Origin: Candidatus Methylacidiphilales bacterium
GTDB lineage: Bacteria > Verrucomicrobiota > Verrucomicrobiia > Methylacidiphilales > JAAUTS01
Direction: 5' to 3'
Assembly (NCBI GenBank): GCA_028713655.1
Contig: JAQTNW010000019.1
Coordinates: 1-63,234 of the forward strand
Length of the DNA: 63,234 bases
Both the position numbers and the translations under genes were made by a program. Each line of letters opens with the position of its first letter. Position 1 is the stretch's first letter. Under the pieces are notes generated by a model. It worked only from the letters and a program-made list of their open reading frames with translations. It was not told the origin of the DNA and did not search any database. This document shows, in pieces, positions 1-63,234 of this stretch.

Positions 1-1005
1 ACCGGCAGCCGTTGCGCCGGGCCTGTGGGTATGAAAAACGATTCCGGCGCTGAGCTCATCTCGGTCGAGAAACTCGGCGCAGCCATCAAAAGCGACAAAC
101 GCCTCACCTGGGGTGGGGGCGGCTGGGTCGGGATGAAGTTCACCACCCCGGCAGACGGGCTGACCGTCAGCGAACTGGGTCTGTACAACATTCCCGGCAG
201 CAGCGAGGAGCATGAGATTCGTATTTTCGACGCCGACACGGGCGATGATGTAGCCAAGGCGATTGTCAAACTGAAAGGCCAGCCGAAGCCGACGGGTTGG
301 GTGTACGAGCCCATCATCGGCGGCAAGAAGACCCTCGTCGGCGGCCATGCCTATTACCTGATGACCTCCACGCTGGGCTGGAGCTACACTAAGAATGGTT
401 ACGCATCCGATCCCTGGTACGACGGCAACACCACGGTCAAGGCGGCGGGCGGGATCACGGTCAACGAGAGCGAATGGGGCAACTGGCACGCCGGATCGTT
501 GTTCTCGATTGATCCAACCGGGGCCGGATTCACCCAGCAATACGGCTATTGGGAGGCCCGGGTCAAAATGCCCGCAGGCGGCGTGGGATTATGGCCGTCG
601 TTCTGCCTGTACACTGCTAGCAGCAAGTCAGGCCTCAGTGAAGAGGTGGACATTTTTGAAGAATACGGCGGCGCGTACGACGCAGACAAAGACGGCGGCT
701 TCGGGATGCGAAACGGCAACTGGGGTAAAGGCCCCAAGGCGGGGCACGCCAATGTCTGGCCTCCCGTTTCCAAGCCCTGGCTCAACTGGCACATCTACGG
801 CTTCCTCGCCACCCCGACGAAGTGCGCCTTCTACGTGGATGGCGACAAGAAAGGGGAGTTTGACACGCCGACCGAATACCTCAACTCGCCCATGTACATA
901 ACATTGGAATACAACAACGGCGGGGGCTGGCCGATAACCGGACTCATCGCCAACTCGCACCTGGACGTGGACTGGGTCCGCGTCTGGGTGTTGCCCGACA
1001 AATAA
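1..1005 (+). CDS. GH16-family endo-glucanase-like glycoside hydrolase (5' end outside window)
   Basis: Secreted-type GH16 enzyme, probably cleaving beta-1,3/1,4-glucan or a related matrix polysaccharide; the exact substrate is not readable. The frame is open to base 1, so the N-terminus, with any signal peptide or binding module, lies outside; a GTG at 25 is the first possible in-window start but is unlikely to be the true one. Counting codons from base 1, the GH16 catalytic motif E-x-D-x-x-E is EVDIFE at 215-220 (nucleophile E215, acid/base E220). It is preceded by YGYWEARVKMP and WPSF, as in the family core, and followed near the end by the closing strand DVDWVRVW. The first 130 residues look like a beta-sandwich accessory domain. 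It sits upstream of GH127 and uronate genes on the same strand. The GH16 call is firm; the substrate is inferred. Confidence 0.88.
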   Translation, partial: TGSRCAGPVGMKNDSGAELISVEKLGAAIKSDKRLTWGGGGWVGMKFTTPADGLTVSELGLYNIPGSSEEHEIRIFDADTGDDVAKAIVKLKGQPKPTGWVYEPIIGGKKTLVGGHAYYLMTSTLGWSYTKNGYASDPWYDGNTTVKAAGGITVNESEWGNWHAGSLFSIDPTGAGFTQQYGYWEARVKMPAGGVGLWPSFCLYTASSKSGLSEEVDIFEEYGGAYDADKDGGFGMRNGNWGKGPKAGHANVWPPVSKPWLNWHIYGFLATPTKCAFYVDGDKKGEFDTPTEYLNSPMYITLEYNNGGGWPITGLIANSHLDVDWVRVWVLPDK

Positions 1006-1091
1006 CCTTTTAAAATAATGTTCCTTATACTGCCCCAACTCACTTGAGCCACGGTGGAATTATTTGAATCCGAAAAGAGAGTATTGATCGC

Positions 1092-2933
1092 ATGACAACA
1101 CCATTGACCACGATTGACTCCGGCGTCCATCTCCTGCCGGGACTGTTTCAACACCGGGCTCAACTGACCCGGAACTATGTCGCAAGCTTGACCAACGAGG
1201 GCCTGCTCCAGAACTTCGAACTCGAGGCTGGCTTGAGAAAAATGTTCCATTTTCACTCCGATGCCTGTTTCCAAAAAGCACATTGGGGTTGGGAATCGCC
1301 CACCAGCGAGCTCCGCGGCCAATTCCTCGGCTGCTGGATGATGGCCGCCGCCCGTTTCGCGCAGCAAACCGACGATCCGATTTTCAAGCATAAGTTGGAG
1401 ACCGTCATCGAGCGCCTCGCCCTATGTCAGAAACGCAACGGCGGGGAGTGGCTCAGTTCCTTCCCGGAAAAATTTATGCGCTGGCTGGCGGAGGGCACGC
1501 CGCCGTGGGTGCCCCATGGCGTCATCCACAAAACGTTGCTCGGACTGCGCGAAAGCTACTTGTTCTGCGGCAATGAAGAGGCGTTGGAAATGTCGAAAAA
1601 ATTCGTCGCCTGGCTGCATCGCTGGTTCACTGCTCTCGACCAGGCCACGCGCGAGATGGTCCTGGATGTCGAGACCTGCGGCATGCTCGAGGAGTTGGCC
1701 CGGCTCTACGAGATCACGCGCGATCCCGCCCACTTGGAACTGGCCCGGCTTTACAGCCGCGAACGGTTCTGGAAGGAATTCCGGCCCGGCGCAGATCCCC
1801 TGACCAATCGCCACGCCAACACCACGATCGCCGAAGTTCACGGCGCAGCAGCGATGTACGAGGTCACCGGCGAGCAACGCTGGCGCGACATTACCGAAGC
1901 GTATTGGAAATGCGCCGTGACCGACCGCGGTACATTCTGCACCGGCGGACAAAATTCGGGCGAAATCTGGTGCCCGCCCCATGAGTTCGCAGCGCGCCTG
2001 GGCGACAAAAACCAGGAGCACTGCACCGTCTATAACATGATCCGCCTGGCCGACTACCTCTACCGCTGGACGGGCGAATCCACTTACGCCGATTACATTG
2101 AAAAAAATCTCTATAACGGAATCCTGGCCGGACAAAACGGCACGACTGGCATGGTCACCTATTATTTGCCGCTGGCCGCGGGTTCGAAGAAAAAATGGGG
2201 CCATCCGACGCGCGATTTCTGGTGCTGCCACTGCTCGCTCGTGCAAATCCACTCCCTCCTGCCTTCGTTCATTTACTACGCCTCGGATAAGGGCATCGAC
2301 ATCGCGCAATACATCCCCAGCCGAGTGGAGCGGAACATCAATGGCGTGAAGGTCGAGATTTCACAGGATTGGGCCATCACCCGGGGAGGCTGCGCCGTTG
2401 ACAACGCGACGATCGCGGGAGAACGCCACCGGCCCAAGTCGTGGAGCATCCTCTTCAAGGTCAAGTGCGACCGGCCTGCCGAATGGTCGCTCTGTCTCCG
2501 CATTCCCGACTGGGTTGCCGGCCCGGTCCTGCTGCGCGAGAACGCCGGCGAGACTGTTCTCGTGCCAAACGCCCGGGGCTTTGTCGAGCTGCGCCGCACA
2601 TGGGACCATGCCGAGTTCACGCTTATTCTTCCGCGCACCATCACACTCAGCGCAATCCCTGACGAACCGGAGACCGTCGCCTTTCTGGAAGGCCCGGTGG
2701 TGCTGGCGGCGATCACGGAAGAGGAACGCCGCATCGAGATCGATCCGGCCCGGCCCGAGGCTTTCCTGGTGCCGGAAAATGAGCGTCAATGGGGACAATG
2801 GAACGACACGTTTCGTTTGAAGGGACAGGCGCGCGGCCTCCGCTTCAAGCCGCTGTATGACATCACCGACGAGGCTTATGCGGTCTATTTTCCAACGATG
2901 ACCCGCACCACTCCAACCAAGGATAGCTCCTAA
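1092..2933 (+). CDS. GH127 beta-L-arabinofuranosidase-like protein (DUF1680)
   Basis: Predicted (alpha/alpha)6-barrel glycosidase of family GH127, typically releasing beta-L-arabinofuranose from plant glycans such as pectic side chains or extensin. The zinc/cysteine-nucleophile signature is present: E309-x-C311 in QEHCTVYNM and the Cys pair C378-C379 in DFWCCHCS, corresponding to the Glu/Cys and Cys-Cys set that coordinates zinc in characterised GH127 enzymes. The HANTTIAE segment around residues 238-245 is also typical. Length of 613 aa fits the family. No signal peptide is visible at the N-terminus, so it may be cytoplasmic and act on imported oligosaccharides. The ATG at 1092 follows a GAGAG stretch. 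It lies 86 bp after the GH16 gene and 51 bp before kduI. Confidence 0.9.
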   Translation: MTTPLTTIDSGVHLLPGLFQHRAQLTRNYVASLTNEGLLQNFELEAGLRKMFHFHSDACFQKAHWGWESPTSELRGQFLGCWMMAAARFAQQTDDPIFKHKLETVIERLALCQKRNGGEWLSSFPEKFMRWLAEGTPPWVPHGVIHKTLLGLRESYLFCGNEEALEMSKKFVAWLHRWFTALDQATREMVLDVETCGMLEELARLYEITRDPAHLELARLYSRERFWKEFRPGADPLTNRHANTTIAEVHGAAAMYEVTGEQRWRDITEAYWKCAVTDRGTFCTGGQNSGEIWCPPHEFAARLGDKNQEHCTVYNMIRLADYLYRWTGESTYADYIEKNLYNGILAGQNGTTGMVTYYLPLAAGSKKKWGHPTRDFWCCHCSLVQIHSLLPSFIYYASDKGIDIAQYIPSRVERNINGVKVEISQDWAITRGGCAVDNATIAGERHRPKSWSILFKVKCDRPAEWSLCLRIPDWVAGPVLLRENAGETVLVPNARGFVELRRTWDHAEFTLILPRTITLSAIPDEPETVAFLEGPVVLAAITEEERRIEIDPARPEAFLVPENERQWGQWNDTFRLKGQARGLRFKPLYDITDEAYAVYFPTMTRTTPTKDSS

Positions 2934-2984
2934 GCTTGTTATCCGTCTCACATCTCCAGGCGCTTCACAAAAGGGAACTCATCC

Positions 2985-3851
2985 ATGCCAAAATCAGTTG
3001 CCTCAAATGGGAAATTCCCGCCAAACACTCTACCCGGCACTGGAGCGAACGACTATCTATCGCTTAACAGTAAAGCCTTGCGCGAACGCTTCCTCATTGA
3101 ACATTTGTTTGTTCCTGGCGAGTTGACGCTTCATGCTGCTGAACCCGACCGGGTGATCGTCGGATCAGTGGTGCCGACCGTCAACGCCATTTCCCTGGAT
3201 TGTCCGGCGGAGCTGGGCGCGGACGGATTTTGCGCCCGGCGTGAACTGGGTGTGTTCAACCTCGGTGGGGTGGGGATGGTCACTATCGATGGGAAGACCT
3301 TCACGATGCCGCGCTTCGCATGTCTCTATGTTGGCCGTGGCGCGCGGTCGGTCTTATTCAGTAGCGCGGCGGCGCAGGAACCCGCGCAGTTCTACCTCGC
3401 CAGTTATCCCGCCCAGCACGCCTACCCGACCAGGCTGATAGGTCCTGACCAGGGCTCTGTGGCAGATCTGGGAACGGTCGAGGCCAGCAACCGTCGTCAG
3501 TTGCGAAAGATGATTCATCCAGGCGAGGTCGAGAGTTGCCAACTAGTCATGGGCTGGACACGGCTCCAGTCGGGCAGCGTCTGGAACACGATGCCACCCC
3601 ACAGGCATGCCCGTCGTTCTGAGGTCTACTGCTATTTTGACATGGCCGCAGACACCCGCGTCATCCATCTGCTGGGATGTCCGCAAGAAACCCGTCACAT
3701 TGTAGTTGCAGACCGCCAGGTTGTAATCTCACCCTCTTGGTCGATCCACGGAGGGGCCGGTACCGGACCCTACTCATTCTGCTGGGCTATGGGCGGGGAA
3801 AACCAGGATTTCGCCGACATGGATCACGTTACCATGCAGGAGCTACGCTGA
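2985..3851 (+). CDS. kduI: 5-keto-4-deoxyuronate isomerase KduI
   Basis: Converts 4-deoxy-L-threo-5-hexosulose uronate to 3-deoxy-D-glycero-2,5-hexodiulosonate in the breakdown of pectin or other unsaturated uronates, in the cytoplasm. The protein (288 aa, family about 280) is a double cupin. The metal-binding motif PPHRHARRSEVYCYF near residues 205-219 supplies two His and one Glu, with a further His in SIHGGAGT near 250. The start ATG at 2985 has an AAAGGGA ribosome-binding sequence upstream. Its TGA stop overlaps the next gene's ATG by one base (TGATG), so the two are translationally coupled, and a kduD-like gene follows. Assignment is confident. Confidence 0.93.
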   Translation: MPKSVASNGKFPPNTLPGTGANDYLSLNSKALRERFLIEHLFVPGELTLHAAEPDRVIVGSVVPTVNAISLDCPAELGADGFCARRELGVFNLGGVGMVTIDGKTFTMPRFACLYVGRGARSVLFSSAAAQEPAQFYLASYPAQHAYPTRLIGPDQGSVADLGTVEASNRRQLRKMIHPGEVESCQLVMGWTRLQSGSVWNTMPPHRHARRSEVYCYFDMAADTRVIHLLGCPQETRHIVVADRQVVISPSWSIHGGAGTGPYSFCWAMGGENQDFADMDHVTMQELR

Positions 3852-5038
3852 TGGAGGCAACAATCAAGGCTACGCCCTTCCCCTCAGCTCTCAATTGGGC
3901 CTGGGCGCACGAACTGCCTCGCAATTTGCGCATTTCCAGCGCAACCCCCTTCAGCATCTTATCGCATCGCGCCAAGACTGTGGGCAAGAATGCATGTCGT
4001 GGTGACCATGGCAGGTCGATGCAGGAACAGATGGTGCGCCTTGATACCAACCTCGGGATCAGTGGTTTTGGTTCTTGCGCCGCAGATGCCTCCGCTATCC
4101 AGTCGCTGGTGGGCACCGATCCATTCCACTGGTACCGCGAGCGGGGCGAGCCCGGCTGTCACCCGCAGCTTGGCCGCAACACCATGGCCTTGTGGGACCT
4201 CGCCGGGAAGCTGTTGGATCGGCCGGCTTATGTCCTCATGGGCGGGGCGGGAACCAGGCTTGTTCCGGTCTATGACGCCTCGATCTACTTCTCCGATCTG
4301 ATGCCCGGGTATGCAAGCAACTACCTCGACCGTTTCCGTGCCGAGATCGATTGGGGGCTTGGCCAGGGATACCGTTGTTTCAAGGTAAAGATCGGTCGTG
4401 GCATGCGATGGATGCCCTGGGAGACAGGTTATCGCCGTGATCTTGAGGTCCTGCATTGCATCCGCACCCACGCCGGACCAGGCATCGAAATTGGCGTTGA
4501 CGCCAACAATGGATATGGAGTCGAGTACACAAAGAACTTCATCCGCGAGGCCGGGTTCGAGCCGGCCTGGATGGAGGAGATGTTTCAAGAGAACGTCGGA
4601 GACTGCTTGTCGATCAAGGCTTTGATGCGCGCAAAAGGTTGGAAGACATTGCTTACCGACGGCGAAGGGCAGGGAGATCCCGAGGCCTTCCTTCCATTGA
4701 TCGCGGCACGATCAATGGACGTTATTCAGGCTGACATGCGCTCCTTTGGCATTGAGCTGATTCTGCAGGTGGCGCAGTGGGCGCATGCCCAAGGCCTGCT
4801 GGTGGCCCCACACAATTGGGGCTCGGTGATCGGCTTTTATATGCAACTACACATGGCGCGCGCGGTCCCCAATTTTTTCCGTGCCGAATGCGATCCGGCC
4901 GGGAACGGCGTGGTCCATGCAAACGGCTACACAATCGCCAACGGCTTCGCCACCGTGCCCGATACACCGGGTTTTGGCCTAGACTATCCCGACGGCATCG
5001 TTGATGGCGCCATCATCGGAGATCCGGAACCGGCTTGA
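3851..5038 (+). CDS. Enolase-superfamily (mandelate racemase group) sugar-acid dehydratase
   Basis: A 395-aa enolase-superfamily protein, probably dehydrating an acid sugar (gluconate, galactonate or similar) to a 2-keto-3-deoxy acid. The barrel shows K178-x-K180 (FKVKIGRG) as the general base, metal ligands at D217 (VDANNGY), E242/E243 and the DGE segment at 270-272, and H321 in APHNWGS. That arrangement fits the mandelate-racemase or glucarate-dehydratase-like groups. The frame is open further upstream into kduI, but the ATG at 3851, overlapping the kduI stop, is the natural start. The stop overlaps the TTG start of the next gene. The substrate cannot be read from sequence; the kduI/kduD context suggests a uronate-derived acid. 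Confidence 0.82.
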   Translation: MEATIKATPFPSALNWAWAHELPRNLRISSATPFSILSHRAKTVGKNACRGDHGRSMQEQMVRLDTNLGISGFGSCAADASAIQSLVGTDPFHWYRERGEPGCHPQLGRNTMALWDLAGKLLDRPAYVLMGGAGTRLVPVYDASIYFSDLMPGYASNYLDRFRAEIDWGLGQGYRCFKVKIGRGMRWMPWETGYRRDLEVLHCIRTHAGPGIEIGVDANNGYGVEYTKNFIREAGFEPAWMEEMFQENVGDCLSIKALMRAKGWKTLLTDGEGQGDPEAFLPLIAARSMDVIQADMRSFGIELILQVAQWAHAQGLLVAPHNWGSVIGFYMQLHMARAVPNFFRAECDPAGNGVVHANGYTIANGFATVPDTPGFGLDYPDGIVDGAIIGDPEPA

Positions 5039-5802
5039 AACCATCACTTTTCACCCTCGATGGTCGGACGGCGCTTGTCACCGGGTGTTCGCGGGGCATC
5101 GGCGCTGCAATGGCGGTGGCTCTTGCCGAGGCCGGGGCAGACATCGTCGGAATTAGCGCCAGCATGGCTCCCGACGGCGGCGCTGTAGGAGCGGCGGTGC
5201 GGGCGATCGGACGCGGCTTCCGGGCTTATGCGGCTGATTTATCGCAACGATCCGTGCTCGACGCCTGCATCAACAGGGTGCGGGCTGAGGTTCCACAAAT
5301 CGATATCCTGGTCAACAATGCGGGCGTGATTAGGCGCGCACCCGCGGCCGAGCACCCGGACGCCATGTGGGACGAGGTCCTGGCAGTCAATCTCAACGCC
5401 CCCTTCCTGATCAGTCGGGCTGTCGGACAAGACATGCTCGCACGAGGCTCGGGTAAAATCATCTTCATCGCCAGCCTGCTCAGTTATCAGGGCGGAATCA
5501 CAGTGCCTGGCTACGCAGCGAGCAAGGGCGGCATTGCACAACTGACCAAGGCTCTGGCCAATGAATGGGCGTCCCATGGGGTGAATGTCAATGCCATCGT
5601 CCCAGGCTACATCGCTACGGACAACACCCGGGCCCTGCGCGACGACCCCGAACGCTGCAAACAGATCCTCGCCCGCATTCCAGCCGGGCGCTGGGGAACT
5701 CCTGAGGACTTCGCAGGACCAGTTGTTTTTCTCGCCAGTGCCGCCAGTGACTATATGCATGGCACTCTGCTGACTGTCGATGGCGGCTGGCTGGGGCGAT
5801 AA
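5035..5802 (+). CDS. kduD: KduD-like short-chain dehydrogenase/reductase
   Basis: A 255-aa SDR, most like 2-dehydro-3-deoxy-D-gluconate 5-dehydrogenase (KduD), which would use the product of KduI. The Rossmann motif is TGCSRGIG near the N-terminus, followed by NNAGV, a catalytic Ser in IASLLSYQG and the Y-x-x-x-K in GYAASKGG; the C-terminus ends DGGWLGR as in KduD/FabG relatives. The likely start is a TTG at 5035 that overlaps the TGA of the dehydratase, indicating coupling in a kduI-dehydratase-kduD operon. Specificity within the SDR family cannot be fixed from sequence alone, so the symbol rests on context. Confidence 0.8.
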   Translation: MKPSLFTLDGRTALVTGCSRGIGAAMAVALAEAGADIVGISASMAPDGGAVGAAVRAIGRGFRAYAADLSQRSVLDACINRVRAEVPQIDILVNNAGVIRRAPAAEHPDAMWDEVLAVNLNAPFLISRAVGQDMLARGSGKIIFIASLLSYQGGITVPGYAASKGGIAQLTKALANEWASHGVNVNAIVPGYIATDNTRALRDDPERCKQILARIPAGRWGTPEDFAGPVVFLASAASDYMHGTLLTVDGGWLGR

Positions 5803-5919
5803 CGACTTCGCGATCACAGTGACCTGACGCGCCTTCTTGAACCCGATTGAGGATTTGCCAATAAAGTGAATAGGGACAACAAATCCCGGCAAGATCGCTG
5901 ATATTTCCGCCGTGGTAGA

Positions 5920-5940
5920 TTTGCATCGCAAAATGGCGCA
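5920..5940. promoter_or_regulatory. Small dyad upstream of the XylR-type regulator
   Basis: A short inverted repeat, TTTGC-atc-GCAAA, lies about 25-40 bp before the regulator start, with a second GCGCAAA just downstream. It could be an autoregulatory operator for the XylR/AraC protein, but short dyads of this size also arise by chance. Weak support. Confidence 0.25.
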
Positions 5941-5961
5941 AAGACGGTATCCAGTTGGGGA

Positions 5962-7221
5962 ATGGGGATTCAGAAAGTTTGCCGGGCCAAAGTAGATCCC
6001 GTTCCCGTCCGAAACAGCAAAGGGAGCATCCGCCGTCCGCCCCAGGTGGCGCTGATCATCGAAACCTCCGTGAGCTACGGGCGGCGCCTCTTGACTGGCA
6101 TTGCCCGCTACCTGCGATCCCATCACCGATGGTCCGTGTTTCTCGAACAACACGAGTTGGGATCTCCACCGCCCTCGTGGCTGGCCTCCAGCCGGTGGGA
6201 TGGCATCCTTTGCCGCCCCACAGATCCCTTGCTGGCTCGCCGCATCCGACGCATGAAGGTACCCGTGGTGGATCTCAACGATTTGCACGAGGATCTCGGG
6301 CTGCCCTGGGTGGGCTCGGATCATGCCGCAATCGGCCGCATGTCGGCCATTCATTTTATTGAACGGGGCTTTCGTCAATTCGCTTTCTGTGGATTCAGCG
6401 GAGAACTCTGGGCCACACGGCGAAGAGACGGCTTTACTTCGACTGTGGAGCAGCATGGATTTCCCTTTTCAATTTATGAATCTCCATGGCGCGGACCGGA
6501 CGCGCCGCGTTGGGACCTGGAGATCGATCGCATCGGCCAATGGCTGAGGCGCCTGCCCAAGCCCGTGGCCGTCATGGCCTGCAACGACGTGCGCGGGTTG
6601 CATCTCCTCGATGCCTGCCAGCGAGCGGGGATGCTCGTCCCGGAAGACGTTGCGGTCATGGGCGTGGATAATGAGGAAATCCTCTGCGACCTTTGTAATC
6701 CCCCCCTTTCCAGCGTCGATCCCGATCCGGAACGGATCGGATACGAAGCGGCCGAACTTCTGGATTTGCTGATGACAGGCAAGGCGCCGCCGCGACAGCG
6801 GACTTTGATCGAACCGCTTGCAGTTGTGACACGCCATTCTTCGGATGTCTTTGCCGTGGAGGATCGGCACGTGGCGGCTGCGGTGCGTTTTATCCGCGAA
6901 AAAGCCCTGCATGGTTGCCGGGTCGAGGACGTGTTGAAACATGTGCGGGTGTCGCGCAGCTTTCTCGAGCGCAAGTTTCGCCAGTATCTCAAGCGCTCGC
7001 CACAGGAAGAGATTCGAGCCTTCCAACTCAATCGCGTCAAGCAATTGCTCAGGGAAACCGATTTTACCCTGGAACGAATCGCCGGCCTTTCGGGCTTTGA
7101 TCACCCTGAGTATCTCAGCGTGGTATTCAAGCGTCTCACAGGCCAGAGCCCGGGCTCATTTCGAAAGCAATTCGGAAAGCCCAAGGCCACGAACGGGCAA
7201 AGTATGGATAAATCGCGTTAG
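5962..7221 (+). CDS. XylR-type transcriptional regulator (periplasmic-binding-like domain + AraC HTH)
   Basis: A 419-aa sugar-responsive regulator. Residues about 30-280 form a LacI/PBP-like effector domain (VALIIETSVSYGRRLLTGI, then GSDHAAIG, VMACNDVRG and VMGVDNEEILCDL, typical of the XylR group). Residues about 300-400 form the AraC DNA-binding domain with two helix-turn-helices (VEDVLKHVRVSRSFLERKF and FTLERIAGLSGFDHPEYLS). Such proteins are numerous in Verrucomicrobiota and usually sit beside the glycan genes they control, so it probably regulates the upstream GH16/GH127/kdu cluster. The ATG at 5962 was chosen because homology begins soon after it; an earlier start is not excluded. The effector is unknown. 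Confidence 0.88.
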   Translation: MGIQKVCRAKVDPVPVRNSKGSIRRPPQVALIIETSVSYGRRLLTGIARYLRSHHRWSVFLEQHELGSPPPSWLASSRWDGILCRPTDPLLARRIRRMKVPVVDLNDLHEDLGLPWVGSDHAAIGRMSAIHFIERGFRQFAFCGFSGELWATRRRDGFTSTVEQHGFPFSIYESPWRGPDAPRWDLEIDRIGQWLRRLPKPVAVMACNDVRGLHLLDACQRAGMLVPEDVAVMGVDNEEILCDLCNPPLSSVDPDPERIGYEAAELLDLLMTGKAPPRQRTLIEPLAVVTRHSSDVFAVEDRHVAAAVRFIREKALHGCRVEDVLKHVRVSRSFLERKFRQYLKRSPQEEIRAFQLNRVKQLLRETDFTLERIAGLSGFDHPEYLSVVFKRLTGQSPGSFRKQFGKPKATNGQSMDKSR

Positions 7222-7758
7222 AACAAATTGCGTTTATATTCCCGCAATGATGCAGGGCCATTGAACATGAAGCCACGCTGGTGAGCGCCGATAAAAGATT
7301 CCGCAAATTTCCCAAACGGCGGTTGTTGAACCCGCTCAAACCATCCACATAAAAAATTATAAACCGGTATTTATCAGCGCCAAAAATGTTTGTGCCGGCT
7401 GTCCCAAATTTAAAAAGCAGTCCTTTGCGTCTTTGCGTTAAGCTGTTAAAGCATTAAATTCCTCCTTCTAACTTTCCCGAAGCTTTGCTAACCCGGATGC
7501 TACGCTCGTTCCCGGAAAACTCTGACAGAGTTCATTTGTCAGAAGGCCGGGGCGGAACTGAGTGGCGCCCGCATCCGGGTTTCAAGCAAAACCGCTTGAA
7601 TAGGATGGAATTTTTTTGAAACGGAACTTCTTTATTTTGAGGCGGTTTTGCCATAGCCTGCATGATTCTGGCAGATGCTTTCTTGCCCAAGGGACGGAAA
7701 GGCAACCGACAGATTCTTCAATATGAACGTGAGACATGCAGGCTAGCCGGTTTTAAAC
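7222..7758. other. 537-bp intergenic region made of repeats
   Basis: No credible gene. It holds one arm of the CGCAAAG repeat family (7420-7440, CTTTGCGTCTTTGCGTTAAG) and a full copy of the AACCCGGATGC/GCAAAACCGC element (7490-7665). The last 90 bp before proB still resemble the sequence that follows the second copy of the same element before the uracil-DNA glycosylase gene at 17435. Confidence 0.7.
7490..7665. repeat. Structured repeat, AACCCGGATGC/GCAAAACCGC family, copy A
   Basis: Two consecutive inverted repeats. The outer one is AACCCGGATGC (7490-7500) against GCATCCGGGTT (7571-7581). The second is GCAAAACCGCTT (7586-7597) against AGGCGGTTTTGC (7640-7651), then a conserved AGCCTGCAT. 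Copies B (17198-17373) and C (47395-47494) share the CATCCGGGTT..AAGCAAAACCGCCTGAAT block and the closing GCGGTTTTGC..CTGCAT block while the sequence between diverges. This one lies about 95 bp upstream of proB. Confidence 0.8.
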
Positions 7759-8541
7759 ATGAAAACGCTTCGTAATCTTTGGGTGATAAAAGTAGGCAGC
7801 GGATTGGTGACCAACCGCCGCGGCGGTGTGGACCAGCGGCAGATCCAGGCCCTGGCCTCGCAAATCGCGCGCCTGCGGAAACTGGACTGCCCGGTGATCA
7901 TGGTTTCATCGGGCGCCATCAGCGCGGGCATGTCCGTGTTGGGCTTGAAAAAACGCCCCTCCGAACGCCACGCCATGCAGGCGTGCGCAACCATCGGCCA
8001 GCCGAAATTGATGGAGGCTTATGACAAGGCGTTCCGGAAACACGGCATGTGCGTCGCCCAGATTCTGGTGACCAGTTGGGACATCGACAGCCGCAAGGTT
8101 TGCGCCAACACCCAGGCCACGCTCAAGCATCTGATCGGCCTGGGCCATTGCGTGCCTATTTTCAACGAGAACGATGCGCTCTCATTCGAGGAAATCGAAA
8201 TGCTCAACCGGTTTGGCGATAACGATAAGTTATCCGGCCATGTGGCCGCGCTCAGCGGAGCCGGGCGGCTGGTCATTTTGTCCAGCATCGACGGATTGCG
8301 CACCAACCCGGACGGGACAGGCAAGCTCATCCGGCGCGTCAAGGAAATCGACGGGCGGATCCAGAGTTACGCCGGCCAGACGCGCAGCGAACGGTCGGTG
8401 GGAGGCATGATCTCCAAACTGGAAACCGCGCGGCGCATGCTGGAACTGAAAATCCCCATGGTCATTGCGGACGGACGGGAAAAGGATATCCTTTTAAAAA
8501 TCCACAGGAAGGCCGATGTGGGCACCTGGTTTGTTCCATGA
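7759..8541 (+). CDS. proB: Glutamate 5-kinase
   Basis: Phosphorylates L-glutamate to gamma-glutamyl phosphate, the first step of proline synthesis. The 260-aa amino-acid-kinase fold has VIKVGSGLVTN at the N-terminus, VSSGAISAGM, NENDALSFEE and FGDNDKLSG. The C-terminal PUA domain of the longer enterobacterial enzyme (about 367 aa) is absent, a known shorter form. The stop overlaps the ATG of proA by four bases, so the two are coupled. Confidence 0.95.
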   Translation: MKTLRNLWVIKVGSGLVTNRRGGVDQRQIQALASQIARLRKLDCPVIMVSSGAISAGMSVLGLKKRPSERHAMQACATIGQPKLMEAYDKAFRKHGMCVAQILVTSWDIDSRKVCANTQATLKHLIGLGHCVPIFNENDALSFEEIEMLNRFGDNDKLSGHVAALSGAGRLVILSSIDGLRTNPDGTGKLIRRVKEIDGRIQSYAGQTRSERSVGGMISKLETARRMLELKIPMVIADGREKDILLKIHRKADVGTWFVP

Positions 8542-9803
8542 ACGATTTAAAATCACAGATTGAGTCCTTGGGGCCTCCCGTCCGAAAGGCGGCCCGCCGG
8601 TTGGCGGCAGCCGGAACAGCCCAAAAAAATCTTTTGCTGGAGGCCATTGCCGAAAAGCTGGGGTCGGAGCAGAAGGGCATTCTTGAGGCGAACCAAAAGG
8701 ATTTGGAAAACGGTCGAAAAGCCGGTCTTAACAAGGCCATGCTTGACCGGCTGGAATTGAATGCCAAGCGGATTGGCGCGATGGCCGATGGTGTGCGCCA
8801 GGTCGCGGGCCTGCCCGATCCGTTGGAAGGCGAGCACCGCGTGCTGAAGCGTTGGGAACGCCCCAATGGTTTGAAATTGGAGAAAGTGCGGGTGCCGCTC
8901 GGGGTGATCGGCATCATTTATGAATCGCGTCCGAATGTGACCGTCGATGCCTCGGTTTTATGCCTCAAAACGGCCAACGCAACGATCCTGCGCGGGGGCA
9001 AGGAGGCTTTCTTCTCCAACCAGGCGCTGGCGGATTTGATCGGCCGCGCCGCGGTGCAAACCGGGTTTCCGAAGGAAGTGGTCAGTTTTGTTCCCGTCAC
9101 CGACCGCGAGGCGATCCCGATTTTGTGTTCGATGGACCGTTACATCGATTTGATGATACCCCGTGGCGGTTATGGATTGATAGAGACCGTGGTGCAACAC
9201 GCGCGCATGCCGGTGTTGAAGCATTTCCACGGAGTCTGCCATGTTTATGTGCATCAAGCAGCGGATTTGGACATGGCGGAATCGATCCTCATCAATTCCA
9301 AATGCCAGCGCCCCGGCGTTTGCAACGCCGCGGAAACGCTTCTCGTGGACCGGAAGATCGCTTCGGCGTTTCTACCACGCGCCGCGCGGGCCCTTCGCGC
9401 GTAAGGCGTGAAGATTTTGGGCGATGCCGAAACCGGAACGATTCTTGGAGAAGCCGTGGAAGCGCCGAAAAACTGGACGACGGAATATCTGGATTTGGTG
9501 ATGGCGGTGAGGGTGGTTGATGATCTAGCCCAGGCGGTGGACCATATTGAAACCCATGGCTCGCATCACAGCGATACCATCGTGACCCAGGAGAATGTGG
9601 CTGCGGAGGAGTTTTTGCGCCAGGTGGATTCGTCCGCGGTGTTTTGGAATGCCTCGACGCGTTTCAACGACGGAGGCGAGTTCGGGTTCGGGGCGGAGAT
9701 CGGAATCAGCACCGACAAGCTCCACGCGCGCGGCCCGATGGCATTGGAAGAGCTGACCAGTTACAAATACCTCGTTCGCGGCACCGGCCAGCTCCGGAAG
9801 TGA
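8538..9803 (+). pseudogene. proA: Gamma-glutamyl phosphate reductase proA interrupted by an in-frame TAA
   Basis: ProA reduces gamma-glutamyl phosphate to glutamate semialdehyde with NADPH. The reading frame of 422 codons (family about 415-420 aa) is complete and in register but carries a TAA at 9402-9404, codon 289. The upstream part (288 aa) has the aldehyde-dehydrogenase fold and catalytic C262 in GVCNAAETLL. The downstream part (9408-9803) continues with GVKILGDAE and the conserved [18 protein letters not shown]. No frameshift or deletion accompanies the stop, so a single substitution (for example GAA, AAA or CAA to TAA) explains it. Either the enzyme is lost, two polypeptides form from a GTG restart at 9408, or the base is a sequencing error. 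Coupled to proB by a four-base overlap. Confidence 0.85.
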
Positions 9804-9849
9804 ACGGGTGTTAAGCAAAAGGTTAAAACCAGCACAATATCTCAAGCAG

Positions 9850-10015
9850 AACCGCAGATAAACGCGGGCTCAGGCATTTGCCGCGAGCAATACAAACCCC
9901 CTTTTCTTCCCCCTTGTCAGGGGGATAGATGCATCTGTTTCCAATCTAAAATGCCTTCCTTCGTGTCTTGGTGTCTTCGTGGTTAAACCAGTTTTTCCCG
10001 CGGCTTTGCGTGAGA
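9850..10015. repeat. Long extragenic repeat, copy 1 (inverted relative to 13776-13968)
   Basis: About 160 bp that reappears in inverse orientation at 13776-13968 with a small number of differences. It contains CCCCCTTGTCAGGGGG (a strong hairpin), the GTGTCTTGGTGTCTTCGTGG block and a CGCGGCTTTGCGTGAG tail of the CGCAAAG type. Both copies can encode a short run (SIPLTRGKKRGFVLLAANA) but lack ribosome-binding sites and are not believed to be genes. Confidence 0.82.
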
Positions 10016-10045
10016 AATGTGTTTGTTGCAGTTTCCCAGTCGTGC

Positions 10046-10074
10046 TTGACAAAGGCGCCCGGCTCTGCTTAGTT
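10046..10074 (+). promoter_or_regulatory. Sigma70-like promoter for the SAM-riboswitch transcript
   Basis: TTGACA at 10046-10051, a 17-bp spacer, then TTAGTT at 10069-10074 as a weak -10. A start near 10080 would place the first transcribed bases just before the riboswitch P1 stem at 10087. The -35 is a perfect consensus; the -10 is poor, so moderate confidence. Confidence 0.5.
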
Positions 10075-10085
10075 TGCCGGACGCT

Positions 10086-10200
10086 TCTTATCAAGAGCAG
10101 CTGAGGGACTGGCCCTGTGACGCTGCGGCAACCGGATACGGCGCAAGCCGAATCGACGAGGTGCCAAACCCAGCTCCGCCAAAAGCGGAGACGGATAAGG
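10086..10200 (+). ncRNA. Class I SAM (S-box) riboswitch
   Basis: The conserved S-box core is readable in order: P1 5' strand CTTATC (10087-10092), AAGAG, the kink-turn region GAGGGA, GGCCC, TGA, GCGGCAACC, the variable P3 hairpin, AGGTGCCAAACCCAGC, the P4 hairpin CTCCGCC-aaaa-GCGGAG, and the closing P1 strand GATAAG (10194-10199). It binds S-adenosylmethionine and normally lowers expression of methionine/sulfur genes. It lies 89 bp before the ThrC-like gene. The closing GGATAAGG can alternatively pair with CTTTATCC at about 10233-10240, beside an anti-Shine-Dalgarno-like CCTCCTT; no U-tract terminator follows, so translational control is the better guess. Confidence 0.92.
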
Positions 10201-10288
10201 GAGCAGCAGACGATCTTCGTTTGTTTGTCTTCTTTATCCTCCTTGATCTGCGGCGTGTTTTGATAAGCAGAAAAAAGGTTGATAAATT

Positions 10289-11536
10289 ATGGCAGAACCA
10301 TTTTTTAATCATTTGAAATGCCGCGAGTGTGGGCGTCTTTATGACAAAAAGGCGATCCACGTCTGCGAATTCGACTTCGGCCCGCTGGAGGCCGATTACG
10401 ACTACGCCCGCATCAAATCGGCGCTGAGCCGCAAGGTGATTGAAAGCCGCCCGCCCACCATGTGGCGGTATCGCGAACTTTTGCCCATCGACGGCGATCC
10501 GACGGTCGGATTGCAGGTTGGTTTCACGCCGCTGGTCAAGGCCGGACGGCTGGCCAAGGCGCTGGGCGTGAAGGAACTCTACGTCAAGAACGACACGGTC
10601 AACTATCCGACGCTCAGCTTCAAGGACCGCGTGGTGGCGGTGGCGCTTTCTCGCGCGAAGGAACTTGGGTTGAAAACTGTCGCCTGCGCCTCAACGGGCA
10701 ACCTCGCCAATTCCGTGGCGGCCAATGCGGCCTCCGCCGGCCTGGACAGCTATGTGCTGATCCCGGCCGACCTGGAGCAGAGCAAGGTCTTGAACAGCCT
10801 GGTTTACGGCACCAAAGTGATAGGAATCCACGGCCCCTACGACCAGGTCAACCGGCTCTGCTCGGAAATCGCGGGCAAGTACGGCTGGGGTTTTGTGAAC
10901 GTCAACCTGCGGCCCTATTATGCCGAGGGTTCCAAGACCATGGGCTTTGAAATTGCGGAGCAATTGGGCTGGCAGATCCCGGTTCATACCGTGGTTTGCA
11001 TGGCCAGCGGCTCGCTCCTGACCAAGATACACAAGTCGTATAACGAACTGATCAAGATCGGCCTCGTCGGGGAAACGGGCTTTACCATCCACGGCGCACA
11101 GGCGGCCGGCTGCAATCCGATCAGTGCCGCGCGCAAATCGGGGACTGATTTGATCCGCCCGGTGCCGAAACCCAACACGATTGCAAAGTCGCTGGCCATT
11201 GGCACGCCCGCCGACGGCTATTATGCGGTCAAGGTCATGGAGCAGACCGGCGGTGCCGCAGAGGATGCGAGCGATGAAGAAATCATTTCGGGCATCAAAT
11301 TGCTGGCGGAAACGGAAGGCATCTTTGCGGAAACGGCCGGCGGGGTGACCGTGGCTTGTACAAAAAAATTGATCGATACGGGAAAAATCCCGCGTGATGA
11401 ACGGATTGTGATTTGCATCACGGGGCACGGGTTAAAGACGGTCGAAGCGGTACAGAACCATCTGGGCGCGCCGCGCTGCATCAAGCCGAGCTTGAAGGAA
11501 TTCGACGCGCTGGTCGCGGGGGAAGTGACGGTTTGA
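10289..11536 (+). CDS. thrC: Threonine-synthase-family PLP enzyme under SAM riboswitch control
   Basis: 415-aa fold-type II PLP enzyme of the threonine synthase family. An N-terminal Cys cluster (C11-x-x-C14, C26) resembles the zinc-ribbon of archaeal-type ThrC. PLP lysine K112 lies in LSFKDR, and ASTGNLANS near 130 is the phosphate/PLP loop. ThrC converts O-phosphohomoserine to threonine. The context is unusual: a SAM riboswitch precedes it, and a ThiS/MoaD-like sulfur carrier and a NIL-domain protein follow on the same strand. I therefore consider an alternative role, gamma-replacement of O-phosphohomoserine with carrier-bound sulfide to give homocysteine; this is inference. AAAAAAGG (10271-10278) is the ribosome-binding site for ATG 10289. 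Confidence 0.85.
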   Translation: MAEPFFNHLKCRECGRLYDKKAIHVCEFDFGPLEADYDYARIKSALSRKVIESRPPTMWRYRELLPIDGDPTVGLQVGFTPLVKAGRLAKALGVKELYVKNDTVNYPTLSFKDRVVAVALSRAKELGLKTVACASTGNLANSVAANAASAGLDSYVLIPADLEQSKVLNSLVYGTKVIGIHGPYDQVNRLCSEIAGKYGWGFVNVNLRPYYAEGSKTMGFEIAEQLGWQIPVHTVVCMASGSLLTKIHKSYNELIKIGLVGETGFTIHGAQAAGCNPISAARKSGTDLIRPVPKPNTIAKSLAIGTPADGYYAVKVMEQTGGAAEDASDEEIISGIKLLAETEGIFAETAGGVTVACTKKLIDTGKIPRDERIVICITGHGLKTVEAVQNHLGAPRCIKPSLKEFDALVAGEVTV

Positions 11537-11540
11537 CTGG

Positions 11541-11579
11541 GAACCAAGAACCAAGAACCAGGAACGAAGAATACGAACC
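11541..11579. repeat. Short tandem GAACCAA-type repeat
   Basis: The gap between the ThrC-like and MoaD-like genes consists of imperfect tandem units (GAACCAA, GAACCAA, GAACCAG, GAACGAA, GAATAC, GAACCAA). The MoaD start at 11586 therefore has no clear ribosome-binding site other than AGGAACGA within the repeat. Such repeat tracts recur in intergenic DNA of related genomes. Confidence 0.6.
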
Positions 11580-11585
11580 AAATTT

Positions 11586-11861
11586 ATGAGCATACAAGTA
11601 AGCATTCCAACGCCGCTGCGCGGCTTGACGGGGAACCGGGACGAGGTCGAGGCGGCGGGGGCCAACATTACGGAAATCATTGCGGACCTGGAAAAAAATT
11701 ATCCCGGCATCCGGGACCGATTGGTGGATGACAAGGGCAGCCTGCGCCGCTTTGTGAATATTTATGTCAACGGCGAGGATGTGCGCTTCCTGCAGGACAA
11801 GGAAACCAGCGTCAAGGAAGGGGACGAAATCAGCATCGTACCCGCCATCGCGGGGGGGTGA
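11586..11861 (+). CDS. MoaD/ThiS-like ubiquitin-fold sulfur carrier
   Basis: 91-aa beta-grasp protein ending in Ala-Gly-Gly (VPAIAGG), the diglycine tail that is adenylated by a ThiF/MoeB-type E1 and converted to a thiocarboxylate. The middle has FVNIYVNGEDVRFL, a typical MoaD/ThiS strand pattern, and KEGDEISIVPA before the tail. It lies 49 bp after the ThrC-like gene and before the NIL protein, not beside molybdopterin genes; the thiamine ThiS is a separate gene at 40732. It probably supplies sulfur to the PLP enzyme or another homocysteine-forming step, by analogy with the HcyS carrier of Wolinella methionine synthesis. No E1 or JAMM peptidase is present in the window. Confidence 0.85.
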   Translation: MSIQVSIPTPLRGLTGNRDEVEAAGANITEIIADLEKNYPGIRDRLVDDKGSLRRFVNIYVNGEDVRFLQDKETSVKEGDEISIVPAIAGG

Positions 11862-12030
11862 TTGAGGTTTGCCACGCGCAGCGTTTTGGGCGGGCGTCAT
11901 GTCGCCCGCGGGAAAAGCGAAAAGCGGCGTCGTGCCGCCGCAGTCCAAATTAGGACGCATGCCACCGTACTTATTAGGTCGCGGTACTATTAAAGCTGGA
12001 ATCCGGCGCGGGATTGACTATAGGTGGTGC

Positions 12031-12279
12031 ATGGCCAAATCCAAATGCAGATACTGGCTGAGTTTTGACGCCGACCGCGCGACGCAGCCGCTCATTTACC
12101 AGATGGGCAAAAAATATGATGTGGTCTTCAATATCCGCACGGCCAGCGTCAGCGAGACGATGGGCCTGATGGCCATTGAGTTGGAAGGCGAGCGCGAGGT
12201 GCTGAAACAGGCCATCGCCTGGCTGGAAGCGCAGGGCGTGGCCGTGGAACCGGTTGAGATCAACACCATCGAAGGCTGA
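12031..12279 (+). CDS. NIL-domain protein
   Basis: 82-aa stand-alone NIL domain (YWLSFDADRATQPLIYQM near the N-terminus, then VVFNIRTASVSETMGLMAIEL and a C-terminal LEAQGVAVEPVE). NIL domains are found at the C-terminus of methionine importers (MetN), where they bind methionine, and in ferredoxin-NIL proteins needed for homocysteine synthesis in methanogens and sulfate reducers. The ATG at 12031 is preferred over the longer open frame from 11869 because GGTGG precedes it and the upstream extension is low-complexity, repeat-like sequence. Third gene of the putative SAM-controlled unit, so methionine sensing or homocysteine synthesis is the likely theme. Confidence 0.8.
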   Translation: MAKSKCRYWLSFDADRATQPLIYQMGKKYDVVFNIRTASVSETMGLMAIELEGEREVLKQAIAWLEAQGVAVEPVEINTIEG

Positions 12280-12301
12280 TTTGATTTTGCCCGCCATTTT
12301 T

Positions 12302-12327
12302 TCGCGCAAAGCCGCCAAGACGCAAAG
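12302..12327. repeat. Left inverted-repeat arm of GxxExxY cassette 1
   Basis: 26-bp arm containing GCAAAGCCGCCAAGACGCAA; it matches 12718-12743 perfectly in inverse orientation. It ends one base before the GxxExxY stop codon. Confidence 0.92.
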
Positions 12328-12328
12328 G

Positions 12329-12709
12329 TCAAAGCTTGTTTACAAGCCGGGTCATTCCATCCTTGATTAAGGGCGCGCCGAAGTTGACCAGTAACCCAAG
12401 CTTGAGACGGGTTAATTTCAGATAAGCTAACAACTGCTTGCTGTGGACGGGTAATATTTGTTCTACGGATTTGAGTTCAAGAATGACCTTGTCTTCCACG
12501 ATCAAATCAGCGCGAAATGCTTCCTTGATAAAAATCTTTTCGTATTGAAGGGCTATTGGCTGTTGGCGCTTGAATTGCAAAGACCGCTTTTCAAGCTCAT
12601 ACGCCAGGATGTCTTCGTAAACAGATTCCAAAAGACCTGGGCCGAGCGTGGTGTGAATTTTATAACAAACGTTTACAACTTCTTTTGCGATTTCATTTTC
12701 AGTTTTCAT
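12329..12709 (-). CDS. GxxExxY protein (PD-(D/E)XK-like), cassette 1
   Basis: 126-aa protein of the GxxExxY family, classed with PD-(D/E)XK nuclease folds. The name motif is G25-L-L-E28-S-V-Y31. The nuclease-type core follows: D68 in FRADLIVEDK, then E78-x-K80 in VILELKS, and Q91-LLAYLKLT. Function is unknown in the literature I know; nuclease activity is inferred from the motif. The gene is tightly framed by a perfect 26-bp inverted repeat: one arm ends one base past its stop, the other begins 8 bp before its ATG. A homologue with a broken motif lies at 50871-51251 in a similar frame. Confidence 0.88.
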   Translation of the reverse strand: MKTENEIAKEVVNVCYKIHTTLGPGLLESVYEDILAYELEKRSLQFKRQQPIALQYEKIFIKEAFRADLIVEDKVILELKSVEQILPVHSKQLLAYLKLTRLKLGLLVNFGAPLIKDGMTRLVNKL

Positions 12710-12717
12710 GCCATATA

Positions 12718-12743
12718 CTTTGCGTCTTGGCGGCTTTGCGCGA
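12718..12743. repeat. Right inverted-repeat arm of GxxExxY cassette 1
   Basis: Exact reverse complement of 12302-12327, containing TTGCGTCTTGGCGGCTTTGC. It lies immediately upstream of the GxxExxY start, on the side of queA. Confidence 0.92.
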
Positions 12744-12751
12744 GACTATTT

Positions 12752-13759
12752 TTAAATGACAAGCATCGCGTCCCCATAGCTGAAGAAGCGGTACTGTTCT
12801 GCTATTGCCACGCGGTAAGCCTCGCGCTGGAGATCGTGCCCCATGAATGCCGCCACCAGCATGAGCAGGGTGGATCCCGGCAGGTGAAAGTTGGTGACCA
12901 GCGCGTCCGTCCGTTTGAATTTGTACGGCGGGTGGATGAAAATGCGGGTTTCGCCCGATCCCGGTCTCAATGAGGGAACGCTTTCCAACACCCGGCAGGC
13001 GGTGGTGCCAACCGCCACAACGCGCTTGCAGCCTGCGGCCTCTTCCGCGAGTCCGGGCGGGATCGTATAATGCTCGGCATGCATTTCATGCTGGGTGATG
13101 TCCGCCACCTTGACCGGACGGAAGGTCCCAAGCCCGACCCGCAGGGTGATGAAACGGCGCCGGAACCTGGCCAGCAGTTCCGGCGTGAAATGCAGCCCGG
13201 CGGTGGGGGCCGCCACGGAGCCGCTTTCGCGGGCGAAGACCGTTTGATAGGCTTCCTGGTCCTCCGGCAGATAGAGCGGCTCGTGCTGCTGTTTGCGGGC
13301 CTTCTGGATGTAAGGTGGCAGAGGCAGCTCGCCGTAGTCTTGAAGGTTGATGTCGTCAAAAAAACGCAGCACGCGCTGCCCGCCCGCGACCGTGCTGAGA
13401 ATTTCCGCTTCGGCGGGCTTCCTGCCTTCTGTCCTCGGCTGGATCAGGAGTCGTTGCCCGGCCTTGAGTTTTGCCGCGGGCTTGCCGATGGCCAGCCAGT
13501 GCCGGGGCGAGGTTTCTTCCAGGAGCAGAATTTCCACCGCGCCGTTTTCCGCATGCAGACGGGCCGGAATGACACGGGTGTCGTTCAGAACGAGAAGATC
13601 CTCCGCTGTCAGATAATCGGGGAGGTCGTAAAAGTGGCGGTGCTCGATCTGGCCGGACTGGCGGTGGACGACCATGAGCTTGGAATGGTCGCGGGGCGAG
13701 ACCGGGTGGGTGGCGATCCGGTCTTCCGGCAGGGGGTAAAGAAAGTCTTCGAGATTCAT
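12752..13759 (-). CDS. queA: S-adenosylmethionine:tRNA ribosyltransferase-isomerase
   Basis: Transfers and isomerises the ribosyl moiety of SAM onto preQ1-tRNA to make epoxyqueuosine. Clear QueA motifs: LPEDRIATHPVSPRDHSKLM at the N-terminus, VLNDTRVIPARL, GSVAAPTAGLHFT, HEMHAEHY and, near the end, TNFHLPGSTLLMLVAAFMG. The ATG at 13759 gives 335 aa, as expected; the frame extends 27 codons further upstream but that part is intergenic repeat sequence (CGCAAAG family), so the longer start is rejected. Reads toward cassette 1; its stop is 9 bp from the repeat arm. Confidence 0.95.
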   Translation of the reverse strand: MNLEDFLYPLPEDRIATHPVSPRDHSKLMVVHRQSGQIEHRHFYDLPDYLTAEDLLVLNDTRVIPARLHAENGAVEILLLEETSPRHWLAIGKPAAKLKAGQRLLIQPRTEGRKPAEAEILSTVAGGQRVLRFFDDINLQDYGELPLPPYIQKARKQQHEPLYLPEDQEAYQTVFARESGSVAAPTAGLHFTPELLARFRRRFITLRVGLGTFRPVKVADITQHEMHAEHYTIPPGLAEEAAGCKRVVAVGTTACRVLESVPSLRPGSGETRIFIHPPYKFKRTDALVTNFHLPGSTLLMLVAAFMGHDLQREAYRVAIAEQYRFFSYGDAMLVI

Positions 13760-13775
13760 CGGAGCGGAACTTAAC

Positions 13776-13968
13776 GCAAAGCCGCCAGGAGGCAAAGGCG
13801 CAAAAACGCGGGAAAACTGGTTTAACCACGAAGACACCAAGACACGAAGGAATACATTTTAGGTTGGAAACAGATGTATCCATCCCCCTGACAAGGGGGA
13901 AGAAAAGGGGGTTTGTATTGCTCGCGGCGAATGCCGGAGCCCGTGTTTATCCGCGTTCATCTGCGGTT
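13776..13968. repeat. Long extragenic repeat, copy 2
   Basis: Inverse-orientation partner of 9850-10015, including the CCCCCTGACAAGGGGG hairpin and the ACGAAGACACCAAGACACGA block, with CGCAAAG-type arms at the left end (13773-13800). The two copies bracket about 3.8 kb holding the ThrC-like operon, GxxExxY cassette 1 and queA. Confidence 0.82.
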
Positions 13969-14000
13969 GAAAATGTGCTCCTGCGCCTTGGCGTCTTATG

Positions 14001-14033
14001 TTCGCACTCCGGACGAATCCGTCCTCTGGCGGA
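14001..14033. repeat. Small hairpin element TTCGCACTCCGGACGAATCC, copy 1 (nested)
   Basis: A 33-bp segment with stem GGACG/CGTCC sits inside a CGCAAAG-family repeat: the flanks GCGTCTTATG and CCCTCTGCGTTAA read as one uninterrupted repeat at 51263-51285. Related copies are at 47668-47691 (inverse) and 58368-58389. Confidence 0.65.
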
Positions 14034-14154
14034 CCCTCTGCGTTAAGAATTCTGCCTGGATTGAGGGCAAACGATGAAAATTGTAATTGCAAGAATTGCT
14101 CGAACACCGTTGACAAGCGGGGTTCCCGGACTTAAGTTTGAAGTAGGAAACATT

Positions 14155-14829
14155 ATGAAAAAAACAAATAAAGGGCATAAAGGGTTTACACTGATTGAGC
14201 TTCTGGTGGTCATCACCATTATTGGGATTTTGGCCAGTTTGGCCGTGCCGGCGATAGGCAAGGCGCTCGACAGCGCGCACCAAACGGCGGATGTTTCCAA
14301 CGTCAGGCAGCTAGGCATCGTTTTGTTTAGCGTCGCGAACGATGAGAACGGCACCTATCCGATTGGACCGTTAAATACGAGCACGGGTACGCGAACTGCG
14401 GCTGGAACGTCCTCGGCTATGTTTGCAGATCTATTGGTAAATAAAAATCTGACGGATGCGCGTATCCTGTCCGTAACCGGCAAAACTCCCTATGTTGGCA
14501 CTTATACCACTGTAACTGGCACACAGTTGCAACCGCATGTCGGATGGGATTACATGATAGACACAGCTGGATTAAGCACCTCAGATCCTTCATCGATTCC
14601 CCTGCTGCTTTCAGATGGTGCCTTTGCATCGGCAAATGCCATTCAAGGTACCGGGACCGTGACCATTCAAACGACTGGTCTTTGGAAAGATAAAGGCGTT
14701 GTGATTTATTCGCTCGGCAATTCCGCGCAATTTCTTAAAGCCACGACCAGCGGCAGCACGTCCAAGGTGCAGGCTCTTGTGGACTCGACTGTAACATTGC
14801 CCACAGGAATCCAACTGCTCATTCCTTAA
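14155..14829 (+). CDS. Prepilin-type (type II secretion/type IV pilin-like) protein
   Basis: 224-aa protein with a classical type III signal: after MKKTNKGHKG comes FTLIELLVVITIIGI, so cleavage is expected after G10 with Glu at mature position 5. The hydrophobic helix forms the filament core; the remaining 190 residues form a small Thr/Ser-rich pseudopilin head. Such proteins are abundant in PVC bacteria. The frame is open to 14074 but the ATG at 14155 places the short basic leader correctly and follows GTAGGAAAC. No other secretion or pilus genes are near, so it appears to be a lone pseudopilin; a strong terminator follows 32 bp after the stop. Confidence 0.85.
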   Translation: MKKTNKGHKGFTLIELLVVITIIGILASLAVPAIGKALDSAHQTADVSNVRQLGIVLFSVANDENGTYPIGPLNTSTGTRTAAGTSSAMFADLLVNKNLTDARILSVTGKTPYVGTYTTVTGTQLQPHVGWDYMIDTAGLSTSDPSSIPLLLSDGAFASANAIQGTGTVTIQTTGLWKDKGVVIYSLGNSAQFLKATTSGSTSKVQALVDSTVTLPTGIQLLIP

Positions 14830-14860
14830 CAAGCTGATTAATTTCAGTTAGCATGTTTAA

Positions 14861-14892
14861 AAAAGAGGATGGGTTTTCCCGTCCTCTTTTTT
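14861..14892 (+). terminator. Rho-independent terminator of the pseudopilin gene
   Basis: Stem GAGGATGGG, loop TTTT, stem CCCGTCCTC (one G-U type pair), followed by TTTTTT. Located 32 bp after the pseudopilin stop. Confidence 0.9.
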
Positions 14893-14927
14893 GCTTTTAG
14901 GGACGGGAAGACGAGCGCCCGGCAATT

Positions 14928-14990
14928 CAAAGGCACACACCCCGAAGCGGTCGCCGCAGCGACCTTTCTGCCCCTCTTGATAGAGGGGAT
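14928..14990. repeat. 63-bp two-hairpin repeat, copy 1
   Basis: Matches 22646-22708 at 59 of 63 positions. Two hairpins: GGTCGC-CGCA-GCGACC and CCCCTC-TTGATA-GAGGGG. All four differences between the copies fall in the loops. It lies between the pseudopilin terminator and the convergent kinase gene. Confidence 0.85.
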
Positions 14991-15010
14991 TGGATCGCCA
15001 CCTCCGTGTT

Positions 15011-15040
15011 TGTTCTCCCGCTCGCGACGGATGTCGCGAG
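15011..15040 (-). repeat. 30-bp palindromic repeat CTCGCGACATCCGTCGCGAG, copy 1
   Basis: Read on the minus strand, CTCGCGACATCCGTCGCGAG followed by CGGGAGAACA; the first part is an 8-bp-arm hairpin. A second copy, 28 of 30 identical, is at 28883-28912. The surrounding 15011-15134 has further nested inverted arms (TTCTCCCGC/GCGGGAGAA; AACCTGCTTA/TAAGCAGGTT), the last overlapping the kinase stop codon. Confidence 0.7.
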
Positions 15041-15132
15041 TGATAACCTGCTTACCCTCGGAGCTTTCATCCCTGCCTGCGGGAGAAAACAAAGGGGGGG
15101 AGAATTCCCATGAGGCGTGTGAGATAAGCAGG

Positions 15133-16254
15133 TTAGACCGAATTGATGAAAAACTTCCAGACGAAGATCCCGGCGACGATCAGAACGATGACCCCGACGG
15201 CGATGGCTCCAACCAGGAACAGGCGCTTGTCATCCACCCCCTCTTCCGCCACTGCGATCTGCGGCGTAAGCTGCTCGGCGGGCTCGTTCACTATCCGGCG
15301 CTTGGCGTCTTCAAGCTGTTCCACCAGTTCGCCGTAGGAGCTGAAGCGGTCGTCTGGACGGCGCGCCATGGCCTTCATGATGGTGTAGGTGCTGTGCTCG
15401 GAAACATAGGGCGCATACGTTTTCAGCGGCAAGGGGGCTTCATTCAGGTGTTTTGCAGCCACCAGCTCCGCCGTACTGGCGTCGAAGGGAGGACGCCCCG
15501 CCAGGCAGTGGTACAAGGTCACGCCGAGCGAATACATGTCGCTGTGAAAATCCTCCGGATGGAATTCCAGGCGTTCCGGCGAGACATAATAGGGGGTGCC
15601 CCAGATTTCCGAATTGAGTTCGGCCGTTTCAGGAGTGACCGCAAGGCCGAAATCCACCACCTTGGGGATGTTGTTAGGTCCAAAAAGGATGTTGCCGGGT
15701 TTGATGTCGCGATGGATCAGGCCGCCGTTCTGGAGCGCAAAGTTCAGGCCGTTGGCCACGCCGACGCCGATGTCCAGCACCTCGGCCTCGCCCAGTTTTT
15801 TCCGTTCCATGATCAGGTCGTCCAGGGTCTGATGCCCGATGTATTCCATGACCAGATAATACCGGCCCTCGTTTTCACCGAAGGAATAGACGTGAACGAT
15901 GTTGGGATGGGTCAGGGACGCGGTGATCTCCACTTCGCGCATGAAGTTGCTGATGAATTTTTTGTCCTCGGAAAGTTCGGGCTTCAAAACCTTGATGGCG
16001 ACGACGCGGTTCAGATTCAGGTCGGTGGCCCGGTAAACCGAACCCATGCCACCCTCACCCAGAAGAATTTCCAGGCGGTAGTGGTCGAAGTTTTTCCAGA
16101 TGGTAAAACTTTTGGAACATGACGGACACTCAATGGTTGTTCCAATGGGAAGATCGGTCACATCAATCAACTGGCCGCAGTGGGCGCAGTTCAGAGTATT
16201 CTGGCTTTCCGCATTCAATAGCGTAAAATTAGAGGCGGGAAAAGCCTTAGGCAA
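15133..16254 (-). CDS. Zinc-ribbon Hanks-type Ser/Thr protein kinase, C-terminally membrane anchored
   Basis: 373-aa PknB-like kinase. Residues 23-46 form a zinc-ribbon (C23-x-x-C26, C43-x-x-C46). The kinase domain spans about 60-315: glycine loop GEGGMGSVY (66-74), ATP-binding K88 in VAIKVL, catalytic HRDIKPGN (D183), DFG at 201-203 and GTPYYVSPE as the activation segment. A single hydrophobic segment near residues 342-365 anchors it, leaving almost nothing outside, so it is probably a cytoplasmic-facing kinase without an extracellular sensor. It starts 22 bp from the divergent pseudouridine synthase gene. Substrates are not predictable. Confidence 0.92.
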   Translation of the reverse strand: MPKAFPASNFTLLNAESQNTLNCAHCGQLIDVTDLPIGTTIECPSCSKSFTIWKNFDHYRLEILLGEGGMGSVYRATDLNLNRVVAIKVLKPELSEDKKFISNFMREVEITASLTHPNIVHVYSFGENEGRYYLVMEYIGHQTLDDLIMERKKLGEAEVLDIGVGVANGLNFALQNGGLIHRDIKPGNILFGPNNIPKVVDFGLAVTPETAELNSEIWGTPYYVSPERLEFHPEDFHSDMYSLGVTLYHCLAGRPPFDASTAELVAAKHLNEAPLPLKTYAPYVSEHSTYTIMKAMARRPDDRFSSYGELVEQLEDAKRRIVNEPAEQLTPQIAVAEEGVDDKRLFLVGAIAVGVIVLIVAGIFVWKFFINSV

Positions 16255-16276
16255 TCAATTATTAACAAAATCGCGA

Positions 16277-17272
16277 ATGAAACTTTATGCCCATATATGG
16301 GAGGCAGAGGACGCCAGAGAGCGTCCGGACAAGGCCCTGGCGCTGAGGCTGGGCTTGTCCCGCAGCCGGCTTCAGGGGCTGGCCCGCGAGGGGCATGTAA
16401 AAATCGACAGCCACCCGCATGATTTGAAATCCAAAATCAGGGTGGGTTCTGTGATTGAAGTGATGGAGCCGGACCCGGAGCCATTGGACTTGGAAGCGGA
16501 GGCGTTGCCCCTGGAGATACTTTACGAGGACCGGGACTTGATAGCCTTGAACAAGGCCGCCGGAATGGTGGTGCATCCGGGGGCCGGCCACCGCGGTGGA
16601 ACCCTGGTTTCAGCCTTGCTGCATCATTGCCGGGGGAGCTTGTCGGGTATTGGCGGCGTCGAAAGGCCGGGGATTGTCCACCGTCTCGACAAGGAAACCA
16701 GCGGGATCATCATGGTCGCCAAGAACGACGAAGCGCACCACCATCTTGCGGCGCAGTTTAAAGGCCGGGAAATTGAGAAGTATTACCTGGCTTATGTTGT
16801 ACCGGGGCCGCGACTGGAGTCAGGAACCTGGGACGGTGCAATCGGACGGCATCCCGTGCATCGAAAAAAAATGGCAGTGCTGCGGGACGGGGGGCGCCCC
16901 GCGCGGACAGATTTTCGCGTTCTGCGGCGTTTTAACCGCGCCTGCCTGCTGGAGCTGCGGATTTATACGGGCAGAACCCATCAGATACGGGTTCACTGCG
17001 CTGCGGCGGGTTGTCCGGTCGCAGGGGATGAAGTCTATGGACGGAGAGCGTCCTGGTTGGGCGAAGCGGGTGTGACGCGGCAGCTTTTGCATGCCGCGCG
17101 AATGGTGTTTCAACATCCGCGGAGCGGGAAAAAGATTGAATTGTCGGCCCCCGTCCCGGAAGATTTCACCCACTTTGAACGATGGCTGCATGAACATAAC
17201 CCGGATGCCTCACCCGCTTCTGAAAGCCCTTACAGAGTGTCTTGCCCAAAGGCCGGGCAAAAAAATGGGTAA
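16277..17272 (+). CDS. rluD: RluA/RluD-family pseudouridine synthase with a repeat-encoded tail
   Basis: 331-aa pseudouridine synthase, probably acting on 23S rRNA. An S4-like domain occupies the first 70 residues; the catalytic D138 lies in HRLDKETSG, followed by RTHQIRVH and GDEVYGRR. ATG 16277 was chosen over the longer frame from 16100 because homology begins with the S4 region and the upstream part is antisense to the kinase start. The last 24-25 residues, from Asn308, are encoded by repeat copy B (AACCCGGATGC element) and have no counterpart in the family; the ancestral protein probably ended near the WLHEH segment. Site specificity (RluA, C or D type) is uncertain. Confidence 0.88.
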   Translation: MKLYAHIWEAEDARERPDKALALRLGLSRSRLQGLAREGHVKIDSHPHDLKSKIRVGSVIEVMEPDPEPLDLEAEALPLEILYEDRDLIALNKAAGMVVHPGAGHRGGTLVSALLHHCRGSLSGIGGVERPGIVHRLDKETSGIIMVAKNDEAHHHLAAQFKGREIEKYYLAYVVPGPRLESGTWDGAIGRHPVHRKKMAVLRDGGRPARTDFRVLRRFNRACLLELRIYTGRTHQIRVHCAAAGCPVAGDEVYGRRASWLGEAGVTRQLLHAARMVFQHPRSGKKIELSAPVPEDFTHFERWLHEHNPDASPASESPYRVSCPKAGQKNG

Positions 17273-17373
17273 TCTTACATCCGGGTTAAAAGCAAAACCG
17301 CCTGAATGGAGCTTTTTGAAACGGTTTTTTTGTATTTTTAATGCGGTTTTGCAAAAAGCTGCATATTTCTGGT
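17198..17373. repeat. Structured repeat, AACCCGGATGC/GCAAAACCGC family, copy B
   Basis: AACCCGGATGC (17198-17208) against ACATCCGGGTT (17277-17287), then AAGCAAAACCGCCTGAATGG (17290-17309) against ATGCGGTTTTGC (17341-17352). The first half lies inside the pseudouridine synthase coding sequence and supplies its stop codon. The element ends 61 bp before the uracil-DNA glycosylase homologue. Confidence 0.82.
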
Positions 17374-17434
17374 GTCTGCCTTCCGCACACGGGCAGGAAG
17401 GACAAACGGCGGATTTTTCCTAACGGACTGAGAT

Positions 17435-18280
17435 ATGGATATGCAGCTTAAATCCGCGGTAGTTGATTATCTGAAATGCCTGCAAGGCGCCGGAGTCCGG
17501 CGCATTACACTTTCCAACGCCACGCTCGAATCGGTCCGGGATTGGGCCCGGGCCGGAGAAAAATCCAAGGCCTTATCCCCGGCGCGGCTTCCGGAGGAAA
17601 AAACAATCCGGTCAAGCGTGGCGCAGGAAGCGCCGCTGAATTTGGAATCTGCCCAGAAGCTGGAAGCCCTGCAAAAACTTGCCGCGCGCATTCATGGGGA
17701 CGGGAAGTATCGCGGCATGTTCCGTTACGCCAAACAAATGGTGTTTGGCGTCGGCTCCCACGACGCGCAGATATTGTTTGTGGGCGAGGCGCCGGGCGCC
17801 GATGAAGATGAGCAGGGCGAGCCGTTTGTCGGCCGGGCGGGGCAGCTTCTGACCAGGATGATCCAGGCGATGGGGTTGGAACGGCGGGATGTTTATATCG
17901 CCAATATTGTCAAATACAGGCCTGACATGCCGCAGGGCGGCAGCGGCAACCGCAAGCCGACTCCTTCGGAAATCGAAGCCGGGCTGCCCTATGTCCAGGA
18001 GCAGATCCGGATTATCCAACCGAAGGTGCTGGTGGCGCTGGGCGCCACGGCAGTGGAAGGGTTGTTTGGGGCGGCCAAGGCGGAGATATCCAAAAAGCGC
18101 GGGCAATGGCTCGAATTCATGGGCATCCCCCTGATGCCGACCTATCATCCGGCGTATTTGCTGCGCAATCCGTCCAATGCGGAGAAGCGGAAAGTCTGGG
18201 AGGATTTGATGCTGGTGATGGAAAAGACCGGCCTGCCGGTCTCGGAAAAGCAGCGGCGATTTTTTTCCAACAAAGATTAG
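17435..18280 (+). CDS. Uracil-DNA glycosylase family 4-like protein lacking Fe-S cysteines
   Basis: 281-aa homologue of family 4 uracil-DNA glycosylases. The fold motifs are intact: GEAPGADEDEQGEPFVGRAG near 115-134, DVYIANIVKYRP, VALGATAVEG and YHPAYLLRNPSN near the C-terminus. The four cysteines that bind the [4Fe-4S] cluster in family 4 are all gone: the usual CxxCPL region reads HGDGKYRGMF, KCRPP reads KYRPD, and the Cys after the EI turn reads EAGLPY. The only Cys is at residue 15. It also has a long N-terminal extension of about 80 residues. Base excision of uracil in the cytoplasm is likely but unproven; it may be a cluster-free subfamily. Confidence 0.85.
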   Translation: MDMQLKSAVVDYLKCLQGAGVRRITLSNATLESVRDWARAGEKSKALSPARLPEEKTIRSSVAQEAPLNLESAQKLEALQKLAARIHGDGKYRGMFRYAKQMVFGVGSHDAQILFVGEAPGADEDEQGEPFVGRAGQLLTRMIQAMGLERRDVYIANIVKYRPDMPQGGSGNRKPTPSEIEAGLPYVQEQIRIIQPKVLVALGATAVEGLFGAAKAEISKKRGQWLEFMGIPLMPTYHPAYLLRNPSNAEKRKVWEDLMLVMEKTGLPVSEKQRRFFSNKD

Positions 18281-18313
18281 AAAAATATTTTTAACCACGG
18301 ATGGGGAAAGCAA

Positions 18314-18488
18314 TTTCTCGCGCCAGGCACGCCAGGGCGCCAAGGAACGCGGTGGATAATGAACGAATGCAAAGCATTCTTAAATTCTTAATTCGAACTC
18401 CTGACTTTTTTATGGTTCTTTGTTGTTGGCTTTAAGCTCCAAAACGTATTTTGTTTTTTTTGCGGTCTTGGCGTACTTGGCGCGAAAC
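18314..18488. repeat. ORF-less inverted pair of CGCAAAG-type arms before cutA
   Basis: TCGCGCCAGGCACGCCAGGG (from 18317) is an imperfect reverse complement of the right arm containing CGGTCTTGGCGTACTTGGCG (18463-18482). The 110 bp between have no gene. The right arm ends 16 bp before the cutA ATG. A partial ACCACGGAT repeat (18293-18301) adjoins the left arm. Confidence 0.6.
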
Positions 18489-18503
18489 ATCTCATTTAAT
18501 ATT

Positions 18504-18830
18504 ATGAAACAAACAACCGGGATTATTCTTGTTTTTTGCAGCGTACCGGATCTTGAAACGGGTCGTGCGCTGGCGGATCTGCTGCTGAAGGCAAAGGCGG
18601 CGGCTTGTGTTTCCATTTTGCCGGGTGTGGAATCGCATTATGTGTGGCAGGGCAAACGGGAACAGGCGGAGGAGCGGCTGCTGATCATCAAGGCCACGGG
18701 CTCGAATTATCCGCGGATTGAGGAGCTGTTGATTTCGAATCATCCGTATGAGTGCCCGGAAATAGTGGAAGTGCCGGCGGGCCGGGTGGCGCCGAAGTAC
18801 CGGGCCTGGCTTCAAATTGATGAAGGTTGA
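18504..18830 (+). CDS. cutA: CutA-like divalent-cation tolerance protein
   Basis: 108-aa trimeric ferredoxin-like-fold protein. CutA features are plain: an early strand ILVFCSVPDLETGRALADLL, then KAAACVSILPGVESHYVWQGK, an EERLLIIKAT strand and NHPYECPEIVEVPAG. The frame is open for 28 codons upstream, but that region is repeat sequence, so the ATG at 18504 is the start. CutA proteins are linked to copper/divalent metal tolerance, although the mechanism is unclear. Confidence 0.92.
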   Translation: MKQTTGIILVFCSVPDLETGRALADLLLKAKAAACVSILPGVESHYVWQGKREQAEERLLIIKATGSNYPRIEELLISNHPYECPEIVEVPAGRVAPKYRAWLQIDEG

Positions 18831-18960
18831 ATTCAGAAGTCAGAATTCAGAAGTAAGGCACAGTCAGAACATAGGGATGGATAGGCGGATTTCTGGATTG
18901 CCGTGGCGATCCAGTACTTGTGTATATGGGGAAGCGGATTGGCCACAAAGATTGAAAAAC

Positions 18961-18995
18961 TTGACTTTTGCTATCAATGCTATCATATTGTTTGC
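18961..18995 (+). promoter_or_regulatory. Promoter/operator region of the antitoxin-toxin pair
   Basis: TTGACT at 18961 followed by GCTATCA-AT-GCTATCA, a direct repeat with TATCAT as a possible -10, just before the antitoxin ATG at 18996. It is a plausible site for autorepression by the ribbon-helix-helix antitoxin. Confidence 0.4.
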
Positions 18996-19235
18996 ATGCC
19001 CCAACTTATAGTGCGCAATCTGGAAAGCCGTGTTGTGAGGAAACTGCGCGAAGCCGCGGTGCGGCTGGGAGTTTCCGCAGAGGAGGCGCATCGCCGTATC
19101 CTGCGCCAGTCGCTCCTTGGGGAGGGATCGCCGCCGCTCTCCTTCAAGGAATACCTTCTTTCCATGCCTGAGGACCCCGGCGATGAGATTTTGGTGCGGA
19201 AGCGGCCCCATGGCCGGCGACGGATCAATCTGTGA
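18996..19235 (+). CDS. FitA/VapB-like ribbon-helix-helix antitoxin
   Basis: 79-aa antitoxin. The N-terminal MPQLIVRNLESRVVRKLRE and the following GVSAEEAHRRILRQSLL form the ribbon-helix-helix DNA-binding fold of FitA-type antitoxins; the C-terminal part would wrap the PIN toxin. The ATG at 18996 is preferred over an upstream start at 18903 because the extra residues are not family-like. The stop overlaps the GTG start of the toxin by four bases, the usual coupled arrangement. Confidence 0.85.
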   Translation: MPQLIVRNLESRVVRKLREAAVRLGVSAEEAHRRILRQSLLGEGSPPLSFKEYLLSMPEDPGDEILVRKRPHGRRRINL

Positions 19236-19648
19236 ACGGCTGCCTTCTTGATACCAATATTCTTGCCGAACTGCGCAAACGAGATCGGTGCAACAAGAAA
19301 GTGGCGGCATGGTTTGCAGCCCAGGACGATAAATCTATTTTTACGAGCGTTCTGGTCATGGGAGAAATCCGCAGAGGTATTGAATTGGCTCGTCACAAAG
19401 ATCTTGAAAAGGCGAAAGCTTTGGAGCGTTGGTTGCAGGGGCTCACGCTTCATTTTGAGTCACGCATTTTGCCGGTCACGGGCGCAATTGCCGACCGATG
19501 GGGACGACTCAGTGTGGATCAAAAATTACCGGATGTGGATGGGTTGCTCGCTGCCACGGCTTTGGTTCATGACCTGACCTTGGCCACTCGGAATACGGTT
19601 GATTTCCTGCGTAGCCGGGTGAAATGGATCAATCCATTTGAAGAATGA
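19232..19648 (+). CDS. vapC: VapC/FitB-like PIN-domain toxin
   Basis: 138-aa PIN-domain RNase toxin. Acidic active-site residues are visible: D7 in LLDTNILAELRK, the conserved Glu in VLVMGEIRRGIE, an Asp in LPDVDGLLAATALVHD, and TRNTVDF toward the C-terminus. VapC/FitB toxins cleave tRNA or rRNA when the antitoxin is degraded. GTG start at 19232 overlaps the antitoxin stop. All metal-binding acids are present, so it is probably active. Confidence 0.9.
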   Translation: MNGCLLDTNILAELRKRDRCNKKVAAWFAAQDDKSIFTSVLVMGEIRRGIELARHKDLEKAKALERWLQGLTLHFESRILPVTGAIADRWGRLSVDQKLPDVDGLLAATALVHDLTLATRNTVDFLRSRVKWINPFEE

Positions 19649-19676
19649 GATTGACTGAGGCAATAGAGGTGATATC

Positions 19677-19699
19677 TTATTGAGATTGTGTCTCAATAA
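19677..19699. promoter_or_regulatory. Fur-like dyad operator before feoA
   Basis: TTATTGAGA-TTGTG-TCTCAATAA, a perfect 9-bp-arm inverted repeat ending 8 bp before the first feoA ATG. It resembles Fur boxes of the TTGAGAATnATTCTCAA type, fitting iron repression of the feo operon. The regulator itself is not in the window. Confidence 0.72.
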
Positions 19700-19707
19700 A
19701 TAAGACC

Positions 19708-20007
19708 ATGTCTGCTTATCTCAATACCGTCCCCGTCGGCACCCAAGGCGTCGTCTTCGCCATTGACGACCATCATGCCCATACCAAGGCCTTGCGACGC
19801 CTCGGCGTCCACGAAGGCGCCTTCGTCGAGGTCGTCTCCGGAATCGACCCTGTCATTTTGCGCTGTCATCAAAGCAAGTTCGCCGTACGCCGGGAGAGCC
19901 TGGCCGCTGTACAAATCCGCATCCGCCGCCCTGGCAAAGCAACGGGCAAGGCTTCCAGCTTTGTGGCCTCCAATTTTCATCCCTCCCTGCCGCCGACAGA
20001 GGAATAA
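19708..20007 (+). CDS. feoA: FeoA-domain protein (first)
   Basis: 99-aa SH3-like FeoA protein, an accessory of the FeoB ferrous iron transporter. Core: VPVGTQGVVFAIDD, LRRLGVHEGAFVEVVSG, then FAVRRESLAAVQIRI. A C-terminal extension of about 25 residues is variable. First of four co-oriented feo genes, preceded by a Fur-like dyad. Confidence 0.87.
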   Translation: MSAYLNTVPVGTQGVVFAIDDHHAHTKALRRLGVHEGAFVEVVSGIDPVILRCHQSKFAVRRESLAAVQIRIRRPGKATGKASSFVASNFHPSLPPTEE

Positions 20008-20017
20008 CAGCCAGCCC

Positions 20018-20251
20018 ATGAAATCCCTGAATGAAATGCCGCTGGGCAGCACGGCGAAAATATCCGGTCTGAATGCCGGCGGAAACATAGCCCAGCGCTT
20101 GATGGCGTTGGGGGTGTTGCCGGGCACTGAAATCGAAGTAGTGGGCGTTGCCCCTTGGGGCGATCCGATTACGATTAAAATCCGGGGCCGCTCGATCAGC
20201 CTGCGCCGCGCGGACGCCACCTGTGTGCAGATGGAAGAGCGCGGAGTATGA
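20018..20251 (+). CDS. feoA: FeoA-domain protein (second)
   Basis: 77-aa FeoA: LNEMPLGSTAKISGLN, QRLMALGVLPGTEIEVVGVAPWGDPITIKI and SISLRRADATCVQM closely follow the family consensus. The ATG at 20018 follows the first feoA stop by 10 bp; the longer frame from 19763 is a shadow of that gene. The stop overlaps the feoB start by four bases (ATGA). Confidence 0.93.
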   Translation: MKSLNEMPLGSTAKISGLNAGGNIAQRLMALGVLPGTEIEVVGVAPWGDPITIKIRGRSISLRRADATCVQMEERGV

Positions 20252-22470
20252 TTCAACCCAACCCGGATGCCAGGCAGGCCACGGTCGCCGTCATTGGCAA
20301 CCCGAACACCGGAAAAAGCACCCTGTTCAACAAACTGACAGGGAAGCGCCAGCGTGTTGGCAATTATCCGGGTGTCACCGTTGAAAAGAAAACCGGGCGC
20401 TTCCAGGCCGGCGGATGGGACATCACCCTGGTGGATTTGCCTGGCGCGTACAGCCTGGCGGCCAGTTCGCCGGACGAGCGGGTGGCGGTGGATGTCCTGA
20501 CGGGGCAGGGAGGCAACCCGCGCCCCGATCTCATTATTTGCGTGATTGACGCCAGTAATTTGTTGAGAAATCTTTTTTTGGCCATGCAGGCGGCCGATTT
20601 TGGCATACCAATGGTCCTGGCGCTGAATCTTTGGGATGAGGCGAAAAAAACCGGCATTGAAATCGATCCCGTCGCGCTCGCTGAAAAACTGGGCGTTCCC
20701 GTGGCGCCAACCGTGGCGACGCGCGGCGAGGGGATCGAAGCATTGAAGCTCGCGGTGGAAAGGAGCCTCGAAACCCCCTCCCGCATGAACGTGATGGAAT
20801 GGCCTTCCGCAGTGGATGTGGCCATCGGGCGGTTGGACACGCTGTTGAATGAAAAACACGACTGCCGGCTCTCGAAGCCGGAATTCAGGCGGGTTTTATT
20901 CGATTCGGATTCCGCAATTTTGGGGCGCTGCGGCATTTCACGGCACAATCGCCTGGCGATTTTGGAGGAGGCGCGCAAGCCCTTGTTTGAGGCGGGTCTT
21001 AATCCGCTGGCGGCGGAAGCGGTGCTGATTTACGACAAGCTGGGTGAGGTTGTATCGAAGGTTGAGACTCGAACCCGCATGTCGCATACTCCGCTCAGCG
21101 AAAAGCTGGATCATATTTTGACCCACAGATTTTTGGGCCTGGCGTTGTTTGCCGCGATGATGTTTCTTGTTTTCCAGGCCATTTATTCATGGGCCAGGCC
21201 CGTGATGGAGGCCATGGATTGGGCGACCAAGTGGGCTCAGGGACACACGGCCTCGCTGCTCTCGGGTTCGCCGATGCTGTCAAGCCTCCTGACCGACGGT
21301 GTCATAGCCGGGGTCGGTTCCGTGATCGCGTTTTTGCCCCAGATCCTGATTCTGTTTTTCTTTATCTCGGTGCTGGAGGACTCGGGATACATGGCGCGGG
21401 CCGCATTTTTGATGGACAAGCTTTTCAGTTGGTGCGGCCTGAACGGGAAAAGTTTTGTCCCGATGTTGTCCAGTTACGCCTGCGCGATTCCGGGCGTGAT
21501 GTCGGCGAGGACCATCGAAGATCCCAAGGCGCGCTTGGTGACCATCCTGATTGCGCCGTTGATGAGCTGTTCGGCGCGACTGCCGGTTTATGTGCTGATG
21601 ATCGGGGCCTTTGTTGAGCCGTCCTATGGGAGGTTTACGGCCGGGTTGCTGTTGTTTTCCATGCATTTTATTGGCCTTGCGCTGGCGCTTCCCCTGGCGT
21701 TTGTTTTCAACCGCTTTTTGTTGAAGACCCATTCGCAGCCTTTTTTGCTGGAACTGCCCCCTTACCGGATGCCTGAGCCCGCGAACGTCTTCTGGCGGAT
21801 GTGGGAGCGGGGGCGCGAGTTTCTCAAGCGCGCGGGCACTGTGATTCTGGCCCTTTCGATTGTGATTTGGGCTCTGGTTTATTTTCCGCGCCCTCCGGAA
21901 CTGGCCCAGAAAGTCCGGCGCGATTTTGTGCAGGAACAGGTGTCGTCAGGGCGTCCGGCATCCGAAGTTGGCCAGGCGTTGGAACAACCGGGATCGGGGT
22001 TGTCGGTGGAGTTGAAGAACCGGGAACAGTCCGCCTATGTCCAGCAAAGCCTGATGGGGCGGTTGGGCCGCACGGTACAACCGGTGTTTGCTCCGGCCGG
22101 GTTTGATTGGAAAATCACGATCGGGGTGCTGGCCAGCTTTCCCGCGCGCGAGGTGATTATTTCGACGTTAGGCATCATTTACAATCTGGGGGCGGAAGTG
22201 GATGAGCACAGCGGGCCGCTGCGGGAGCGCCTGGCAGCCGAGCGTTGGACGGAAGGCCCGCTCACAGGCCGTCCGGTTTTCACCCTGCCGGTGGTGCTGG
22301 GCATCATGGTTTTTTTTGCGCTTTGCCTGCAATGCGGTTCCACCGTGGCGATCATCGGCAAGGAGGCGGGTTGGAAGTGGTCGCTTTTTGCATTTTGTTA
22401 TATGACGGGCCTGGCATGGCTGGGGGCCGTGCTGGTTTATCAGGCGGGAACGGCTATATTTCCTGTATGA
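20248..22470 (+). CDS. feoB: Ferrous iron transport protein B
   Basis: 740-aa inner-membrane Fe(II) transporter. The N-terminal G-domain has GNPNTGKSTLFNKLTG (about 17-32), the G3 motif DLPGAYS and the G4-like ALNLWDEAKK, followed by the helical GDI region. The C-terminal half carries the Gate motifs (SGYMARAAFLMD, SYACAIPGVMSAR, FPAREVIISTLG) across about eight membrane helices. Length is normal (about 770). Coupled to feoA upstream and to a small Cys-rich membrane protein downstream. Confidence 0.96.
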   Translation: MIQPNPDARQATVAVIGNPNTGKSTLFNKLTGKRQRVGNYPGVTVEKKTGRFQAGGWDITLVDLPGAYSLAASSPDERVAVDVLTGQGGNPRPDLIICVIDASNLLRNLFLAMQAADFGIPMVLALNLWDEAKKTGIEIDPVALAEKLGVPVAPTVATRGEGIEALKLAVERSLETPSRMNVMEWPSAVDVAIGRLDTLLNEKHDCRLSKPEFRRVLFDSDSAILGRCGISRHNRLAILEEARKPLFEAGLNPLAAEAVLIYDKLGEVVSKVETRTRMSHTPLSEKLDHILTHRFLGLALFAAMMFLVFQAIYSWARPVMEAMDWATKWAQGHTASLLSGSPMLSSLLTDGVIAGVGSVIAFLPQILILFFFISVLEDSGYMARAAFLMDKLFSWCGLNGKSFVPMLSSYACAIPGVMSARTIEDPKARLVTILIAPLMSCSARLPVYVLMIGAFVEPSYGRFTAGLLLFSMHFIGLALALPLAFVFNRFLLKTHSQPFLLELPPYRMPEPANVFWRMWERGREFLKRAGTVILALSIVIWALVYFPRPPELAQKVRRDFVQEQVSSGRPASEVGQALEQPGSGLSVELKNREQSAYVQQSLMGRLGRTVQPVFAPAGFDWKITIGVLASFPAREVIISTLGIIYNLGAEVDEHSGPLRERLAAERWTEGPLTGRPVFTLPVVLGIMVFFALCLQCGSTVAIIGKEAGWKWSLFAFCYMTGLAWLGAVLVYQAGTAIFPV

Positions 22471-22610
22471 ACAACTGGATTGAAACCGTCGTGGTGGCGC
22501 TCCTCCTGGTTTTGGCATTGGCCTATCTGCTCAGGAGCGCATGGAGAAAGTGGAAGTCGCCCATCTGCGGCGATGGGTGCGGTTGCAGCTCCAAATTGTT
22601 AAAGAAGTAG
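22467..22610 (+). CDS. FeoB-associated Cys-rich small membrane protein
   Basis: 47-aa protein with one transmembrane helix (ETVVVALLLVLALAYLL) and a short Cys-rich tail CGDGCGCSS (three Cys). It resembles the FeoB-associated Cys-rich family found after feoB in many anaerobes, where it may handle Fe(II) at the membrane. The ATG at 22467 overlaps the feoB stop (ATGA). Confidence 0.82.
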   Translation: MNNWIETVVVALLLVLALAYLLRSAWRKWKSPICGDGCGCSSKLLKK

Positions 22611-22645
22611 CGGAGTTACAGGCAATGTCATCCGGGGATAATCCA

Positions 22646-22708
22646 CAAAGGCACACACCCCGAAGCGGTCGCCGAGGCGACCTTTCTGCCCCTCTTGGTG
22701 GAGGGGAT
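22646..22708. repeat. 63-bp two-hairpin repeat, copy 2
   Basis: Partner of 14928-14990. Hairpins GGTCGC-CGAG-GCGACC and CCCCTC-TTGGTG-GAGGGG; the stems are identical to copy 1 and the four changes are all in loops. Lies between the feo operon and pheA. Confidence 0.85.
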
Positions 22709-22760
22709 AAAAATTAATGCTTGCAAGCAAAGCCATCACCCAAGGTACACTCGTTCATCC

Positions 22761-23588
22761 ATGCCAACGACCGAATTAGTTTATTTTGGCAAGCCCGGCA
22801 GTTTTACCCATCTCGTGGCAAAAAAAATCCCAGGCAAGCCCAGGCTTGTGTCCCGGGGCACGGTTCAAGAGGTCTTTGAATACGTGAAGCAGAAAAAATC
22901 CAGACTCGGAATCGTCCCGATTGAAAACTCATCGAGCGGGATGATTCCGGACACCGTGGATCATTTGGTGGGGGAAAAGCACGGGCTCATCATCCAGGAG
23001 GAGCATGCGATCAACGTCAAGCTTGCCTTGCTGGGAAAAAAGGGGCGGGCCATCAAAAAGGTTTATTCGCACTTCGCCCCGTTTCAACACTGCCAGGAAT
23101 GGCTCAAGCGCCATTATCCGGATGCGGAACAAATCATTGTGGAAAGCACCAGCGCGGCGGCCATGCGCGCGGGCAGGGAACGGTATGCGGCAGCGATTGC
23201 GCCGAGGACGGCGGCCGTCAAATACAAGCTGGACGTACTCCAGTTTCCCATCAATGAAAGGGTGCCCAATCGGACCCAGTTTTTCGTTTTGGGGCATGAA
23301 AAAAAGCAATCCGGCCAGGCCAGGGAAACCAGCCTTTCGGTGATTTTAAAAAACAAGGTGGGGAGCCTCTGCAGCTTTCTGAAACCGTTTTCCGATAACG
23401 GCATCAATCTGAAGCGCATCATCTCGCGCAATATCGTCGGCCATCCCAACACCTATGTTTTCTTTGTCGGCGTTGAGGCCCCGATCGGGGACGCGGCGAT
23501 GAAGAAAGCGATGGATGAAGCCCGCACGCATTGCTCGGAAATCCGGGTGTTGGGCTCCTACCCGGTCTATCCGCCTTTTGAATCCTAA
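22761..23588 (+). CDS. pheA: Prephenate dehydratase with ACT domain
   Basis: 275-aa monofunctional prephenate dehydratase, converting prephenate to phenylpyruvate for phenylalanine synthesis. The catalytic part has [37 protein letters not shown] and the NRTQFFVLG segment; the ACT domain follows ([28 protein letters not shown]). No chorismate mutase domain. One oddity: the canonical Thr-Arg-Phe catalytic motif reads Thr-Gln-Phe. The ATG at 22761 is chosen over the frame start at 22695, which lies in repeat-adjacent sequence. Confidence 0.88.
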
Positions 23589-23604
23589 CAAGACAACATT
23601 AAAT

Positions 23605-24555
23605 ATGAACGCAGCAGCAACCAATCAACTCGATCAACTGAAGAAATACACCAAAGTCGTGGCGGATACCGGCGATTTTCAATCAATCCGGGAATACGAA
23701 CCCTTTGACGCCACCACAAATCCCTCGTTGATTTTGAAGGCGGTGCAAAAGGACGAGTACAAGCCGCTCCTGCAAAAAGCCATTCACGACAGTCCGAAGG
23801 CGAAGCCCTCCGATGTCATCGACTCCCTGCTGATTTTGTTCGGCCTGGAAATATTGAAGATCATTCCGGGCAGGGTTTCGACGGAAACCGACGCGCGTTT
23901 GTCCTTTGACACCTCTGGAACGATTGAAAAAGCCCGCAAACTGATCGGGCTGTATGAAAAATGCGGGATTGGCCGCGAGCGTATCCTGATCAAGATCGCC
24001 TCGACCTGGGAGGGGATCCGGGCGGCTGAAGTCCTGGAGAAGGAGAAGATCCGCTGCAACATGACCCTGTTGTTTTCACTGCCCCAGGCCGTGGCATGCG
24101 CCGAGGCGAAGGCCCAGTTGATATCGCCGTTTGTCGGGCGCATTTATGACTGGTATAAAAAGAACGAGGGCCGCGACTTCAAGGGCCCCGAAGACCCGGG
24201 TGTTGTTTCCGTGGGCCGGATCTACAATTATTACAAGAAGTTTGGCTACAAGACTGAAGTCATGGGCGCCAGCTTCCGCAACAGCGGCCAGATTTTGGAA
24301 CTGGCGGGCTGCGACTTGCTGACCATCAGCCCCAATTTGTTGCAGGAACTGAAAGACGGCAAGGGGGAGGTGCTTCCCAAACTGACATCCGAAGCAGCCA
24401 AGGCCAGCCCGATTGAGCGGATTCCGAACGATGAAAAGACATTCCGTTTCCTGCTCAATGAAGACGCCATGGGGACGGAAAAATTGGCGGAAGGCATCCG
24501 GATTTTTGTGGCAGACGCGGTGAAACTCGAGGCGCTCATCCAGGCGGGGAAATAA
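23605..24555 (+). CDS. tal: Transaldolase
   Basis: 316-aa TalB-type transaldolase of the pentose phosphate pathway. The Schiff-base lysine is in [29 protein letters not shown] near the N-terminus, [18 protein letters not shown] and [12 protein letters not shown] are all characteristic. The ATG at 23605 begins just after the pheA stop; the longer frame from 23515 overlaps pheA and is not used. Followed 44 bp later by a TIM-barrel isomerase gene. Confidence 0.95.
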
Positions 24556-24598
24556 AAAAACATTGATCCGGGCAAGTGCGGTTTTTTAGAAAGGGAAA

Positions 24599-25390
24599 AT
24601 GGGGACACTTGATCTTCTCAAACCGGGGTTGGTTTCCATTACGTTTCGGAAATTGACTCCGCCGCAGATTGTTGCGCTTTGCTCCCGGGCGGGCGTTTCC
24701 GGCATCGAGTGGGGCGGAGATGTGCATGCGCCGCACGGCGACTTGGAAGTCGCGAAGCGTGTTTCAAAGCTGACCCGGGATGCCGGACTGGAAGTGGCCG
24801 CCTATGGCTCATACTACCGGGTTGGTTCCAGCGAGCAAGATGGCCTGCCTTTTGAAAAAGTTTTGGACTCGGCAGTGGCGCTGGCTGCGCCGCGAATCCG
24901 GGTCTGGGGCGGGGTGAAAGGCTCCGCCCAGGCGGACGAGGCTTATTTTAACTGGGTTTCGGACGAGTCGTCCCGGATTGCCGCGCTCGCGCAGGAGGCC
25001 GGGGTGCGCATTTCTTATGAGTATCACGAGGGAACGCTGTTGGACACGATTCCCTCGGCCCTGAAGTTGATGGAAAAGGCGGGGCATCCGAATCTGGAGT
25101 TTCTCTGGCAGCCGCCCCATCGCGTGGAATTATCCCATTGCCTCAGGAGTTTGGAATCGGTGCTGCCCCGTCTTTCCAATGTTCATGTTTTCCACTGGTG
25201 GCCGGATCCGGGGACCCGGCTTCCCTTGGCTGATGGAGCCGGGCCTTGGCGGCAGTATCTGGATATTCTTCTGGCGAATGGTAAACCCCGCTATTGCCTG
25301 CTGGAATTTGTGAAGGATGACGAGCCCGCGCAATTTCTGGAAGATGCCGCGACGCTCAAGCGCTGGATTTCAGAGGCTTCTGTAAAATAA
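24599..25390 (+). CDS. Xylose-isomerase-like TIM-barrel sugar isomerase/epimerase family protein
   Basis: 263-aa protein of the AP endonuclease 2/sugar phosphate isomerase-epimerase superfamily. Metal-type residues are in GIEWGGDVHAPHGD, SYEYHEGTL, VFHWWPD and LLEFVKDD. Such enzymes isomerise or epimerise sugars and inositols; the substrate cannot be inferred. The GAAAGGG ribosome-binding site precedes the ATG at 24599. Adjacent to transaldolase, which hints at pentose or ketose metabolism. Confidence 0.75.
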   Translation: MGTLDLLKPGLVSITFRKLTPPQIVALCSRAGVSGIEWGGDVHAPHGDLEVAKRVSKLTRDAGLEVAAYGSYYRVGSSEQDGLPFEKVLDSAVALAAPRIRVWGGVKGSAQADEAYFNWVSDESSRIAALAQEAGVRISYEYHEGTLLDTIPSALKLMEKAGHPNLEFLWQPPHRVELSHCLRSLESVLPRLSNVHVFHWWPDPGTRLPLADGAGPWRQYLDILLANGKPRYCLLEFVKDDEPAQFLEDAATLKRWISEASVK

Positions 25391-25415
25391 GTGGAAGCGC
25401 GGCAAATTCCTTAAA

Positions 25416-25433
25416 TTGACGAATTTCTGTCAA
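25416..25433. promoter_or_regulatory. Inverted repeat upstream of hicA
   Basis: TTGAC-gaatttct-GTCAA, 43 bp before the hicA start. The first half doubles as a -35 element (TTGACG). It could be the HicB operator; evidence is only the symmetry and position. Confidence 0.4.
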
Positions 25434-25475
25434 CTATTTGCCATTATTATTTGTTTAGCTTTGTGCGAATACAGC

Positions 25476-25724
25476 ATGAAGGCCGGGAAAATCCATGAAA
25501 AGATGCTGGCTGGTTCGCTTAATATTCGTTTTGCCGACCTCTGCAAAGTGGCTGGAGCATTTGGTTACCGGCTCGATCGCGTCAGCGGCAGTCACCATAT
25601 CTTTGAGCATCCGCAGGCTTCCCGGCCACTTAATTTTCAAAACGATCGTGGCCAGGCCAAGCCATATCAGATTCGACAATTCCTGCGCGATGTGAAAGAA
25701 TTCCATTTGTCGATAGATGAGTGA
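25476..25724 (+). CDS. hicA: HicA-like mRNA interferase toxin
   Basis: 82-aa double-stranded-RNA-binding-like toxin. The catalytic His lies in GSHHIFEHP, preceded by LCKVAGAFGYRLDRVS and followed by KPYQIRQFLRDVKEF, as in HicA. ATG 25476 gives the usual length; the frame start at 25416 lies in the promoter region. Its stop overlaps the upstream end of the hicB frame. Confidence 0.88.
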   Translation: MKAGKIHEKMLAGSLNIRFADLCKVAGAFGYRLDRVSGSHHIFEHPQASRPLNFQNDRGQAKPYQIRQFLRDVKEFHLSIDE

Positions 25725-25950
25725 TGCCATGAGCGATTACCACATCAACCTGTTTTACAGTGAGGAAGACGGCGGTTACATTGCCGATATTCCCGACCTG
25801 AAATCCTGTTCCGCGTTTGGCAGAACGCCTGAAAAAGCATTGCACGAAGTGCAGATTGCCAAAGCGGCATGGCTGAAGGCTTGCCGCGCCCGCAAGAAAC
25901 CCATTCCCAAGCCCCGCAACCGGCCGACTATTGACGCAATCGCAGATTGA
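25717..25950 (+). CDS. hicB: HicB-like antitoxin
   Basis: 77-aa partial RNase-H-fold antitoxin: YHINLFYSEEDGGYIADIPDLKSC with the GRTPEKALHEVQIAKAAWL helix is diagnostic of HicB. It lacks a long C-terminal DNA-binding extension. Start either at ATG 25717, overlapping the hicA stop, or at ATG 25729. Forms a hicAB pair with the gene before it. Confidence 0.88.
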   Translation: MSDAMSDYHINLFYSEEDGGYIADIPDLKSCSAFGRTPEKALHEVQIAKAAWLKACRARKKPIPKPRNRPTIDAIAD

Positions 25951-26296
25951 GCTGGCCTTAACTCAACAAATAATAGGAGGACACAAGGTCGCCCCTCCAT
26001 CTCGATAACACCCTTTGCGTTTCTTCGCGATCTTCCTGTAGAAATGTGTTGCGCCTTTCCTTGTGGCTTCCCGAAAAAAGTCCAAATTTGCGATGATCTG
26101 GCCCGGAGAGTGCTGCTTTTTAGGGGTATGATGAAATCAAAAACCAGGATTTTCTCCATAAGGGAATCGAATGGATCCGGCAGGCCGGGGCGCAAAGCGG
26201 CGCTTTCCGGACGACGGGGTGTCGCCTACCGTTATTGCATCATGGGCCGGACGCTGTTTCGCATCCGTGTGAGCCAGGATTGAAGCCTCTATTTCC
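25951..26296. other. 346-bp gap without a credible gene
   Basis: It contains a degenerate CGCAAAG-family arm (CCTTTGCGTTTCTTCGCG near 26012-26029) and no supported ORF. An 79-codon frame at 26044 has no homology that I recognise and unusual composition, so it is not called. Confidence 0.55.
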
Positions 26297-27787
26297 TTGC
26301 CGTTAAAAGGAGTGTCAGCCATAGCTTTGGATGGAGTTTATCCGGCCATGCTTTTCAGCAATTATAAAACAGAGGGCTTCTTCGATGAGATGTTCAATGG
26401 CAATGCACAGCTCCGCCCGCATTACAAACAGTTGTTTGCCTGCGTCAATGAACTGAGCAAAAAGGATTTCGCCCAGAAACGCCAGGCGGTGGATCTAAGT
26501 TTCCTGCGCATGGGCGTGACGTTCACCGTCTATGGCGACCAGGAGGGGACCGAGCGCATATTCCCCTTCGACCTGATTCCGCGCATCATCCCGAACAAGG
26601 AATGGCAGGTTTTGGAAAAGGGCCTCAAGCAACGCATCACGGCGCTGAATCTCTTTTTGCACGATCTCTACCACGAGCAGCGGATTTTGAAGGAAGGCGT
26701 GATCCCAGCTTCATACGTTTTGTCCGCCCGGCATTTTCGCCGCGAATTTATGAACTTCCGCGTGCCGCGCGACATTTACATCCACATTTGCGGCACGGAC
26801 CTGATCCGGGACAACGACGGCACGTACATGGTGCTCGAAGACAATGCGCGCAGCCCTTCGGGTGTTTCCTACCTTTTGGAGAACCGACAGGCGATGAAGC
26901 GGGCCTTCCCCAATTTTTTTGAAAAAATAGGCGTGCGGCCGGTGGACCACTACGCGGCGGATCTTCTGGCCACCCTGCGCCATATTGCCCCCGGCGGGAA
27001 GGAAAATGCGACGGTGGTGGTGTTGACGCCGGGTATTTACAACAGCGCCTATTTTGAGCATTGCTTTCTGGCCAGGGAAATGGGCGTGCCGATTGTGGAA
27101 GGCCGGGACCTGGTCGTGCGCGATGCGAAGGTGTATATGCGGACAACCAAGGGCCTGCAGCAGGTGGACGTGATCTACCGGCGGATCGATGATGATTTTT
27201 TGGACCCCATGGTTTTTCGCCGGGACTCGTCCCTCGGTGTCCCGGGGCTGGTCAGCGCGTACAAGGCGGGCCAGGTGAGCCTGGCCAATTCCATCGGCAC
27301 CGGCGTCGCGGACGACAAGGTGATGTATTATTTTGTGCCGCGCATGATCAAGTTTTACCTGGGCGAAGACCCGATCCTTCCCAATGTGCCGACCTATTTG
27401 CCGAACGAAAAACAAGACAGGAAATATGTCCTGGAAAACCTTCCCAAGCTGGTGGTCAAGGCCGCCAATGAGGCGGGCGGTTATGGGATGTTGATAGGGC
27501 CGAAAGCCACAAAGACCGAGCTGGCCGATTTCAAGAGAAAGGTTGAAGCCGAACCGCGCAACTATATTGCGCAACCGACCATTTCGCTTTCCCGCCATCC
27601 GACCTGCTGCGATGCCAGGGCGGAGGGGCGGCATATTGATTTGCGCCCGTACATCCTGTATGGCGACAAAATCCGCATTGTGCCGGGCGGCCTGACCCGT
27701 GTGGCGTTGAAAAAGGGTTCCCTGGTGGTAAATTCCTCCCAAGGCGGGGGGAGCAAGGACACCTGGGTGCTGTTTGGAGACGAATAA
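26297..27787 (+). CDS. Circularly permuted ATP-grasp type 2 protein (DUF404/407)
   Basis: About 496 aa. The N-terminal [18 protein letters not shown] and the central [26 protein letters not shown] identify the circularly permuted ATP-grasp family; [16 protein letters not shown] and [20 protein letters not shown] complete the ATP-binding parts. It is predicted to form an amide-type bond on an unknown peptide-like substrate. The start is uncertain: TTG 26297, TTG 26327 after AAGGAG, or ATG 26348. It ends one base into the alpha-E gene, so they are coupled. The transglutaminase and proteasome-like genes often found with this pair are absent. Confidence 0.85.
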
Positions 27788-28791
27788 TGCTGTCACGCGT
27801 GGCCGATTCGCTGTATTGGATGAGCCGTTATCTCGAGCGGGCTGAAAATATTGCCCGCATCGTGGACGTCAACCTGCAGTTGCTCCTGGATTTTCAGGGA
27901 ATGGACGACAAAAAACTCGAGGAACACTGGGAGCCGCTGGTCAAGAGCCTGGGGGATGAGAAGCTGTTCCAAAAACTGTATAAAAAATCCGACAGCCGGA
28001 CTGTGACAGATTTTTTGACCTTCAACAAAAAAAATCCAAACTCGATTTTGTCCTGCCTGATCCTGGCCCGTGAAAACGCCCGCAGCGTGCGCGATCAAAT
28101 CTCGCTTGAAATGTGGGAGGAGATCAACCGGTTGTATCTGTTCATCCGTTCGACCAATGCGAAGGAGGTGTGGTCGCGCGGGCCGTATGATTTCTACCGG
28201 GAGATCAAGCAGAGTTCCTATCTTTTCCAGGGATTGACGAGCGCCACGGTCACGCACGACGAGGGGCGGGAATTTTCCCAGGTCGGGCGTTTTCTCGAGC
28301 GGGCGGACATGACCTCGCGCATTCTCGACGTGAAATACCACATTCTGCTCCCCAGCGCGCTGGATGTGGGCGGGGAGATCGACACCGTCCAGTGGGCGGC
28401 GGTGTTGCGTTCGTGCAGCGCCTATGAGGCCTATCAACAGATGTACGCATCGGACCTCGTGCCGTGGAAGGTGGCCCAATTCCTCATTTTTGGCGACCTG
28501 TTTCCGCGCTCCATCCGCTTTTGCGTCCGGACCCTGGATTATTCCCTGCACCGCGTTTCGGGGAGCGCTGTCGGCTTTTTTTCCAACTCCGCGGAAAAAT
28601 TATCCGGACGGCTGGTTTCGGACCTTACCTATGCCGGCATCGAGGACGTGTTGAAAACCGGGCTGCACGAATATCTGGATCAGATCCAACTCAAGCTGAC
28701 CGAGATTGGCAGTGCGGTTTTTGAAAATTACATCTTCTTCGGGCAAACGAATATCGAGGAGGAAATCCAGATACAGCAACAGCAACAGTGA
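27787..28791 (+). CDS. Alpha-E domain protein (DUF403)
   Basis: 334-aa all-helical alpha-E protein: [21 protein letters not shown] at the N-terminus is the family hallmark, repeated in variant form near residue 170 (VGRFLERADMTSRILDVKYH). Always found beside circularly permuted ATP-grasp proteins, and presumed to be part of the same peptide-modifying system. Ends in a Gln-rich tail (QIQQQQQ). Confidence 0.9.
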   Translation: MLSRVADSLYWMSRYLERAENIARIVDVNLQLLLDFQGMDDKKLEEHWEPLVKSLGDEKLFQKLYKKSDSRTVTDFLTFNKKNPNSILSCLILARENARSVRDQISLEMWEEINRLYLFIRSTNAKEVWSRGPYDFYREIKQSSYLFQGLTSATVTHDEGREFSQVGRFLERADMTSRILDVKYHILLPSALDVGGEIDTVQWAAVLRSCSAYEAYQQMYASDLVPWKVAQFLIFGDLFPRSIRFCVRTLDYSLHRVSGSAVGFFSNSAEKLSGRLVSDLTYAGIEDVLKTGLHEYLDQIQLKLTEIGSAVFENYIFFGQTNIEEEIQIQQQQQ

Positions 28792-28800
28792 CAAACTGCA

Positions 28801-29025
28801 TTTCCTCGCGCAAAGACGCCAAGGCGCAAAGGAAAGCCATTCTTAACATGAAGGCAAAAGCGAATGGGGAGTTTATCGCAAACTCGCGCCATCCGTCGCG
28901 AGCAGGAGAACACAAAAATCACAAAGAAACATGTGCGTAAAACTAAGAACGATTTTTCTTTGCTCTGTGGCTAACCCTCAGCAGTTTTTGTCTTCCTTTG
29001 CGCCTTGGCGTCTTTGCGTGAGGAA
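28801..29025. repeat. ORF-less element bounded by CGCAAAG-family inverted arms
   Basis: Left arm 28801-28835 and right arm 28993-29025 are nearly perfect inverted repeats sharing CGCAAAGACGCCAAGGCGCA. The 157 bp between contain no gene but include palindromic repeat copy 2 at 28883-28912. Same arm type as that framing the GxxExxY genes, so it looks like a non-autonomous or deleted relative. Confidence 0.75.
28883..28912 (+). repeat. 30-bp palindromic repeat CTCGCGCCATCCGTCGCGAG, copy 2
   Basis: 28 of 30 identical to the reverse complement of 15011-15040; carried inside the ORF-less CGCAAAG element. Confidence 0.7.
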
Positions 29026-29085
29026 TGATTTTATTCCCCGGGGAAGGTTTTGACACTGCCGGGAAATGGGCAAGAATCCCATCCC

Positions 29086-30225
29086 ATGCCGCCACGCATT
29101 GTAATTGGAGTGGGAATCGCCGGTTATCCGGTTTCTGCGGCGGGTACCACATGGTGTTTTTTCCAGTGGGTGCTGGGCTTTCGTTCCGCGGGATGGGATG
29201 TCTGGATGGTGGAGGATATCCCGGGCGACAAATGTGTGGGTTGGGATGGCGCCCCCGCAGCTTTTGAGCAAAGCGCCAATCGCGCGCACTGGGAGCGGAT
29301 CGTTCGTGAATTTGGATTGGAGGGCCGCGCCACCCTGCTGGTTGACGGGAAATCCGAGGAGAAAAAGTCGCTGCTCGACTTCGCTTCGGGAGCGGATCTG
29401 TTTCTGAATATCTCCGGCCATTTTAAAAACAAAGCGGTGCTGCGCGCGCCGAAGCGCCGGATTTATCTGGACCTCGATCCGGCCTTTACGCAGATATGGG
29501 CGGCTGTGTATGGCGTGGACATGAATTTTGGAGGGCACGAATTATTTTTCACGGTCGGTGGTCTGCTGAACCGGCCCGACTGCCGCGCTCCCAAATTGGA
29601 TCGCGAATGGTTTGTCACACTGCCTCCGGTAAATCTTGAACCCTGGTCTCCGGGCAACATCGCGCCGGGGGATGCGTTCACGACAATGACGCATTGGTAT
29701 GGGTATCCTCCGGCGGAATATCAGGGTCAGTGGTATGGCAATAAATCCGAGGAATTTGAAAAAATAACGGATCTCCCGCGCCAGACTCGCGCGCAGCTTG
29801 AAATCGCGACCGATCTTTCGCCCGGGCAGGATGAGTATGAGGCGTTTACCCGTGCCGGTTGGCGGCTTGTAAAGGCAGCGCCGCTGAACGAACCATGGCA
29901 ACGTTACCGGGATTATCTGGCGGGAAGCAAAGGCGAGTTTTGCGTCGCAAAAAACGGTTATGTGCGTTCGCGTTGCGGCTGGTTCAGCGACCGCAGCGTC
30001 TGCTACTTGTCTCTGGGCCGCCCCGTAATCCTGCAGGATACCGGCTGGACCGAAATGCTTCCGGCGGGCGAGGGGTTGCTTCCGTTTCAAGACATGGCTT
30101 CGGCCGCCCGCGCGTTGGAGACGGTATTGTCGGATGAGGAACGGCACCGTCGCGCCGCCCGGAAGATAGCCGAGGAGTATCTCGACGCGCGCAAGGTTGT
30201 GGAGCGGATGGTCGGCAGGATTTGA
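29086..30225 (+). CDS. GT-B-like glycosyltransferase family protein
   Basis: 379-aa protein. The start [19 protein letters not shown] and the C-terminal [20 protein letters not shown] with [17 protein letters not shown] resemble the two halves of GT-B glycosyltransferases (sugar-nucleotide site near the C-terminus). ATG 29086 was chosen because the 12 codons before it are intergenic in character. It lies just before UDP-xylose synthase, so transfer of xylose or glucuronate to an exopolysaccharide or cell-surface glycan is plausible. Donor and acceptor are not readable. Confidence 0.65.
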
Positions 30226-30274
30226 CGGTCAGAATCGGTTTGCCAAGCTCGCGGCGCTGCCCTATCACCGTTTC

Positions 30275-31216
30275 ATGCAGACGACTCTCGTTACCGGTGC
30301 GGCCGGATTTTTGGGTTCTCATTTGGTGGACAGGTTGCTGGCCGAAGGCCACAAGGTCATCGGTGTTGATAATCTGTTGACCGGCAATATTGCCAATATC
30401 GAACATCTGGCGGGGAACCCAAACTTCAAATTCATCAAACAGGATGTCACGGAATATCTTTTTATTCCCGGACCCATCGACTTTATTTTCCATTTTGCCT
30501 CACCCGCGAGTCCGATCGATTATCTCGAATTGCCGATTCAGACCCTGAAGGTCGGTTCGCTGGGAACACACAAGGCGCTGGGTTTGGCGCGGGAAAAAAA
30601 GGCGAGTTATTTGCTGGCCTCCACTTCCGAATGTTACGGGGATCCCCTGGTTCATCCGCAGAAGGAAGACTACTGGGGCAATGTCAATCCCATTGGCCCG
30701 CGCGGCGTCTATGACGAAGCCAAGCGTTTTGCCGAGGCGATGACGATGGCGTACCACCGGACGCACGGCGTCAACACGCACATTGTGCGGATTTTCAACA
30801 CCTATGGCCCGCGTATGCGGTTGCGCGACGGACGCGTGGTCCCGGCCTTCATAAGCCAGGCGTTGAAAGGCGAGCCTCTGACCGTGTTTGGCGACGGGAA
30901 GCAGACCCGCAGCTTTTGTTATGTCTCGGACCTGATTGACGGCATTTACCGGCTTTCGCAAAGTGATTTTCATGAGCCCGTGAACATCGGCAATCCGCAT
31001 GAGATGACGATCCAGCAGTTTGCCGAGGAAATCGTCCGGGCCACAGGATCCAGCAGCAAGGTGGATTACCGTCCGCTGCCTGTGGACGACCCGAAACAGC
31101 GGCGCCCGGACATCACCCGGGCCAAAACGCTTCTCGGTTGGGAGCCGAAAATCACCCTGCGAGAAGGCCTGGAAAAGACGATTGAGTATTTCAAGAAAAA
31201 GTTACCGGAGAGCTGA
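30275..31216 (+). CDS. UDP-glucuronate decarboxylase (UDP-xylose synthase)-like SDR
   Basis: 313-aa extended [19 protein letters not shown] binds [28 protein letters not shown] and the catalytic YDEAKRFAE (Y-x-x-x-K) match UDP-glucuronate decarboxylases, as does [10 protein letters not shown]. Converts UDP-glucuronate to UDP-xylose in the cytoplasm. The ATG at 30275 starts the Rossmann motif; the frame upstream overlaps the preceding gene. UDP-xylose may feed the neighbouring glycosyltransferase. Confidence 0.9.
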
Positions 31217-31244
31217 CGGCGCTCCCGGATGGATTGGAAGATCG

Positions 31245-32564
31245 ATGCGCCGCTGCTTGTCCGTTGTTGTCTTGATTCTGGCCTGCGGCACCGGAGTGCT
31301 ATCGCCCCTGCGCGGAGCCGACCCGAAGACCGGGCCCGATGACGACCAGGAAGCGCGCTACCGCAGTTCCCTGATGTTTGCCAGCGTCATGGAACAGATC
31401 CGCGAGCAGTATGTGGATCCTTCCGAGGTTGATTACGACAAGCTGACATACGCCGCGCTGGAGGGAATGCTTTCGTCCCTCGATCCGTATTGTGAATTTC
31501 TGGACCCCGATCGCTATGAGGAAATGCGCAATGATACCGAGGGCGAATTTGGCGGCCTGGGGGTTTACATCGGCGTCAGCAACCGGACCCTGATGATCAA
31601 CATGCCGATTGAAGGCGGGCCGGCCTTTCGCGCCGGGCTGATGCCGGGAGACTGGATTGTCAAAATCAATGGAAAGACCACCAAGGGCCTGTCGCTGAAT
31701 AGCGCCATTCGTTTGTTACGCGGCAAGACCGGGGAACCGATCAGCCTGGTTACATTTCGTCCCTCCACCAATGAGACCAGGGAAGTCGTATTGACCCGCG
31801 AGGTGATCAATATCCCGACCATCCGCGGTACGCGGATGCTGGCCGTCGAAGAGGCGGGTGCGGACAAGATCGGCTACATCCGCATCACGCAGTTTGGAGA
31901 CAAAACGCTTGACGAATTTGACCAGGCAATGAAGGCATTGTTGGACCAGGGAATGAAAGTCCTGGTATTGGATCTCCGCAACAACCCCGGCGGGCTTCTG
32001 GAAGTGGCGGTCCAGGTTGCCGGCAGGTTCGTGCCGACGGGCACGGTGATTGTTTCAACGGAAGGCCGCCAGGGGGTCCCGAAGGCATTCTACCAGGCCA
32101 AAGGGCGCGATCATTATCTTCATCTCCCGATGATGGTCATGATCAACCGGCATAGCGCCAGCGGCGCCGAGATCGTTGCAGGCGCGCTGAGGGATCTCGG
32201 CCGCGCCGTGTTGATCGGCGAAACGTCCTATGGCAAGGGATCTGTGCAGACCGTACAGGCGCTTGATGTGAACGTGAATCCGCCCGTGGCCCTGCGCCTG
32301 ACAACCGCGCGGTATTACACACCCAGCCGCAACCCGATCAACAAAGTGGGCATCCTCCCCCAAATTGAAGTGCCGGTGACCGTGGAGGAGGAGCAGGCGA
32401 TCTTGCGCAAACAAAACTGGTATATGCTCAAGGACGAGGAGCGCAAGGAGTTGGCGAATCTTCGCGATGTGCAATTGGATCGCGCGGTGGCGGTCCTGAA
32501 GGGCATGATGATTTATTCCATTCGCAAATCCCCGGCCCCGGCGAAGCAGACGGCCTGGCAATAA
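31245..32564 (+). CDS. S41 C-terminal processing peptidase (CtpA-like) with PDZ domain
   Basis: 439-aa exported serine protease. A signal peptide (MRRCLSVVVLILACGTGVLS) precedes an N-terminal dimerisation region, a PDZ domain about 100-175 (GGLGVYIGVSNRTLMIN, GLMPGDWIVKING) and the S41 core with the Ser in HSASGAEIVAGAL and the Lys in YGKGSVQT. These proteases trim periplasmic or envelope proteins. The ATG at 31245 is 28 bp after the previous stop; the longer frame from 31020 overlaps the epimerase. Confidence 0.92.
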   Translation: MRRCLSVVVLILACGTGVLSPLRGADPKTGPDDDQEARYRSSLMFASVMEQIREQYVDPSEVDYDKLTYAALEGMLSSLDPYCEFLDPDRYEEMRNDTEGEFGGLGVYIGVSNRTLMINMPIEGGPAFRAGLMPGDWIVKINGKTTKGLSLNSAIRLLRGKTGEPISLVTFRPSTNETREVVLTREVINIPTIRGTRMLAVEEAGADKIGYIRITQFGDKTLDEFDQAMKALLDQGMKVLVLDLRNNPGGLLEVAVQVAGRFVPTGTVIVSTEGRQGVPKAFYQAKGRDHYLHLPMMVMINRHSASGAEIVAGALRDLGRAVLIGETSYGKGSVQTVQALDVNVNPPVALRLTTARYYTPSRNPINKVGILPQIEVPVTVEEEQAILRKQNWYMLKDEERKELANLRDVQLDRAVAVLKGMMIYSIRKSPAPAKQTAWQ

Positions 32565-32573
32565 GTCGATCCC

Positions 32574-33581
32574 ATGCGTGTTTTGGGCATTGAAACCTCC
32601 TGTGACGAAACATCCGTTTCGGTCGTGGAGAAGGAGGGGGGACGGCTGAGGATCCTGCAAAATGAAATTGCCTCCCAGATCGAGCAGCATCGTCCCTTTG
32701 GCGGCGTGGTGCCCGAACTGGCCACGCGGCAACACCTGCTCCGGCTTGATCCCATGGTCCGGGAATTGGCGGCTGCCGGGATACCGGACTGGCAATCCAT
32801 TGACGGCATCGCCGTGACAGCGGGACCCGGCCTGGCCTCGGCGTTGCTGGTCGGAGTGAGCTATGCCAAGGCGCTTGCCTTTGCGCTGGGGAAACCCTGG
32901 CTGGCGGTCAATCACATGGAAGGCCACCTGTTTTCCCCCTTCCTTTCCAACGAAGAGGTCCCGGTTTGCCCTCATGTGGCCTTGATCGTCAGCGGCGGGC
33001 ACACGCTGCTGCTGCATGTGCGGGAGCCGTTTAATTATAAATTGTTAGGCAGGACCCAGGATGACGCCGCGGGCGAGGCTTTTGACAAAGTGGCCAAACT
33101 GCTCGGGTTGCCGTACCCGGGAGGACCGGAGGTCGAAAAAGCCGCGCGTGAAGGAAATCCAAGCGCGGTGGATTTCCCGCGCAGCATGCTGGATTCCGGC
33201 GATTTCAATTTCAGTTTCAGCGGGCTGAAGACAGCGGTGCGCATCCACCTGCAGCGCCATCCGGGAATTTCCGCGCCCGACGTCTGCGCCTCGTTCCAAC
33301 AGGCGATCCTCGACGTGCTCGTGGCCAAGACCCTCCGTGCCGCAAAACATGCGGGCGTAAAAATCATTACTGTTAGTGGCGGCGTGAGCTGTAATCGTGC
33401 CCTGCGGGATGCGATGGAAGCTGCGGCAAAACGCCACGGCATGGAATGCCGGGTGGCTGATCCGGGGTTGAGCACGGACAACGCGGCGATGATTGCGGCC
33501 GTGGGCGCCTGCCGGTTGGAAGCGGGCTTGAGCAGTCCCTGGGATTTCGACATCGATCCCAATTGGAAACTGGCGGAATAA
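32574..33581 (+). CDS. tsaD: tRNA N6-adenosine threonylcarbamoyltransferase TsaD
   Basis: 335-aa ASKHA-fold enzyme that transfers the threonylcarbamoyl group to A37 of tRNAs reading ANN codons. MRVLGIETSCDETSVSVVE, GGVVPELATRQH, the iron-binding NHMEGHLFSPF (two His near 110), VSGGHTLLL and SGGVSCNRALR are all present. Normal length. Ten bp after the protease gene. Confidence 0.96.
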   Translation: MRVLGIETSCDETSVSVVEKEGGRLRILQNEIASQIEQHRPFGGVVPELATRQHLLRLDPMVRELAAAGIPDWQSIDGIAVTAGPGLASALLVGVSYAKALAFALGKPWLAVNHMEGHLFSPFLSNEEVPVCPHVALIVSGGHTLLLHVREPFNYKLLGRTQDDAAGEAFDKVAKLLGLPYPGGPEVEKAAREGNPSAVDFPRSMLDSGDFNFSFSGLKTAVRIHLQRHPGISAPDVCASFQQAILDVLVAKTLRAAKHAGVKIITVSGGVSCNRALRDAMEAAAKRHGMECRVADPGLSTDNAAMIAAVGACRLEAGLSSPWDFDIDPNWKLAE

Positions 33582-33662
33582 AGTAGAATAATCACTTCCT
33601 TGCCCTCGCGCGCGCCGCATATTTCTTTTGCCCCACAGTGAAAACGGCGCTATTGTAATAAA

Positions 33663-34853
33663 GTGAAGTTAGGCCAAAGACAAATCACGTTTGGGGCTTT
33701 TTGTATCTCGGCAGTGGTGCATTTTGCCATTCTACTCATCATCGGCGGTTTTGTCCTGATTGAAGCTCCGATCCAGCACGAAACCCCGGTCGGGACGCTG
33801 GATGTTGCGCCGCCGAGCAACCTTCCCCCGGAGGAGGCCAAACCTGATATGACCCAGGAGCCCACGCCACCGGAACCGGATCAGGAGCAGCAACCCAATG
33901 TAACGCAGAACTTGCAGCCTGATGCACCCAATGTTATCATCAGCCCCGTTCCCAACCAGAACTACACCATGGTGGCAGGAACAGGTCCGATCCTGTCCGG
34001 AGTATCGGGCGCTCTTTCCAATGGAAGCGGAAGCGCTGTGGCCGCCAAGGGCCAGAAATCGGCGCCCCTCGCGGTGGGCAATCCCTTCGGTAGATCGCAA
34101 ATGTTAAAGGATGGGTTGACCGGCATCTTTTATGACCTGAAACAAACAGCCAACGGCAAGCCCAATAAAAGCATGAATGATGCGGAATATGGGGAGGTGG
34201 TTACCGAATTTGCCAAACATTTTAACGAATCCACTTTACGAAAATATTTTGCGTGTCCGAACCCGCTTTATAACACCCAGATTTTCATACCGTTCGTGGG
34301 CGCAGATCAGGGGCCGACGGCATTCCATGTCGAAGACCTGGTACAGCCGCGTCAGTGGGTGGTTCTCTACAGAGGCTCGTTTGCGGCCCCGCAAACAGGA
34401 ACTTACCGTTTGGTTGGTTATGGAGACGACGTATTGATCGTCAATGTGGATGGGAAAGTGGTTTTGGATGGAAGCATCAACAAAAATAACGACCAGGATT
34501 ACGGGCCGCCTCTTACGACTTTCAAATCACCCGAGTTTATTAAAAAACATAAAATCGGCGGGGGCACGGCCTACCTGGCCTATGGATATTGGATGGACCT
34601 GAACGCCGGGGAAGCCCATGACATCCAGATTCTCATTGGGGAACGTCCGGGCTTTGTCTTTGGCACGTTCATTCTGGTACAGCAAAAAGGAGTCGATTAC
34701 CCGCTGGAAAAGAACGGGCGCCCGATTCTTCCTATTTTCAAGCTGGCAGACACGGACGATTCGCAATTTCAGAACATTGACAATGCCCCCGCCATCGGCA
34801 CCAAAGGGCCGATTTTTGCCCTGCCTGACGCAAAAGATGAGTCTTCAAAATAA
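33663..34853 (+). CDS. Membrane-anchored protein with Pro-rich linker and PA14-like domain
   Basis: 396-aa protein beginning at a GTG. One N-terminal transmembrane helix (ISAVVHFAILLIIGGFVLI) is followed by a Pro/Glu-rich periplasmic linker (residues about 45-95), a TonB-like layout without a recognisable TonB C-terminus. Residues about 150-360 contain LYRGSFAAPQTGTYRLVGYG and DDVLIVNVDGKVVLDG, resembling a PA14-type beta-sandwich. That suggests binding of a glycan or protein in the periplasm; the function is unknown. No operon partner: tsaD ends 81 bp upstream and pyrD converges. Confidence 0.6.
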   Translation: MKLGQRQITFGAFCISAVVHFAILLIIGGFVLIEAPIQHETPVGTLDVAPPSNLPPEEAKPDMTQEPTPPEPDQEQQPNVTQNLQPDAPNVIISPVPNQNYTMVAGTGPILSGVSGALSNGSGSAVAAKGQKSAPLAVGNPFGRSQMLKDGLTGIFYDLKQTANGKPNKSMNDAEYGEVVTEFAKHFNESTLRKYFACPNPLYNTQIFIPFVGADQGPTAFHVEDLVQPRQWVVLYRGSFAAPQTGTYRLVGYGDDVLIVNVDGKVVLDGSINKNNDQDYGPPLTTFKSPEFIKKHKIGGGTAYLAYGYWMDLNAGEAHDIQILIGERPGFVFGTFILVQQKGVDYPLEKNGRPILPIFKLADTDDSQFQNIDNAPAIGTKGPIFALPDAKDESSK

Positions 34854-34867
34854 AATGCGTAAATTAA

Positions 34868-35860
34868 TCAGCCCAAAAGCCTTCGGGCCAGAAACGGGCC
34901 TTGATAGACAAAACCGGTATAGACTTGCACCAGGCTCGCGCCGGCATCGAGTTTTTCCTGGAAATCGTCGCGGGTGAAAACCCCGCCCACGCCGATCACC
35001 GGCAGTTTTCCGCCCGATTCGGACGAGATAAAACGGATGATTTCGGCGCTTCTTTCTCGCAACGGCAGGCCGCTGAGCCCGCCTGTTTCATTCAGAGAGA
35101 CGGAGCTGTGGTCGAGGGTGGTGTTCGTCGCGACAATGCCGTCGAGTTTTTCGTCCGAGATCAGATTCAGGATGGCTGAGATTTGCTCTTTTGATAGGTC
35201 CGGCGCGATCTTTAACAACAGCGGCTTGGCTCCGAGGCTCCGGTTTTTTTGCTGCAAGGCCGAGAGGATGGGGCGGAGGTTGTCCACATTCTGCAGGTCG
35301 CGCAAGCCGGGCGTGTTCGGGGAGCTGACGTTGACCACGAAATAATCGCCAAAGGCATGCAATTTTTGGAAGGAATAAAGATAGTCGTCAGCCGCCTCAT
35401 CCAGCGGGGTGAGCTTGGATTTTCCGATATTGATGCCCAGTGGATAATTCCAGCAGCGCCAATTTTTGCGGACTTCGGCCAGGCGGTCGGCGATGATGTC
35501 CGCGCCGCTGTTGGGAAATCCCATGCGGTTGATGAGGGCCCTTTGCTGCGGGCAGCGGAAGACGCGCGGAGTGGGATTGCCGGGCTGGCCCAGTTGCGTG
35601 ACAGTGCCGATTTCGGTAAAGCCGAATCCCAGACGGTACATGGCTTCAATGGCCGTGCCCTCCTTGTCAAAACCGGCGGCCAGGCCCAGGGGATTGCGGA
35701 AAGTCAGATTCCAAAGCTTCACGGGCCTGTCTTTGGGCGTTGCGAGGTGTTGGAGCAGCCTGGCGGCGGGGGTGCGGGTCAGAAGGCTCAGCGAAAAGTG
35801 ATGGATCCATTCCGGATCGGTTTGGAAGAGCAGGGGGCGCAGGATGCGTGTGTAAAACAT
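34868..35860 (-). CDS. pyrD: Dihydroorotate dehydrogenase, class 2 (quinone)
   Basis: 330-aa enzyme oxidising dihydroorotate to orotate for pyrimidine synthesis with quinone as acceptor. The N-terminal helices (FYTRILRPLLFQTDPEWIHH) mark the membrane-associated class 2. The active-site Ser is in NVSSPNTPGLRDLQ; LKIAPDLSKEQI, ATNTTLD and GVGGVFTRDDF bind FMN and substrate. Begins one base after the mnmE stop on the same strand, so they are probably cotranscribed. Confidence 0.96.
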   Translation of the reverse strand: MFYTRILRPLLFQTDPEWIHHFSLSLLTRTPAARLLQHLATPKDRPVKLWNLTFRNPLGLAAGFDKEGTAIEAMYRLGFGFTEIGTVTQLGQPGNPTPRVFRCPQQRALINRMGFPNSGADIIADRLAEVRKNWRCWNYPLGINIGKSKLTPLDEAADDYLYSFQKLHAFGDYFVVNVSSPNTPGLRDLQNVDNLRPILSALQQKNRSLGAKPLLLKIAPDLSKEQISAILNLISDEKLDGIVATNTTLDHSSVSLNETGGLSGLPLRERSAEIIRFISSESGGKLPVIGVGGVFTRDDFQEKLDAGASLVQVYTGFVYQGPFLARRLLG

Positions 35861-35861
35861 G

Positions 35862-37181
35862 TTATTTGCCTATGCAGAAATTTTTAAACAACCTGTCAAG
35901 CATATCCTCATTGGTGGCTTCGCCAACTATTTTACCACAGGCGTTGAGCGCCTGCCGCAAGTCGGAACTGATGAGCTCCGGCGGCGACTTTTGATTTGTC
36001 ATTTCAAGGGCGCGGTCCAAATTTTCCACCGCTTCCCGCAGCAGGCTTTCATGACGGCTGTTGATGGCCACATGATCCAGTCCGGCGCTGCTTTCGTTCA
36101 AACGCAGTATTTTGACGATTTCGGATTTTAATTCGGCCAATCCGGTTCCACTGCGGGCCGATAACGCCAGCCCCCCGGCCTTGGTTTTTCGGGGCAGGTC
36201 GGATTTGGTCAGGCAGGCAAGCAACGGAATTTTTTCTGGAAAATCCGGCGCTGTGAAGTTCCCGGAGGGGTCCGAGCCGTCAATCAGGAACAGGATGAGG
36301 TCGGCCTCATTCAAGGCTTGCCGGGTGCGTTCAATGCCGAGCTTTTCAATTTCGTCCGGGTTTTCCCGCAAACCCGCGCTGTCGGTCAGGCGGATGGCGA
36401 TCCCTTCCAGAAAAATGACTTCTTCGATGGTGTCACGGGTCGTCCCGGCGATGGGGCTGACAATGGCGCGGTCGCGTTCCAACAAGGCATTCAGCAGGCT
36501 GGACTTGCCGGAGTTCGGCGCGCCGGTGATTACAACGGACAAACCGGAGCGAATCCATTTCCCCTCCCGGGCGGAGGCGAGCAGATTTTGGATGCGCAGG
36601 CGGGTCTGCTTGATTTTTCCGATAAAACCGCGGCTGACATCGGGAGTGATGTCTTCATCCGGAAAATCGATAAACGCTTCCAGGTGGGAAAGTACTTGCA
36701 ACAGGTTTTCACGTTCTTCCTGCAGGATTTGGCCGAGCCTGCCGTTTTGCAGGGCGTGGGCGGCGCGCAGGGCGCGTTCGCTGCGTGCGTGGATCAGGTC
36801 CATGACCGCCTCCGCCTGGGTCAGATCCATCTTGCCGTTGAGAAAGGCGCGCTGGGTGAATTCGCCGGGGTCGGCCGGCCGTGCGCCGCTCTGGCAAAGT
36901 GTCTGGAGAATGCGTTCGACGATCAGCATGTTGCCGTGGCAACTGATTTCCACCATATCCTCGCCAGTGTAGGAGGCCGGAGATTTCCAGAACGTCGCAA
37001 CCACCTCATCGATGATTTCAGTGCCGGAGCGGAAGCGGGCGAAGCTTGCGTGTTGGGGTGCGAAAGGGGAGTTGATATGGTTTTGGATGATGGCATGGGA
37101 TTGGGGCCCGCTCAGGCGCAGGAGTGCGAGGGCAGCCGGACCCGGAGGCGTGCTGAGGGCGATGATGGTGTCGTTAGCCAT
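35862..37181 (-). CDS. mnmE: tRNA uridine-5-carboxymethylaminomethyl modification GTPase MnmE
   Basis: 439-aa GTPase working with MnmG on U34 of tRNAs. N-terminal folate-binding domain (IIALSTPPGPAALALLRLSG), helical domain, inserted G domain with GAPNSGKSSLLNALL, GTTRDTIEEV and LTKSDL, and the invariant C-terminal Cys in FCIGK. Normal length. Divergent from xylB with an 82-bp gap. Confidence 0.96.
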   Translation of the reverse strand: MANDTIIALSTPPGPAALALLRLSGPQSHAIIQNHINSPFAPQHASFARFRSGTEIIDEVVATFWKSPASYTGEDMVEISCHGNMLIVERILQTLCQSGARPADPGEFTQRAFLNGKMDLTQAEAVMDLIHARSERALRAAHALQNGRLGQILQEERENLLQVLSHLEAFIDFPDEDITPDVSRGFIGKIKQTRLRIQNLLASAREGKWIRSGLSVVITGAPNSGKSSLLNALLERDRAIVSPIAGTTRDTIEEVIFLEGIAIRLTDSAGLRENPDEIEKLGIERTRQALNEADLILFLIDGSDPSGNFTAPDFPEKIPLLACLTKSDLPRKTKAGGLALSARSGTGLAELKSEIVKILRLNESSAGLDHVAINSRHESLLREAVENLDRALEMTNQKSPPELISSDLRQALNACGKIVGEATNEDMLDRLFKNFCIGK

Positions 37182-37263
37182 GCGGGTTCCATCATGGTGG
37201 GGGTTTTAAAAAATACAATAATCTCTCGATTTAACAGAACGCTTGTAGTATGCTCAGCATCCC

Positions 37264-38784
37264 ATGGGTGAACATTTCATCGGCATTGATTGCGGCACTC
37301 AAGGCGCCAAGGCCGTGGTGGTGAATGGACAGACCGGCAAAATACTCTCATCCGGTTCATCTTCTTACGGTTTGATCCCGGGTTTGCGGGACGGCGCAAA
37401 GGAACAGCATCCCAAGACGTGGGTTGCGGCCATGACGGAGTCGGTCCGGGAGGCGCTGGCCAAGGCTGGGATTTCATCCGCCACAGTCAAGGGGATCGGA
37501 GTCTCCGCGCAACAGCACGGCCTGGTGGTGCTGGACGAAAATGGCGAGGTGATTCGTCCCGCCAAGTTGTGGTGCGACACCAGCACGGCATCGCAGGCCG
37601 AATCCCTGATCAAAAAATTGGGCGGGCTGAAAAAAGTGATCGCGCTGACCGGCAACGGAATCCCGGCCGGGTTTACCGCCTCGAAGCTTCTCTGGCTGAA
37701 GCAGCATGAACCGAAGAATTATCATGCAATTCATACCGTGCTCCTGCCTCACGATTATTTGAATTATCATCTGACGGGGGTCGCCACCATGGAAGCCGGA
37801 GACGCATCCGGAACCGGTTTTTTTGACACCAAAACGCGGGGCTGGCAGCCAAAAGTCGTGGCCGCCATTGATCCGGAGTTGGCGGACAAACTTCCGGCCA
37901 TTCAGCCTTCCTGCCAGCCCGCCGGCGCGCTTTTGGCGGACGTGGCAAAAGCCCTTGGGCTGGAACCCGGCACCCTGGTCTCTGCGGGCGGTGGAGACAA
38001 CATGATGGGCGCCATTGGCACCGGCAACACCAAGCCCGGGATTGCCACTGCCAGCCTTGGCAGTTCCGGCGCCATTTACGCCTATTCTTCCAGGCCGGTG
38101 ATTGACCCGTTGGGCGAGGTGGCGGCTTTCTGCGACAGCACGGGCGGCTGGCTGCCGCTGGTTTGCACCCAGAATGTGACTATCGCTACCGAGTTGTTAA
38201 AAAAGGCCCTCGGTTGGGATAATGACCGCCTCACGGCGGAAGCCGGAAAAGTGGCGCCCGGTTCGGATGGCCTGTTTCTCCTGCCTTATTTTCAAGGCGA
38301 ACGCGTTCCGAACCTGCCGGATGCGCGCGGCGTCTTTTTCGGCCTGGATTCCAAAAATTTCACGCTGGAACATTTCGCGCGCGCCACGCTCGAAGGCGTG
38401 GCCATGGGCTTGAATTACGGCATGGAACGGTTGAAAGACCTCGGAATCCGGCCCAAACAAATCCGCCTGACAGGCGGAGGCTCGGCGAATCCCCTGTGGC
38501 GGCAAATCCTGGCTGATGCTTTTGACACGGAAGTGGCGGCTCTGGAAACGACCGAGGGAGCCGCCTATGGCGCAGCCCTGCAGGCCAAATGGGCGTACGC
38601 GTGCAGCCGCGGGCAGCGCGTTCGCATCCAGCAGATCACGGATGCCTTTGTCAAAGTGGACGCCTCCACCCGGACGGTGCCCAACAAGAAAAACGCGAAA
38701 TTATGCCGCGACCTGCAGCAATTTCATCAAAAATTATCGAAGGCGAATGCTCCTGTATTTGCCAGCCACGCCGCGTTGCGTTAA
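37264..38784 (+). CDS. xylB: Xylulokinase
   Basis: 506-aa FGGY kinase phosphorylating D-xylulose. IDCGTQGAKAVVVNG at the N-terminus, KLWCDTSTASQAE, GDASGTGFFDTKTRGW and LTGGGSANPLWRQILAD identify the xylulokinase branch. The product enters the pentose phosphate pathway, where the transaldolase at 23605 acts. Twelve bp before thiG, an odd pairing that may reflect a shared transcript. Confidence 0.9.
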   Translation: MGEHFIGIDCGTQGAKAVVVNGQTGKILSSGSSSYGLIPGLRDGAKEQHPKTWVAAMTESVREALAKAGISSATVKGIGVSAQQHGLVVLDENGEVIRPAKLWCDTSTASQAESLIKKLGGLKKVIALTGNGIPAGFTASKLLWLKQHEPKNYHAIHTVLLPHDYLNYHLTGVATMEAGDASGTGFFDTKTRGWQPKVVAAIDPELADKLPAIQPSCQPAGALLADVAKALGLEPGTLVSAGGGDNMMGAIGTGNTKPGIATASLGSSGAIYAYSSRPVIDPLGEVAAFCDSTGGWLPLVCTQNVTIATELLKKALGWDNDRLTAEAGKVAPGSDGLFLLPYFQGERVPNLPDARGVFFGLDSKNFTLEHFARATLEGVAMGLNYGMERLKDLGIRPKQIRLTGGGSANPLWRQILADAFDTEVAALETTEGAAYGAALQAKWAYACSRGQRVRIQQITDAFVKVDASTRTVPNKKNAKLCRDLQQFHQKLSKANAPVFASHAALR

Positions 38785-38796
38785 TTTTAAGCCTCC

Positions 38797-39600
38797 ATGA
38801 GTTTGAAAACTGAAAGCTGGTCGATTGCGGGGCGTGAGTTTCATTCCCGGCTGCTGGTGGGCACAGGTAAATTTGCTTCGCCCCAGGACATGAAGGACGC
38901 CCTGGAAGCCTGTGGCACCCAACTGGTGACCGTGGCATTGCGCCGGGCGGACCTGAGCGGAAAGGACGATCCTTCCGCCGACATTTTAAATTACATCGAT
39001 CCGGCGAAGTACCTCATCATTCCCAACACCAGCGGCGCGATGAACGCTGAGGAAGCTGTCCGGCTGGCCCGGCTCGGCGTTGCGGCCGGATTGCCGAAGT
39101 GGGTCAAACTCGAGATCCATCCCGACCCGCGCTATCTCCTGCCGGACCCGATTGAAACGCTCAAGGCCGCCGAGATTCTGGTGAAGGAAGGTTTTACCGT
39201 GCTGCCCTATATCAACGCCGATCCCGTGCTGGCGAAGCGTCTGGAAGAAGCGGGGACGGCGGCCGTCATGCCGCTGGGATCGCCCATCGGTTCCAACCGC
39301 GGATTGGAAACCCGGGGCCAGTTGGAAATCATCATCGAGCAGGCCAATGTGCCCGTGATTGTCGATGCCGGCTTGGGCGCTCCTTCACATGCCGCTGCCG
39401 CCTTGGAAATGGGGGCCTCTGCCGTTCTCGTGAACACCGCCATCGCGATAGCCAATGACCCGCAGCGGATGGGGAAAGCCTTTGCGGCGGCCGTCGAAGC
39501 CGGGCGGGCCGCGTATGAAATGGGACTGCCGGGGCCGAGGCATTACGCTTCACCCACAAGCCCGCTGACAGCATTTTTGGACGCCGAGGCGAAACCATAA
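38797..39600 (+). CDS. thiG: Thiazole synthase
   Basis: 267-aa TIM-barrel enzyme making the thiazole phosphate of thiamine from DXP, dehydroglycine and ThiS thiocarboxylate. [26 protein letters not shown], the Schiff-base Lys in [15 protein letters not shown] and [13 protein letters not shown] are conserved. First of thiG-thiH-thiS; no TPP riboswitch fits in the 12-bp gap behind xylB. Confidence 0.95.
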
Positions 39601-39622
39601 CATCCAAACTGATTTTCATTCC

Positions 39623-40735
39623 ATGAGTTTCGTTTCACATTTTGACCGATTGCAAGAGCATCGATCTCCGGTTTTGGATCGTTTTCGGAGTTTGTTGGAG
39701 GAGGATCAGCCCCTCGAATCCATGGCCCGCGAGTCGGCCCGGCTGACGCGGCAGAATTTTGGCCGCACCATGCGTTTGTTTGCGCCGCTCTATGTTTCCA
39801 ACGAATGCGTCAACATCTGCAAATACTGCGGCTTTTCACGCAACAACCCCATCAATCGCGTGACGCTCGATTTGGAGCAGGTCCGCGCCGAGGCCCGTTA
39901 TCTGGTGGCAGAGGGGTTCCGCAGCATCCTGCTGGTTGCCGGCGAGCATCCGAAGTTCGTCTCCGAGGATTATCTCGAAGAATGTGTCAGATGCGTGCGC
40001 GGCCTTGTGCCATCCGTCTCGCTGGAGGTGGGCCCCCTGGAGACGGAACAATACCGTCCGATTGTCCGGGCGGGCGCCGACGGGCTGATTGTGTACCAGG
40101 AAACCTATGACCGCGCGATTTATGCGGACCTGCATGTGGCCGGGCCGAAAAAGGATTTCGAGTGGCGCATGGAATGCCCCGAACGCGCCTATGCCGCGGG
40201 GTTCCGCCGGATCGGCATTGGAGCGCTGCTGGGCCTCGCGGACTGGAGGCGGGAGGCGTTTGCGCTGGCCGCCCATGCGGAATACCTGTTGAAGCACTGC
40301 TGGAAATCCTCCCTGACGGTTTCTTTCCCGCGCCTGCGTCCGGCGGCCGGTGAATTCCAGCCGCAGGTGCATGTGACCGACCGTGAATTCACGCGCCTGG
40401 TTTGCGCCTTCCGGATTTGCTTTCCGCAGGTCGGCCTGGTGCTCTCCACACGCGAGCCTCCTTCGTTGCGGGACGGCCTGGCGCAATTGGGAATCACACT
40501 GATGAGCGCCGGCGCCCATACCGAGCCGGGAGGGTACACGCGTGTCGGCGCTGAAAAATTGCACCGGACGGAAAAAGGCAAGGCGCTGCCGGTGATCGAA
40601 TCGGAGGGGCAGTTTGCCACCGAACAGTTTGCGGTGTCGGACAACCGCCCCTGCCATGTGGTGGTGTCGCGCTTGCAGGAACTGGGACTGGACCCGGTCT
40701 GGAAGGACTGGGACTACGCATTGTCCGCGGCATGA
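39623..40735 (+). CDS. thiH: 2-iminoacetate synthase (tyrosine lyase) ThiH
   Basis: 370-aa radical-SAM enzyme cleaving tyrosine to dehydroglycine and p-cresol. The Fe-S motif C-x3-C-x2-C is in NECVNICKYCGFS near residues 59-71; GEHPKFVSEDYL, EVGPLETEQY and QETYDRAIYADLH match ThiH. Dehydroglycine from tyrosine implies that it can operate anaerobically. It overlaps thiS by four bases. Confidence 0.95.
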   Translation: MSFVSHFDRLQEHRSPVLDRFRSLLEEDQPLESMARESARLTRQNFGRTMRLFAPLYVSNECVNICKYCGFSRNNPINRVTLDLEQVRAEARYLVAEGFRSILLVAGEHPKFVSEDYLEECVRCVRGLVPSVSLEVGPLETEQYRPIVRAGADGLIVYQETYDRAIYADLHVAGPKKDFEWRMECPERAYAAGFRRIGIGALLGLADWRREAFALAAHAEYLLKHCWKSSLTVSFPRLRPAAGEFQPQVHVTDREFTRLVCAFRICFPQVGLVLSTREPPSLRDGLAQLGITLMSAGAHTEPGGYTRVGAEKLHRTEKGKALPVIESEGQFATEQFAVSDNRPCHVVVSRLQELGLDPVWKDWDYALSAA

Positions 40736-40941
40736 GCAAAATTGTTGTTTTTCTCAACGGCAAAGCCGGGCAGGTGGAGGAACAGGTTTTGATTCCCGAC
40801 CTGTTGAAAGAGGCCGGACTCGATCCCAAAATGATTTTGGTTGAGCACAACCGCCGTGTTCTGCTGCGAGGCGAATGGCCGGATATTTCGCTCAAGCATG
40901 GGGATAGGCTTGAATTCTTGCGCGTGGTCGCCGGAGGTTAA
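40732..40941 (+). CDS. thiS: Thiamine sulfur carrier ThiS
   Basis: 69-aa beta-grasp sulfur carrier ending VVAGG. Core IVVFLNGKAGQVEEQVLIPDL and LLRGEWPDISLKHGDRLEF. Coupled to thiH by ATGA. It is distinct from the MoaD-like carrier at 11586, so the window holds two sulfur carriers in different pathways. thiF and thiC are not in the window. Confidence 0.92.
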   Translation: MSKIVVFLNGKAGQVEEQVLIPDLLKEAGLDPKMILVEHNRRVLLRGEWPDISLKHGDRLEFLRVVAGG

Positions 40942-41156
40942 AGGCCGGATCCGCGCCAATTACCACCCTAGGAAATCTTAACCACGGATAAACGCGGATG
41001 ACAGGGATATGGAGTGCGGTGGCAAGTCCGGCATCCGCCGGTCGCGACACCGCTTTGGATTTTTCGCAAAAGTGCAACTCCGACATGGGTCGCGAGTAAA
41101 AAGCGCCGTCGCCACTACGCTGAATTCCTAATTCTGAATTCAACATTCTGAATTTC
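40942..41156. repeat. Intergenic repeat patch between thiS and the deacetylase gene
   Basis: Contains TTAACCACGGATAAACGCGG (40979-40998), a hairpin pair AGTGCGGTGGCAAG/CGCGACACCGCTTTGG type (about 41012-41058), and TAATTCTGAATTCAACATTC (41128-41147), the latter resembling the AATTCAGAA tract at 18840. No gene. Confidence 0.6.
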
Positions 41157-41903
41157 CTACGTCTTATTCGCCGTGTAATAGGAGGCGTACGGTGCGCCGA
41201 CAAATCCTGAAATGTGGGTCAGGTTGAAATCCTTGTCTTCCAACTGGTCCAGGATGCCGGGAACCGCAGTTGCGGTCTGCGGATGCAGATCGTGCAGCAG
41301 CACAATGCTGCCGGGCACTGTGGCGGTCATCACACGGCTCGTAATGGTTTCCGCGCCTGGCTGAGACCAGTCGCGCGGATCCACCGACCAGAAGACAATT
41401 CCCAGACCTTTTGAGGCAGGAATATGCCCCTGATCTTTGACGCGGAAAGCACCATAAGGAGGACGGAACCAGACCGGGGTTTTTCCAGTGGCGGCGAAGA
41501 TCGCGTCCTGGGTGCGTTGGAGTTGGCTGTCCACCTTGTCTTCTGACATTTTGCTCAGGGCGGGATGGTCCCAGGAATGATTGCCGATTTCGTGGCCGGC
41601 ATCGGCAACTTCCTTGGCCAAAGCAGGATACATCTGAACTTTGGAGCCAATCATGAAGAAAGTGGCGCAGAGCTTCCGGTTGGCGAGCTCCTTGAGGACG
41701 ATCTCGGTGATACCGGGGGAAGGGCCGTCGTCGAAAGTTACGGCAATGCGATTGCCAAATCCCGGGCCGCTGGAAAGAGAATGAGGGGGAACTTGATATT
41801 CGCCCTTTTCAGAGCCGACGGCTTGGCTGAAAACGCGGGCCGGGGGCAGGCTCAAGCCTATAAGGCCACCTGCCATCAGTTGTAGAAATTCTGATCTCTT
41901 CAC
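41157..41903 (-). CDS. NodB-type polysaccharide deacetylase
   Basis: 248-aa carbohydrate esterase 4 protein removing N- or O-acetyl groups from chitin, peptidoglycan or xylan. The metal/catalytic motifs are VTFDDGPSPG, NHSWDHP (H-x-x-x-H), WFRPPYGAF and LLHDLHPQT. The GTG at 41903 gives a twin-Arg-free signal sequence (VKRSEFLQLMAGGLIGLSLPP) for export; the longer frame to 42083 overlaps the promoter region of the divergent gene and is rejected. Substrate unknown. Confidence 0.88.
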   Translation of the reverse strand: MKRSEFLQLMAGGLIGLSLPPARVFSQAVGSEKGEYQVPPHSLSSGPGFGNRIAVTFDDGPSPGITEIVLKELANRKLCATFFMIGSKVQMYPALAKEVADAGHEIGNHSWDHPALSKMSEDKVDSQLQRTQDAIFAATGKTPVWFRPPYGAFRVKDQGHIPASKGLGIVFWSVDPRDWSQPGAETITSRVMTATVPGSIVLLHDLHPQTATAVPGILDQLEDKDFNLTHISGFVGAPYASYYTANKT

Positions 41904-42023
41904 CGTACAAGGATGGTATCTGCCGCAGAATTTGCAACTTTTAAAATGCCGGGCTGTGCTCGCATTTTCCACCTGTGTGAATCGACAGAGTGCAAAAAAT
42001 AGTTCAGATTGATTTTCGACCTG

Positions 42024-42040
42024 CAATGTCCGAGACATTG
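42024..42040. promoter_or_regulatory. Palindromic operator candidate before the nucleotidyltransferase gene
   Basis: CAATGTC-cga-GACATTG, a perfect 7-bp-arm dyad ending 8 bp before the ATG at 42049. Position and symmetry suggest autoregulation of the two-gene unit. Confidence 0.5.
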
Positions 42041-42048
42041 TAAAAATC

Positions 42049-42540
42049 ATGAATACGGACGCGATCTTGGCCACGTTAAACAAGTATCAGGTGGATTATA
42101 TCCTGATTGGAGGGATGAACTACCTGATCCGGCATAAGCCTGTGCTCACGTTCGACACGGATGTCTGGGTGCGTAACACCGGGGCGAATCTTGCGCTCCT
42201 GAATCGAGCCCTGCGCGACTTAAAGGCCCAGTGGGGGCCTGATGATGAGCAATGGGGGCCGGTGCGTGATGACCCGCAATGGCTCGCATCGCAATCGGTT
42301 TTTTGTTTAACGACCGAACACGGTCCGCTGGATATTTTTCGGGAGGTTCGAGGACTTGAAGCGCAATATGACCGCTGCAGACAGGACGCTGCTGCCGCCA
42401 AGACTGCGAACGGGACGTCTTTTTTAAGCCTTTCGGACCGGGACATGCTGGCCTGCCAACTGGCTTTGCCTGAAGGAGAGCGCAAGCTCGACAGAACGAT
42501 TCATCTCCAGGCAATTTTACAGTCGAATCCGATCTCATGA
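42049..42540 (+). CDS. Nucleotidyltransferase-fold protein (MNT/AbiEii-like)
   Basis: 163-aa protein with a DNA polymerase beta-like core: YILIGGMNYLIRHKP then LTFDTDVWVRNTGANL (the paired acids of the G-G..D-x-D motif, here TDVW with a preceding FDTD). LSLSDRDMLACQLALPEGE follows. Such proteins occur as toxins or housekeeping NTases in two-gene modules. It is coupled (ATGA overlap) to a 62-aa partner and preceded by a palindrome. Activity and target unknown. Confidence 0.65.
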   Translation: MNTDAILATLNKYQVDYILIGGMNYLIRHKPVLTFDTDVWVRNTGANLALLNRALRDLKAQWGPDDEQWGPVRDDPQWLASQSVFCLTTEHGPLDIFREVRGLEAQYDRCRQDAAAAKTANGTSFLSLSDRDMLACQLALPEGERKLDRTIHLQAILQSNPIS

Positions 42541-42725
42541 GCCCGCAAGATAACAAAGTCAAGGAAGCTGAAGAAGCCAGGCGTGACCGAAACCTGACAC
42601 CCCGGGAACGGTGGGCGCAGATTCTGGCGGCCATTGAGTTTGCAGAGTCCAACATGCAGCCGGCGCAGCGCCGGAATCGCCCGCGCTGGGCGAAGTATTC
42701 CCGGCCCTTGCCGGTGGAAGCCTGA
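42537..42725 (+). CDS. Small charged partner of the nucleotidyltransferase
   Basis: 62-aa, Arg/Glu-rich, no homology that I recognise; contains NLTPRERWAQILAAIEFAES, which would form an amphipathic helix. The overlap with the NTase gene and shared strand argue for a real gene, perhaps an antitoxin or adaptor. Confidence 0.5.
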   Translation: MSPQDNKVKEAEEARRDRNLTPRERWAQILAAIEFAESNMQPAQRRNRPRWAKYSRPLPVEA

Positions 42726-42799
42726 CAACTGATGATTTCGATCCAGGGTGATGGCATCAACAATCCGACCGCAACAGCCTGAAAAAACAAGAACTGACG

Positions 42800-43642
42800 A
42801 TGAACGCAAAAACACAAATTCAAGTGCCCTCCACGGCCCCGCTCTGGACTGGCCCGGCGCCCGGAGCATTGGGCAATGGCGAAAACGACATCCCCACTTT
42901 GACTTCCTTTTTCCCCGAACCCGGCAAGGCCGGCGGCGCTGCTATCGTAGTCTGTCCGGGTGGCGGTTACTGGGAGCTTAGCGGGCATGAAGGAGAAGGC
43001 TACGCGCGGTGGTTGAATGAGCAGGGCATCGCGGCTTTTGTTCTCAAATACCGGCTTGGTTCAAACGGTTATCGCCATCCTCTGATGCTTCAGGACGTCG
43101 CGCGCGCGTTGCGTACCGTGCGGGCCAATGCTGAAAAGTGGAAAGTGGACCCGAACCGGATCGGCATCATGGGTTCTTCCGCGGGCGGGCATCTTGCGGC
43201 CACGCTTTTGACGCATTTCGATGCCGGCAAGCCCGATGCCAGCGATCCGATTGAACGGGCAGGCAGCCGTCCGGATCTTGGCATCCTTTGCTATCCTGTC
43301 ATCACGATGGGAGCCAACACGAACGGAGGCACCAAAGACAACCTCCTTGGGCCCAATCCGGATCCGCGGTTGGTCGAACTGCTTTCCAACGAAAAGCAGG
43401 TGACCCGCGGCACGCCTCCCTGTTTTCTCTGGCACACATGGGAGGACCAGACGGTCAGGATTGAGAACAGCCTGGACTTTGCCGCCGCGCTGCGCGGGCA
43501 CGGGGTGCGCTTTGATTTGCACATTTATCAGAAAGGCGAGCACGGCATGGGATTGGGGAGGCATGAATGGAATCCTAACGAACTTCATCCCTGGACCGGG
43601 GATTGTCTCTACTGGCTGCGCCTCCAGGGCTTCGTGAGCTAA
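42800..43642 (+). CDS. Alpha/beta-hydrolase esterase (acetyl-esterase-like)
   Basis: 280-aa alpha/beta hydrolase. Oxyanion region VVCPGGGYW, nucleophile GSSAGGH near residue 120, acid in HTWEDQTV and catalytic His in GEHGMGLG. Closest to carbohydrate acetyl/feruloyl-type esterases that remove acetyl groups from xylan or other oligosaccharides. No clear signal peptide, so probably cytoplasmic. Stand-alone gene; the island boundary lies about 210 bp downstream. Confidence 0.8.
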   Translation: MNAKTQIQVPSTAPLWTGPAPGALGNGENDIPTLTSFFPEPGKAGGAAIVVCPGGGYWELSGHEGEGYARWLNEQGIAAFVLKYRLGSNGYRHPLMLQDVARALRTVRANAEKWKVDPNRIGIMGSSAGGHLAATLLTHFDAGKPDASDPIERAGSRPDLGILCYPVITMGANTNGGTKDNLLGPNPDPRLVELLSNEKQVTRGTPPCFLWHTWEDQTVRIENSLDFAAALRGHGVRFDLHIYQKGEHGMGLGRHEWNPNELHPWTGDCLYWLRLQGFVS

Positions 43643-43850
43643 TGGTGCGGAGGTTATCCCGCTTTAAGAAAAGCTGTTGATGGGCATTTTCATCGGAATA
43701 ACCTCGACGCTCATGGCCTTTAAGTACTATTGCCCCGATCCGTCGTTCCGGATTTATCCCATCCGGACTAAGCGGCAGCTTGCCCGCTATTCCTTCCCGA
43801 CACTCTTTTTCACCGCACTTGTTTTCCCTTACAAACGAAACGTGGTTTAC

Positions 43851-43959
43851 CAATCGGGCGTAGCGAGATGAAGAGTCGGATTGCCCTCGTCCAAGATTCT
43901 GTCTAAGGTTATCGATTCAGGACAGGTGGCTGAGTGGTTAAAGGCACTCGACTCGAAAT
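43851..43959 (+). repeat. Left 109-bp direct repeat with the 5' half of tRNA-Ser
   Basis: Identical except for one base (G/A) to 46865-46973. The last 40 bp (43920-43959) are the 5' half of the tRNA-Ser gene, through the anticodon loop and one base of the 3' anticodon stem; then the similarity stops. Probably an attachment-type scar or duplication end. Confidence 0.9.
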
Positions 43960-43976
43960 ATTTCATGGTTGACGAT

Positions 43977-43994
43977 GTTATCATAAATGATAAC
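43977..43994. promoter_or_regulatory. Operator-like dyad of the decayed higBA unit
   Basis: GTTATCAT-aa-ATGATAAC (8-bp arms), overlapping a promoter with TTGACG at 43969-43974. Immediately follows the truncated tRNA repeat and precedes the higB remnant, as expected for a HigA binding site. Confidence 0.55.
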
Positions 43995-44007
43995 CTTCAA
44001 GTCTGAA

Positions 44008-44082
44008 GTGAAGGTTGAATTTTACCGCACGAGCGACGAGAAATGTCCCGTAACAGACTATGAAACACGATCCAGTAAGTGA
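44008..44082 (+). pseudogene. Beheaded higB-like toxin remnant
   Basis: Begins with a GTG and the residues VKVEFYRTSDEKCPVTD, which match the start of RelE/HigB toxins of the phage-Gp49-like group, then runs out of homology and stops at TGA 44080. The remainder of the toxin is missing, and the antitoxin ATG lies inside it at 44060, so a deletion has fused the toxin start to the antitoxin gene. Confidence 0.55.
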
Positions 44083-44359
44083 TGTGGAGAAATATATTGC
44101 GGGCCGCAAGGGAAGAGATTCCCGGTTTGCGAAGGGGTTTGAAGAGGGCTGGGAGGTTTTCCGCCTTGGCGCAATGCTGGCCGCTCTTCGCGAACGCGAA
44201 GGCCTGACTCAGGCGGAATTGGCCCGTCGCGTGGGCACAGCCCGCAGCAATATTTGCCGCTGGGAGCGAAAGCCCTCGAACATGACCTTGGGCACCCTCG
44301 CCAAACTCACAGCCGCATTGGGACAAACGCCTTCCATTATGCTGAAACGAGCGGCTTGA
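44060..44359 (+). CDS. HigA-like XRE antitoxin, orphan
   Basis: 99-aa helix-turn-helix protein: LAALREREGLTQAELARRVGTARSNICRWERKPSNMTLGTLAKL is an XRE DNA-binding domain, preceded by a 40-residue N-terminal part. Its toxin partner is only a fragment upstream. It may still repress its own promoter or the neighbouring genes. Confidence 0.75.
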   Translation: MKHDPVSDVEKYIAGRKGRDSRFAKGFEEGWEVFRLGAMLAALREREGLTQAELARRVGTARSNICRWERKPSNMTLGTLAKLTAALGQTPSIMLKRAA

Positions 44360-44377
44360 CGGCCGGGCGTTAAACGG

Positions 44378-44563
44378 TTGACCGAACTCGAACGCCTGTT
44401 TGATGCGTTATCCAAATTGGTTGATGCCAAAAACATCGGTGCCTGGCTGAACCGCTCCAATCCCGCTTTTGAAGGCTCGACTCCGCTTCAGATCATCGAA
44501 CGGGGGGAAAGCGACCGCCTGTGGCGCATGATCTACCAGCTCGAATCCGGGCAGCCGGATTAA
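44378..44563 (+). CDS. MbcA/ParS/Xre antitoxin C-terminal fragment (DUF2384-like)
   Basis: 61-aa protein: AWLNRSNPAFEGSTPLQIIE and DRLWRMIYQLESGQPD match the C-terminal toxin-binding part of MbcA/ParS/Xre antitoxins, but the N-terminal HTH (about 60 residues) and a RES toxin are absent. Start is a TTG, with no clear ribosome-binding site. Probably a decayed or domain-only antitoxin 18 bp after the HigA orphan. Confidence 0.55.
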   Translation: MTELERLFDALSKLVDAKNIGAWLNRSNPAFEGSTPLQIIERGESDRLWRMIYQLESGQPD

Positions 44564-44761
44564 GCGGCAGCTTGTCAGACCACTAGGCATGAATGCCATG
44601 TTTAGGATAGGAGCATCTGAACCAGCATTAGGTACGATCCGATTCTCCATGTATTTTTGTAGGGAGCTATGCAGCCAATTGGCGATCCTACAACTTGCTG
44701 AGGTAGAGTTCGCAAGCAGGTAGGGAGATTCAACTCTTAAGGAGGCCCAATTTAGCATGCA

Positions 44762-44777
44762 TATAATAAAAATTATA
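44762..44777. promoter_or_regulatory. AT-rich palindrome in the hipBA promoter
   Basis: TATAAT-aaaa-ATTATA, 38 bp upstream of hipB in an AT-rich stretch unlike the surrounding DNA. It may be the -10 and/or a HipB operator. The 252-bp gap 44564-44815 holds nothing else I can identify. Confidence 0.4.
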
Positions 44778-44815
44778 ATTGCTAAACAGATAGAATATAG
44801 CATATTAATGTAATT

Positions 44816-45121
44816 ATGATTTCTATTCTAGGCGATACAGAGGCCATAGCCAAACTCGGTGCCAGGCTGCGCACGGAACGCTTGCGCCGCAATTTGTCAC
44901 AGGATCATATGTGCAAGGTTTTGGGAATCACGATTCCCACCTATCGAAAAATCGAGTCCGGCGATGGTACCGTTGAGTTCCGCCATGTGGCCCGGGCTCT
45001 CGGGATGCTCGGCTACAGCGATGCCATTGGCGAACTGATCCCCGAAACAAAGCCGGAGATGCGGCTTGAGGATCTTTTGCTTCCCGAGCGCAAACATGCG
45101 TCGCGGCCACGGAGGCAATGA
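44816..45121 (+). CDS. hipB: HipB-like antitoxin
   Basis: 101-aa HTH protein: LGARLRTERLRRNLSQDHMC, VLGITIPTYRKIESGDG and a basic C-terminus. Represses its operon and neutralises HipA. Overlaps hipA (ATGATG). Confidence 0.85.
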   Translation: MISILGDTEAIAKLGARLRTERLRRNLSQDHMCKVLGITIPTYRKIESGDGTVEFRHVARALGMLGYSDAIGELIPETKPEMRLEDLLLPERKHASRPRRQ

Positions 45122-46341
45122 TGGAAAAACACCTGCAAGTTCATTGGTGGGATGGTTCGGTTGTAGGGCATCTCATCCATCGCGGCGCGATTTACTTTGT
45201 CTATGACGAGGCATGGATCAGGCGCGGCCACAATCTTTCTCCGTTGTCGTTGCCCTTTACCAATGTGGTATTCAACGGTAGCAAAGGGATCGATGGGTTG
45301 CCGGGGCTGATTGCGGATTGCCTGCCGGATTCGTGGGGCCGTAAAGTTGCGCGCAAGGAATTTGCCCGAAACAAATGGGGAGAACCAACCTCAATGACCC
45401 TGCTCGCGTGGCGGGGAACTCGTGGCTTGGGAGCGTTGCGCTTTCTTCCTCCCCTCCAGGAAGGCTCAGGCGCGGGCCGACTCGAAACCATCAGTGCCGC
45501 AGCACTTGCCCGTGGCGCTGCTGAAATCGAGCGTGGAGAGCCGACCGAGGTTCTGGCGCAATTGGCCCAGGGTGGTACGGCCGGTGGAGCTTACCCGAAG
45601 GCCGTCGTTCTGGCCTACCCCGATGGAACTTTGAGCGTGGGCAGTCCAGACGGATTGGGTGATCCGTGCCTGCTCAAGTTTGATCTTTCCGAAGGAGGGG
45701 ACAATGCGCCATGTGAACACGCGTACGCTTTGATGGCCAGGGCGGCTGGAATCCGTGCGGTGCAAACCCGTTTGATTGAGGAGAATCCTCCGGCGAAACG
45801 CCGCCACCTCTTGGTGAAACGTTTTGATCTGCCCGACTTGAAAAAGCCGGAACGTCGTTTTCATTTCCACTCCGCCAGCGGGCTCCTGCACAAGGGCGCG
45901 GGCGATCTGGATTACCGGGATTTGTTCCGTGCGGCGATCCGGCTCAATACTCAACCCGGGGAATTGCGGGAACTGGCCCGCCGCATGGTCTTCAATGTTC
46001 TTTCATCCAATCATGACGACCATGGCAAGAACCACGCTTTTCTTTACCATGAAGAACGCAGGGAATGGTCGTTGGCGCCTGCGTACGACATGACCTACAG
46101 TTCCGGCATGCTCGAACGCGGGACGCTCGTGAACGGGGAGGTTTGGCCGACGATTGCGATAATGGAATCCCTCTGCCTGGATGCCGGTGTAACGAAAGCG
46201 GAGTTCCGGCAACTTTTTGAAAAAGTAAAAAATGCCTTGGACCAATGGAATGATTTTGCAAAGCAAAGTGGCCTTTCCGCAGCCAAGGCCCGGGAAATCC
46301 GCGAGCGGCACCTTCTCATCCAAAATCGAGTTTTGATATGA
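45118..46341 (+). CDS. hipA: HipA-like serine/threonine kinase toxin
   Basis: 407-aa kinase-fold toxin. The N-terminal DUF-type domain is followed by the kinase core: GGTAGGAYPKAVV (ATP loop), CEHAYALMARAAGIR, LVKRFDLP, the catalytic NHDDHGKNHAF and the metal-binding APAYDMTYS. HipA toxins phosphorylate aminoacyl-tRNA synthetases such as GltX and cause persistence. All catalytic residues are present, so it is the one clearly intact module in the tRNA-Ser island. Confidence 0.9.
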   Translation: MMEKHLQVHWWDGSVVGHLIHRGAIYFVYDEAWIRRGHNLSPLSLPFTNVVFNGSKGIDGLPGLIADCLPDSWGRKVARKEFARNKWGEPTSMTLLAWRGTRGLGALRFLPPLQEGSGAGRLETISAAALARGAAEIERGEPTEVLAQLAQGGTAGGAYPKAVVLAYPDGTLSVGSPDGLGDPCLLKFDLSEGGDNAPCEHAYALMARAAGIRAVQTRLIEENPPAKRRHLLVKRFDLPDLKKPERRFHFHSASGLLHKGAGDLDYRDLFRAAIRLNTQPGELRELARRMVFNVLSSNHDDHGKNHAFLYHEERREWSLAPAYDMTYSSGMLERGTLVNGEVWPTIAIMESLCLDAGVTKAEFRQLFEKVKNALDQWNDFAKQSGLSAAKAREIRERHLLIQNRVLI

Positions 46342-46509
46342 CTATTGGATGACCGCGAACCCTGTCGGCACTGTGTGCGGATTTCTCAAGGGAGCTGAAG
46401 AAGTGGATTAGTTTGCAACCCATTTTGGGTATGATTTCAACACTTCACACGTTTGAAGTATCTGTTATCTTCTTGGCCTACGTTTTATCCGGGGATTCCA
46501 GGGCTGTAG

Positions 46510-46674
46510 CATCATGCCACGAACGAATACAACTTCGAGAAGCTGGCGAACCCGCCGGAGTATGAGCCGACACGCTGTGACGGCTGCAAGGCGATCATTC
46601 GACTGAGCGAGGGAGGTTACTCACAGGGAGCTGACGGCATTTTCTGTGGAAAATGCACGCGGAAGAGATTTTAA
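46510..46674 (+). pseudogene. Relic of a small zinc-ribbon protein
   Basis: An open frame of about 54 codons follows a TAG at 46507 but has no ATG, GTG or TTG. It encodes TNEYNFEKLANPPEYEPTRC, then a second C-x-x-C pair near the end (FCGKCTRKRF). Codon pattern and zinc-knuckle layout suggest the end of a former mobile-element gene. Confidence 0.4.
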
Positions 46675-46768
46675 AATCCCAAGTTGGACCGAGCGCATGC
46701 TTCTCAATTCTAAATTATTTGACGCAGTTGGTGCTCATGTCACACGATATTGCATAATATTTTGAATT

Positions 46769-46845
46769 GGACAGGTGGCTGCGGCTTTATGTGTGCTCGA
46801 CTCGGCCTTTTCGCGAAGCGAATTGTATCAAAAGGGGCAACAAAC
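46769..46845 (+). repeat. Degenerate tRNA-Ser 5' copy
   Basis: GGACAGGTGGCTG, then altered bases, then GTGCTCGACTCGG follow the tRNA-Ser 5' half with several substitutions. The continuation CCTTTTCGCGAAGCGAATTG resembles sequence beyond the intact tRNA (CGATTTCGCGACAGCGAATT at 47083-47102), so the block is a shrunken copy of tRNA plus downstream flank. Confidence 0.6.
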
Positions 46846-46864
46846 TTCGGCGACCGGGAGGTCT

Positions 46865-46973
46865 CAATCGGGCGTAGCGAGATGAAGAGTCGGATTGCCC
46901 TCGTCCAAGATTCTGTCTAAAGTTATCGATTCAGGACAGGTGGCTGAGTGGTTAAAGGCACTCGACTCGAAAT
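46865..46973 (+). repeat. Right 109-bp direct repeat, running into the intact tRNA-Ser
   Basis: 108 of 109 positions equal to 43851-43959. Its 3' 40 bp are the start of the functional tRNA-Ser gene. Confidence 0.9.
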
Positions 46974-47024
46974 CGAGCGTGCCCTCTAAAGGCACCGTGG
47001 GTTCGAATCCCACCCTGTCCGCCA
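46934..47024 (+). tRNA. tRNA-Ser (anticodon CGA)
   Basis: Acceptor stem GGACAGG/CCTGTCC, anticodon stem CTCGA/TCGAG with loop CTCGAAA (anticodon CGA, reading UCG), a long class II variable arm (TGCC..GGCA), T-arm GTGGG-TTCGAAT-CCCAC, discriminator G and an encoded CCA. Folds perfectly. It is the right border of a decayed island. Confidence 0.97.
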
Positions 47025-47394
47025 TTGAAAATGGCGGCTCTCGACGAAGTCGAGATATTTATCATGGATTCGAACATAGTTCGGCGATTTCGCGACAGCG
47101 AATTTTATACAAGCAACGCACACTTCCGCTACGTCCCGCAGCAGCGGGATGGACATTCCCACCCTGTCTGCTCTCTTGGTAAGTTGTTGGCTTTCAGCAC
47201 ACGACACATCAGATAAGCGGCTGGGGCAGTTCAAATCGTGGCCTGTTGTCACCGATTTTGTCACTGGTGGCTTCGCATTCTTCATAACCGTGCGGTCGAT
47301 TTGTGCTGGCTGCTCCAGCCTGTCATGTCAAAGCGCAGTTGAAAACCTCAGCAAAGTGTCCTGCTCGCAAGTGTGGCGGGAACTGGGGTGCAGG

Positions 47395-47494
47395 AACATC
47401 CAGGTTACAAGCAAAACCGCCTGAATGGGTATTTTGTTTTGATTTTTGAATTGGAACTGCCTTATTGGAGGCGGTTTTGCAGTAGCCTGCATAT
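47395..47494. repeat. Structured repeat, GCAAAACCGC family, copy C
   Basis: AACATCCAGGTT, AAGCAAAACCGCCTGAATGG (47409-47428) and AGGCGGTTTTGC (47469-47480) with AGCCTGCATAT; best-preserved inverted arms of the three copies (12 bp). It abuts and truncates the recombinase relic. Confidence 0.82.
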
Positions 47495-47495
47495 G

Positions 47496-47618
47496 CCCAG
47501 TGACCTCCCAGAGCAGCCTGTAAAATAGGCCGTATTCGCTCATATTTTCTGCTTGGAGGACTTTGGCGTGCTCTTCGGGCGTTAATAGCGCGGCGTTTTT
47601 TGTAATGAATTTTAGGCC
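47496..47618 (-). pseudogene. Tyrosine recombinase (integrase) relic
   Basis: Minus-strand reading gives GLKFITKNAALLTPEEHAKV and, further on, SEYGLFYRLLWEVTG, resembling the start of a phage-type integrase catalytic domain (LTPEEH..Y.LLWETG). The domain stops abruptly at repeat copy C and is bounded on the other side by a small hairpin element. No Arg-His-Arg-Tyr catalytic set remains. Confidence 0.5.
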
Positions 47619-47667
47619 AGAAGCGTGTGAAACATCCGGGTTAGGCTCTGTAAGAATGCCGGTCAAA

Positions 47668-47691
47668 GGACGGATTCGTCCAGAGTGCGAA
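47668..47691 (-). repeat. Small hairpin element, copy 2
   Basis: GGACGGATTCGTCC followed by AGAGTGCGAA, the reverse complement of the core at 14001-14024 with one difference. Confidence 0.6.
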
Positions 47692-47718
47692 TTAAGGGTT
47701 CGTTTTGTGCGCCGTCGT

Positions 47719-49158
47719 CTAATGCGCGAGCCCTTGTTCGGGGGAAGGAGCAGAACCGGTTTGTTTCCAGCCGAAGTAGCCATGCTCTTTGATCATCCGG
47801 GCGACCTGGGGTATGACGAGGTCTTCCCAACTGCCGTTGTTAGAGGTGATGAGAGCCGCCACCTCGCGCGAGGTGAACGTCACGCATTTGGGTTGACGCC
47901 CGGTGATGCCGATGATGTGGCGGTTTTCGCGCAGGTGCTTATAGAGGTTGCGGAGGTGATGGGCCACATGGATGGTTTCGGCAGTGATCAAGGACCCGTC
48001 GTGCTCGCTGAGAGCCGGGTAAATATAAAGTTTAAGGCCGGATTTGAAAAGCCGCCCGAACGATTCCAGGATTCCGCCTTCGAGGTCGGTATAATATTTT
48101 TCCTCGAAGATTTGCTGGAGCAGGGCGATGCCCAGGACGATTCCGATGGGCTGTTTCGAATAGCGCCTCATGTAGGCGCCGAGGCGGTGAAATTCCGCAT
48201 AGTTGGAAATCATGACGGTTTTTCCGATGGATTCGAGAATGTTCACGCGCGCCAGGAAATCTTCCGCATCGAAGCTGCCGGAGCTCAGAAGGTTGCGAAG
48301 CGTGATCTCCATGATTTCGATGACTTCAGGCTGCCCCAGGGTGAAGTCGCTCAGGAAGTGCTCGCGCGCGGCTTCCATCATGTCGAGGTTGACATGGGTT
48401 ACGGGCCTGAAATTGCCACGCTCAACCAGGATGGGCTTGTTGTAGATGTGTTCGGCGGCGAGCAATACCTGCTGCCCGGGGGCGAAGACGACGGCGGAGG
48501 TGTAGCCTTTGCTGACCAACTGGACGTTGATGAGGCGGTTGTCGATCCCTTTGAAATCGGGGCCGTCGAACAACAGGAGATCGATTTCAATCCGGTCCAG
48601 GGAAAGCCCGTCGATCAGGGAATCAATGAAGCGCTGGATGTTGTCGCTGTAATGAAATGCGCCATAGAGCAGGTTGACTCCGATGATGCCGAGCACTTCC
48701 TGCTGCTGGAGGTTTTCCTTGTCGAGCATGCGGACGTGGAGCTTGATGCTGCTCGGTTCGGCGTTGGGCGCTTTTTGAAAGCGGACGCCTAGCCAGCCGT
48801 GGCATTCCTTGTCGCTGTTGTAGGCCTTGGCGGCGACTGTGTTGGCAAAGACAAAAAATTTGGTGTGGTCTCCGCGCCGGGCTTGCAGCCGCTCGATGAG
48901 AAGGCGGTATTCGTGGTCCATCATGGTTCCCAGGCGCTGGCGGCTGACGTAACGCTCGCAGGGGCCGTAAATGGAATCGCTGAAGGTCATGTCGTAGGCC
49001 GACATGCTTTTGGCGACCGTGCCCGCCGCTCCGCCAACCCGGAAGAACCAACGCGCGGTTTCCTGTCCGGCGCCGATTTCCGCGAAGGTGCCATACTGGG
49101 AGGCGTCCAGATTGATTTGTATGGCTTTTTGGTGCGTGCTCAGGGCTTCGTCGGACAT
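47719..49158 (-). CDS. Conserved protein of unknown function (IGAGQETARWFFRVGGAAGT family)
   Basis: 479-aa soluble protein with a highly conserved-looking N-terminus (YGTFAEIGAGQETARWFF, then AKSMSAYDMTFSDSIYG) and alternating alpha/beta segments. I recall related proteins in several phyla carrying inconsistent annotations (for example TonB-dependent receptor, which the sequence does not support: no beta-barrel, no signal peptide). Function unknown. The start ATG at 49158 precedes the conserved block by 20 residues. Stand-alone gene downstream of the tRNA-Ser scar. Confidence 0.6.
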   Translation of the reverse strand: MSDEALSTHQKAIQINLDASQYGTFAEIGAGQETARWFFRVGGAAGTVAKSMSAYDMTFSDSIYGPCERYVSRQRLGTMMDHEYRLLIERLQARRGDHTKFFVFANTVAAKAYNSDKECHGWLGVRFQKAPNAEPSSIKLHVRMLDKENLQQQEVLGIIGVNLLYGAFHYSDNIQRFIDSLIDGLSLDRIEIDLLLFDGPDFKGIDNRLINVQLVSKGYTSAVVFAPGQQVLLAAEHIYNKPILVERGNFRPVTHVNLDMMEAAREHFLSDFTLGQPEVIEIMEITLRNLLSSGSFDAEDFLARVNILESIGKTVMISNYAEFHRLGAYMRRYSKQPIGIVLGIALLQQIFEEKYYTDLEGGILESFGRLFKSGLKLYIYPALSEHDGSLITAETIHVAHHLRNLYKHLRENRHIIGITGRQPKCVTFTSREVAALITSNNGSWEDLVIPQVARMIKEHGYFGWKQTGSAPSPEQGLAH

Positions 49159-49342
49159 AATATAAACAGGCGCCTGGGTTTGGGGTTAGGCTCCTAACCC
49201 GGTTTTTTACCACCCACGGGATGATCCATGTGATTTTCACAGGGATCGGCAGGTGGCGATCCAAGCTATGAGATATTGGGTCATAACACAATCCCAAGTT
49301 GCCCGGGTTGTTGTGCTGGATGGCGATGCTGCCATGCGTGCC

Positions 49343-49379
49343 AAAAAACAAAAAAGCCCATCCGGTGGGATGGGCTTTT
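49343..49379 (-). terminator. Rho-independent terminator after the small membrane-protein genes
   Basis: 12-bp perfect stem AAAAGCCCATCC / GGATGGGCTTTT with a 4-base loop; read on the minus strand it is followed by a T-rich tract. Lies 20 bp beyond the stop of the gene at 49400. Confidence 0.88.
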
Positions 49380-49399
49380 GAAGAGGGGCCAATGAAGGA

Positions 49400-49702
49400 T
49401 TACTTCGTCGGCGCAGTCTGGCGGATTTGATATTTGTCCACAATTGCCTTGGCATCGCTGTCGGACTTGGAGAGTTCCAGCAGGTCCACAACAATTTTTT
49501 CCAGGCTGTCCTTGGTTTGTTGGGCCACGCTGCTGACGCGGTTGAGGTTGCTGGCCTGGGCCTGGATCATGGAGTGCGCGTTGACAGCCAGTACGATCTG
49601 CCAGAGCATGATGATGATGAAGGACACAGCCAGCAGTGTGTAGGGCCAGAAATTCGGGTTGGAGCTGGAAGAGGCCTCGGGATTTTCCTGATATTCGTTC
49701 AT
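49400..49702 (-). CDS. Small single-pass membrane protein
   Basis: 100-aa protein: a Ser/Asn-rich N-terminus, one transmembrane helix (WPYTLLAVSFIIIMLWQIVL) and a coiled C-terminal region (SVAQQTKDSLEKIVVDLLEL) ending before a strong terminator. Start ATG 49702, four codons after the frame's first ATG. Pairs with the neighbouring 92-aa membrane protein; function unknown. Confidence 0.6.
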   Translation of the reverse strand: MNEYQENPEASSSSNPNFWPYTLLAVSFIIIMLWQIVLAVNAHSMIQAQASNLNRVSSVAQQTKDSLEKIVVDLLELSKSDSDAKAIVDKYQIRQTAPTK

Positions 49703-49727
49703 AAGTTTTTCCAAAAATCGGCGCTGA

Positions 49728-50006
49728 TTATTTGTTCTGGTTCACGTTGACGGTAATGCCGTGCTTCGCGAGCAGGTCCTTCATCTTTTGATTGTTCACG
49801 GATGAGGCCGCCATATCCTTGATGATGGCGGTGCCGAGTTGCTGGCTGAGCTGGCCCTGGTTAATGCTGGGCTGCTCCTTTTGCGCCTGTTCCTGAAGAT
49901 TTTTTTGCAAGTACTGATTGCTTACGCCTATACCGACCAGGGTGATTGTCAAAAACAGCGCAAGAACCCCCAAAACGACCGAAGTCGTGTTTTGCCAATT
50001 GTTCAT
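49728..50006 (-). CDS. Small single-pass membrane protein
   Basis: 92-aa protein with an N-terminal helix (TTSVVLGVLALFLTITLVGI) and a Gln-rich, probably periplasmic coiled tail (LQKNLQEQAQKEQPSINQGQ). Same strand and 25 bp from the 100-aa partner at 49400; together they may form a small complex. No homology that I recognise. Confidence 0.6.
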   Translation of the reverse strand: MNNWQNTTSVVLGVLALFLTITLVGIGVSNQYLQKNLQEQAQKEQPSINQGQLSQQLGTAIIKDMAASSVNNQKMKDLLAKHGITVNVNQNK

Positions 50007-50050
50007 CCAAGCTTTTCTATAGGATCAGAAGGCGGCGTCAAGTATCCATT

Positions 50051-50842
50051 TTAGAACTTGGGCACGGCATCCAGCAGCTTGCGCGTGTAGGCGTGTTTTG
50101 GAGCGTTGTAGATTTGGTCCGGCGTTCCGTTTTCCACAATTTTCCCCTCGGTCATGACCAATACCTGGTCGCAGAGATGTTCCACAACAGCCAAGTCATG
50201 GGAGATGAAAAGGTAGGTGAGCCCCAGTTTTTTCTGAAGGTCCTGCAGCAGGTTCACAATCTGGGCCTGCACCGAGACATCCAGCGCGCTGACGGGCTCG
50301 TCGCAGACGATGAATTCCGGCTCCACGGCCAGGGCGCGCGCGATGCCGATGCGCTGCCTTTGGCCGCCGCTGAATTCGTGCGGATAACGGACGATGTGAT
50401 CGCCTTGCAGGCCGACCAGATCCAGAAGCTCCAAAATGCGGGTCCGGCGTGCGGCCCTGCCCATCTTTCGGAAATGAATGTCCAGCGCTTCGCCCACGAT
50501 TTGTTCCACGGTCATACGGGGATTGAGCGAATTGTAGGGGTCCTGGAAAATCATCTGGATTTTTTTGCGGTAGGGCAGAAAGCCGCGCCGGTTCATGCTG
50601 GAAATTTCGTGATTGTGGTAATGGACGGACCCCTCGGTGATTTCAACCAGCCGCACGATGCTTTTGCCGATGGTGGATTTTCCGCTGCCGCTTTCGCCGA
50701 CGAGCCCCACGGTTTCGCCCTTTTGTATTTCAAACGACACGCCGTCCACGGCCTTGATCTGGCCGGTGACCCGTTGCAGCAGGCCGCTGCGCACCGGGAA
50801 GTGGACTTTGAGGTTTTGTACTGAAAGCAAATTTGAATTCAT
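50051..50842 (-). CDS. oppF: Peptide ABC transporter ATPase (OppF/YejF C-half type)
   Basis: 263-aa ABC ATPase: Walker [14 protein letters not shown], signature FSGGQRQRIGIARAL, Walker B-type EFIVCDEPVSALD, and the peptide-transporter C-terminal motif NAPKHAYTRKLL. Probably energises uptake of oligopeptides with the upstream permeases. In Enterobacteria YejF is one protein with two ATPase domains; here the halves are separate genes and this one is separated from its partner by GxxExxY cassette 2. Confidence 0.92.
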   Translation of the reverse strand: MNSNLLSVQNLKVHFPVRSGLLQRVTGQIKAVDGVSFEIQKGETVGLVGESGSGKSTIGKSIVRLVEITEGSVHYHNHEISSMNRRGFLPYRKKIQMIFQDPYNSLNPRMTVEQIVGEALDIHFRKMGRAARRTRILELLDLVGLQGDHIVRYPHEFSGGQRQRIGIARALAVEPEFIVCDEPVSALDVSVQAQIVNLLQDLQKKLGLTYLFISHDLAVVEHLCDQVLVMTEGKIVENGTPDQIYNAPKHAYTRKLLDAVPKF

Positions 50843-50862
50843 TTTAACGCAAAGGCGCAGGT
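50843..50862. repeat. Left arm of GxxExxY cassette 2
   Basis: TTAACGCAAAGGCGCAG just after the oppF start; related to the right arm at 51252-51297 and to the CGCAAAG family. Much shorter than the arms of cassette 1. Confidence 0.65.
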
Positions 50863-50870
50863 CTTGATTG

Positions 50871-51251
50871 TTACAGTCTATTTACCACTCGGTGGATTCC
50901 AGTTTTAAGGTATTTCTCGCCAAAATTAATCACATAGCCCAATTTTAATCCTGTTAATCTGAGGTATGTGAGCATTTGCGCTTCAAAGATTGGATTGTAG
51001 TCAGTTACGGCCTTGTTATCAATCAATACCAGTTTTTCCACCATCAGGCCTAATCGCAAGGGGTTTCCCAATTTTTTGCCCTTATACGATATGGGGACTT
51101 GTATTTGCCGTTCAACATGCAGGTTGCGCAATTCCAGTTCACAGACCATTGCCTCTTCGTAAACGACCTCCAGGAGCCCCGGGCCGCCCAGTGTTCTGTG
51201 AACTTCCACGGCACAATCGACAATAATTGTCCCAATTTCATTTTCAGTCAT
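50871..51251 (-). CDS. GxxExxY protein with damaged PD-(D/E)XK motif, cassette 2
   Basis: 126 aa, the same length as cassette 1 and clearly homologous: G25-L-L-E28-V-V-Y31 is intact. However the catalytic Asp is Gly68 (PLRLGLMVEK, codon GGC, one transition from GAC) and the Glu is Asp78 (LIDNK), so nuclease activity is doubtful. It sits in the same orientation as, and between, oppF and oppD, with short inverted arms at both ends (start codon directly abutting the right arm). Confidence 0.85.
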   Translation of the reverse strand: MTENEIGTIIVDCAVEVHRTLGGPGLLEVVYEEAMVCELELRNLHVERQIQVPISYKGKKLGNPLRLGLMVEKLVLIDNKAVTDYNPIFEAQMLTYLRLTGLKLGYVINFGEKYLKTGIHRVVNRL

Positions 51252-51297
51252 TTTGCGTCTCTGCGTCTTATGCCCTCTGCGTTAAAGTTTTGCGTTA
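51252..51297. repeat. Right arm of GxxExxY cassette 2
   Basis: TTTGCGTCTCTGCGTCTTAT then GCCCTCTGCGTTAAAG and TTTTGCGTTAAACG; its end overlaps the oppD stop codon. Uninterrupted form of the repeat that is split by the hairpin element at 14001. Confidence 0.7.
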
Positions 51298-52128
51298 AAC
51301 GATTTTACTGTAATCAATGGTGGTGAGGCGCTCCTTTTTCTGCCCCAGCCGCGGGATGCAATCGATCAGCGCCTGGGTGTACGGATGCTGCGGGTGGTTC
51401 AGCACTTTTTGCGTGGGCCCTTCCTCCACGATCCTGCCGCGGAACATGACCAGTACCCGGTCGGCAAAACCCGATACAATCCCGAAATTGTGCGTGATGA
51501 GCAGGATCGACATGGAAAGTTGCTCCTTCAATTCCTTCAGGAGCTCGATGATCTGGGCCTGGATGGTCACATCGAGCGCCGTGGTGGGTTCGTCGGCGAC
51601 GAGCAGTTGGGGCCGGCAGGCCAGGGCCATGGCAATCATGACGCGCTGCTGCATGCCGCCGCTGAGCTGGTGCGGGTAATCCCTGCAGCGCTTTTCGGAG
51701 TCGCGAATTCCGACCCGGTCGAGCACGCGGACGATTTCGCCTTTGACGTCTGAAACATCGGGCCGGTGCAGGCGGATGGCTTCTTCGATTTGATAGCCGA
51801 TGCTGAAGACGGGATTGAGGGAAGTGGATGGCTCCTGGAAGATGTAGGCGATGTGTTTGCCGCGGATCTTTCGGATTTCGTCCCCGGGAATCGAGAGCAG
51901 GTCGCGGTCCTGATAAATGATCTTACCCTCGACCTGGCAGGCGGGTGGAGGAGGGAGCAGCCGGGTGAGGGAAAGTGCAGTGACGCTTTTGCCGCTGCCG
52001 CTTTCGCCGACCACGGCCACGGTTTCACCGGGGTTGATGGAAAAAGAGATGCCGTCCACGGCCTTTGCGGCGCCGAAGCTTATCGAGAGGTCTTTGATTT
52101 GGATGAGCGCTTTTTCCACGGTTGTCAT
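51295..52128 (-). CDS. oppD: Peptide ABC transporter ATPase (OppD/YejF N-half type)
   Basis: 277-aa ABC ATPase: Walker [15 protein letters not shown]-loop [13 protein letters not shown], signature [27 protein letters not shown], and C-terminal [14 protein letters not shown]. Works with oppF. The TAA stop lies in the repeat arm of GxxExxY cassette 2, so the last codons may have been set by the insertion. Confidence 0.93.
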
Positions 52129-52171
52129 AATCTATCGGGGGTTGGCTGCGGGTAAAATGGAAATGATGAGA

Positions 52172-53212
52172 TCATTTTATAAGGCCGGACGATTTTGGAT
52201 CGAAGGCCGCCCGGGCGCCTTCGCCGATAAAGCTGGCCAGAAGCAGGGTCGCAAAGAGAGCGGTTACGGCGGAAATGGCCAGCCAGGGGGCGTAGAGATA
52301 GGCCAAGCCTTCCTGCAACATTTCACCCCAGGAAGGCGCGGGTGGAGGCAGGCCAAAGCCCAGAAAATCGAGCGCGGTGAGGGAGGAAATATAGCCCACC
52401 AGACTGAATGGAAGCAGGGTGATGACGGGGTTGAGGGCATTGGGCAGGATGTGGCGGAAAATGATCCGGACATGCCCTGCGCCCATGGCTTGTGCCGCTT
52501 GTACGAAGGCCTGGTTTTTCAGGCGAAAAAATTCGCCGCGCATGTAATAGGAAAGCCCGATCCAATTAAAAAGTGTGAATACAACCAGCAAAATGCCAAA
52601 ACCCTGGCCATAGATGGATCCGAGCAAAATGACTACATAGAGAAACGGCAGTGCGGACCAGATTTCGATCAGGCGTTGGCCCAGGATGTCGGTTTTGCCG
52701 CCGGCATAGCCCTGGATGCCACCGACGATGATGCCAAAAAAAGTGCCGATGCATGCCAGGCATAGTGCAAAACTCATGCTGCTGCGGAATCCATAAAGGA
52801 GCCGTGCCAGGACGTCGCGCGCCGAGTTATCGGTTCCCAGCCAATGTTCCCAGGATGGCGGCTGAGGGGGATTGCCAGGCAAATCCAGATGGGAGTGGAG
52901 GGGATCGGAACTAATGAGAGGCAAAATCATCCAGCCGCCTTTGGCTTTGAAATCCGGGTTCCCGCGCAAAGCAGTGTAATCGGCTTCGGTTCGATACGGG
53001 CCGCCAAAGGTTTGGCCGGAATAAAATTTGACCGTGGGGAAGAAAAGATGGCCGTTGTAGCCCAGCAAGAGAGGGCGGTCATTCGCGACGTGTTCGCTGA
53101 AAAGCGAGACTATATAGAGCAGTGCCAGGATCCAAAGTGAAACCCAGGCGCGCCGTATGGAGCGGAAGCGTTGGATTTGGCGGCGTGTGACTTCGGAAAA
53201 CATATCAGTCAA
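52172..53212 (-). CDS. yejE: Peptide ABC transporter permease (YejE/OppC-like)
   Basis: 346-aa permease. An N-terminal helix, a long periplasmic loop with LGTDNSARDVLARLLYGFRS (OppC/DppC landmark), then several helices and AAQAMGAGHVRIIFRHILPN, the coupling EAA loop. The large periplasmic insert and the length match YejE. Overlaps yejB by eight bases. Confidence 0.9.
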   Translation of the reverse strand: MTDMFSEVTRRQIQRFRSIRRAWVSLWILALLYIVSLFSEHVANDRPLLLGYNGHLFFPTVKFYSGQTFGGPYRTEADYTALRGNPDFKAKGGWMILPLISSDPLHSHLDLPGNPPQPPSWEHWLGTDNSARDVLARLLYGFRSSMSFALCLACIGTFFGIIVGGIQGYAGGKTDILGQRLIEIWSALPFLYVVILLGSIYGQGFGILLVVFTLFNWIGLSYYMRGEFFRLKNQAFVQAAQAMGAGHVRIIFRHILPNALNPVITLLPFSLVGYISSLTALDFLGFGLPPPAPSWGEMLQEGLAYLYAPWLAISAVTALFATLLLASFIGEGARAAFDPKSSGLIK

Positions 53213-54215
53213 AACGGATTCTGGGGTCGGCTGCGGCGTAGAGCATGTCGGAGAACAAGCGGCCCAGCATCGTGAAAAGGCTTATCAAGACGATCAGGCC
53301 CAGCACAACGTTGTAATCCCTCCCGACGATGGAGTTGTAAAAAAGCAGGCCCATGCCGTCGAGATCGAATATTTTCTCGATCAAGAGAGCGCCGGCGAAC
53401 ATGACGGTGAAGATTTCCCCCATGCCTGTGGCGAGGGGGATGAACGCGTTGCGCAGGGCGTGTCTCCATGCGGCGCTTTTGAAGCTGACTCCCTTTGCCA
53501 GGGCGGTGCGGAGATAATCCTTGTTCAATTCCTCCAGCAGGCTGTTTTTGGTCAACAGGGTCAGGACGGCGAATTCGCCGACCATGTAGCATGTAAGCGG
53601 GAGCACCATGTGATGCAGAAAATCCAGTGTTTTGTCCCAGGGGCCGAGGAATTCAAAATTATCCGAGACCATGCCCGAGATGGGGAACCAATTCAGAAAA
53701 CTGCCGCCGCCGAAAAAGATGATCAGCAGGACGCCAAGGGCAAAGCCCGGCATGACATATCCGGCAAAGATCAGCGTGGAACTGAGGGTATCAAAGGCGC
53801 TTTGGTTGCGCAGCGCCTTCGCCACGCCGAGAGGGATGGAGATGAGATAGGAAAGAAAAAACGAGGTTAGGCCGAAAAAGAGGGATATTGGCATCTTGCT
53901 GAGGATGACGCCCAGCACAGGTTTGTGATAGGTGTAGGAATTTCCAAAATCCCCCTTGAGAAGATGCCCGAGCCAATGGAAGTAGCGTTTGTAGGCGGGC
54001 TGGTCGAAACCGAAATAGGATTTGATGTTCTCCACCTCCGCGGGCGAGATTTCACGCGTGCTTCCGCCGCGCATGCTGGAGAAGGCCCGGATTTTGGAGA
54101 TGGTTTCCTCGACCGGTCCGCCAGGGACAAATTGGATCAGTATAAAGCAGGCGAGCGAAATGCCCAGCAATGTGGGCACGAGCAACAGGAGCCGGCGCAG
54201 GATATAAGCCGTCAT
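53205..54215 (-). CDS. yejB: Peptide ABC transporter permease (YejB/OppB-like)
   Basis: 336-aa permease: MTAYILRRLLLLVPTLLGIS, IQFVPGGPVEE, then a hydrophilic segment GGSTREISPAEVENIKSYFG characteristic of YejB, six or so helices and the EAA-type loop LRTALAKGVSFKSAAWRHAL. Overlaps yejA by four bases and yejE by eight; a typical operon. Confidence 0.92.
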   Translation of the reverse strand: MTAYILRRLLLLVPTLLGISLACFILIQFVPGGPVEETISKIRAFSSMRGGSTREISPAEVENIKSYFGFDQPAYKRYFHWLGHLLKGDFGNSYTYHKPVLGVILSKMPISLFFGLTSFFLSYLISIPLGVAKALRNQSAFDTLSSTLIFAGYVMPGFALGVLLIIFFGGGSFLNWFPISGMVSDNFEFLGPWDKTLDFLHHMVLPLTCYMVGEFAVLTLLTKNSLLEELNKDYLRTALAKGVSFKSAAWRHALRNAFIPLATGMGEIFTVMFAGALLIEKIFDLDGMGLLFYNSIVGRDYNVVLGLIVLISLFTMLGRLFSDMLYAAADPRIRFD

Positions 54216-56005
54216 TCGCTGTAATGAATTTCCTTGGGTTCCGGCGGCAGCGGACTGTTTGCCTTCATGGCGGCATCCAGCGCGTCCGATTTTTGTTTGT
54301 CAAACCACCAATAGGGTGTGGCCGAGTCTTCCCGGTCAAATTTATCCAGCACAGTGCGCGGGGTGCCGAAGCGGTTCCAGTAGAGCAGCCGGGTGTGGTC
54401 CGCCTGCCAGAGCAGGACGTAGGGCATGATTTGGGTCAGGCGATTGTCAATTTTCCGGAGGATTTCATTGCGCTTCGAGAGGTCCATTTCGAGTTTCTGG
54501 GCCTCGATCAGGCGGTCGATTTCGGAGTCTTTGACACCGCTGATATTTTGGGTGGCGATCTCGTTGGCGGTTTTTGAGTCCCACATGGTTTCGGGATCAC
54601 GCAGACGGGAACCTTCCCAATTCATCCAGACCAGGTCAAAGTCATGTTCATCCACCCGCTTGGTGAAGCTGGCCTGTGAAACTGTTTCAATCCGGGCCTG
54701 GATGCCTACGGCTTTCAGATCTTCCAGGTAAATATTCAGGTGGGGCAGGTCTTCGCCATGATGAAGAATGACCAGTTCAAAGGGCTTGCCGTTTTTGGCC
54801 AGTATGCCTGCATCGTTCACTTTCCAGCCCGCATCCTTCAGCAATTGCCGCGCTTTCTCCGGGTCGTAAGCCTGGAGTGGGGCATTGGGGTTGCGATTGT
54901 TCGGATAAAGGTCCGGGTAGTAGGAGTTCAATAAAAAGTACTCGTTGAACATGAGTTTTTCCAACATGAGTTCACGGTTGAGCAGATGCGCCAGGGCTTC
55001 ACGCACGCGCACTTCCTGAAATACCGGTCGGCGCATATTCAGGGCGAATCCCTGGAAGCCTTTGGGTTCCTGATTATAAATATTCTGCCGAACCACCCAG
55101 TTTTTCTGGACCTGCGGGAAGTCCGTTTGCTGCGCCCAGATGCGGGCGGTATAGACGGGGTAAACGTCAAAATCCCCGCGCTTGAGAGTTTCCAGCGCTT
55201 TGTTGCGTTCTTCCATGGAGCGGAACACGAGGTAATCGAAATTGTATTTATATTGGTTGATCCGGCGTTCGCGTCCCCACCAGTCGTCCCGGCGTTGAAG
55301 GATGACAGACCGGTTGGTTTTGACTTCGTAGATGCGGTACGGGCCGTTGACAACCGGAAATTCAAAATTGATCTGGTTGAAGTCCAGATTCTTCCATGCA
55401 TGCTTCGGGAGGGCGACGAAACCTGCGGCTGTCCAAAAATTTTTCCAGTGCGCCTCCCGGGCTGTGATCCGGACGGTTTTTGCGTCGATGATTTCGGGTC
55501 GGTTGAAGCGGCTCATGTCCACCCGGAACAGCGATGTCAGGTTTTTCGGATTCATGATGACGTCGTAATAGAACTGGACGTCCTCCGCCGTGACAGGTTG
55601 GCCGTCACTCCATTTTGCCGACGGATGAATTTTGAATGTGTACGTTTTTTTATCGGGTGATATTTGCCAGGATTCCGCCAGATCGCCGACCGGCTCGTCT
55701 TTTACCGGATGTATCCCCACCAGAGGCTCAAACAGGAGTCCTGTGATCTGGTTGGAAAATGAGTTGTAGTCCAACCACATGTTAAGCGACTTCGGGAATT
55801 CCCCGCCCCAGGTGATGAAAGTCCCGCCATGAACTGCCGCTGGATTGGCGATGGGATCTGATTCGCCCGAGCTTTCGACAGTTACCGGTGTATCGACAAC
55901 CGGCGGCCCCACCTGTCGGGGGGAGACAGTGTTGCGGCTGCAGGCGCCCAGCAAAACGACGAGGACGGGAATCAGACAGACACGGCTAACTTGGGTGGAG
56001 GTCAT
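54212..56005 (-). CDS. yejA: Peptide-binding lipoprotein (YejA-like SBP)
   Basis: 597-aa solute-binding protein of the SBP_bac_5 type. ATG 56005 gives a lipoprotein signal (VLVVLLGAC lipobox); the longer frame to 56113 covers repeat sequence. GDLAESWQISPDKKTYTFKI, SDGQPVTAEDV, FALNMRRPVFQEVRVREAL and YDPEKARQLLKDAGW are standard. The YejA-like NQEPKGFQGFALNMRRP phrase suggests a YejABEF-type system (peptides, microcin C-like compounds). Confidence 0.9.
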   Translation of the reverse strand: MTSTQVSRVCLIPVLVVLLGACSRNTVSPRQVGPPVVDTPVTVESSGESDPIANPAAVHGGTFITWGGEFPKSLNMWLDYNSFSNQITGLLFEPLVGIHPVKDEPVGDLAESWQISPDKKTYTFKIHPSAKWSDGQPVTAEDVQFYYDVIMNPKNLTSLFRVDMSRFNRPEIIDAKTVRITAREAHWKNFWTAAGFVALPKHAWKNLDFNQINFEFPVVNGPYRIYEVKTNRSVILQRRDDWWGRERRINQYKYNFDYLVFRSMEERNKALETLKRGDFDVYPVYTARIWAQQTDFPQVQKNWVVRQNIYNQEPKGFQGFALNMRRPVFQEVRVREALAHLLNRELMLEKLMFNEYFLLNSYYPDLYPNNRNPNAPLQAYDPEKARQLLKDAGWKVNDAGILAKNGKPFELVILHHGEDLPHLNIYLEDLKAVGIQARIETVSQASFTKRVDEHDFDLVWMNWEGSRLRDPETMWDSKTANEIATQNISGVKDSEIDRLIEAQKLEMDLSKRNEILRKIDNRLTQIMPYVLLWQADHTRLLYWNRFGTPRTVLDKFDREDSATPYWWFDKQKSDALDAAMKANSPLPPEPKEIHYSE

Positions 56006-56025
56006 AAGGGTTGAAAACCCCTGCG

Positions 56026-56214
56026 TTTTAACGCCAAGTCGCAAAGGGCACAAGACGCAAGGTTTAAATAAATAATTCTTAGATGAGGAATATGATGAGC
56101 AAGAAGGGTTCAAGAAGTCGAAACTTAAAATTCAGAAGAACCTTTTTATAAAAATCCATGTTGTTTGATTTTTGTGTTCTTCTGCGGCTTAGCGCCTTAT
56201 GCCCTTTGCGTTAA
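56026..56214. repeat. CGCAAAG-family inverted pair between yejA and the M13 peptidase gene
   Basis: TTAACGCCAAGTCGCAAAGG (56028-56047) and GCCTTATGCCCTTTGCGTTA (56193-56212) are imperfect inverted arms, about 70% alike, with no ORF between. Another ORF-less example of the family. Confidence 0.5.
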
Positions 56215-56249
56215 ATCTTTGTGTGCCATTGCGTTCCAACGTTGTGGGG

Positions 56250-58340
56250 TCACCAGATTTTGCAGCGTTCCGCAGGAGGGCGCCAGAGCGGGTCTCCTTG
56301 CTTGATGCCGAAGGCCTGGAAAAAATCCTCCAGGTTCGTCGGGGCGCCGATGGTACGGAATTGGCCCGGGGCATGCGGGTCCACCAGAATTTGCTGCTTC
56401 AAGGCTTCCGGCCGGCTGTTGACCCGCCAGACTTTTGCCCAGGACAGGAAGAAGCGTTGTTCGGGCGTGAAGCCTTCGATCAATGGAGGGCGTGGCTTGC
56501 CTGCAAGGGATCGTTGCAGGGCTTCGTAGGACACCGTCACTCCGCCCAAGTCGGCGATGTTTTCGCCCAGGCAGAATTGGCCGTTCACAAAAATCCCGGG
56601 CAGGGCTTCGTATTTGTTGAATTGTTCCACGAGTCGCTGGCTTCTGGCCTTGAAATTTTTCGCATCCTGCAGGGTCCACCATACGTTCAGGTTGCCTTTG
56701 GCGTCGTAGAGGCGGCCCTGATCGTCATAGCCGTGCGTGATTTCATGCGCGATGACGGCGCCGATGCCGCCGTAGTTGACGGCCTCATCCGCCCGCGGAT
56801 CAAAAAAGGGCGGTTGCAGGATGCCTGCGGGGAAAACGATCTCGTTGCCCGTCGCGTTGAAGTAGGCGTTGACGGTGGAGGGAGTCATTTGCCATTCCGT
56901 TTTGTCCACCGGCCCGCCGACCTTGGCCAGACGGCGTTGGAAGTCGAACTGGCGCGCGCGCAGGACATTTTCGATGTAAGGGCCGCGGTCGATTGTCAAT
57001 TTGGAGTAGTCGATCCATTTGTCGGGGTAACCGATTTTCACGCGGAACACGGCGAATTTTTGCAGGGCTTTCGAGCGGGTCCGGGCCGACATCCAGCCGG
57101 CATGCTCCAGGCGGGAGCGGAATGTATTCTGGATGTTAGTCACCAGATCCAGGGCGCGTTGTTTGGCGTCGGGCGAAAAATAGCGCGCCACATAGAGCTG
57201 GCCGAGGGCCTCGCCGAGATATTCATCGGTTTGCCGGGCCGCGCGTTGCCAGCGCGGTTCCATTTCCTTGGTGCCCCCCAGGACGGTGGCATAGAAATGA
57301 AAATGTTCCTGTTCGAAGGTTGAATTGAGATAGGGAGCGCATTCCATGATCAGGTGCCAGCGCAAATAAATCTTCCAATCCTCGAGCGGGCGTTGCACAA
57401 GGTATTGGCTGATGGCCTTGAAAAATTCCGGTTGCCCCAAAATCACCTCCCGGTATCGGCCCAGGCCGGCGTAATCAAGATAGTCTTTCCAGGGGAAGGA
57501 GGGGGCCAGTTTGACGGCATCCGCCAGCGGCATTTTGTTGTAATTGGCCAAAGGGTCACGCAACTGCACCCGTGTGCGTGAGACCTTGGCCAGGTCTGTT
57601 TCCAGGGCAAGCACGGTTTGGGCGTGGCGCGCGGCATCGGGCCCAGCTTCGCCGAGCAGTTTGAACATGTTCCGCATATGCTCGAGATAAGCGCTGCGGA
57701 TTTTGGCATGGGAATCTTCCAGGTAATATTCCCGGCTGGGCAATCCGAGTCCGCCCTGGCCAAGGTAGAACGTCATGTGGTCGCTGTCTTTTTCATCAGT
57801 GTCCACACCGAAAGAAAACAGGGGACTGATATAATAAGAGTGCAGGCGGACGATTTCGCGGACAAGTCCGTCGCGGTCCTGGATGGCATTAATGCGGGCG
57901 AAAAACGGTTTCAGAGGCTCAATGCCGACTTTCTCGATTTGGACGGTGTTCATGGCCGAGGCGAAAAAATCCCCCGTCTTTTGCTCGATGGAACCGGAGG
58001 CTGCGGATCTGGCAGCGGCGCTTTCCTCCAGGATTTTTTTTAAAATTTTCCAATTCTCTTCCCTTAGTTCGTCAAAACTTCCCCAGCGCGATTTGTTATC
58101 CGGTATGGGAGTTTTTTTCAACCAGCTCCCGTTGGCATAGTGGTAAAAATCGATCCCCGGTCTGATGGAAGCATCCATGTCGGGAGCCAGACAAACGGCT
58201 GGTGAGGGAGCGGGGGCGGGTTGCTGGGGTTTGAGTCCTGAGGCGAAGGCAGGCGTTGCCAGTGCGGTCAGAAGGAACAAGGTGGCTGGGGTTGGTTGAA
58301 TCACGACCGGGCAATGTGGCATAGAACGAAGGGAAGGCAA
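56250..58340 (-). CDS. M13-family (neprilysin/PepO-like) zinc metallopeptidase
   Basis: About 690 aa, exported. The zinc site is VIAHEITHGYDDQG (H-E-x-x-H) with the third ligand Glu in GENIADLGG; NAYFNATGNEIVFPAGIL supplies the substrate-binding N-A-Y/F motif, and a C-terminal CKIW is typical of M13. An N-terminal signal (TLFLLTALATPAFASG) follows either ATG 58340 or ATG 58322. Probably degrades periplasmic or external peptides, complementing the peptide ABC transporter next to it. Confidence 0.93.
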   Translation of the reverse strand: MPSLRSMPHCPVVIQPTPATLFLLTALATPAFASGLKPQQPAPAPSPAVCLAPDMDASIRPGIDFYHYANGSWLKKTPIPDNKSRWGSFDELREENWKILKKILEESAAARSAASGSIEQKTGDFFASAMNTVQIEKVGIEPLKPFFARINAIQDRDGLVREIVRLHSYYISPLFSFGVDTDEKDSDHMTFYLGQGGLGLPSREYYLEDSHAKIRSAYLEHMRNMFKLLGEAGPDAARHAQTVLALETDLAKVSRTRVQLRDPLANYNKMPLADAVKLAPSFPWKDYLDYAGLGRYREVILGQPEFFKAISQYLVQRPLEDWKIYLRWHLIMECAPYLNSTFEQEHFHFYATVLGGTKEMEPRWQRAARQTDEYLGEALGQLYVARYFSPDAKQRALDLVTNIQNTFRSRLEHAGWMSARTRSKALQKFAVFRVKIGYPDKWIDYSKLTIDRGPYIENVLRARQFDFQRRLAKVGGPVDKTEWQMTPSTVNAYFNATGNEIVFPAGILQPPFFDPRADEAVNYGGIGAVIAHEITHGYDDQGRLYDAKGNLNVWWTLQDAKNFKARSQRLVEQFNKYEALPGIFVNGQFCLGENIADLGGVTVSYEALQRSLAGKPRPPLIEGFTPEQRFFLSWAKVWRVNSRPEALKQQILVDPHAPGQFRTIGAPTNLEDFFQAFGIKQGDPLWRPPAERCKIW

Positions 58341-58367
58341 AAATGTATTAAAATGTCATGTTGCAAG

Positions 58368-58389
58368 TTCGCACCCGGCGAATCCGTCC
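58368..58389 (+). repeat. Small hairpin element, copy 3
   Basis: TTCGCACCCGGCGAATCCGT plus CC, a two-deletion relative of the core at 14001-14024. A CGCAAAG-family arm (GGCTTATGCCCTTTGTGTTA, 58475-58494) follows 85 bp downstream. Confidence 0.5.
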
Positions 58390-58509
58390 GGTGGTGGATT
58401 TTCAGTTTCAAGCGGGTGCAGTTTCCAGATTTGATTTCTGCATCCTGAATCCTCCATTTTTCCGCGCCTTTGTGGCTTATGCCCTTTGTGTTAAATTCAG
58501 TCTTCCTTG

Positions 58510-61752
<3,243 letters not shown>

Positions 61753-61792
61753 TCATTCTGCTGGTACTCTCATTCCGGAATTCCAAAGTATT

Positions 61793-63234
61793 ATGAAGAA
61801 AATCGTCTTTCATTTGCTGGCAAACGCCCATCTCGATCCCGTCTGGCTCTGGGATTGGCGTGAAGGCTTGAATGAGGGGATCATCACCACCCGCACGATG
61901 CTGGATTTGATGGATGAGGACCCGAAGTTGACATTCATGCGTGGGGAAGCAGCCATTTACCAGCATATCCAGGAACAAGATCCGGCCACTTTTGCGCGCA
62001 TCCAGGAGCGAGTCCGGGAAGGCCGTTGGGATGTCGTCGGCGGCACATACATCCAGCCCGACACCAACCTTTCTTCCACGGAAACTATGGCCCGTCATTT
62101 TACGGTGGCACAAAATTATTTTCGCGCGGCATTTGGCCGCGCGCCGCGGGTGGCGTGGGCGGCGGACTCCTTCGGCCATAGCGGTGGCCTGCCTGAGATC
62201 ATGGCCGGGGCCGGCATTACGGGATTTGCCTTCACCCGGCCGGAGTCCCATATTTTGGCCTTGGAACATCCCGCTTTCTGGTGGGAGAGCGCCAGCGGAG
62301 CGAAAGTCCTGGCCTACCGTCCGACCGTGGGTTGGTATGGCACCAACCGGGACGAAGTGTTCCGCCGTTTTGACGGACAACTTGAGCTAAATGAAAAGTT
62401 TCCGGCCCAGAACATCGGTTTTTTCTATGGTGTCGGCAACCATGGCGGCGGCGCCACCCGGCGGCAACTGGACGATATCCGCAGTTGGGTGGACAAGCAT
62501 CCCGGGGTGGAAGTCGTCCATTCGGGATTGCACCGGTTCTTCGACGAGCTGGCGGCGGAGGAAAAGGAGCGGAAGAATCCGTATCCGGTTCATCGCGGTG
62601 AACTTAATTTCTGCCTGCGCGGTTGTTATGTCTCGGTGGCGAAGTTCAAATTTCCGTACCGCCGCACGGAAGCTCAATTGGTACAGTCGGAAAAGACAGA
62701 CGCAATCATCAGCGCTTCGCTGAATCGTCCGGCGCAGGATTTGTCCGCCGCCTGGAAGTCGGTCCTCTTCAATTCCTTCCACGACATCCTTCCCGGAACG
62801 AGCATCGAGCGGGCCTTTGAAGATCAATTGGCGTGGCTGGGCTCGGCTTATCATGACGCTCAGCGTGTGCAATTGAATGCGCTCAACGCACTCGCCGCCC
62901 GGGTCGATACCACCGTTCCCAAACCGGAGGGAGACCATCCTTCGCGCGTGGCCTTCCTGGTCTGGAACCCGCACCCGCACGAATATTCCGGCCCGGTCGA
63001 ACTCGAGGCCTCCCTCGACTATCGCCCGCTCTTCCAGTACGAAGACAGGCCCGAACAGGTTCCGGTGGAATTATTCGGCCCGGAAGGCAGGCCGGTTCCC
63101 TTCCAAATCATCCATCATGAACATCTTGCAATGATGAATGTCCCCTGGCGCAAGCGTGTGGTTTTTCAGGCCAAGCTGCCGCCGATGAGCTGGTCCGTTT
63201 TTCAAGTGGGGCTCGCGAAGAAAATGAAAAAGAC
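61793..63234 (+). CDS. GH38 alpha-mannosidase, C-terminus beyond the window
   Basis: The frame opens at ATG 61793 and runs 480 codons to the window edge with no stop. GH38 motifs: zinc-binding NAHLDPVWLWDW near residues 11-22, the nucleophile-bearing WAADSFGHSGGLPE, and NSFHDILPGTSI near 325. Releases alpha-mannose from N-glycan-type or other mannosides. Divergent from lacZ, so the pair probably degrades a galactose/mannose-containing glycan. The remaining C-terminal part, typically 400-500 residues more, is outside. Confidence 0.92.
   Translation, partial: MKKIVFHLLANAHLDPVWLWDWREGLNEGIITTRTMLDLMDEDPKLTFMRGEAAIYQHIQEQDPATFARIQERVREGRWDVVGGTYIQPDTNLSSTETMARHFTVAQNYFRAAFGRAPRVAWAADSFGHSGGLPEIMAGAGITGFAFTRPESHILALEHPAFWWESASGAKVLAYRPTVGWYGTNRDEVFRRFDGQLELNEKFPAQNIGFFYGVGNHGGGATRRQLDDIRSWVDKHPGVEVVHSGLHRFFDELAAEEKERKNPYPVHRGELNFCLRGCYVSVAKFKFPYRRTEAQLVQSEKTDAIISASLNRPAQDLSAAWKSVLFNSFHDILPGTSIERAFEDQLAWLGSAYHDAQRVQLNALNALAARVDTTVPKPEGDHPSRVAFLVWNPHPHEYSGPVELEASLDYRPLFQYEDRPEQVPVELFGPEGRPVPFQIIHHEHLAMMNVPWRKRVVFQAKLPPMSWSVFQVGLAKKMKK

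Follow-up and report, generated by a model that had tools for sequence, protein, structure and literature searches.

The gene-free unit at 28802-29025 of the window (the whole 63,234-nucleotide stretch of Candidatus Methylacidiphilales DNA that was analysed) has an even chance, in our estimate, of belonging, as a miniature, ORF-less and non-autonomous form, to a family of inverted-repeat inserts that at full size include a GxxExxY gene. Such inserts between genes look like a large and apparently undescribed class whose members replace one another at corresponding sites in related species. A preliminary description of the window had proposed a miniature, non-autonomous, dispersed element. Part of that proposal stands: an ORF-less class exists in relatives, arm type follows both protein and lineage, and sites are found empty, exchanged or inverted. 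Against the simple reading as a MITE, most of the 42 arm places in the genome are solitary, the unit is single-copy, and no consistent target duplication was seen.

The unit is bounded by two outer arms (Table 1), each consisting of TTCCTCG or a variant of it, followed by the three heptamers CGCAAAG, CGCCAAG and CGCAAAG at a period of 8. The arms had been called nearly perfect, and they are indeed 97% complementary over 33 nt (28802-28834 and 28993-29025). Within 28601-29225, the repeat between these arms is the sole inverted repeat of at least 12 nt. Their tandem periodicity, 0.52 at period 8 with a cut at 0.50, lies barely above the 95th percentile of shuffles. The interior, also described as gene-free, comprises 158 nt and is too short for a gene. 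A decayed GxxExxY gene in this interior was rejected, since tblastn with 67 GxxExxY proteins gave a best E value of 0.035 and no significant match. The assignment of the arms to a GxxExxY type is likewise upheld. By direct reading, the unit arm has 24 of 26 letters in common with the arms of the GxxExxY gene at 12344-12709, and it scores 44 against the flanks of that gene, compared with 12-21 against the flanks of the genome's other five GxxExxY genes.

Table 1. Coordinates of the unit, its neighbours and the GxxExxY genes within the window.
Feature	Position	Strand	Description	Basis or occurrence elsewhere
Arm of GxxExxY unit	12302..12327	+	Same type as unit arm (24/26 letters); 26 nt, perfect pair	
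GxxExxY gene, candidate partner in window	12344..12709	-	PF13366 PDDEXK_3, TIGR04256	Profile matches; model pLDDT 93.8
Opposite arm of GxxExxY unit	12718..12743	-		Inverted-repeat search
Upstream neighbour, alpha-E protein	27787..28791	+		Epimerase directly next in G001 and G010
Left outer arm	28802..28834	+	TTCCTCG, heptamers CGCAAAG, CGCCAAG, CGCAAAG at period 8, GAA	Inverted-pair search; core found at 42 genome places
Nested inner unit without ORF	28872..28974 (about)	+	Left arm CGCAAA (palindrome-interrupted), CACAAAA, CACAAAG; right arm CTTTG..CTCTGTGGC	Repeat matches; boundaries by reading
REP-like palindrome	28882..28912	+	Directly 3' of heptamer-like CGCAAA of inner left arm	Common to 15011-15041
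Right outer arm	28993..29025	-	Inverted copy, 97%	Inverted-pair search; core search
Downstream neighbour	29087..30225	+	Weak glycosyltransferase-like match	Not at this position in G001 or G010
Second GxxExxY gene	50883..51251	-	Degenerate arms, AACGCAAAGG type, at 50843-50855 and 51274-51286	

Several properties of the unit are those of a MITE: it has terminal inverted repeats and no ORF, and the genome holds a gene-bearing element with the same terminal repeats, namely that of the GxxExxY gene at 12344-12709. Many near-identical copies of the whole element, which would also be expected, are not seen, as the unit occurs once in the genome and recurrence is limited to its parts. No target-site duplication is obvious at the unit or at aligned empty and filled sites, where identity to the empty relative is no more than about 81%; ATAAAAA is present on both sides of the L261/L262 unit. 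By direct reading, 28802-29025 contains no GTAG or CTAC tag.

The interior is itself composite. It holds a smaller ORF-less unit with the layout TTTATCGCAAA / GAACACAAAAATCACAAAG ... CTTTGCTCTGTGGCTAA, versions of which occur without these outer arms on contigs C9 (about 45270-45341) and C21 (about 3187-3250), with a partial version on C35. Next to the CGCAAA of this inner unit lies a palindrome, CTCGCGCCATCCGTCGCGAGC, which had been reported as common to the unit and 15011-15040; the match is confirmed, with 28882-28912 corresponding to 15011-15041 on the opposite strand over 31 nt at 94%. The palindrome family (CTCCGACATCCGTCGCGAGC) has 27 copies with at most 3 mismatches in the DNA of the source genome that was analysed. 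An arm-type heptamer directly precedes 12 of the 27, compared with 3.3% of random places (binomial p 2e-11), as if the arms were the target of the palindrome. We read the unit as a mosaic of nested insertions, with the inner unit and the REP-like palindrome lodged between the outer arms.

The 23-nt arm core, allowing up to 3 mismatches, occurs at 42 places across the source genome, and a reversed-pattern control gave none. The search for further units with these arms, suggested in the preliminary description, succeeded for the core but returned only two inverted (inward) pairs, the unit itself and that around the GxxExxY gene at 12344-12709. Thirty of the arm places were checked for a partner and are mostly solitary. 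Because 42 places yield just two inverted pairs, the solitary arms call for another explanation. A scan for inverted pairs (score at least 36, gap 20-900) covered 583 kb of the genome, made up of the window and 26 stretches of 20 kb. It found 7 pairs, and a mirror-repeat control over the 583 kb found 0, which rules out a chance origin of the arms. Two of the 7 pairs lie in the window, and these are the two with CGCAAAG arms just named. A strict heptamer regular expression distinguished the genome only weakly from the mirror control, with 162 merged matches versus 93 over the 583 kb; a simple heptamer grammar alone is therefore a poor detector. The window also contains arms of another type, CACGAAGACACCAAGACACGAAG, at 13827-13849 (+) and 9959-9981 (-); these lie about 3.9 kb apart and do not form a close inward pair.

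The GxxExxY protein linked to these arms matches PF13366 (E 1.7e-41), and across 67 GxxExxY proteins the catalytic residues are kept in most (D in 64, E in 60, K in 65). Structure comparison of the model (pLDDT 93.8) gave 4ic1 (SSO0001) as the best VIA match, with Z 9.0, rmsd 3.9 and 97 aligned positions, and many of the further VIA rows, at Z 5.6-7.7, are nucleases. Foldseek against the PDB returned no match at E 0.001 or better with this model, and for a defence role of GxxExxY, PADLOC gave weak matches only (best E 0.0067). The profile, the catalytic D..ExK and the restriction-endonuclease-like fold of the model are those of a small putative nuclease of PD-(D/E)XK fold.

Inverted arms are the rule around GxxExxY genes. 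TIGR04256 has 72 matches, distributed over 21 of the 62 genomes of the order, and 69 loci were tested, two fragments in G020 being left out and L014 and L015 being counted once as a single gene. Against 398 control placements elsewhere in the same loci, arm scores rank above the 95th percentile at 63 of the 69 and above the 99th at 60; the remaining 6 have no arms by the score used. The arms vary from gene to gene (CGCGGAG, CACGGAT, ACAGGATT, ACGGAATT and others), and within a locus the left arm matches the right. Each arm typically consists of two or three heptamer-like repeats spaced 8-10 nt apart, and 31 of 53 arms surpass the 95th percentile of shuffles in tandem periodicity. The automatic test detected no arms at the second GxxExxY gene of the window, at 50883-51251. 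In 52 of 66 loci, the GxxExxY gene is co-directional with its upstream neighbour (p 3e-6; 3 more loci gave no gene, and neighbours were taken roughly, as longest ORFs), as expected if read-through is needed.

The association extends beyond the order. GxxExxY proteins are present in 171 of 288 sampled genomes of the phylum, and, measured against 143 placements, 26 of 30 loci in this wider sample lie above the 95th percentile and 24 above the 99th. Four plasmid records, named Gemmatirosa, Bernardetia, Sphingomonas parapaucimobilis and Bacteroides finegoldii, gave flank scores of 113, 36, 33 and 45, respectively, without a separate control. In S. parapaucimobilis YK209 (L353), the GxxExxY gene sits within the fatty-acid synthesis operon, flanked by fabD and fabG, and in B. 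finegoldii, it sits between radA and the next gene. A scan of IMG/VR returned a single GxxExxY locus (L355, IMGVR_UViG_3300032770_000220), which has inverted CACAAAG-type arms with a score of 47. A scan of a collection of genome contigs gave only 5 GxxExxY loci, of which L316 and L318 show tandem arms by score and L319 by eye alone, with none at L317 and L320.

Relatives of the source organism carry many arm pairs that enclose no gene. Arm places were drawn from eight genomes: every place in six of these, 64 of 66 in G045 and 64 of 244 in G002. Among the places listed, adjacent arms within 600 nt form 36 inward, 1 outward and 15 tandem pairs. The inward pairs in this list are mostly short, 32 of the 36 being spaced at 38-190 nt, too close to hold a GxxExxY gene, and 4 at 392-480 nt. 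On the same scale, the unit at 28802-29025 measures 187 nt, which places it at the upper end of the short class.

Arm type follows lineage and protein. Triples of the CGC type are found in families f1, f2, f5 and f6 (f9 and f3 together add 5 isolated matches); the ACGGAATT type is confined to f9. One of these two arm types is present in 19 of the 21 genomes with GxxExxY (the exceptions being G016 and G027), as against 5 of the 41 without (G006, G014, G046, G050 and G053). This co-occurrence has a Fisher p of 1.6e-9, to be read with the caution that genomes of one family are non-independent, so that there are about nine independent lineages rather than 62. In G006, the control exceeds the arm count, and G046, with 30 arms and no GxxExxY found, is a genome that is 65% complete. 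Among the 50 genes passing the limits on arm score and length, similarity of the proteins correlates with similarity of the arms (rho 0.31, permutation p 0.0005). The correlation persists within genomes (p 0.002) and between families when labels are permuted inside families (p 0.0005). Such a correlation would fit recognition of the arms by the protein, and it would also be expected from joint inheritance.

Comparison of the same site across close relatives shows contents that differ or are inverted. In the loci compared, G002 and G005 are about 90-98% identical, and G003 and G004 are about 79-84% identical to these two. At two orthologous pairs of loci in G002 and G005 (L103/L085 and L084/L104), the flanks are mostly 94-100% identical and the bins of the GxxExxY gene are 63-77% identical; at L084/L104, the arm type differs as well. 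At L115/L114, the gene bins are 98-100% identical. Other sites differ in occupancy. One (L128) is empty in G003, holds an ORF-less unit of about 112 nt with another arm type in G002, and holds a GxxExxY unit in G005, and another (L118, G002:C137) has GxxExxY in G002 and is empty in G003. The second GxxExxY gene of the window (50843-51286) seemingly occupies, judging by eye from the flanks, the intergenic site at which L118 lies in another genus. A further site (L135) is empty in G003, carries GxxExxY in G002, and in G005 carries, within other arms, a four-helix-bundle gene (TIGR02436, E 1.2e-32). At L111, GxxExxY lies on contig C191 of G005, which may be paralogous or foreign, and an ORF-less CGCGGAG unit occupies a site of about 84% identity on G002 C286 and G005 C47. 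ORF-less units change too: at L210, both genomes have one, the interiors differ, and that of G005 is nested like the unit at 28802-29025, while a CACGGAT-type unit (L221 3884-3968 versus L264) is inverted between G002 and G005, the left flank being unchanged. Four loci (L206, L213, L214 and L216) were uninformative, since they did not give both flanks.

The likeliest engine of these inserts, we think, would be GxxExxY itself, recognising and cutting the arms before recombination takes over. The nuclease would recognise its own arm type, either as duplex heptamers or as an extruded hairpin, and cut there. Repair or recombination would then copy, swap or invert the arm-bounded DNA, in a homing-like or transposition-like manner. 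ORF-less units with matching arms would be acted on in trans and may later receive further units, like the unit at 28802-29025. GxxExxY is perhaps one of several cargoes, because four-helix-bundle genes sit in similar repeats and can occupy a GxxExxY site. We propose, tentatively and with rather more doubt than confidence, that this amounts to a new kind of mobile element. Its arms of iterated heptamers would be read by a cognate PD-(D/E)XK (GxxExxY) nuclease, and it would insert at gene junctions, often inside operons. Its contents (GxxExxY, a four-helix-bundle protein or nothing) would be exchanged and inverted at fixed sites, and many ORF-less miniatures, the present unit included, would be spawned in trans.

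These inserts share features with several known systems and are identical to none of those compared. As in the REPIN/RAYT (REPtron) and TIR-tyrosine-transposase systems, short ORF-less inverted pairs of many lineage-specific types are dispersed between genes, and related sequences flank a small gene of low copy number (one to a few). Unlike in either system, the linked protein has a PD-(D/E)XK fold rather than being an HUH/Y1 transposase, and the arms are tandem heptamers without a GTAG tag. The units resemble MITEs in being short and ORF-less, with terminal inverted repeats common to a gene-bearing element. They differ in that no consistent target-site duplication was seen, in lacking a common whole interior, in the exchange of site contents between relatives, and in having a partner that is not a known transposase. 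They share with the intervening sequences of 23S rRNA an inverted-repeat stem and an occurrence with or without a small ORF, and an S23-family four-helix-bundle gene can take the site of a GxxExxY gene. In contrast to those sequences, they lie between protein genes rather than in rRNA, and any RNA processing of them is putative. Lastly, homing endonuclease systems also involve a small nuclease gene apparently exchanged at a fixed site with its flanks retained. Here, however, the arms are part of the element rather than its target, the same sites are also occupied by units without an ORF or with other arms, and the cutting is putative.

No description of such inverted-repeat units was found in the literature searched, a scope outside which most subscription papers fall. 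Within that literature, five strings of arm letters, the phrase 'variable inverted repeats', and the combination of a four-helix-bundle protein with an inverted repeat had no match. The one paper listed for intergenic palindromic repeats in Verrucomicrobia is, judging by its title and abstract, on a different topic, and GxxExxY is mentioned in this literature only incidentally. The annotation of GxxExxY proteins goes no further than a name. If these proteins serve a heptamer-armed element family as its enzymes, a very common protein of obscure role would acquire a function open to testing, and the origin of many so far unexplained repeats between genes in GxxExxY genomes would be accounted for. 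The match between arm type and protein makes recognition testable with short oligonucleotides.

Two rival explanations accept the inserts as mobile or formerly mobile. GxxExxY could be a passenger, in inserts moved by another enzyme (an HUH/Y1 transposase, for example RAYT/TIRYT) or by host recombination, with GxxExxY and four-helix-bundle genes as interchangeable cargo. We consider this unlikely. The substitution of one gene for the other at L135 is what it would predict, and four-helix-bundle genes (TIGR02436, S23-like) do lie in inverted repeats of short tandem units at L260 (G005:C179), L171 and L174. In the source genome, inverted repeats of tandem subrepeats surround 2 of its 5 such genes, the other 3 having no convincing arms. 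Dispersed TIR families of TIR-flanked tyrosine transposases are, moreover, described (PMC3733652). Against a passenger role stands the tracking of the GxxExxY protein by arm type, within as well as between families, and, weakly, a tblastn search with E. coli RayT that found no match in 859 kb of partly overlapping DNA from the source genome. Somewhat less unlikely is that the unit is a relic, once a GxxExxY element, which was deprived of its gene by a deletion and afterwards accumulated other repeats, and so stands outside any active miniature class. Its single-copy state, the insertions nested in it and the predominance of solitary arms in the source genome would suit such a history. The interior, however, holds no GxxExxY remnant, and ORF-less pairs of similar short spacing are numerous in the relatives, as the 32 of 36 inward pairs at 38-190 nt among the places listed attest.

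The remaining rivals place the function of the unit in RNA. The arm hairpin might be processed in read-through mRNA, in the manner of 23S rRNA intervening sequences, so that insertion into an operon does no harm, with spread by some other route. The unit has a predicted fold of -103.5 kcal/mol (z -8.9), and the co-direction of GxxExxY with the upstream gene at 52 of 66 loci is in line with read-through. Intervening sequences of rRNA with inverted-repeat stems and S23 (four-helix-bundle) ORFs also offer a precedent, their mobility having been proposed by some authors (PMC4990558). This account is nevertheless improbable, given that the two strands of the unit fold almost alike, as those of any inverted repeat do, that the nuclease fold points to work on DNA, and that dispersal is not explained by it alone. 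A position-conserved RNA gene, attenuator or terminator of the alpha-E operon would also give a strong hairpin between co-directional genes, and is now largely refuted and very improbable indeed. The unit has no Rfam match (nor does the window match any rRNA family), no terminator-like site was found at its arms, and the arm core is dispersed. The genomic context tells the same way. In both G001 and G010, alpha-E has the ATP-grasp and epimerase genes as immediate neighbours, with no unit in the short spacer; in the source genome, the unit and the glycosyltransferase-like gene sit between alpha-E and epimerase. Genomes G002-G006 gave no match to the alpha-E gene, and in G048, an ORF-less unit of the ACGGAATT type lies 3' of it. 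Since the junction lacks the unit in G001 and G010 and the unit in G048 has another arm type, the operon does not include the unit as a conserved part, and a conserved RNA gene or terminator was rejected on the Rfam, terminator and G001/G010 evidence. As a partial test, this bears out the earlier expectation that the arms are dispersed rather than conserved in position. Elsewhere in the window, a SAM riboswitch is predicted at 10085-10201, at the gathering threshold.
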